A DNA stretch of 28,545 nt from Candidatus Delongbacteria bacterium (lineage in GTDB: Bacteria; UBA4055), in assembly GCA_016937995.1 (NCBI GenBank), contig JAFGVM010000009.1, forward strand, positions 1 to 28,545. The letters run 5' to 3'. Position numbers and translations under genes: made by a program. The notes beneath the pieces are model-generated. The model was not told where the DNA came from, did no database searches, and worked only from the letters and a program-made list of their open reading frames with translations. Numbering within the stretch: the first letter of the stretch is position 1; each line of letters opens with the position of its first letter. Below are positions 1-28,545 of the stretch, one piece after another.

Positions 1-87
1 ACGATCCATCATCACGGGGAAACCTGCTATACTGCTATAAATTTGAAAACTATCAGGGGTAAAAAATATGGATCGTCTTGATTTTTT
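1..87 (+). repeat. Left copy of 87-bp terminal inverted repeat
   Basis: These 87 bases are the exact reverse complement of the last 87 bases of the window. The match breaks at a T-run, six T here and seven in the other copy, and then continues imperfectly for about 30 more bases. Bases 1-76 form a unit whose own ends are inverted 9-mers, acgatccat at 1-9 and atggatcgt at 68-76. It is followed by a second small inverted pair, cttgat (77-82) and atcaag (99-104). No transposase gene lies nearby. The likely reading is a dispersed non-coding repeat at which the assembly stopped. Confidence 0.9.
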
Positions 88-178
88 GTTACTTTTTTAT
101 CAAGAAAAAAGTTAAGAATCCTCGAATCTTTATAATGAAAGACCCTGATCAAGTCAGAGAATGACAAAGGAAAAGATA

Positions 179-230
179 GATTGCCACACACATTGTGTTC
201 GCAATGACCAACGTATCCGTAGGGGAAGGC
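179..230. repeat. Dispersed intergenic repeat modules near the left end
   Basis: Two short modules sit side by side. The first runs from gattgccac to cgcaatgacca (179-210) and recurs in altered form at 3537-3573. The second, tccgtaggggaaggc (216-230), is identical over 15 bases to 3409-3423. They lie just past the stop codon of the minus-strand ATPase gene. They resemble the short palindromic repeats that are scattered between genes in many genomes. The other copies of the second module are close to gene ends too. Confidence 0.6.
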
Positions 231-250
231 TCCTATGTCTGCCCGTGATC

Positions 251-1570
251 CTATTCCACAAAGTTTTTGTACAACGGTGCCAAATATAGTGGAAGTGAGA
301 TAAGGTCATAATCAGTAGTTATCTTTGAGGGCTGATCGGTATTAAATCTTAAAGCGGTTCTCAGCTTTTTTTCTTTCATATATATCTGAAGGGATCTAAG
401 AGTCCCGCTTTTACCGGCTTTGACTTCGATAGGAATTATCTTATTGGCAAATTCTGTCACAAAATCGAGTTCGGCATTTGAATTTTTCGCTTCTCTTGTC
501 CAATAGTATAGCTGTGTATCAAGGAAAAAAGGCTCAGTGGTCAGTAGTTGCTGACCGACAAACTGCTCGGCAAGACTACCTTCACTTATAGTAATAAGGT
601 CATTGATGTCAACAAGTCGTAATTTTAGAATATGATTCGCAAGACCGATATCGAGAAAAAGAGGTTTTATTATTTTATCATTTTTTCCCTGTTCAAGAGG
701 GACTCCACCGGATGATGTATTAGTGACAAGGTGAGCTATTCTACTCATCTGTAGTAGTTTTAGTGCAGTTTTTATCGCATCTGATCTTTTGTCCGGATCG
801 ATATTTACATATTTTATCTTTCTGGCAAGAGATGATGGGATGTATCTCAATATTGTAACAAGTATTTCCTGCTGAGTCTTAGTTCCGTACTTTGAAAAAT
901 CAAACTCAAGCGATCTCAATATACTTTCATGTATTCTTTCAACGGATATAATATCTTTTGTTTCAGAGTACTCACTGACTGCTTCAGGCATACCTCCGAT
1001 AAAATAATAAAGTCTGACCAACTTTAAGAGTTTTTCATGGATAGGAACACTTATCTTCATCCCAAGCTTATAATTATTCAGATAATCTACTAAACTTTCT
1101 TCATCCATTGCTGTCAGAAATTCAAAGAAATTTAAAGGGTACATATAGGCGAATTCCACTCTTCCTACGGGCATTGAATATTTAATGTCGTTTAGAACAT
1201 GGTCAAGAAGGGATCCAGCAGCGATCACATGAAGTCCGGGCATGTTTTCATAAAAATATCTTAATCCTACGATTGCTTCAGGGTACTGCTGTATTTCATC
1301 AATAAATAAGAGTGTTTCACCATTAACTATCTTTTTTCCAAAATATGCTGAGATATTCATTATAATATCTTCTGTGTCATTGGTCTTAAAAAAAGATTTA
1401 AATTCGGGTTTTTCTTCAAAATTAATTTTTATTACATCAGAGAAATGTTTTTTCCCGAATTCATCAATAGTATATGTTTTACCGATCTGTCTTGCACCTC
1501 TTACTATCAGAGGCTTTCTGCTCTTTCTATTTTTCCAATCTACAAGATATGACTCAAAATACCTTTTCAT
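251..1570 (-). CDS. ATP-binding protein, AAA_14 ATPase with C-terminal DUF4143
   Basis: A 439-residue AAA-type ATPase of the large AAA_14/DUF4143 family, whose members are abundant in bacteria and archaea and mostly have no known substrate. The Walker A motif GARQIGKT is at residues 25-32. The Walker B segment LLFIDEIQQYP follows near residue 90. The C-terminal part is DUF4143 and holds the ELDFV and IPIEVKAGKSG motifs, which look like the D and E-x-K of a PD-(D/E)XK nuclease-like fold. The length is normal for the family. The start is supported by an AGGAG ribosome site about 8 bases upstream. It is a single-gene unit, divergent from the sigma-54 unit to its right. Whether it cleaves nucleic acid cannot be judged here. 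Confidence 0.9.
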   Translation of the reverse strand: MKRYFESYLVDWKNRKSRKPLIVRGARQIGKTYTIDEFGKKHFSDVIKINFEEKPEFKSFFKTNDTEDIIMNISAYFGKKIVNGETLLFIDEIQQYPEAIVGLRYFYENMPGLHVIAAGSLLDHVLNDIKYSMPVGRVEFAYMYPLNFFEFLTAMDEESLVDYLNNYKLGMKISVPIHEKLLKLVRLYYFIGGMPEAVSEYSETKDIISVERIHESILRSLEFDFSKYGTKTQQEILVTILRYIPSSLARKIKYVNIDPDKRSDAIKTALKLLQMSRIAHLVTNTSSGGVPLEQGKNDKIIKPLFLDIGLANHILKLRLVDINDLITISEGSLAEQFVGQQLLTTEPFFLDTQLYYWTREAKNSNAELDFVTEFANKIIPIEVKAGKSGTLRSLQIYMKEKKLRTALRFNTDQPSKITTDYDLISLPLYLAPLYKNFVE

Positions 1571-1830
1571 AAGTTTCTCCTGCTATTATAGCTAAAAGGT
1601 ACAAACACAATTGGATAATAGCAAGTATTATGATAAAATACCATTGGATTTCTCCCGATTCATTGGGAAGAATGACAAATTGAAATCTTTCTCCTTCATG
1701 ATCGGCAAATTAAAGATAACTGAACACTAACCGCAATTACAATACTTTTAATAGTTAAAGATCAAACCATAATAGTATTTTAAACATTCCGGAAAATACA
1801 TGACAGCCTTAAAATTTCAATAAATAATTA
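1571..1830. other. Non-coding stretch between the ATPase gene and the sigma-54 promoter
   Basis: I see no gene in this stretch. Around 1650-1675 there is a short imperfect palindrome (tcccgattcattggga) of the dispersed-repeat type. An inverted 6-mer pair, AATACT at 1741-1746 and AGTATT at 1774-1779, is centred about 97 bases upstream of the predicted sigma-54 transcription start. That is where an enhancer-binding protein would be expected to bind, but the pair is short and may be chance. Confidence 0.4.
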
Positions 1831-1847
1831 TTGGCATGTTTATTGCT
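1831..1847 (+). promoter_or_regulatory. Sigma-54 (-24/-12) promoter
   Basis: The sequence TTGGCATGTTTATTGCT matches the sigma-54 consensus (TTGGCACG, four bases, TTGCT) at every conserved position except T for C at position 7, a common variant. The essential GG (1833-1834) and GC (1845-1846) are separated by exactly 10 bases. Transcription would begin near 1858. It would run through the hairpin at 1878-1923, the small ORF at 1969-2151 and possibly into the polysaccharide genes from 2366. Activation would need a bacterial enhancer-binding protein, which is not encoded in this window. It lies in a gene-free region, which adds weight. Confidence 0.75.
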
Positions 1848-1877
1848 TTAAGAAAATCCGTAACAAACTACAATAAG

Positions 1878-1923
1878 AAGGAGTCTGTTATATCTCTCCT
1901 CCAAAGACATTCACAGACTCCCT
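1878..1923 (+). promoter_or_regulatory. Leader hairpin downstream of the sigma-54 promoter
   Basis: GGAGTCTGT (1880-1888) pairs perfectly with ACAGACTCC (1913-1921) around a 24-base loop. The left arm carries an AAGGAG Shine-Dalgarno-like sequence with no usable start codon behind it. A second, weaker stem, TCCTCTT (1925-1931) with AAAAGGA (1936-1942), follows directly. The loop and the right flank are rich in C and U (ctctcctcc, cctctcctct) and could pair with purine-rich ribosome sites. There is no T-run after the stem, so it is not an intrinsic terminator. A role in the leader RNA is inference. Confidence 0.5.
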
Positions 1924-1968
1924 CTCCTCTTAAATAAAAGGAATCAGGATATAAATAAGGAATAAGAC

Positions 1969-2151
1969 ATGAAAGAGATTTTAAAAGATGAGAACAATGG
2001 GTACTGCCTCCAGCCAAGATCGGTTTCCTCCGACTGTAATCTGGTCAAACCGACTTATGAAATGATAGTAAAGAAAAAATACAAAAAAGTACCAAGAATC
2101 ATTCCTACATTAGAAGAAAGCATAAAAATGGAATTGATCTTAAATAGCTAA
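1969..2151 (+). CDS. Small hypothetical protein, 60 residues
   Basis: I do not recognise this protein. It is hydrophilic, with no signal peptide or membrane segment. It has two cysteines (residues 13 and 23), a basic stretch near the middle (KKKYKKVPR) and an acidic N-terminus. An AAGGAA ribosome site lies about 7 bases before the ATG. It is the first ORF after the sigma-54 promoter at 1831-1847 and its leader hairpin. That position favours a real gene, or a leader peptide, over a chance ORF. The distance of 214 bases to the next gene leaves open whether the two share a transcript. The coding status is uncertain. Confidence 0.4.
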   Translation: MKEILKDENNGYCLQPRSVSSDCNLVKPTYEMIVKKKYKKVPRIIPTLEESIKMELILNS

Positions 2152-2260
2152 GGTAGTGATAATTTGCGGATATTTTGACTTACCTGACGAGAGTGAATTA
2201 TTACTGTCATTGTAAAAACGTTTATTGCATCTGATCACAGTCCGAAGGTATTCGTAATGA

Positions 2261-2272
2261 TCTGATATCAGA
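2261..2272. promoter_or_regulatory. 12-bp perfect palindrome upstream of the WbpB-like gene
   Basis: TCTGATATCAGA is a perfect palindrome 94 bases before the start codon at 2366. A second inverted pair, CGATAA (2305-2310) and TTATCG (2322-2327), lies between it and the gene. A TATAAA-like -10 element is at 2340-2345, with a poorly spaced TTGTTA at 2314-2319. The region may hold an ordinary promoter and operator, but none of these signals is strong alone. Confidence 0.25.
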
Positions 2273-2365
2273 GAATAAATCAAAAAAAAATAAAATGCAT
2301 ATCCCGATAAAAGTTGTTATATTATCGAAGTTATTTTACTATAAATAAATATTACCAGGGATATC

Positions 2366-3397
2366 ATGAAGAAAATAAAGTTCGCTTTAGTCGGTTGTGG
2401 AAGAATTTCAAAGAATCATTTTAAAGCAATAGAAGAAATTAATGAAGCTGAAATAGTTGCGTGTTGTGATAAAATAGAGGAAAGAGCAGTATCTTCTGCA
2501 AAAGAATATAATATTGAAAGGCATTATACGAATTATAATGATATGCTGGAAGAAGGCGGATTCGATGCTGTGATGATCTGTACTCCAAGCGGATTGCATC
2601 CTGAAATGGGAATACAGGCCGCGAACAAAGGAATTCATGTTGTTACCGAAAAACCAATGGCTATCAGTCTGGAAACTGCTGATGAATTAGTTCAGGCATG
2701 CGATAAGAACAATGTCCATCTTTTCGTAGTAAAACAGAACAGACTGAACACAACAATGCAACTTCTAAAAAAAGCCATAGATAAAGGAAGATTCGGCAGA
2801 ATATTTTTAGTTCAGTCAAATGTAATGTGGCAGAGACCTCAATCATACTATGATCTTGCAAAATGGAGAGGTACATGGGAATTTGACGGCGGGGCTTTCA
2901 TGAACCAGGCAAGTCACTATGTTGATTCTCTGTACTGGATGATAGGAGAAGTGGAATCGGTTATGGCTGAAACAGCTACTCTGGAAAGAAAGATCGAAGC
3001 TGAAGACACCGGAAGTGCAATTTTAAAATTCCGTAACGGAGCTATTGGAACAATAAATGTAACAATGCTGACATACCCGAAGAACTTTGAGGGTTCTATT
3101 ACTATCCTGGGAGAAAAAGGAACAGTGAAAGTAGGTGGTATTGCAATAAATAAGATCGAAAAGTGGGAATTTGCAGTATATGATGATGATGACAGACTTA
3201 TAGAGGAATCAAATTACGAACCAAAGAATGTTTACGGATTCGGGCATTTACCTTATTATATTAATGTAGTCGATACATTACTGGGAAAGACCGAACCTGA
3301 AACAGATGGAAGATGCGGAAGAAAATCATTAGAGATAATTAAAGCGATATACGAAAGCGCAAGATTGGGTAAGAAGATATCGTTGCCGTTAAAGTAG
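2366..3397 (+). CDS. Gfo/Idh/MocA dehydrogenase, WbpB/WlbA-like
   Basis: A 343-residue NAD-dependent sugar-nucleotide dehydrogenase. The N-terminal Rossmann fold shows the dinucleotide loop VGCGRIS, and the family motif EKP is at residues 95-97. The segments KWRGTWEFDGG and NQASHYVD are typical of WbpB/WlbA, which oxidise C3 of UDP-N-acetylglucosaminuronic acid on the way to 2,3-diacetamido uronic acids. The start follows an AGGGAT ribosome site. The next gene is an aminotransferase, but of the C4 (PglE/EpsN) type and not WbpE, so the usual WbpB-WbpE pair is not complete. A paralogue, about half identical by eye, is at 18396-19463. The family is clear; the exact substrate is inferred. Confidence 0.85.
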   Translation: MKKIKFALVGCGRISKNHFKAIEEINEAEIVACCDKIEERAVSSAKEYNIERHYTNYNDMLEEGGFDAVMICTPSGLHPEMGIQAANKGIHVVTEKPMAISLETADELVQACDKNNVHLFVVKQNRLNTTMQLLKKAIDKGRFGRIFLVQSNVMWQRPQSYYDLAKWRGTWEFDGGAFMNQASHYVDSLYWMIGEVESVMAETATLERKIEAEDTGSAILKFRNGAIGTINVTMLTYPKNFEGSITILGEKGTVKVGGIAINKIEKWEFAVYDDDDRLIEESNYEPKNVYGFGHLPYYINVVDTLLGKTEPETDGRCGRKSLEIIKAIYESARLGKKISLPLK

Positions 3398-3582
3398 TAA
3401 ATTCGTGGTCCGTAGGGGAAGGCTTCCACGCCTTCCCACTGCGAAATCGTCACCCTGATCCCGATTGATCGGGACAGGGTCAAATGATTAAAAGAAAGAT
3501 GCTGAATTAAATTCAGCATGACGGAACAAAAAATAAGATTGCCACGGATTGTATGCAATCCTCGCAATTACAATGAGAGATT
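3398..3582. repeat. Island of consecutive palindromic repeats
   Basis: This gap inside the polysaccharide locus is made almost entirely of hairpin-forming modules. GGGAAGGC/GCCTTCCC (3416-3437) has a 6-base loop. CCCTG-A-TCCCGAT pairs with ATCGGGACAGGG at 3453-3479, with one bulged base. ATGCTGAATT/AATTCAGCAT (3499-3519) is perfect around one base. A gattgccac...cgcaattac module at 3537-3573 is related to 179-210. None is followed by a T-run. They resemble scattered intergenic repeats and may alter stability or read-through of the messenger RNA between the two flanking genes. Confidence 0.75.
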
Positions 3583-4722
3583 ATGAAAGAAGAAAATAAA
3601 AGAATATGGCTTGCTTCTCCCAATATGGGAGGTAAAGAGCTGGATTATATAAATGAGGCATTCGAAACGAACTGGGTAGCTCCGGTAGGACCTCACATTG
3701 ACGGTTTTGAAAAAGAAATGTGTGATTATCTCGGTATTAATAACTCAGTTGCTCTAAGCTGCGGTACCGCAGCTATACATTTGGCATTGATTTTAATCGG
3801 AGTTAAGACCGGTGATGAAGTTCTCTGTCAATCTTTCACATTCTCAGCAACAGCAAATCCGATAATTTATCAACATGCAGATCCGATCTTTATAGACAGT
3901 GAAAAAGATTCATGGAATATGGATCCTGAGCTTTTGGAAAAAGCTATTAATGACAGGATAAATAAAGTAGGCACCCACCCAAAAGCTGTTATTGTGGTTC
4001 ATCTATACGGTCAATCTGCACAAATAGCTAAAATTCAAGAGATCTGTAATAAATATAAAATACCTTTAATTGAAGATGCGGCCGAAGCGCTGGGAAGTTC
4101 GTATGAAGGAAAAAAACTGGGAACTTTTGGAGATATTGGAATATTATCTTTTAACGGTAATAAAATAATAACCACTTCAAGTGGCGGAATGCTTATCTCA
4201 AATAATGAAAGTTATGTTTCAAAAGCAAGATTTTTAGCTACTCAGGCAAGGGATGATGCACCCCATTATGAGCATAGTCATGTCGGATTCAACTATAGAA
4301 TGAGTAATATACTTGCCGGTATCGGAAGAGGACAACTTCTGGTTTTGGATAAAAGGGTCGAACAGAAAAGAAAAATATTTAAGCATTATTCGGATGCTTT
4401 TGAAAATATTGATGGTATTGAATTTCAACCTGAGATAAAAGGTTCCTTCAGCAATAAATGGCTAACAGCCATTACGATCGACCCTGAAAAAACAAATATT
4501 ACTAGGGAAGACATCAGACTGGAATTGCAAAAGCATAACATTGAATCAAGACCGTTATGGAAGCCGATGCATTTACAGCCGGTGTTTAAGGACTGTATCA
4601 GCTATACGAATGGAGTCTCTGAAGAGCTGTTTAAAAATGGATTGTGCCTGCCTTCGGATACGAATATGACAGAAGCAGATCAGGAAAGGGTTATTGAAAT
4701 TATAAAAAAAATAACCGGATAG
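3583..4722 (+). CDS. DegT/DnrJ/EryC1-family PLP aminotransferase, PglE/EpsN-like
   Basis: A 379-residue pyridoxal-phosphate aminotransferase that would convert a UDP-4-keto-6-deoxy-N-acetylhexosamine to the 4-amino sugar (UDP-bacillosamine type pathway). The N-terminus reads SPNMGGKELDYI, and later segments PLIEDAAEALGS, NGNKIITTSSGG and HYEHSHVGFNYRMSN closely follow Campylobacter PglE and Bacillus EpsN. The PLP-binding lysine is K194 in the NGNK motif. The length is normal. It starts after a GAGAG ribosome site and is 5 bases from the next gene, whose product (PglF-like dehydratase) would make its substrate. The regiochemistry (C4) is inferred from resemblance. Confidence 0.88.
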   Translation: MKEENKRIWLASPNMGGKELDYINEAFETNWVAPVGPHIDGFEKEMCDYLGINNSVALSCGTAAIHLALILIGVKTGDEVLCQSFTFSATANPIIYQHADPIFIDSEKDSWNMDPELLEKAINDRINKVGTHPKAVIVVHLYGQSAQIAKIQEICNKYKIPLIEDAAEALGSSYEGKKLGTFGDIGILSFNGNKIITTSSGGMLISNNESYVSKARFLATQARDDAPHYEHSHVGFNYRMSNILAGIGRGQLLVLDKRVEQKRKIFKHYSDAFENIDGIEFQPEIKGSFSNKWLTAITIDPEKTNITREDIRLELQKHNIESRPLWKPMHLQPVFKDCISYTNGVSEELFKNGLCLPSDTNMTEADQERVIEIIKKITG

Positions 4723-4727
4723 TATAA

Positions 4728-6494
4728 ATGATAAGCCGATTAAAATTTCTGGATAAAAAGATACTGGGAGTGTTCGCAATAATCCTCATAACTATTTTCA
4801 GTTATGTGTTTGCTGCCACTTTAATGAACGCAGAACCAAGATTTGATCAGTTACTTATTATAATGCTGTCCAGGATATTTTTGTCATTTACAGTCAGAAA
4901 AGATTATAAGCTTTCATGGTCGCTGGCATCAACAAGATCAGGCATGAAAAAAATATTACTGGGAGTGTTCGCATTTGGTCTTTACAGCCCTGTATTTATG
5001 TATAAGTTCACAGATGATAAATTCATACTGAACCTATTGATAATTGAACTCATTATATTTTTATTTTCCCAAAACAGTGTCATGTTCGGTTATAAATATT
5101 TAGCATCAAAGCCCAATTTTAAGAAAAATAAAGGCGTAGTGATCTACGGTGCCGGGAAAGCAGGAATAAAATTGCTGCTGGAATTTTCGGATACTGAGTA
5201 TGGTATCAAATATTTTATAGATGATAATATCAAACTTCAGCAGAGAACCATTGACGGGGTTGAGATCGTATCAAAGAAAAAGCTTATAGAAATGCTGTCG
5301 GTCTCAAGTAAAAAGGTCGATCTACTTGTCATAGCAATGCCCTCACTTGAAAATAATAATGTGATAAAAAATATTCATGCTGAATTGAGTCCTTATTTTT
5401 ACGATATAAAGATACTTCCGTCAATTGATACAATTTTACAGGATAAAAGTTTTTTTAATCAGTTAAGGCAGATCGATGTTAAAGACCTCCTTGCAAGACA
5501 CCCTAAAGATCTTGATGAAAGAAAGATAATATCATTTATAAGGGACAAGGTGGTATTGGTTACCGGAGCCGGAGGAAGTATAGGAAGTGAGATATGCCGG
5601 CAATGCTGTCATTATAAAGCAAAACAGATCATATTGCTTGATCATTCAGAATTTAATTTATACAGTATTAATGAAGAGCTTGAAAAATTCAATGTTGTTC
5701 CTGTTCTGCAAACAGTTCTGGATGTTGATAATCTTGAAAGTACATTCGCAAAATATAAGCCTGAGATCGTGATCCACGCAGCAGCTTATAAACATGTTCC
5801 AATGGTAGAGTATAACGTAAAAGAAAGTATACGTAATAACGTTCTCGGAACTAAAAACTGTATCGATCTGGCAATAAAGCACAAAGTGAATAAATTCGTA
5901 CTTATATCTACAGATAAGGCAGTAAGACCTACGAATGTCATGGGAGCTACCAAAAGAGTAAGTGAATTATATGCACAGAATTCCAATCATAACGGAACGA
6001 TAATTTGTGCTGTAAGATTTGGTAATGTACTGGGATCTTCAGGTTCAGTAATACCAAAATTCACAAAACAGATAGAAAAAGGCGGCCCTATCACAATAAC
6101 CGATCCAGAAGTAACAAGATATTTTATGTTGATACCGGAAGCGTGTCAGCTCGTACTTCAGGCTGCATCAATCGGTAGAAGCGGAGAAATAATGATACTT
6201 GATATGGGAGAACCAATTAAGATCGTTGAACTGGCTAAAAATATGATAAAATTATCAGGACGTCATAATATAGAAATAGAATTTACTGGAATGAGACCGG
6301 GCGAGAAGCTATACGAAGAGCTATTGATAAATGAGAGTGATAAAAAGACCGAGTTCGATTCAATAACGATCGCAAAAGCGACTCAATGCGATATTAACCA
6401 ACTTCGGGATTCTATCTATGATCTGTTAGACTCCGAAGATCAGATAGCAAAACTGAAGATGATAGTACCTGAATTCAACCACAATGAAGCTTAG
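4728..6494 (+). CDS. Membrane-bound UDP-GlcNAc 4,6-dehydratase, PglF/WbpM/CapD family
   Basis: A 588-residue nucleoside-diphosphate-sugar dehydratase. About four membrane segments occupy roughly residues 12-120. A FlaA1-type CoA-binding-like domain starts at YGAGKAG (about residue 142). The catalytic short-chain dehydrogenase domain begins with TGAGGSIG at 279-286. The T395-D396-K397 triad, and M405 with K409 (MGATKR) in place of the usual tyrosine motif, mark the inverting/retaining 4,6-dehydratases such as PglF and WbpM. The product, a 4-keto-6-deoxy sugar, fits the aminotransferase encoded just upstream. The protein acts at the cytoplasmic face of the inner membrane. The length matches PglF (about 590). 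Confidence 0.9.
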   Translation: MISRLKFLDKKILGVFAIILITIFSYVFAATLMNAEPRFDQLLIIMLSRIFLSFTVRKDYKLSWSLASTRSGMKKILLGVFAFGLYSPVFMYKFTDDKFILNLLIIELIIFLFSQNSVMFGYKYLASKPNFKKNKGVVIYGAGKAGIKLLLEFSDTEYGIKYFIDDNIKLQQRTIDGVEIVSKKKLIEMLSVSSKKVDLLVIAMPSLENNNVIKNIHAELSPYFYDIKILPSIDTILQDKSFFNQLRQIDVKDLLARHPKDLDERKIISFIRDKVVLVTGAGGSIGSEICRQCCHYKAKQIILLDHSEFNLYSINEELEKFNVVPVLQTVLDVDNLESTFAKYKPEIVIHAAAYKHVPMVEYNVKESIRNNVLGTKNCIDLAIKHKVNKFVLISTDKAVRPTNVMGATKRVSELYAQNSNHNGTIICAVRFGNVLGSSGSVIPKFTKQIEKGGPITITDPEVTRYFMLIPEACQLVLQAASIGRSGEIMILDMGEPIKIVELAKNMIKLSGRHNIEIEFTGMRPGEKLYEELLINESDKKTEFDSITIAKATQCDINQLRDSIYDLLDSEDQIAKLKMIVPEFNHNEA

Positions 6495-6590
6495 ATCCAC
6501 CACAATTCGATCAGAACATTTTTTTTAACAAATACAACAATATTTTCCTGTTGCTAAATATAGCTGATATTATTATTTTTACGTGTTAAT

Positions 6591-6600
6591 AACATATAAT
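6591..6600 (+). promoter_or_regulatory. Possible -10 element before the sugar-transferase operon
   Basis: A perfect TATAAT lies at 6595-6600, 30 bases before the start at 6631, in the 136-base gap after the dehydratase gene. No recognisable -35 box is at the right distance. The gap is the largest inside the locus after 3398-3582 and is a sensible place for a promoter of the tightly packed run of genes 6631-17694. The small inverted repeat tgtta-a-taaca precedes it. Confidence 0.3.
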
Positions 6601-6630
6601 TTCTTGGTGTTTGGGGGAGAGAAATAGGAA

Positions 6631-8055
6631 ATGTTCAGTTTCTTAAGGAAAATATTACCGATCCATAAGATCGTTTTTATCTTACATGATATCTTTGTCA
6701 TATCAACAACTTTATATCTGAGCCTGTTACTTCAGGTAGATGATGTATACGAGACATCCCCAGACTTTATCTATGGGTTTTCTTTCCTGATGCTCAGTAT
6801 GATAGTGATATTCAAATATAACATGCTTTATAAATATCAGTCTTTCCTGAGCGCTTCAAGACACATTGTGCTTATCGTGAAATCGCTTTTGTTAAGCATG
6901 ACATTAGTTGTATATTTCGCATTTTTCTTTAAATTTTCTGATCTGATCAGCGAAAGGATAATGATCTTTACGACTTATATTATTTTATTTTTTGTTCTTG
7001 TTGTAACGCGGATCATTCTGATACCTAACATTTACTACTGGCTTGTAAGAAAAGGTAAGATCAGGGTCAATTTACTCATATTAGGTGCCGGTAAGGAGAT
7101 CAATCAGAAAGTTTCAGATCTTACTAATTCAAGAGCAAATTATTACAAAATAGTTGGATTCTTAGACGATGATGAATCCAAACAGGGAAAAACTTTTTCA
7201 GATATTCCGGTACTCGGCAAGATATCTGACCTTAAGGATATAGTTAAAGAATACAGTGTTAACGACGTCTTTATTGCAATCAAGACAATGAATGAGGAAA
7301 AATTACAATCAATTATTGACACATGTAAGAGCATCAATAAAACAGTACATGTTGACTCGGTCCTTTATGATATAGTGAAAGAGCGGCTGACCGTTGAGGA
7401 AATTTCCGCTACCACAGCTTTTCGTGTTGTCCCATCGAAAGTACGAAACTACTATACTACTGCAAAAAGACTGATAGATATATTTGTCAGTTTACTTCTG
7501 ATCATTGTTTTTTCACCTGTCTGGCTATTGCTGTTTTCATTGGTCAAATTAACTTCAAAAGGTCCGGGATTTTACAAAGCAAGAGTGGTTGGTCTGGACC
7601 AGAAAGAATTTTATATGCTTAAGTTCAGATCCATGTACCATCAGACAAGCAAAGATATACACATTGACAAAGTTAAAAATATGATCAGTAACAATGAGGC
7701 TACAACTAAGCTTAAAGATGATCCTAGGATAACTCCACTTGGGAAATTTTATAGAAAGTATTCTCTGGATGAGTTTCCACAACTTTGGAACGTTTTAAAA
7801 GGTGAAATGAGCCTGGTGGGACCACGGCCTAACGTACCTTATGAACTCGAACATATGAAAGAATGGCAGAAGAAAAGATTTGATGTACTGCCGGGGATGA
7901 CCGGTCTGTGGCAGATAAAGGGCAGGGATGAAGTTAAATTCAGTGATCAGATAGTTCTGGATTTCTTTTACATTGAGAACAGGTCATTAATGCTGGATTT
8001 TGAGATATTATTAAAAACTATTCCTGTTATGATATTCGGGAAAGGCGGTAAATAA
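6631..8055 (+). CDS. Polyprenyl-phosphate sugar-1-phosphate transferase (exopolysaccharide initiating enzyme)
   Basis: A 474-residue polyisoprenyl-phosphate hexose-1-phosphate transferase of the WbaP/WcaJ type. It moves a sugar-1-phosphate from a nucleotide sugar to undecaprenyl phosphate and so starts the repeat unit at the inner membrane. Four or five membrane helices lie in about residues 10-140. A Rossmann-like domain follows (LLILGAGKEI). The C-terminal bacterial sugar-transferase domain starts at KRLIDIFVSLLLI. It contains FRSMYHQ, the catalytic DEFPQLWNVLKGEMSLVGPRP segment, and PGMTGLWQIKGR. GGGGGAGAG and TAGGAA purine tracts lie before the ATG. The next gene starts on the base after the stop codon. 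The sugar used cannot be told from sequence. Confidence 0.92.
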   Translation: MFSFLRKILPIHKIVFILHDIFVISTTLYLSLLLQVDDVYETSPDFIYGFSFLMLSMIVIFKYNMLYKYQSFLSASRHIVLIVKSLLLSMTLVVYFAFFFKFSDLISERIMIFTTYIILFFVLVVTRIILIPNIYYWLVRKGKIRVNLLILGAGKEINQKVSDLTNSRANYYKIVGFLDDDESKQGKTFSDIPVLGKISDLKDIVKEYSVNDVFIAIKTMNEEKLQSIIDTCKSINKTVHVDSVLYDIVKERLTVEEISATTAFRVVPSKVRNYYTTAKRLIDIFVSLLLIIVFSPVWLLLFSLVKLTSKGPGFYKARVVGLDQKEFYMLKFRSMYHQTSKDIHIDKVKNMISNNEATTKLKDDPRITPLGKFYRKYSLDEFPQLWNVLKGEMSLVGPRPNVPYELEHMKEWQKKRFDVLPGMTGLWQIKGRDEVKFSDQIVLDFFYIENRSLMLDFEILLKTIPVMIFGKGGK

Positions 8056-8619
8056 ATGAATTTTTATCATGATAAGGCAATAGTTGAATCAGTAACGATC
8101 GGCCGGGATACGAGAGTATGGGCATTCAGTCATATTATGAAAGGTGCTGTTATCGGGGAAGAGTGTAATATCGGGGAGCATTGTTTTATAGAATCAGAAG
8201 TTATTCTTGGAGACCGTGTCACTGTCAAGAACGGTATCTCAATATGGAATGGCATAGAAATAGGGAATGATGTTTTTCTTGGACCTCACATGGTCTTTAC
8301 AAACGATCTGTTACCAAGGTCAAAAAATCACAATTTCAAACTGAAAAGAACTTATGTTAGAGAAGGTGCTTCGATCGGAGCAAATGTAACTTTATTATGC
8401 GGAATTTCAATCGGAAAATATTCAATGATAGGAGCAGGTTCAGTAGTGACAAAAGATGTTGCAGATTTTTCTTTGGTGTACGGGAATCCCGCAAGGCACA
8501 GTGGTTTTATATGTAAGTGCGGTGAAAAGTTAAATTTTAATGAAAATAAAACTGAATGTAAATGCGGAATCTCTTTTTCACTGAAAGATGAGAACGTCTA
8601 TATTAAAAATGAAAATTAA
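8056..8619 (+). CDS. Sugar-nucleotide N-acetyltransferase, left-handed beta-helix, WbpD/FdtC-like
   Basis: A 187-residue acyltransferase built of hexapeptide repeats (for example VTIGRD, AVIGEE, VILGDR, IEIGND, ISIGKY). The segment GPHMVFTND, then RTYVREGASIGANVTLLCG and GAGSVVTKDV, match the WbpD/WlbB/FdtC group that acetylates 3-amino sugar nucleotides with acetyl-CoA. The C-terminus adds a zinc-ribbon-like CKCG...CKCG pair, also seen in some WlbB relatives. The gene begins immediately after the preceding stop codon, so translation is probably coupled. The cluster holds only a C4-type aminotransferase, so its amino-sugar acceptor is open. It could act on a dTDP-3-amino or a UDP-amino sugar. 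Confidence 0.88.
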   Translation: MNFYHDKAIVESVTIGRDTRVWAFSHIMKGAVIGEECNIGEHCFIESEVILGDRVTVKNGISIWNGIEIGNDVFLGPHMVFTNDLLPRSKNHNFKLKRTYVREGASIGANVTLLCGISIGKYSMIGAGSVVTKDVADFSLVYGNPARHSGFICKCGEKLNFNENKTECKCGISFSLKDENVYIKNEN

Positions 8620-8635
8620 AAAATAAGGATATAAA

Positions 8636-9568
8636 ATGTACGATTTTATTGTTACCGGAGGGTGTGGATTCATAGGGAGTCACTTTATTGAGTTGATCCT
8701 GAAAAAAGGTTTCAGGGTACTTAACATTGATAAGATGACTTATGTTTCATGGGAGAACATAGGTTTTGAAAATCACCCGCATTACAGTTTTCTAAAAGCG
8801 GATATCTCAGAGATATCCAATCTTCCGAAATGTGACTATCTGATAAATTTTGCCGCAGAGAGTTTTGTTGACAATTCTATCGAGAACAGCGAGGAATTCT
8901 TCAGGTCAAATGTTAACGGTGTTCATAATCTGCTGGAACATATCCGAATGAAGGCAAAGTTTGACAGACCGCTTTTTTTTCAGGTAAGTACAGATGAAGT
9001 ATATGGAGATATTATTGACGGAGTATTTACAGAAGAGGATTATCTGAAACCGAGTAATCCTTATTCAGCTACGAAAGCAGCCGCAGAACAATTTGTATAC
9101 GCTTATAACAGAACTTACGGGATCGATTATATTATAACAAGGTGCAGTAACAATTTTGGATGCAGGCAGTATCCGGAAAAGCTTATCCCGAAGGTAATTA
9201 TGAGCGCTCTTGCAGGAAGAAGTATGACCATTCACGGAGACGGATCTTATGTGAGATCATGGGTGCATGTAGAAGATCATTGTGAAGCGATATTAGCACT
9301 TGTCGAAAGTGAAAAAAGAAATCAAGTGTACAATATATGTTCAGGCGATGAAGCATCCAATCTTGAAGTAGTGAATTTGATATACGAAAGAATGAATATT
9401 GAACCTAAACTTCAATTTGTAGAAAACAGATGGGGACAGGATCTGAGATACGCAATTTCAACGAATAAGATCGAGAAAGATATTAACTGGAAGTCAAGGT
9501 TCAAGCTTAAAGAAACGATCGATGAGGTTATTAAATTTTATAAGGACAAGTATGAAAAAAATTCCTAA
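8636..9568 (+). CDS. NAD-dependent epimerase/dehydratase, dTDP-glucose 4,6-dehydratase-like
   Basis: A 310-residue extended short-chain dehydrogenase. TGGCGFIGSH at the N-terminus binds NAD. The dehydratase catalytic set is intact: T119-D120-E121 (STDEVYGD) and Y143 with K147 (YSATK). The run QYPEKLIPKVI and the late RSWVHVEDHC are as in RmlB. It is shorter than usual RmlB (about 340-360 residues). No RmlA is nearby to make dTDP-glucose. It starts after an AAGGAT ribosome site and its end overlaps the next gene by 17 bases. It probably supplies the 4-keto-6-deoxy intermediate for RmlC/RmlD or for a different dTDP-sugar. Confidence 0.85.
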   Translation: MYDFIVTGGCGFIGSHFIELILKKGFRVLNIDKMTYVSWENIGFENHPHYSFLKADISEISNLPKCDYLINFAAESFVDNSIENSEEFFRSNVNGVHNLLEHIRMKAKFDRPLFFQVSTDEVYGDIIDGVFTEEDYLKPSNPYSATKAAAEQFVYAYNRTYGIDYIITRCSNNFGCRQYPEKLIPKVIMSALAGRSMTIHGDGSYVRSWVHVEDHCEAILALVESEKRNQVYNICSGDEASNLEVVNLIYERMNIEPKLQFVENRWGQDLRYAISTNKIEKDINWKSRFKLKETIDEVIKFYKDKYEKNS

Positions 9569-9944
9569 ACACGGTGATGAAAGGGGATTTTTGATCGAAT
9601 TTCTGAGAGAAGATGATAATTTTTTGAATTTTAAAGGTCAGGTATATGCTTCAACAATAGCTCCTGATACAGTAAGAGGAAATCATTATCACAATGATAA
9701 AACTGAAGTATTTACGGTAATGAAAGGTGTTTTAAAAGTTTTAGTACAACATATAGATTCAAATGAGATCAAAGAGTACATATTAGACAGTTCAGGAAAA
9801 GAACTGGACAGGATAGTTGTCGAACCAAAATATGCCCATACATTTATCAATATCGGTAAAGAGGAAGTAGTATTACTTGCATGGGGGGATCAGATCCATG
9901 ATCATTCCGGCCCTGATCAGCACAAGTTCATCATAAATCAATAA
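9552..9944 (+). CDS. Cupin sugar epimerase-like protein, CapF C-terminal type
   Basis: About 130 residues forming one cupin barrel. The stretch GQVYASTIAPDTVRGNHYH followed by KTEVFTVMKG, and PKYAHTFINIG later, match the C-terminal domain of CapF (Polysacc_synt_C). In CapF that domain binds metal and epimerises C3 of a 4-keto sugar. Here it stands alone, and its partner reductase domain is absent. I place the start at 9552 because an AAGGA ribosome site precedes that ATG. A start further upstream would add residues from inside the previous gene. It overlaps the dehydratase gene by 17 bases and its product may act on that enzyme's product. Confidence 0.75.
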   Translation: MKKIPKHGDERGFLIEFLREDDNFLNFKGQVYASTIAPDTVRGNHYHNDKTEVFTVMKGVLKVLVQHIDSNEIKEYILDSSGKELDRIVVEPKYAHTFINIGKEEVVLLAWGDQIHDHSGPDQHKFIINQ

Positions 9945-9954
9945 AAGATAAAAA

Positions 9955-11760
9955 ATGAAAAAAATATTTATTCTGCTTTTTGGAGTTGCTGCGTACATAT
10001 ATAGTCAATCAACAGCTCCTGTACTTATTCCAATGACTGATAAAGCCACATACGATTTTATAGATTACCTGAATACTTCAGGTGTGATCGATATTGAATT
10101 TACAGGTATGAAACCATATCGAACTGATGAGATATATAAAAAACTAACCAAAATTAAAGATGCTGACAATAAAATACTGAATTTTATTCAACGGTTTGAA
10201 GAGGAATATATTCAAAAGGAAAATAAATTCGGAACAGTTGGATCAAAAAATACTACAGCCTGGTTCGACCCGTATGTAAACCAGTCATATATTTCTCAGA
10301 AGGCAGTTGAAGCACCGCTGTATATTTATCATAGTGCGTACAGTTATTTAGCCAATTCAAATGCAGATAGAGGTTATGCCTATCCGGATATCTCCCAGAA
10401 CGTTACAGATGGTGGATTGAAAGGTTATTTTGGATATAAAGAGTTTCTGTCTCTCAGTACCAACTCAGGTGTAATGTTGAAGCATGGTTATGAATATAAA
10501 CTGAGAGATGAGTATGAAACACTGGTTCTGGTCCCTTCAGGTGGAGAAGCGGACTTCAGTAGCGAGGACCATACTGAGACATCGCTGCTGCTTTCAGGCG
10601 ACGATATTCAACTATCTATAGGTAAGTATCCTTTATCATTAGGTGCAGGTAATATGCATTCACTAACATTATCGTCTCAGGAAGCTTTTTATGAGAATTT
10701 TATATTTTCGATAGCAAGTGACAGAGTTAAATTCAGTACAGTTACCGGATTCTTACTGGCGGATTATCAGACCAGGCATGAATCAAGTATCGCTTCATAT
10801 CAAATTACAAATTTAGATACTGCAAGCCGTGTGGATTATATAAAACGGGAAAAATATCTTTCAGCCCACAGACTTGAATGGAGAGCATTGGATAACCTTA
10901 GTTTTGGTGTGAATGAAATGGTTATCATGGGAGACAGGACCATAGAGATGGGCTATGCTCTTCCGGTTCTTCCACTTTTCTGGATGGGACACTACTACGG
11001 AGATCATGACAATTCTCTGATCAGTTTTGATCTGAAGTATAAGCCTTTTAAGAATTTTTCTTTTTTCAGTGAATTATTATTTGATGATGAGACATTTACG
11101 GAAAGCTGGACTAAGAACTATATGAACAAATGGGCAATTTCTACCGGTTTAACAAATACAAACTTTTTAACAATAAACGGATTGACCTTTGATTTTGAAT
11201 ATGCAAGGATCGAACCTTATGTTTATGGTCACAAATATCATATCAACAGGTATATGCATCTGGATAATTTTATAGGAATGCCGTCAGGACCGGACAGTGA
11301 AATGCTTGATTATAAGCTGAAATATTTTTTTGACTTCGACAAAAATATCTCAGTGGGATATACAAGAACGAACCGAGGAGAGCCTATCTGGGGATACTGG
11401 GATGCTCCTATGAGTTATAAAATTGATAATAAAGTATTCCTGAGAGGCACTGTAGAAAAAAGCAATTATTACTTTGCCGATCTTGAATACCGGTACAATA
11501 AGTTCATTTCAATCAATATATTCTATTCTCACACAGATATTATGAATTACAATCACAATTTGCCGAGATATGATGAAACATGGATAGAAGATTATAATGA
11601 TACGAATTCAGATGCTGATCCTTTAAATGATTACCTGGGATATCAGGACTATTACGAAAAAGAAATTGAACCTTCCAAAGTGAAGCAGGTATACTCTAAT
11701 AACACATTTGCCTTAAAGTTGAATCTGGTATTTAAAAATTATTTCAGGGATATTTTTTAA
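9955..11760 (+). CDS. Capsule assembly Wzi family outer-membrane protein
   Basis: A 601-residue secreted protein. A signal peptide (MKKIFILLFGVAAYIYS) ends near residue 18. The N-terminal region, with the sequence TGMKPYRTDEIYKKL, is the typical Wzi family start. The rest shows alternating aromatic and polar strands expected of an outer-membrane beta-barrel, with many Tyr, Phe and Trp residues. Wzi proteins sit in the outer membrane and tether capsule or exopolysaccharide. It is the only export-side outer-membrane component in the locus: no Wza or Wzc is present here. It ends within a TAATG that starts rmlC. The ribosome site is weak, so translation may be coupled to the preceding gene. Confidence 0.85.
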   Translation: MKKIFILLFGVAAYIYSQSTAPVLIPMTDKATYDFIDYLNTSGVIDIEFTGMKPYRTDEIYKKLTKIKDADNKILNFIQRFEEEYIQKENKFGTVGSKNTTAWFDPYVNQSYISQKAVEAPLYIYHSAYSYLANSNADRGYAYPDISQNVTDGGLKGYFGYKEFLSLSTNSGVMLKHGYEYKLRDEYETLVLVPSGGEADFSSEDHTETSLLLSGDDIQLSIGKYPLSLGAGNMHSLTLSSQEAFYENFIFSIASDRVKFSTVTGFLLADYQTRHESSIASYQITNLDTASRVDYIKREKYLSAHRLEWRALDNLSFGVNEMVIMGDRTIEMGYALPVLPLFWMGHYYGDHDNSLISFDLKYKPFKNFSFFSELLFDDETFTESWTKNYMNKWAISTGLTNTNFLTINGLTFDFEYARIEPYVYGHKYHINRYMHLDNFIGMPSGPDSEMLDYKLKYFFDFDKNISVGYTRTNRGEPIWGYWDAPMSYKIDNKVFLRGTVEKSNYYFADLEYRYNKFISINIFYSHTDIMNYNHNLPRYDETWIEDYNDTNSDADPLNDYLGYQDYYEKEIEPSKVKQVYSNNTFALKLNLVFKNYFRDIF

Positions 11761-12320
11761 TGGAAGTTTCAAAATTTGATATTAAAGGACCGATGCTTTT
11801 AACACCCAGATCATTCAAAGATGAGAGAGGGTTGTTTCTCGAATCTTTCAATTTAAGAAAATTATCGGAAATCGGTATAAATAATATTTTTGTTCAGGAC
11901 AATGTATCAGAATCAAGGTTGGGAGTTCTCAGAGGTCTTCATTATCAGATCATTCCTTTAGCACAGGCAAAAATGATAATAGTTCTGTCCGGAAAAATTT
12001 TAGATATAGCTGTGGATATACGAAAAGGATCACCGACATACGGAAAGCATATTTCTGTGGAATTATCTTCAACAGAACGTAATATGCTTTTTATTCCAAA
12101 TGGATTTGCACATGGTTTTATTGCACTTCAGGATAATACTATAGTTCAGTATAAATGCGATGAATATTATTCTCCTGAGCATGAAAGAGGTATAAATTAT
12201 TCCGATCCGGCTTTAAACATAGACTGGAAATATCCAGAGGATAAAATGATCGTAGCAAAAAGAGATCTTGAGTTCCCTAATTTAGATAAAGCAGATATGA
12301 ACTTTATTTATGAGGGTTAG
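11760..12320 (+). CDS. rmlC: dTDP-4-dehydrorhamnose 3,5-epimerase
   Basis: A 186-residue RmlC of full length. It converts dTDP-4-keto-6-deoxy-D-glucose to dTDP-4-keto-L-rhamnose. DERGLFLESF, RGLHYQ with the catalytic H61, PNGFAHGF and YKCDEYYSPEHERGINYSDP are all present. It starts one base inside the stop codon of the Wzi gene (TAATG), with a CAGGGAT site upstream, and ends directly before the rmlD start. With the RmlB-like dehydratase and RmlD it completes three of the four rhamnose steps. RmlA is missing from the window. Confidence 0.95.
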   Translation: MEVSKFDIKGPMLLTPRSFKDERGLFLESFNLRKLSEIGINNIFVQDNVSESRLGVLRGLHYQIIPLAQAKMIIVLSGKILDIAVDIRKGSPTYGKHISVELSSTERNMLFIPNGFAHGFIALQDNTIVQYKCDEYYSPEHERGINYSDPALNIDWKYPEDKMIVAKRDLEFPNLDKADMNFIYEG

Positions 12321-13196
12321 ATGAAGTATTTTATTTCCGGAGCGAACGGTCAGTTAGGAAGAGAAATACGGGATTCCTCAGTTAAATATCCGGATTCAGT
12401 TTTTGAATTCCATGGGAGCGATTTTGACATTCGTGATAATATAAAATTAACAGATCATTTTAAAGACCGTGAATTTGATTACTTTATAAATTGCGCAGCA
12501 TATACCGATGTTGAAAATGCAGAAAAAGATCCTGAAAATACATTTAAGATCAATCACTCAGCCTTAAAAAATATAATAGGCATTTGTAATAAAAAGGACA
12601 TTACTTTAATTCATTTTTCAACAGATTTTGTTTTTAACGGAGAAAAAACCTCTCCTTATAACGAGAATGACGATCCTGATCCTCTTTCAGTTTACGGTGA
12701 AAGTAAATACAGAGGTGAGCAGTTGATAATAGAGGAATGTAAAAGATATATCATTTTACGAGTTTCATGGCTGTATTCAGTTTATGGCAATAATTTTGTA
12801 AAAAAGATAATCGACCTCAGCAGGAAAAATGACACTTTAAATGTCGTGTCAGACGAAACAGGATCACCGACGAATGCAAAAGATCTTGCTCAGGATATTC
12901 TGTTAATTACTGAACAAAAATTAAATAAAGACAGTATGAATGTAGCTGAACTGTATCATTATGCAAATGCGGGATGTGTTTCAAGATACGAGTTCGCAAA
13001 AAAGATCGTAGAATATGCAGGGATAGATTGTAAAATAAATCCTGTAAGCAGCGGTTATTTCAATTTTATGGCCAAAAGACCAAAGAACAGTATTCTTGAT
13101 CAAAGTAAAATAATTGAAGAATTTGATCTTATTATCAGAAACTGGGATGATTCATTACAGGAATGTATTAAAAATATAGTATCAGATGAAAAATAA
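12321..13196 (+). CDS. rmlD: dTDP-4-dehydrorhamnose reductase
   Basis: A 291-residue short-chain reductase that makes dTDP-L-rhamnose from the RmlC product using NAD(P)H. The N-terminal GANGQLGREI at residues 7-16 binds the cofactor. HFSTDFVFNG and VYGESKYRGE (Y125, K129) are the catalytic segments. DETGSPTNAKDLA is typical of RmlD. A GAGGG ribosome site lies in the end of rmlC, and the ATG follows the rmlC stop codon directly. The last 11 bases overlap the flippase gene. Confidence 0.95.
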   Translation: MKYFISGANGQLGREIRDSSVKYPDSVFEFHGSDFDIRDNIKLTDHFKDREFDYFINCAAYTDVENAEKDPENTFKINHSALKNIIGICNKKDITLIHFSTDFVFNGEKTSPYNENDDPDPLSVYGESKYRGEQLIIEECKRYIILRVSWLYSVYGNNFVKKIIDLSRKNDTLNVVSDETGSPTNAKDLAQDILLITEQKLNKDSMNVAELYHYANAGCVSRYEFAKKIVEYAGIDCKINPVSSGYFNFMAKRPKNSILDQSKIIEEFDLIIRNWDDSLQECIKNIVSDEK

Positions 13197-14547
13197 AGGA
13201 ATATTATCAGACAAAGAATTTTTAGCTAATGTTGGAAAGCTGTTCAGTGCTTCAGCGATCGCACAGGCTGTTCCGTTCTTTGTGTTGCCTTTTTTGACAA
13301 GGATCTACGGACCTGAGGAGTTCGGGGTTTGGGTATATTTCCTTAGCCTTAGTGGTATTTTCTCAATAATTATCACAGGGAATTATGAATTTGCGATAAT
13401 GTTACCGAAAGAACGGTCTGAAGCAACTTCGACAGTGACATTAACGATGCTACTCGGATTGATCTCCTCATCAGTGATGGTGCTGATCTCTTTTATGTTC
13501 CGGGATAAATTAAATATTATGCTCGGTCTTGAAAATGCAGAGAACCTGATCTTCCTGATACCTTTAATGGCATTTCTCTTTGCTGCATACAGAACTTGCA
13601 ATATCTGGAATAACAGGAATAACAAGTACAGTGTTACTGCAGTGGCAAATGTATTTAGATCACTGTCCACTACAGGATACCAGTTCCATTCAGGATATTA
13701 TGGCTATTCCAACTATTTTGGATTGATCTTAGGTTCAGTAATAGGCTATTCACTTGGAATAATTTTTCAGATAAGGGACATATTCAAAGCAATGGCAGAA
13801 AATGTTTCTCAGCTAAAGATATCCACTTTAAAAGAACAGATGATCAAATACAGAAAATTCCCCCAGTTCTTTTTATTTTCTGAGCTTACAAATTATTTCT
13901 CATCGAACATACCGGTATTATTTCTGACAAATTTATTCAGTTCTACTGTTGCAGGTCTGTATTCAATACCTCATAAGTTCATTAATGTCCCGATGTCAAT
14001 GCTGGGAACATCTGTTTCACAGGTTTATTACAGAAAAGCTACTCTGCTGAAAGCTGACAGTGAGGAACTGGGAAAGGTAACCTTTGAAATTTACAAAAAA
14101 ATGATATATCTGGGTATTATTCCATTATCTATCGTTGCAGGTTACGGAGACATCATATTCGGCTTTATACTGGGTGCTGAATGGGGTGTTGCCGGATCGT
14201 ATGCCGGTTTGCTGGCACCTTGGATGCTGCTGGTCTTTGCAACGTCTCCGGTATCAATTGTTTTTGCGGTCCTGGAAAAACAGAAAGAGAGTTTGAAATT
14301 AAATATTGTTCTGCTTATTATCCGCCTTGCAGCTTTTCTCTTGGGCGGACTGTTATTAAAAAGCGCATTCTGGGCCATAGCTCTGTTCGGTGGTAGCGGA
14401 TTTATTTACTGGCTTTATTTTTCATTTTATGTACTAAATATCTCAGGTTCTGATCTTGAAAAAGCGAAATGGTTCATTATTAAAAACTTTGCCTATATAA
14501 TGTTACCTGTAATTTTATCAAGAGCGATATTTTTATGGATAGATTAA
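13186..14547 (+). CDS. Polysaccharide flippase, Wzx family (MOP superfamily)
   Basis: A 453-residue multi-pass inner-membrane protein with about twelve hydrophobic segments. The N-terminus (FSASAIAQAVPFFVLPFLTR, then YGPEEFG) is typical of lipopolysaccharide O-unit flippases. The family carries undecaprenyl-linked oligosaccharides across the inner membrane. It overlaps rmlD by 11 bases and the next gene by 13. This is the only flippase in the locus and there is no Wzy-type polymerase beside it. Substrate specificity cannot be read from sequence. Confidence 0.88.
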   Translation: MKNKGILSDKEFLANVGKLFSASAIAQAVPFFVLPFLTRIYGPEEFGVWVYFLSLSGIFSIIITGNYEFAIMLPKERSEATSTVTLTMLLGLISSSVMVLISFMFRDKLNIMLGLENAENLIFLIPLMAFLFAAYRTCNIWNNRNNKYSVTAVANVFRSLSTTGYQFHSGYYGYSNYFGLILGSVIGYSLGIIFQIRDIFKAMAENVSQLKISTLKEQMIKYRKFPQFFLFSELTNYFSSNIPVLFLTNLFSSTVAGLYSIPHKFINVPMSMLGTSVSQVYYRKATLLKADSEELGKVTFEIYKKMIYLGIIPLSIVAGYGDIIFGFILGAEWGVAGSYAGLLAPWMLLVFATSPVSIVFAVLEKQKESLKLNIVLLIIRLAAFLLGGLLLKSAFWAIALFGGSGFIYWLYFSFYVLNISGSDLEKAKWFIIKNFAYIMLPVILSRAIFLWID

Positions 14548-16142
14548 AGATCGATCTGAAATATAATAAAGGGTATTCCTGGTATATTGAAAATAATTTT
14601 TATTTCAAGGGTTATGTATTTGATAATGAACAATCTCTTGAAGGCAGGTCAGCTGTAAAGTACATAAAAGAAAGCATTTATCAGAACAATGATATTGAAA
14701 TAGCTGTCTCAAAATTGAACGGCATTTTTTCTTTGATATATAAAAGCTACGACCAGCTGATAATCTGTGTTGACAGGGTTAGAACATTTCCTCTATTCTA
14801 CAGCGCTAAAAATGAGAGAATAATTATTTCAGATGATGCTGAAGCATGCCTGGATGAGACTATAAGGACCAATAAATCAGCTAAAGAGGAATTTCAGTAT
14901 ACAGGATATGTCACAGGAGATAATACTTTGATAGAGGATGTATCTCAGGTTCAGGCGGGGGAACTTGTCTATTTAACTCCCCAGTCCAGAAGTTCAATAT
15001 TTTATCATGAATATCTACAGAAAAATGACCCAGCTGATCAGGTCGGGACAGATAAATTATCTTTAAGTAAAGTGTTCACCGATATTTCACACAGACTTAA
15101 AAATTCTTTAAAAGGAAAAACTCCGGTGATACCGCTCAGTGGCGGGTATGATTCAAGATTGATAGCTGTAATGCTAAAGGAAAGAGGGGTAGAAGATGCT
15201 GTTTGTTTTACTTATGGAAGAAAAGATAATCCGGAAATAGATATATCCAGGAAAGTTGCAAGATCTCTTGGTTATAAGTGGCATTTTATAGAGTATACAC
15301 CTGAATTGATCAAAGGTTATATACAGGATGATGATTTCAAAGAATATTATAGATACAGTTCAAACCACACATCGATGTTTTACATGCAGGAGTATTTTGC
15401 TGTCAGAGAATTAAAAAAATTAATTCCTGCAAATTCTGTATTTATTCCTGGTCATTCGGGTGACTTTTTTGGTGGAAGTCATCTGGATAAACAAATTGCC
15501 CTTTCAAAGACAGAGAATGAAATTGTGGATCACATAATCAGAAAGCATTTTGTTCTAATGAGAGTAAAAAATGATCGTAAAAATAGACTGAAAAAAAGGA
15601 TAAAACATCAGATAAGTGGAAAAAATGATAATGTAAATTACTCTTACTTTGAAAACTGGGACCTTAAAGAACGTCAGGCAAAATTCGTTGTAAATTCATC
15701 CAGGATATATGAGCATTTCGGTTTTCAACATTTATTGCCGTTAATGGATAATGAACTGATGGACTTTTTTGCGAAAACAAATTTGAAGCAGAAGATGAAT
15801 AAAATTTTATATAATAAAGTGATCGTGAACGGGATCTTTCACAAATATGATCTTAATTTCACAAATGAGATACAGGCGAAAAGAAAGGATATAAGAATTC
15901 AGAAGTTAAAAGAGACGGTTAAAAAAATACTGCCGTCAAAGATAGTAGATAAATATAAGTATAAATTAAACAGGATAGGTGATACCTATTATTACATAGA
16001 GATCACTGATCTCATGAAGAAGGAATTAATGTCAAAAAATATTAATATTGACGTTTCTGGCAGGGACAAGAACTCAATCATTGTTCAATGGTATTTACAT
16101 AAGCTAGAGACCAGAGGTAAATGTATCAATCTGAATTTATAA
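14535..16142 (+). CDS. Asparagine-synthase-like amidotransferase with degenerate N-terminal domain
   Basis: A 535-residue protein of the asparagine synthase B superfamily. The C-terminal half holds an ATP-pyrophosphatase P-loop, SGGYDS at 202-207, followed by FTYGRKDNPEID and GHSGDFFGG. The N-terminal 190 residues resemble the glutaminase domain but begin MDRLKI. The Cys2 nucleophile is therefore absent, and the domain probably does not release ammonia from glutamine. Similar proteins in O-antigen loci amidate sugar uronic acids (WbpS-like). Lasso cyclases and beta-lactam synthetases share the same build. Its place at the end of the sugar genes, overlapping the flippase gene, suggests amidation of a sugar of this glycan. 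That is inference. Confidence 0.8.
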   Translation: MDRLKIDLKYNKGYSWYIENNFYFKGYVFDNEQSLEGRSAVKYIKESIYQNNDIEIAVSKLNGIFSLIYKSYDQLIICVDRVRTFPLFYSAKNERIIISDDAEACLDETIRTNKSAKEEFQYTGYVTGDNTLIEDVSQVQAGELVYLTPQSRSSIFYHEYLQKNDPADQVGTDKLSLSKVFTDISHRLKNSLKGKTPVIPLSGGYDSRLIAVMLKERGVEDAVCFTYGRKDNPEIDISRKVARSLGYKWHFIEYTPELIKGYIQDDDFKEYYRYSSNHTSMFYMQEYFAVRELKKLIPANSVFIPGHSGDFFGGSHLDKQIALSKTENEIVDHIIRKHFVLMRVKNDRKNRLKKRIKHQISGKNDNVNYSYFENWDLKERQAKFVVNSSRIYEHFGFQHLLPLMDNELMDFFAKTNLKQKMNKILYNKVIVNGIFHKYDLNFTNEIQAKRKDIRIQKLKETVKKILPSKIVDKYKYKLNRIGDTYYYIEITDLMKKELMSKNINIDVSGRDKNSIIVQWYLHKLETRGKCINLNL

Positions 16143-16160
16143 TAAGAACAGGGATAAAAA

Positions 16161-16850
16161 ATGATAATAGCAATAGACGGTCCTGCAGCATCAGGCAAAT
16201 CGACAACAGCAAAATTAGTAGGACAGGAATTAAATTTTTTATATATAGACACAGGAGCTATGTACCGGGCCATGACCCTGAAAGCAAAAAAGCTTAATAT
16301 TGATTACGAAGATACTGAAAAAGTCATTTCAATAATTCAGACTACTGATATAGATCAAATTATTGACAGTTCGACAGGTGATACAAAAACATTTCTAGAC
16401 GGGGTCGATGTTTCACTGGAAATAAGAACACCTGAAATTTCTAAAGGAGTAACAGCTGTCTGTGAGATAAAGGAAGTAAGGGAAAATCTTGTTAACATTC
16501 AGCGTATCATGGGAAAAAGAAAGGATGTAATTCTGGACGGAAGAGATATCGGGACAGTTGTATTTCCTGATGCTGATCTCAAATTCTTCATGGTCGCGGA
16601 TGTCGATGTGAGAGCTCAAAGAAGATTTAAAGAACTATCCGAGAAAGGAATATCATCATCACTGGAGGATATTAAAGCTGATATCGTCAGACGTGATGAA
16701 AGAGACAGTTCAAGGTCAAATTCTCCATTGAAACCGGCGGAAGATGCTATATTGATCGATACAAGTGAACTTACGATCAGTGAGCAGGTGGAATTTATTG
16801 TCAATAAGATAAAAAATGAAAAAATGAGAAACGGTAAAAATGAAAATTAA
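16161..16850 (+). CDS. cmk: (d)CMP kinase
   Basis: A 229-residue cytidylate kinase, which phosphorylates CMP and dCMP with ATP. The P-loop GPAASGKST is at residues 7-15. YIDTGAMYRA, DGRDIGTVVFPDADLK and RRDERDSSRSNSPLKPA are all diagnostic of Cmk. It starts after an AGGGAT ribosome site, 18 bases beyond the amidotransferase gene with no terminator between. It overlaps ispH by 11 bases. A cmk-ispH pair, often with rpsA, is a known neighbourhood in several phyla. Here rpsA is absent and the pair sits at the tail of the polysaccharide operon. Confidence 0.96.
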   Translation: MIIAIDGPAASGKSTTAKLVGQELNFLYIDTGAMYRAMTLKAKKLNIDYEDTEKVISIIQTTDIDQIIDSSTGDTKTFLDGVDVSLEIRTPEISKGVTAVCEIKEVRENLVNIQRIMGKRKDVILDGRDIGTVVFPDADLKFFMVADVDVRAQRRFKELSEKGISSSLEDIKADIVRRDERDSSRSNSPLKPAEDAILIDTSELTISEQVEFIVNKIKNEKMRNGKNEN

Positions 16851-17694
16851 AGTTGTAATAGATGAAAAATCAGGTGTTTGCGGGGGAGTAAGCAGAGCCA
16901 TAAGAATGATCGAGGATAAGATGAATTCAGTCGGTACTGATAATATTTATGTTAACGGTGAACTTCTTCATAACAGACTTGAAATGGAAAGACTTATGGA
17001 TTGCGGATTGAAGGTAGAAGAGGATGTGCAGAAAATTAAAGAAGGTATAATTTTCGTCAGAACACATGGCGTAGCAAAAAAAATATTGGAGAATGCGGTT
17101 CAGAATGATAATGAGGTTATTGATGCAACATGTCCCAAAGTTTCTAAATCACAGAATATAATTGAAGAATATTTCAATAAGGATTATCAGATAATTATAG
17201 TGGGAAAAGAAAATCATCCGGAAGTTCAGGGACTGCTCGGTTTTTGTAATTATGAAGGTATTTGTGTTATGAAGGAGTCAGATATCAACAGGATCGATCT
17301 TAAGAAAAGATCCCTGATCATTGCACAGACTACAGTAGCAACCAGCCTGTTCGAACGGTTTATTAATATGATCTCTGAAAAGATTAAAGATCTGGAAATA
17401 GCTATGACCATTTGTCCGTTTGTGGAGAAACGTGAGGAAGAGTTAATTCAATTTGCAAAAGAATATTCTGTCATAATTTTTATTGGCGGTAAAAACAGTT
17501 CCAATACCAAGGTAATGTTTGAAAAATTGAGTCAGTATAACGTACGTTCTTATCTTATTGAGAACAGGAACGAAATAGATTACAGCTGGTTCAGAGAAAA
17601 TGATGTGGTCGGAATTTCAGGAAGCGCATCAACTCCGATCTGGCAGATAAAAGAGATAAAAAATGTAATTGTGGAATACTTTAAAAATAAGTGA
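16840..17694 (+). CDS. ispH: 4-hydroxy-3-methylbut-2-enyl diphosphate reductase
   Basis: A 284-residue IspH, the last enzyme of the MEP isoprenoid route. It makes IPP and DMAPP with an iron-sulfur cluster. The three cluster cysteines are C14 (GVCGGV), C98 (DATCPKV) and C192 (TICPFV). HPEVQG and GGKNSSNTK are also present. The usual sequence after the third cysteine (A-T-x-x-R-Q) is changed here to PFVEKREEE, but the arginine is kept. It overlaps the end of cmk by 11 bases. Its product feeds undecaprenyl phosphate, the carrier used by the polysaccharide genes upstream, though any functional link is inference. Confidence 0.94.
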   Translation: MKIKVVIDEKSGVCGGVSRAIRMIEDKMNSVGTDNIYVNGELLHNRLEMERLMDCGLKVEEDVQKIKEGIIFVRTHGVAKKILENAVQNDNEVIDATCPKVSKSQNIIEEYFNKDYQIIIVGKENHPEVQGLLGFCNYEGICVMKESDINRIDLKKRSLIIAQTTVATSLFERFINMISEKIKDLEIAMTICPFVEKREEELIQFAKEYSVIIFIGGKNSSNTKVMFEKLSQYNVRSYLIENRNEIDYSWFRENDVVGISGSASTPIWQIKEIKNVIVEYFKNK

Positions 17695-17709
17695 TGTTTT
17701 TTGATTTGA

Positions 17710-18174
17710 TCATCTCTCGTTATTGTACCACTGCTTAATGATTTTTTCATACTTCAGAGTCTTTGAATAAGCATCCAGAATACATATTACATATCCGAGT
17801 AAAATTAGAACGAATACCTGAGTAAAATCAATGGATGTATTTTCAGCTGTTGAAAAAGGTAAAAATTCCAGAAAAAAAGATATAAGAAATATTATAAGGA
17901 AGGATAATAAGATCTGTGATGTGTCGAGAAGTATATATTTAAATCTGCCTAAGTTTAAGTATTTGGCAAATTCTCTTTTTTCAACCAGTTCAGGAGTAAA
18001 CGAGAAAGCCATTTTATCGAGTGCTTTAATACTATCAGGTTCTTCATGGTATCTGTCCAGCACATCATAGAATTTTTCTTTATGTGTAGAAATGTACTTT
18101 TTATGAGAGTGGTAATTGACCAATATCATTATCATCCAACCAAAGAGTGTCGCATAAATAAAATAAACTATCAT
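17710..18174 (-). CDS. Uncharacterised membrane protein
   Basis: I do not recognise this 154-residue protein. Two hydrophobic stretches at the N-terminus (IVYFIYATLFGWMIMILV) and two in the C-terminal half (YILLDTSQILLSFLIIFLIS and VFVLILLGYVICILDAY) suggest a small integral membrane protein with a charged loop between. The reading frame stays open further upstream only to a TTG at 18264. I prefer the ATG at 18174 because GGAAAA stands about 7 bases before it. It is convergent with ispH, 15 bases away, with no clear terminator in the gap, and divergent from the next gene. Confidence 0.55.
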   Translation of the reverse strand: MIVYFIYATLFGWMIMILVNYHSHKKYISTHKEKFYDVLDRYHEEPDSIKALDKMAFSFTPELVEKREFAKYLNLGRFKYILLDTSQILLSFLIIFLISFFLEFLPFSTAENTSIDFTQVFVLILLGYVICILDAYSKTLKYEKIIKQWYNNER

Positions 18175-18395
18175 AATATTTTCCGTTTGAGCAATACAGT
18201 AGAATACGATATTCTTTAATATCACAGTACAAAATAAAACTAAAAGTTGGATATTACAACACAAAAAGTATTAAATTATAACTTAATGTTAATTCTCACT
18301 ATCCGTATATGTATACTGAAATCAAACTTAATTTGATCCTTTATTTTTCTAGATATTTTATATATATTTTTACAAATGATGTATTGAGGGACATA

Positions 18396-19463
18396 ATGAA
18401 TAATTACAAATTTGCATTGGTCGGATGCGGCAGGATATCTGGTAAGCATATAGATGCAATTAACGAAATAGAAAATGCGTCTTTGGCTGCTGTTTGTGAT
18501 ATTGATATTTCAAAAGCTAAATTAGTTGCTGATAAAACAGGAAATATAAATTACTACCGAACTTATGATGAAATGCTTCAAAATGAAGATATTGATATCG
18601 TAAATATCTTAACACCTAGCGGAATGCATGCTGAGCACACTATTGATATAGTAAAGAAGTACAAGAAGCATATAGTAGTGGAAAAACCGATGGCCCTCAA
18701 ACTCGAGGATGCCGACGAGATGATAAAGGTCTGTGATGCGAATTCAGTTCGTTTATTCGTTGTTAAACAAAACAGATATAATTTACCCGTTCAGAAACTT
18801 CGTGAAGCTGTTGAATCAGGTAGTTTCGGTAAATTAGTGATGGGTAGTGTCAGAGTACGATGGTGCAGACCACAGGAGTATTATGACAGAGATCACTGGA
18901 GAGGTACATGGGAACTGGATGGAGGAGTCATAACCAATCAGGCTTCACATCATATAGATCTGCTTGAGTGGATGCTAGGAGAGCCGGTTTCTGTCATGGC
19001 AAAAACAAATACATATCTTGCTGATATTGAGGTTGATGATACTGCGGCGGCAATTATAAGTTTTGAGAATGGTTCAATGGGGATAGTTGAAGCTACAACG
19101 GCCACAAGACCGAAGGATCTTGAGGGTTCTTTAAGTATATTGGGAGAGAATGGTTCTGTTGTTATAGGTGGTTTTGCTGTAAATAAAATGGAAACGTGGA
19201 ATTTTAAGGGATTATCAGAAACAGAGAGTAACTCTATCATCGAAAAATATGGTGAGATGCCGCCTAATGTATATGGATTCGGGCATCAGAGATATTTAGA
19301 ACATGTAATTGATTGTATTGAAAATAATAAGCAAGCACTGGTTGATGGTTTTGAAGGTAGAAAATCTCTTGAACTTATAAATGCAATGTATGAATCCGCT
19401 GAAACAGGTAAAGAAGTATTTCTGAGATTTCATCCTCATAAGTCCAAATTAGGAAAAAGATGA
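18396..19463 (+). CDS. Gfo/Idh/MocA dehydrogenase, second WbpB/WlbA-like paralogue
   Basis: About 355 residues, with the dinucleotide loop VGCGRIS and EKP at 96-98. HWRGTWELDGG, NQASHHIDLLEW and VYGFGHQRYLEH parallel the protein encoded at 2366-3397, with roughly half the residues identical by eye. The likely reaction is oxidation at C3 of a UDP-HexNAc uronic acid. I start it at the ATG of 18396, which has a GAGGG ribosome site 7 bases upstream. The open frame before that encodes an unrelated hydrophobic stretch. It stands alone, 39 bases before yggS, away from the main polysaccharide locus and with no aminotransferase beside it. It may be a duplicate with a separate substrate. Confidence 0.85.
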   Translation: MNNYKFALVGCGRISGKHIDAINEIENASLAAVCDIDISKAKLVADKTGNINYYRTYDEMLQNEDIDIVNILTPSGMHAEHTIDIVKKYKKHIVVEKPMALKLEDADEMIKVCDANSVRLFVVKQNRYNLPVQKLREAVESGSFGKLVMGSVRVRWCRPQEYYDRDHWRGTWELDGGVITNQASHHIDLLEWMLGEPVSVMAKTNTYLADIEVDDTAAAIISFENGSMGIVEATTATRPKDLEGSLSILGENGSVVIGGFAVNKMETWNFKGLSETESNSIIEKYGEMPPNVYGFGHQRYLEHVIDCIENNKQALVDGFEGRKSLELINAMYESAETGKEVFLRFHPHKSKLGKR

Positions 19464-19502
19464 AGATCGTGAATTTTATATAAATAAACTGAGTTGACGA
19501 TA

Positions 19503-20204
19503 ATGCTTGAAGAAAATATTAAAACTGTACGGAAAAGGATAAGTAAAGCCTGTAAGAAAATAGGAAGGAATGTTTCGGATATTACTCTGGTGGCTGTATC
19601 AAAAACTTTTCCTGTAAAAGAAAATCTATATGCTTATGAATCCGGCCAGTTCGTTTTCGGAGAAAATAAGATAAGGGATCTGGTCTTGAAAAGTGAGCTT
19701 TTTATTGAGTCGAAATTTGATGAAGTAAAATGGCATATGATAGGTCACTTACAATCAAATAAAGCTAAACATGTGGTAGAGCATGTTGATCTGTTCCATT
19801 GTCTTGATTCTTTAAAATTAGCGAAAAAATTGAATGAATACAGTAAAAAACTTGATAAAGTACTTGAAGTGCTTATTCAAATAAATTCGAGCAGAGAAGA
19901 AAGTAAATCAGGGTTATTACCTGAAGAGCTGACAGATTTCATATTTTCGCTTAAAGGACTTGATAATATAAAAGTAACCGGATTAATGTCAATAGGTATG
20001 TATAATGTAGATCCTGAGGATTCCAGGGATGAATTCAAATTTATGAAAGGATTGTTTGACAGAACAAAAAGTTTGAAATTACCTTCAAATTGTGAAATGA
20101 TCCATCTTTCCATGGGTATGAGCAATGATCTTGAAGTTGCAATAGAAGAAGGAGCGGATATTGTTAGAGTAGGAACAGACATCTTTGGAAAGAGAAAAGT
20201 ATGA
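19503..20204 (+). CDS. yggS: YggS family pyridoxal-phosphate homeostasis protein
   Basis: About 233 residues with the fold-type III PLP barrel of YggS/YlmE/PROSC. The PLP lysine is K34 in VAVSKTFP. WHMIGHLQSNKAK and HLSMGMSNDLE, then VRVGTDIFG, are the family signatures. It buffers PLP and has no known enzymatic activity. I choose the ATG at 19503. The frame also allows a TTG at 19494, but the family normally starts close to this ATG. It overlaps yggT by four bases (ATGA). The order yggS-yggT-divIVA mirrors the ylm-divIVA division neighbourhood of Gram-positive bacteria. Confidence 0.93.
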   Translation: MLEENIKTVRKRISKACKKIGRNVSDITLVAVSKTFPVKENLYAYESGQFVFGENKIRDLVLKSELFIESKFDEVKWHMIGHLQSNKAKHVVEHVDLFHCLDSLKLAKKLNEYSKKLDKVLEVLIQINSSREESKSGLLPEELTDFIFSLKGLDNIKVTGLMSIGMYNVDPEDSRDEFKFMKGLFDRTKSLKLPSNCEMIHLSMGMSNDLEVAIEEGADIVRVGTDIFGKRKV

Positions 20205-20743
20205 TATTCGAATTTTTTTATACGCTTTTGCTGATCTTAATATTTGCAAGAATAATTATGCCGTTCTTTGGTATGAACCACGGTCCGTTATATGATAATA
20301 TATATTTTTACACAGAGAAAATACTGGCACCGATCAGGAAAAGGTTACCAAGATCGGCCGTGGACTGGTCACCTTTTGTTGCACTAATAATTCTAAATAT
20401 GATCATGACCTTCTTTATACCAGCTGTGACCCTTGCAGTTCAGGGTAATTTTAGAGGGGTGCTGTATTTAACAATAGCAACGGTGTTGTCACTATTATCT
20501 TCGATACTTTCTTTTTTCCTTATTATTTTTATCGTAAAAATAGTAAATGATCATGTGAACGGCCAATATTCAGGCTTGACTTATTTTATCAATTCATTAA
20601 CATACAAACCTATCGTAATGGTGAAGCAATACATGCCGGATAACGTCAAAAAATATACCGTATGGGTAATATTAGCTACGATAATTATTTTAAAAATGTT
20701 AATTGCCAGATCAATAGATAACTTTTTAATTTATTTTCAATAG
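20201..20743 (+). CDS. YggT family membrane protein
   Basis: A 180-residue integral membrane protein with four or five hydrophobic segments in two YGGT-like repeats. The first repeat contains YTEKILAPIRKRLPRS and DWSPFVALIIL, the diagnostic pattern of the family. The second is more diverged. YggT/YlmG proteins are linked to cell division and membrane organisation, though the molecular role is unsettled. Its ATGA overlap with yggS implies translational coupling, and divIVA follows after 32 bases. Confidence 0.88.
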   Translation: MIFEFFYTLLLILIFARIIMPFFGMNHGPLYDNIYFYTEKILAPIRKRLPRSAVDWSPFVALIILNMIMTFFIPAVTLAVQGNFRGVLYLTIATVLSLLSSILSFFLIIFIVKIVNDHVNGQYSGLTYFINSLTYKPIVMVKQYMPDNVKKYTVWVILATIIILKMLIARSIDNFLIYFQ

Positions 20744-20775
20744 ATCTTTATCATTTTCACTCAAAGGATAATAAA

Positions 20776-21282
20776 ATGGCTTTAAAAAGAGAAAAAATAA
20801 CTTCAAAACAATTTGGTAAAACTTTTAACGGTTATGATAAGATAGAGGTTCAGGCATTCCTAGAATGGATCGCTGATGAATATGACTCTCTCAGATTAAG
20901 TAATATCCAGTTGGAAGCCAAGATAAAAGAGTATGAAGCTGATTTTAAAAAATATGAAAAAGAAAAGGAAGAATTTAAACATGATCAGATCAATGCTAAA
21001 AAGGATATTGACAGATTAAAAAGAGAAACTGCTAAAGAGTGTGATATAGCTAAAAGTGAAGCAAAATTAAACGCACAGAATGTTCTGAAAGATGCTTATA
21101 CCCAAACAAAAGAACTGAAAAATGATATAGATAAATTAAATAAGATAAAACAATCGTTCATAAGAAGATATCAGACACTGTTAAGAGATCAACTTGATAC
21201 ATTGAAAGTATTCCAGAGAGAATTTGTCCCTGAGGATGATTCTGTGAAGATAACTTCTAAACCTACATCAAAGAAAAATTAA
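20776..21282 (+). CDS. DivIVA domain protein
   Basis: A 168-residue protein. The N-terminal DivIVA domain (about residues 7-45) shows ITSKQFGKTFNGYDKIEVQA, the membrane-sensing motif of the family. A long charged coiled coil follows (about 45-150). DivIVA proteins bind curved membranes and recruit division or polar factors. An AAAGGA ribosome site precedes the ATG. Its place after yggS and yggT matches the ylm-divIVA cluster. Finding the set in a diderm genome (Wzi and lipoprotein genes are nearby) is less usual than in Gram-positive bacteria. Confidence 0.9.
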   Translation: MALKREKITSKQFGKTFNGYDKIEVQAFLEWIADEYDSLRLSNIQLEAKIKEYEADFKKYEKEKEEFKHDQINAKKDIDRLKRETAKECDIAKSEAKLNAQNVLKDAYTQTKELKNDIDKLNKIKQSFIRRYQTLLRDQLDTLKVFQREFVPEDDSVKITSKPTSKKN

Positions 21283-21286
21283 TTTT

Positions 21287-21910
21287 ATGCAAGATATTTC
21301 AGAGATCAGAACATTATCAAAAAAGTTGACCGATACGATCAAAATTACTCCTGTAACAATTAATATTATTTCAACAGGCTGGATCGATAGAACTTCTGAT
21401 CTGGCTGCAGTTGATTTTCAGCTGGATAGTTGTGTGAATCATAACTTATTTTTTAACGGAGTAACAAAGGAACTTTTTATTCATTGGGATCACATTAAGA
21501 TTGATAACGATCTTAAAGGATTTTTTAAAAAATTGATAAGAATATTGAAAATTTCAGGGACAGAGAAAATTCGTACTTTTGATGAGTGTTATTCTATTAA
21601 TATTTCAGATGAGCTGGTGGAGATAAAAGATCATATAAATTTTACTTCTGATAATCCTTTGATGGGTAGGAATTCTGAGGAGATCGGTACAAGATTCCCT
21701 GATATGAGTCAGGCTTATCTGATTGAAGATAAGAATCTTCGAAAAGTTATTCTGGCAGGTGTTGATGACATTGATGTTTCTCATAGAACGATGGAACTAA
21801 TCAAGCATAGTGATGCTGAGGTGTATAATTTTTCAGTTTTCTGGATGAATATTTTATCAGTTCATGCTTCGATCTTATTTTCTGCAGTTTGTAAAGTTAG
21901 ATCCCGATAA
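21287..21910 (+). CDS. Degenerate purine-nucleoside-phosphorylase-like protein
   Basis: A 207-residue protein recognisable from DHINFTSDNPLMGRNSEE then RFPDMSQAY, which matches the conserved centre of class I purine nucleoside phosphorylases. The rest has lost the catalytic residues. The N-terminal GSGLG phosphate loop reads STGWI. The QGRFHxYEG segment is replaced by IHWDHIKID, and the NAAGG loop by a stretch reading FDECYSIN. It is also much shorter than the usual 270 residues. The frame is unbroken, so this is a diverged protein and not a simple frameshift. It lies 4 bases after divIVA with no clear ribosome site, which suggests translational coupling. Its role is unknown; a non-catalytic nucleoside-binding or scaffold role is possible. 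Confidence 0.7.
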   Translation: MQDISEIRTLSKKLTDTIKITPVTINIISTGWIDRTSDLAAVDFQLDSCVNHNLFFNGVTKELFIHWDHIKIDNDLKGFFKKLIRILKISGTEKIRTFDECYSINISDELVEIKDHINFTSDNPLMGRNSEEIGTRFPDMSQAYLIEDKNLRKVILAGVDDIDVSHRTMELIKHSDAEVYNFSVFWMNILSVHASILFSAVCKVRSR

Positions 21911-22015
21911 AAAAAATATATGTAAATATTAGATTTTATTTGCTTTTAAAGTTTAAAATATTATCTTCTAACGACCTTATGATACAAGGAAAAAATTAAT
22001 ATAAAAGGGGGCAAT

Positions 22016-23218
22016 ATGCTTAGCTCAAAAGAGATAATGGAACTGGACAACAAGTATGGTGCACACAATTATCATCCTCTCCCAGTTGTAATATCAGAAG
22101 CGGAAGGTGTAATGGTAAAAGATCCTGAAGGAAAAATTTATTACGATTTTCTTTCTGCTTATTCAGCTGTAAACCAGGGACACAGAAATCCAAAGATCAT
22201 CAATGCATTGATCGAACAGGCTGGAAAATGTACATTAACCTCAAGAGCATTCCATAATGATGTTATGGGAAAATTCCTGAAAAAACTTTGTGAATTCACA
22301 GGTTATGAAATGGCATTGCCAATGAATACCGGTGCTGAAGCAGTTGAAACTGCTATTAAACTTGCAAGAAGATGGGGCGCAGAGGAAAAAGGTATCGAGA
22401 ACGGAATGCAGGAAATTATTGTTGCAGAAGAGAACTTTCACGGTAGAACTACAACAATTATTTCTTTCTCAACTGATCCTGATGCAAGGATAAATTACGG
22501 TCCATATACACCGGGATTTAAGATAGTTAAGTATAACGATGCCCAGGCTATCGAAGATGCGATAACTCCTAACACTTGTGCTGTTCTTTTAGAACCTATT
22601 CAGGGTGAAGCAGGTGTTTATGTACCTGATGCAGGATATTTGAAAGAGGTAAGAGAGATTTGTACTAAGAATAATGTTCTTTTCATAGCTGATGAAGTTC
22701 AGACAGGTTTCTTGAGGACCGGTGAAAGATTTGCTGTAAATCATGAGAATGTAAGACCTGACGTAATGACACTTGGCAAAGCACTAGGTGGAGGAGTTAT
22801 TCCTGTATCAGCTGTTGTCGCAGATAAAAAATTCATGCATGTATTTACACCGGGTACACACGGATCTACTTTCGGGGGATATCCTATAGCTGCTGCAGTA
22901 GGTATTGCTGCTCTTGAAGTACTTGAAGATGAAGACCTGAAGAAGAGTGTTCAGGATCTTGGTGAGTTCTTCAGAGCTGAACTTAAGAAGATCAACTGTG
23001 ATAAGATAGTTCAGGTCAGAGGAAAAGGTCTTTTAAATGCTGTTGTATTTGAAGACGGATTTGAGGCATGGGATGTCTGTATTGCCCTTAGAGATGCTGG
23101 TTTACTTGCAAAACAGACTCATGGTAATATCATCAGATTTGCACCACCGTTGGTTATTACTAAAGATGAAGTTGTAAAAGCTCTTGCAATTATAAAGAGC
23201 GTATTCGAAAAGTTTTAA
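22016..23218 (+). CDS. rocD: Ornithine--oxo-acid aminotransferase
   Basis: A 400-residue class III PLP aminotransferase. It transfers the delta-amino group of ornithine to 2-oxoglutarate, giving glutamate semialdehyde. KYGAHNYHPLPVVISEAEG at the N-terminus, MNTGAEAVETAIKLARRWG, FHGRTTTIISFSTDP, EPIQGEAGVYVPD and the PLP lysine K255 in LGKALGGG are characteristic of RocD/OAT. HGSTFGGYP is also present. A purine-rich AAAAGGGGG site precedes the ATG. It is a single-gene unit ending in the terminator at 23273-23308. Confidence 0.95.
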   Translation: MLSSKEIMELDNKYGAHNYHPLPVVISEAEGVMVKDPEGKIYYDFLSAYSAVNQGHRNPKIINALIEQAGKCTLTSRAFHNDVMGKFLKKLCEFTGYEMALPMNTGAEAVETAIKLARRWGAEEKGIENGMQEIIVAEENFHGRTTTIISFSTDPDARINYGPYTPGFKIVKYNDAQAIEDAITPNTCAVLLEPIQGEAGVYVPDAGYLKEVREICTKNNVLFIADEVQTGFLRTGERFAVNHENVRPDVMTLGKALGGGVIPVSAVVADKKFMHVFTPGTHGSTFGGYPIAAAVGIAALEVLEDEDLKKSVQDLGEFFRAELKKINCDKIVQVRGKGLLNAVVFEDGFEAWDVCIALRDAGLLAKQTHGNIIRFAPPLVITKDEVVKALAIIKSVFEKF

Positions 23219-23227
23219 GGATCTGTC

Positions 23228-23308
23228 ATTACCGGAAAATACACCGGTGATCCAGGTGGTTCAAATAGCAATGTAGGGGACGATTTCTTTTCGTCTCCTT
23301 TTTATTTT
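23228..23308 (+). terminator. Intrinsic terminator after rocD
   Basis: AGGGGACGA (23275-23283) pairs with TCGTCTCCT (23291-23299) around a 7-base loop, with one G-U pair. It is followed directly by the T-rich tail TTTTTATTTT. A separate smaller hairpin, ATTACCGG/CCGGTGAT (23228-23251), lies just past the stop codon. The main stem starts with GTAGGGG, a sequence that also opens the hairpins at 3412 and 28273. Confidence 0.85.
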
Positions 23309-23354
23309 AAAACGATTATATTTACTGCAATTATAACAAAATATGGATTGAAAT

Positions 23355-23723
23355 ATGAAAGCTTTATCTACGATCGGTCTGCTTATACTGTCAAATTCTT
23401 TTATGACTTTGGCGTGGTACGGACATTTAAAATTTGCTGAATGGAAATGGTTCAGTAAACTCAGTCTGGTCTCGATCGTTCTTTTAAGCTGGGGAATAGC
23501 TTTATTCGAATACGCTTTTCAGGTACCCGCAAACAGGATAGGATTTTCAAGTAACGGCGGACCTTTTTCCCTGGTTCAGCTAAAGGTAATACAGGAAGTC
23601 ATTACGCTGATCGTTTTTTCAGTATTTACACTGATAGCTTTCAAAGATGAGACTTTAAGAATTAATCATCTTATAGGGTTTATTTTTCTTATTCTGGCGG
23701 TCTATTTTATTTTTAAGAAGTGA
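23355..23723 (+). CDS. DMT family membrane protein (DUF486)
   Basis: A 122-residue membrane protein with four predicted helices (about residues 4-23, 33-52, 77-98 and 103-120). SNSFMTLAWYGHLKF at the N-terminus and FEYAFQVPANRIG in the middle are typical of DUF486. This small family is related to the drug/metabolite transporters and its substrate is unknown. The ribosome site is weak. It stands alone after the rocD terminator and faces the minus-strand gene pair. Confidence 0.85.
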   Translation: MKALSTIGLLILSNSFMTLAWYGHLKFAEWKWFSKLSLVSIVLLSWGIALFEYAFQVPANRIGFSSNGGPFSLVQLKVIQEVITLIVFSVFTLIAFKDETLRINHLIGFIFLILAVYFIFKK

Positions 23724-23735
23724 GAAGAGTAGGTG

Positions 23736-23787
23736 GTCCCACAGGTTAAACATGTGGTTATGAGGGTTATATCCCGTAGGATAAGTT
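23736..23787. repeat. CCACAGG-type palindromic repeat, copy A (decayed)
   Basis: The motif runs from gtcccacagg through atgtggttat and gttatatcccgtaggataag. It matches copy B at 24851-24903 over most of its length. The first palindrome has lost some pairing (ACAGG against CATGT), and one base is missing between the second pair of arms. It lies 20 bases downstream of the winged-helix gene stop codon. Confidence 0.7.
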
Positions 23788-23807
23788 ATAACCTCTGATT
23801 TCTAACT

Positions 23808-24110
23808 TTACCGCCCCAGCATTTTCTCAAGTCTTTCCACATATTTCTCGAAAGCTTCTTTGCCTTTATCGGTAAGCTTGTATTTAGTATTCGGTTTCCT
23901 GTCAAGAAATGTCTTTTCTGCTGACAGATAACCGGCATCCTCGATCTTTTTCAGATGAACACTAAGATTCCCGTCGGTCGCTTTGAGATTATCCTTCAGG
24001 AAATTAAAATCAGCTTCATCCACACTGAGCAGAACTGACATGATAGCAAGTCTTATCCTTGAATGGATAATATCATCAAGCTGTTTATAATCAAATTCCG
24101 AGTCGGTCAT
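23808..24110 (-). CDS. Winged-helix transcriptional regulator (HTH_34 type)
   Basis: A 100-residue DNA-binding protein. LDDIIHSRIRLAIMSVLLS starts the domain. The recognition region is LKATDGNLSVHLKKIEDAGY, followed by a wing with DRKPNTKYKLTDKG. It resembles the short winged-helix (ArsR/MarR-like) proteins often paired with a membrane protein. It starts one base after the stop codon of the membrane-protein gene upstream, with an AAAGGAG site 7 bases before the ATG, so the two are in one operon. The pair may form an autoregulated unit. Confidence 0.85.
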   Translation of the reverse strand: MTDSEFDYKQLDDIIHSRIRLAIMSVLLSVDEADFNFLKDNLKATDGNLSVHLKKIEDAGYLSAEKTFLDRKPNTKYKLTDKGKEAFEKYVERLEKMLGR

Positions 24111-24111
24111 A

Positions 24112-24735
24112 TTACGACTCCTTTGATCTTCTGTAGAATCTGATTCCGGGAAGTATCTGGAATAAAATCGTCATTAAGGCAAAAACCAGGAATGTATTAT
24201 AGCTTTTCATATAGAAAAGGATTATTCCACCTGTCCACCATCCGTAAGCTAATCTGGAGGTAAATTTGCATTCATTGATATAACCTGTAACATAATACGC
24301 AGCTCCGAGTATCAGAGAGATAATCGGTGCGATCGCCATTGAATTTATTATATATGAATATGGTACCAGGTCAGAAACTTCTCTTTTGAACTGAATACTG
24401 CAGACTAAAGCTATGATAGTCATAATAATCCCAGATGCTCTCCAAACTGCATTCTGGATCTTAAGCGCGAAAGTTTCAGGCCTATTATTCTTTTTTACAT
24501 TTCTTGTTTTAAGAAAAGTATAAGTCCATCCTGCGGCTAAAAGTATACCCCATATGTATAGTGCATAATCCCAGTTATGATAAATACCGCTGAAGTAATT
24601 TACCATTATACCGATCACAACAAGACTTCCCCAAATAACTCCTGAAAGTCCGCTGTCATTTACTTTTCTTCTACTGTCACTGATTATATTTTTGATAAAC
24701 TCGAGTTCGAGTTCTGCTTTGTTTTTATCTTCCAT
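24112..24735 (-). CDS. Six-helix membrane protein encoded with the winged-helix regulator
   Basis: About 207 residues, with roughly six membrane helices (for example SGVIWGSLVVIGIMVNYF, ASGIIMTIIALVCSIQF and AIAPIISLILGAAYYVTGYI) and a charged N-terminal tail. I do not know its function. Two ATGs are possible. The upstream one (24741) touches the GAGGGAG ribosome site, while the ATG at 24735 sits at the proper distance of about 6 bases, so I choose the latter. It ends one base before the regulator start. Membrane proteins paired with such regulators recur in this kind of genome, possibly as sensors or effectors. Confidence 0.65.
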   Translation of the reverse strand: MEDKNKAELELEFIKNIISDSRRKVNDSGLSGVIWGSLVVIGIMVNYFSGIYHNWDYALYIWGILLAAGWTYTFLKTRNVKKNNRPETFALKIQNAVWRASGIIMTIIALVCSIQFKREVSDLVPYSYIINSMAIAPIISLILGAAYYVTGYINECKFTSRLAYGWWTGGIILFYMKSYNTFLVFALMTILFQILPGIRFYRRSKES

Positions 24736-24741
24736 TTTCAT

Positions 24742-24903
24742 CTCCCTCTTGTACGAGACGTTCTGGGAGAACGTCTTTGCGGTTGTGGGTTCAAGCTATT
24801 GCACCCTCACATCTGTCATACTCGGGCTTGACCCGGGTATCCAGGGGTTAGTCCACAGGTTGAAACCTGTGGTTATCGGAGTTATATCCCGTTGGGATAA
24901 GTT
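24742..24903. repeat. Repeat island with three palindromic modules, including CCACAGG copy B
   Basis: From left to right: AGACGTTCT/AGAACGTCT (24756-24776) around ggg, followed by ttt; a CTCGG-type module tgtcatactcgggcttgacc...atccaggg (24814-24847), related to 28364-28399; and CCACAGG copy B at 24851-24903. In copy B the CCACAGGTT and AACCTGTGG arms are perfect around two bases, then atccc/gggat arms follow. The last bases of copy B run into the stop codon of the beta-propeller gene (24902-24904). Copy B matches copy A at 23736-23787. Confidence 0.75.
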
Positions 24904-26083
24904 AATGCACTGATAATTCAAATACTTTTATCGTTACATCTGCTTTTCCACCTTCGCTGTAATTCTGCTGTATCGGAGTACCTGCAATCACATACTTATC
25001 TTTGCTTCTGAGCTTGTATCCTCCAAATTCAGGAACTGTCACAGTCTTTAGGAAATGACCTTCTTTATTGAAAATATCAAAGTCCTGACCTTCCTCATTG
25101 AACATACTTTCGTTAACACCGACCCAAAGATTATCCTTACTGTCAACGAACATCTGGGTCATTACAGATCTTAGAGGAGAAACATCTTTAAATTCTATCA
25201 TTCCACCCATGCTCTGAGATACTTTCTTCAAAGCTTCATTTATTTCTTCAATATCTTCTTTGGATCTTCTTAGCGGAGCATACTTTTTTCTTATCTCTCT
25301 GATCTTTTTTCCTTCGTAATCATATTGGTAAATGATATAGTTATTTTTAGAACCGTCAGCTACATAAATATATTTCCCCGAGATCGCTGTCAGAACACCC
25401 TGATCATCGGCATCAACATTTTTCATATCAAAAGGTTTAAGCTCTCCATATATCTTATCTTTCACTTCAAATTCAGGAGAACTGTTGTATAAGCAAACAC
25501 CCATTTTGAACTCGCTGGATCCCCATTGACCTTCAAAAGCTTCACAAACGAACAAAGGCCCATAGTTCGTCATATACAGATTCTTTGCTCTGACACCCCT
25601 GCTTAAGATATTGTAGAACTTGTCAAAATTACCATCTTTATCAAAAATTGATAATCTGCCTGAACCGTCAAAGACATATACCTTATTTTCAGAGTCGACT
25701 ACATTGATATCTATAGGATTAAATGGAAATTCACCGGGTCCCTGACCTTTTGCACCCCATTTTTGTACAAATTTTCCGGTTTTATCAAACTTCAGTATAA
25801 ATGACTTTACATTATCAACGACATAAAGATTTCCATCTTTATCAAGGTCAGAGTTCAGGTCTGCTCTGTGCTGAGGGAAATTCAGTACAAATGTGGTATC
25901 TTCTTCATTGTTTTCAATAGTCATTATATGATCGATCTTGAATGATAGATCCTTGTTAATTCCAGCTTTTGAGTTTTCAATGATCTTTACTCCGTCCACT
26001 TCTGTTTCAGTGAATGGTTTTTCCTTTGTGCAAGATATCAGTAAGGTCAGTAAGATGATCATTACGATCAATTTGTTTTTCAT
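24902..26083 (-). CDS. 6-bladed beta-propeller lipoprotein
   Basis: A 393-residue exported protein. The N-terminal hydrophobic stretch ends in a lipobox, LLISC, with Cys18 as the lipid site. The body shows NHL-like beta-propeller repeats such as DLNSDLDKDGNLYVVDN, FDKTGKFVQKWG, SKDNLWVGVN and YVADGSKNNYIIYQYDYEG. KWGAKGQGPGEF is the signature of the 6-bladed beta-propeller family common in Bacteroidetes-like genomes. The function is unknown; it may bind a ligand at the outer membrane or in the periplasm. An AAAGGAG site precedes the ATG and a good sigma-70 promoter lies at 26130-26158. Confidence 0.85.
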   Translation of the reverse strand: MKNKLIVMIILLTLLISCTKEKPFTETEVDGVKIIENSKAGINKDLSFKIDHIMTIENNEEDTTFVLNFPQHRADLNSDLDKDGNLYVVDNVKSFILKFDKTGKFVQKWGAKGQGPGEFPFNPIDINVVDSENKVYVFDGSGRLSIFDKDGNFDKFYNILSRGVRAKNLYMTNYGPLFVCEAFEGQWGSSEFKMGVCLYNSSPEFEVKDKIYGELKPFDMKNVDADDQGVLTAISGKYIYVADGSKNNYIIYQYDYEGKKIREIRKKYAPLRRSKEDIEEINEALKKVSQSMGGMIEFKDVSPLRSVMTQMFVDSKDNLWVGVNESMFNEEGQDFDIFNKEGHFLKTVTVPEFGGYKLRSKDKYVIAGTPIQQNYSEGGKADVTIKVFELSVH

Positions 26084-26129
26084 TTGTTGCTCCTTTCGAT
26101 TGAAATAAAGTACTTTGTTTTATAAAGTG

Positions 26130-26158
26130 AAGATACAGAGATTTTAATTTGATGTCAA
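26130..26158 (-). promoter_or_regulatory. Sigma-70 type promoter of the beta-propeller gene
   Basis: On the minus strand TTGACA (26153-26158) is a perfect -35. A 17-base spacer follows and then TATCTT (26130-26135), four of six matches to the -10. Transcription would start near 26123, about 40 bases before the start codon. Confidence 0.6.
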
Positions 26159-26221
26159 GTATTTTGTTTCATTTTATGTAAAAATTTGGTAAATTTGTGT
26201 TCAAGTAATATTGGAATAATA

Positions 26222-26407
26222 ATGAAGACAGAGATATTAATTACTACTCATAAAGAGCAGAGAGATAATGACAGGCAGTACTGGAGGAACCTAACACCAG
26301 AAGAAAGATTAGATATTGTTGAATTATTAAGATTAGAAGCAGGAAAAATATTATATGAATATCCAGCAAGACTTCAGAGAGTTGTTAAGGTTACTAGAAA
26401 AAAATAA
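26222..26407 (+). CDS. Small partner protein of a nucleotidyltransferase pair
   Basis: About 61 residues. The core YWRNLTPEERLDIVELLR and the end RLQRVVKVTRK resemble the small proteins often encoded just upstream of DUF6036-like nucleotidyltransferases. They lack a known activity. I choose the ATG at 26222; the frame is open from 26186, but that extra segment is not typical. The GGA ribosome site is weak. Its last 53 bases overlap the next gene in another frame. The pair looks like a two-gene toxin-antitoxin-like module; this is inference from organisation and family. Confidence 0.7.
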   Translation: MKTEILITTHKEQRDNDRQYWRNLTPEERLDIVELLRLEAGKILYEYPARLQRVVKVTRKK

Positions 26408-26798
26408 AGTAGATTATGTAATCGTTGGTGGTTATGCAGTTGCTTTTTATGGTTATCCAAGATTTACAAAGGATATTGATATTTTTTTTAAAGATTCAAA
26501 AGAAAATATTATAGATTTACTGGCAGCCCTAAAAGAGTTCGGATTTACGGAAGATGATATAAATGAGAATATGTTTCAAACAAAAGGAAATATAGTAACT
26601 TTTGGGGTTGAACCGGTAAGGGTTGATTTTCTAAATAGCATCGACGGAGTTAGTTTTGATGAAGCAGTGCAAAACAAGGTTCGTGGAAAATATGATACTG
26701 TTGAGGTATATTTTATCGGAAAAGAGGAGCTGATAAAGAATAAACTATCCACAGACAGACTTCAAGATAAAGCAGATGTTGAAGAGTTAACTAAATAA
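26355..26798 (+). CDS. Nucleotidyltransferase, AbiEii/DUF6036-like
   Basis: A 147-residue protein with a minimal nucleotidyltransferase fold. GGYAVAFYGYPR begins near residue 25, with D40 and D42 (TKDIDIF) as candidate metal-binding aspartates and VRVDFLNSI as the third acidic site. GKEELIKNKLSTDRLQDKAD then DVEEL at the end matches the C-terminal helix of MNT/AbiEii-type proteins. The start at 26355 gives a normal family N-terminus, and AGGAAA stands upstream of it. It overlaps the small upstream gene by 53 bases. purB follows 26 bases later. Activity and target are not known. Confidence 0.85.
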   Translation: MNIQQDFRELLRLLEKNKVDYVIVGGYAVAFYGYPRFTKDIDIFFKDSKENIIDLLAALKEFGFTEDDINENMFQTKGNIVTFGVEPVRVDFLNSIDGVSFDEAVQNKVRGKYDTVEVYFIGKEELIKNKLSTDRLQDKADVEELTK

Positions 26799-26824
26799 AT
26801 TAATACATTATACAGTAGGTTAAA

Positions 26825-28258
26825 ATGAAAGATCACACAATTTATCAAAACCCACTTATCGAAAGATATTCATCAAAAGAAATGAGTTACATTTTCTCTC
26901 CGGAGAATAAATTCAAGACCTGGAGAAAGCTGTGGATAGCTTTAGCTGAGTCAGAGAAAGAGCTTGGATTGAATATCACTGATGAACAGATAGACGAACT
27001 TAAACAATATGAAGATACTATTAATTATGAAGATGCTATTGCCAGAGAAAAGGTAGTCCGTCATGATGTTATGAGTCATGTATTTGCTTACGGATTACAG
27101 TGTCCTGAAGCAAAGCCGATCATTCATCTGGGAGCAACTTCTGCGTTTGTAGGTGATAATACAGATCTTATTCAGCTAAAAGAAGGAATTATAGAAGTAA
27201 AAAAGAAGCTTGTTCTACTGATAAAGAGAATTAAAGACTTCGCTTTAGCTGAAAAGGACAGACCTACTCTTGGATTTACACATTATCAGGCGGCGCAGAT
27301 AACAACTGTAGGTAAAAGAGCATCGCTATGGTTGAATGAATTTATTTTAGATTTTGAAGAACTTGAGCATAATCTGGAATCTTTAAGATTCAGAGGCGTA
27401 AAAGGAACTACTGGAACTCAGGCATCTTTCATGGAGCTTTTTGAGAACGATGAAGAAAAAGTAAAGAAATTAGATGAACTTGTAACAGGGAAAATGGGTT
27501 TTGATAAGAAAAACATCGTAACAGGCCAGACCTATACCAGAAAAGTTGATTATAAAGTATTATCACTGCTTTCAGCAATAGCTCAGTCAGCTCATAAAAC
27601 TACAAATGATATAAGATTACTTCAGAATTTAAAGGAAATTGAAGAACCTTTCGAGAAAAGTCAGATAGGTTCATCCGCAATGGCTTACAAAAGAAATCCA
27701 ATGAGATCTGAAAGAGTTGCGTCACTTTCAAAGTTCGTTATGTCACTTACAAATTCAGTGGCTATGACAGCTGCTACACAGTGGTTTGAAAGAACTCTTG
27801 ACGACAGTGCAAATAAAAGACTTTCAGTTCCGGAAGCATTTTTAGCGATAGATGCGATATTAATTATCTTAAATAACATTTTTGACGGTATGGTCGTTTA
27901 TCCTAAGCAGATCGAGAAGAGATTACAGTCTGAAATTCCTTTTATGGCAACAGAGAATATCATTATGAATGCTGTGAAGAAGGGAGGGGACAGGCAGGAG
28001 CTTCATGAGAAGATCAGGGAACTTTCAATGATAGCAGGTAGGAATGTGAAAGTTGAAGGTCTTGAGAATAATCTGTTGGATCTTATCGCTAAGGATAGTT
28101 CTTTCAATCTTTCTATGGATGAGTTGAAGGAAATGACTGATCCGAAGCTTTATATAGGCAGAGCGCCTCAGCAGGTTGTGGAGTTTGTTAAGGAGATCGT
28201 TGATCCGATCCTTGAGAGGAATCAGGTTGAGGATGTTGATATTGCGTTGAAGGTATAA
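26825..28258 (+). CDS. purB: Adenylosuccinate lyase
   Basis: A 477-residue fumarate-lyase superfamily enzyme. It cleaves SAICAR and adenylosuccinate in purine synthesis. The signature GSSAMAYKRNP is at residues 282-292 with catalytic serine in it. NPLIERYSSKEMSYIFS at the N-terminus and the length fit the long ADSL group shared by clostridia and eukaryotes, not the shorter Bacillus PurB. The ribosome site is AGG about 6 bases upstream. It is followed by a terminator at 28337-28359. It may share a transcript with the nucleotidyltransferase pair. Confidence 0.95.
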   Translation: MKDHTIYQNPLIERYSSKEMSYIFSPENKFKTWRKLWIALAESEKELGLNITDEQIDELKQYEDTINYEDAIAREKVVRHDVMSHVFAYGLQCPEAKPIIHLGATSAFVGDNTDLIQLKEGIIEVKKKLVLLIKRIKDFALAEKDRPTLGFTHYQAAQITTVGKRASLWLNEFILDFEELEHNLESLRFRGVKGTTGTQASFMELFENDEEKVKKLDELVTGKMGFDKKNIVTGQTYTRKVDYKVLSLLSAIAQSAHKTTNDIRLLQNLKEIEEPFEKSQIGSSAMAYKRNPMRSERVASLSKFVMSLTNSVAMTAATQWFERTLDDSANKRLSVPEAFLAIDAILIILNNIFDGMVVYPKQIEKRLQSEIPFMATENIIMNAVKKGGDRQELHEKIRELSMIAGRNVKVEGLENNLLDLIAKDSSFNLSMDELKEMTDPKLYIGRAPQQVVEFVKEIVDPILERNQVEDVDIALKV

Positions 28259-28272
28259 AAAAGCCACATACT

Positions 28273-28294
28273 GTAGGGGTCGCAGATCTGCGAC
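28273..28294. repeat. GTAGGGG-headed perfect palindrome
   Basis: GTCGCAGATCTGCGAC (28279-28294) is a perfect 16-base palindrome preceded by GTAGGGG (28273-28279), 15 bases after the purB stop codon. It has no T-run. The same head sequence leads hairpins at 3412 and 23273. Further on, a ggtatgag motif recurs at 28301 and 28322. Confidence 0.75.
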
Positions 28295-28336
28295 CGGTTA
28301 GGTATGAGGTATGAATTATAAGGTATGAGTTTTATG

Positions 28337-28359
28337 AGGGTGTTCAGGCACCCTTTTTT
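28337..28359 (+). terminator. Intrinsic terminator after purB
   Basis: AGGGTG (28337-28342) pairs with CACCCT (28349-28354) around a 6-base loop, followed by a run of six T. It lies about 80 bases past the purB stop codon, beyond the repeat module at 28273. Confidence 0.75.
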
Positions 28360-28363
28360 ATAG

Positions 28364-28399
28364 TGTCATTCTCGGACTGAAGATCCGGGAATCCAGGCG
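28364..28399. repeat. CTCGG-type dispersed repeat
   Basis: tgtcattctcggactga followed by gatccgggaatccaggcg is a variant of 24814-24847, in the same orientation. The family is of the kind scattered between genes in many genomes. Confidence 0.6.
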
Positions 28400-28458
28400 T
28401 TTTTTATATTTAGGAGAGTACATGATTCTATCTTTTTGTCTTGATACAAAAAGAAACA

Positions 28459-28545
28459 AAAAAATCAAGACGATCCATATTTTTTACCCCTGATAGTTTT
28501 CAAATTTATAGCAGTATAGCAGGTTTCCCCGTGATGATGGATCGT
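28459..28545 (-). repeat. Right copy of 87-bp terminal inverted repeat
   Basis: This is the reverse complement of bases 1-87 without a mismatch. Inward of it the copies diverge at a T-run length difference but keep the cttgat...atcaag hairpin, here with cttgat at 28464-28469 read on the minus strand. No transposase or integrase lies between the copies or beside them. Confidence 0.9.

Follow-up and report, generated by a model that had tools for sequence, protein, structure and literature searches.

A sigma-54 promoter and a conserved structured leader in front of a polysaccharide locus of Candidatus Delongbacteria

Introduction

Sigma-54 control of the bacterial exterior, including exopolysaccharide (EPS), LPS and flagella, is established, as set out in the portion of Francke et al. 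2011 (PMC3162934) on which we draw. In the PrsR/PrsK PEP-CTERM regulon an activator motif and a -24/-12 element lie 5' of genes for exopolysaccharide-associated secreted proteins (Haft et al. 2006, PMC1569441). Chaperone genes under predicted sigma-54 control have been reported to be enriched in Planctomycetota and Bacteroidota (PMC12316311). In other systems, such as the LoaP dfn hairpin (PMC12691694), RfaH/ops and UpxY, long biosynthetic operons carry an RNA or DNA element in their leaders, while the alpha-r14 and NfeR1 sRNAs hold ultraconserved C/U-rich motifs in unpaired regions and have stems that vary in sequence (PMC10746234).

Here we analyse a stretch of 28,545 nt (the window), which is contig C18 of a Candidatus Delongbacteria genome of 2.75 Mb that is 97% complete (G000). 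We know of no cultured model for the Delongbacteria phylum. As in the theme described by Francke et al. (PMC3162934), a sigma-54 promoter heads an envelope polysaccharide cluster; unlike that theme, as far as the portion used here presents it, the locus belongs to an uncultured phylum and has a strongly conserved structured leader. The promoter type is known, and the leader is, as far as searched, the undescribed element. With the PrsR/PrsK regulon (PMC1569441) the locus shares an upstream activator motif combined with a -24/-12 element, and an activator built of a receiver and an AAA+ domain. However, the activator in question (encoded on contig C95) is extended at its N terminus by about 170 aa and scores 224.8 bits against the PrsR model TIGR02915, below its cut-off of 502.6. 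A leader element ahead of a long biosynthetic operon is likewise found with LoaP, RfaH and UpxY, but here the loop has 24 nt, there is no UNCG-type hairpin as in dfn, and a NusG paralogue was not found. Compared with alpha-r14 and NfeR1, a CCUCC-type motif is again unpaired and the stem sequence again varies (between two sequences); the motif here is CUCUCCUCC and theirs CCUCCUCCC, there is one hairpin instead of three, no terminator was found, and the element stands in front of a coding operon.

Results

The promoter and its upstream elements

1771-1780, forward strand: AATAGTATTT, putative enhancer-binding-protein site of the AATAGTA class, 52-61 bp 5' of the -24 element
1805-1815, forward strand: element AGCCTTAAAAT, identical in the sister species GLR157 and resembling a TTAGCYWTGAA box
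1832-1847, forward strand: sigma-54 promoter TGGCATGTTTATTGCT, with the -24 GG at 1833-1834 and the -12 GC at 1845-1846

A reading of this DNA made from its letters alone (the sequence-only reading) had placed a -24/-12 promoter in front of the cluster, and the match stands: TGGCATGTTTATTGCT is an exact sigma-54 consensus, with the GG and GC at their fixed spacing in a TGGCAY-N5-TTGCW context, and is the sole exact match within the window. Pattern searches with the looser TGGCAYNNNNNTTGCW (TGGCAY-N5-TTGCW) returned nine matches genome-wide and none with a reversed control, making a chance origin of any one of them unlikely. Seven of the other sites precede groES-groEL, clpB, htpG, hsp20, two response-regulator genes and a gene for a secreted protein, and the eighth lies 5' of a secreted-type protein gene near a contig end; since nine out of nine face plausible genes or leaders, the one in the window very probably works as a promoter. 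The earlier claim had been tied to an rpoN gene in the genome and to -24/-12 bases that are kept in relatives. Both are found, as the genome has one rpoN gene (PF04552 at G000:C11:6842-7315, E 4e-56) and the -24/-12 elements are kept in GLR157, where they hold the same position with respect to the leader and stand 5' of the same gene. Placed from the -12 GC, the transcript would start near 1858.

The box at 1805-1815 has counterparts in many sigma-54 promoters of the family, some 16-18 or 28-30 bases 5' of the TGG, the two positions being about one helical turn apart (loci L075, L026, L027, L030, L032, L083, L089, L092, L098 and L107), and over 32 family promoters its score sum is 281 against a shuffled maximum of 265. 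The intergenic DNA before the promoter also holds a short dispersed repeat (1627-1681) with five further copies in the genome, 80-96% identical over 26-55 bases, and further upstream an AAA_14/DUF4143 ATPase gene (251-1570, reverse strand) points away from the promoter.

The leader and its conservation in a sister species

1858-1968, forward strand: predicted 5' leader of about 111 nt, running from the inferred start up to the ATG
1874-1941, forward strand: conserved structured leader core of 68 nt, 55 of 68 identical in GLR157
1880-1888, forward strand: 5' arm of the stem, GGAGTCTGT, pairing with ACAGACTCC over 9 bp
1892-1912, forward strand: invariant loop ATCTCTCCTCCAAAGACATTC, 21 of 21 identical in the two species
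1913-1921, forward strand: 3' arm of the stem, ACAGACTCC, pairing with GGAGTCTGT
1922-1934, forward strand: invariant tail CTCTCCTCTTAAA, 13 of 13 identical in the two species, containing the second CTCTCCTC copy

The 9-bp stem of the sequence-only reading is confirmed, with nine pairs between 1880-1888 and 1913-1921. The fold of the conserved 68-nt core is better than that of its shuffles in both species (z -3.20 in the window, -3.24 in the relative), and the whole 111-nt leader is not clearly better than its shuffles (z -0.97). The AAGGAG reported in the stem arm is present at 1878-1883 but missing from GLR157, and on that ground it was rejected as a ribosome site or a partner of the loop. 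The two copies of CTCTCCTC in the leader are 28 nt apart, with the same spacing in GLR157, and the window as a whole holds three copies against 0.71 expected. The invariance of loop and tail, AATAGTATTT and the block at 2280-2326 described below had all been absent from the earlier reading.

The sister species, GLR157 (G001, contig WTAK01000053), is a Candidatus Delongbacteria isolate that belongs to the same genus. Its sigma-54 promoter TGGCACGGTTATTGCA lies 2.7 kb 5' of a WbpB orthologue that is 86% identical to the window's, and is followed by the same leader; from the first promoter base to the start codon there are 137 nt in the window and 136 nt in GLR157. Over a 44-base leader core 40 of 44 positions are identical, whereas fourfold-degenerate sites of the two clusters are just 40-52% identical and the flanks can be aligned with gaps only (in the 160 bp upstream, for example, 144 bases align and 90 of them agree); the cluster proteins are 77-86% identical. 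At the fourfold-site rate the binomial P for 40 of 44 is about 2e-11, a guide rather than an exact test because the core was picked after inspection. As the leader is kept where synonymous sites are near randomised, something specific probably reads it.

The stem has nine main pairs. GLR157 shares six of them letter for letter, shows substitutions in both partners at two more (A-U to G-C and U-A to C-G, alignment-column pairs 9-46 and 15-40), and lacks the outermost (columns 7-48). Slid pairings of the stem give zero double changes, and in a shuffle test of the two sequences 140 of 500 shuffles match the observed covariation, which is thus not significant; it rests on two pairs in one comparison because the leader occurs in two genomes only. 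A leader peptide (LLxLSSKDIxR) was considered and rejected: its frame is open in both species, but the start codon is not common to both, and in the alignment the paired stem changes account better for the substitutions.

A pattern search allowing two mismatches found the leader in G000 and GLR157 only, once in each, among 61 genomes, and a covariance model run over 41 genomes returned the same two. A gapped pattern gave 19 matches over genome_contigs (84,980 species genomes), with the stem and promoter together only in GLR157, and viral contigs gave none. At the WbpB loci of G003, G005 and G008, which also belong to the family, neither promoter nor leader is present. With two genomes only across these searches, the leader is narrow, at genus level as far as the collections show. 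In Rfam it has no match at the gathering score, and sub-threshold matches were judged to be chance, as was an occurrence of CTCTCCTCC 5' of htpG in this genome (L029), which is not kept in the sister species. As far as searched, the leader is therefore a candidate new RNA motif, hitherto undescribed. Of the earlier proposal that the leader RNA is an undescribed regulator, the conservation and the place outside all Rfam families hold, and a regulatory role is one that the leader may have.

The 60-codon open reading frame

1969-2151, forward strand: orphan 60-codon ORF of doubtful coding status, with an ATG and an AAGGAA upstream at a fitting distance

The frame reported here exists, but no homologue was found by tblastn in 61 genomes (60 of them others), in genome_contigs or in phages, and there is no match in Pfam or NCBIfam; the best match (G003, E 0.03) was dropped as it has stops. 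Its coding score is borderline: only 1.8% of real gene chunks score as low, and 3.6% of random open frames score as high. In GLR157 the leader is followed by another gene instead; its 152-aa product looks like the N-terminal membrane region of the cluster's CapD-like dehydratases, and comparing it with the 60-codon ORF gives no meaningful score. The promoter-leader-ORF order that the earlier reading had proposed to seek in related genomes is thus kept for promoter and leader but not for the ORF, and the searches gave no homologue with codon-level conservation.

The earlier suggestion of a small regulator encoded by this ORF accordingly finds no support. It is very unlikely, in our estimate, that the ORF is a real small regulatory protein whose translation the leader serves. 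The ATG with its suitably spaced AAGGAA speaks for such a protein, as does the chance of about 0.8% of finding a 60-codon open frame from a given start; against it are the lack of any relative in the collections just named, a base use by codon position that departs from that of the window's genes, and the membrane-domain gene that takes its place in GLR157. Perhaps it is a gene that arose recently, or one in decay. Judged by comparison of the two loci, the promoter and leader are the conserved parts and the ORF is not, nor is the ORF the cause of the conservation.

The GLR157 locus has two successive CapD-like dehydratase copies behind the leader (L075, 870-3269), the first consisting of the membrane region only and the second broken by a frame change, and the gene order of its polysaccharide cluster is unlike that of the window.

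Two classes of sigma-54 promoter

We compared 22 upstream regions of sigma-54 promoters from three genomes of the genus (G000, GLR157 and G002). Of the 13 non-heat-shock promoters 11 carry AATAGTA (12 copies, compared with 1.29 in shuffles, and 0 of 300 shuffles reach that number), and none of nine heat-shock promoters does, whereas TGTCA/TGACA occurs in all nine heat-shock promoters (24 copies, 3.2 expected), a contrast between classes that is partly post hoc since the exact words counted were picked after all promoters had been seen. Both motifs had been written down from the nine promoters of G000 before those of GLR157 and G002 were fetched. The AATAGTA class consists of surface or signalling genes, and the window promoter and its GLR157 homologue belong to it.

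Exactly two strong PF00158 (sigma-54 activator) proteins are encoded in G000, on contigs C66 and C95, so that enhancer-binding proteins and an enriched common upstream site are both present, the binding itself being putative. The C95 activator (614 aa, G000:C95:29442-31283) has a receiver domain, an AAA+ domain and a canonical GAFTGA, and its gene is flanked on either side by a sigma-54 promoter of the ATAGTA class, which makes it the likely activator of that class. Among 12 other genomes its sole full-length relative is in G006 (45%), about 1 kb from a sigma-54 promoter. G005 and G008 (95-97% complete) have one activator each, of the C66 size class, and their sigma-54 promoters are heat-shock only. 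No enhancer-binding protein was found in the incomplete assembly of GLR157, and in G002 (79% complete) AATAGTA promoters are present and a C95-type protein was not found. On the simplest reading of these sequences, heat shock would be under the C66 type and the AATAGTA class, including the polysaccharide cluster, under the C95 type. The outline is a testable circuit in which a single sigma factor would work with two activators, each with its own DNA motif, and with a conserved leader RNA outside the family libraries.

The C66 activator (L157:1447-2601) has GSFTSA for GAFTGA in the sigma-54 contact loop, lacks a receiver and starts nearly at the AAA+ domain, and has a long stretch ahead of its Fis-type helix-turn-helix. 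The heat-shock promoters of G000 are at C37:32048 (L025), C6:270 (L026), C39:15286 (L029) and C90:7106 (L030); similar ones precede groESL, clpB, htpG and hsp20 in GLR157, G002, G004-G006 and G008, dnaK also lies behind a sigma-54 promoter in G006, and within the genus TGTCA/TGACA repeats are always upstream. Judging from these promoters, the heat-shock response of Delongbacteria appears to be under sigma-54, and the receiver-less C66 activator is a candidate regulator of it.

Discussion

We regard an activator-opened sigma-54 promoter combined with a conserved leader that acts in cis on the polysaccharide unit as the best explanation of the locus, and give it somewhat better than even credence. 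In such a mechanism the C95 enhancer-binding protein, the presumed activator, would bind AATAGTATTT and open the promoter, transcription would begin near 1858, and the first ~80 bases would fold into the conserved hairpin with its invariant pyrimidine-rich loop, followed by the invariant pyrimidine-rich tail. A factor or RNA would then recognise both CUCUCCUC copies, and the leader would exert control after initiation on the surface-polysaccharide unit downstream. Such a reader of the leader, if found, would show whether polysaccharide operons outside RfaH, UpxY and LoaP have leader-based control of their own.

The best rival is that the leader acts, or also acts, in trans, with CUCUCCUC mimicking an anti-Shine-Dalgarno sequence and silencing target mRNAs in the manner of alpha-r14. 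The invariant UCUCCUCC is in the unpaired loop with a second copy in the single-stranded tail, the letters of the stem vary while its pairing is kept, and alpha-r14 and NfeR1 are built alike (PMC10746234); moreover the ribosome sites of local genes are AGGAG/GGAGG. Yet there is one hairpin, no terminator-like site was found 3' of it, and the leader extends to a start codon at nearly equal distance in both species, for which reason we favour a cis 5' leader and consider the trans-acting RNA unlikely, if still the strongest competitor. A combined version, in which the sigma-54-fired leader regulates mRNAs in trans via CUCUCCUC while opening the polysaccharide cluster, strikes us as improbable; if true, surface remodelling and translation would be switched together.

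That a long polysaccharide cluster is headed by a leader with a hairpin, and that loop and tail are C-rich and G-poor, would also suit processive antitermination or attenuation through a hairpin-loaded factor, or a C-rich Rho loading site. We think this distinctly unlikely. The terminator search was empty, the leader as read contains no ops sequence, and no RfaH-, UpxY- or LoaP-like paralogue was found: G000 and each relative with a match have one NusG-family protein, presumably the housekeeping one, and a specialised paralogue was sought in G000 (97% complete) with one PF02357 match as the only result, which disfavours antitermination by a NusG paralogue. The least likely reading is a DNA operator, an inverted repeat for a repressor or second activator just 3' of the start. 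An inverted repeat would likewise keep symmetric changes, and a location of about +20 to +65 fits a repressor; however, one operator would not usually have a spacer of 24 bases or an invariant loop and tail so long and asymmetric, and the RNA fold is strong in both species.

How far the cis-acting leader would reach depends on the arrangement of the genes behind it:

2280-2326, forward strand: conserved block 5' of wbpB, aligning with a block upstream of the GLR157 orthologue
2366-3397, forward strand: WbpB-like Gfo/Idh/MocA oxidoreductase (Pfam GFO_IDH_MocA), the first recognisable gene of the cluster
to about 16142: polysaccharide cluster, beginning with the WbpB-like gene

The members of the cluster include a LegC-family-like aminotransferase, a PseB/CapD-like dehydratase, an EPS sugar transferase and an acetyltransferase. 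The sequence-only reading had seen in the promoter a possible master switch for all of them. The stretch from the ORF to wbpB showed no terminator-like site, so read-through is possible; but the block at 2280-2326 is kept though the DNA preceding it differs between the species, which suggests a separate, probable wbpB promoter, and the first gene behind the leader is another one in the relative. One master switch for the whole cluster is thus unproven. The window also encodes a second WbpB-like Gfo/Idh/MocA oxidoreductase at 18309-19463, about 15 kb from the copy at 2366-3397, and the two are 49% identical.
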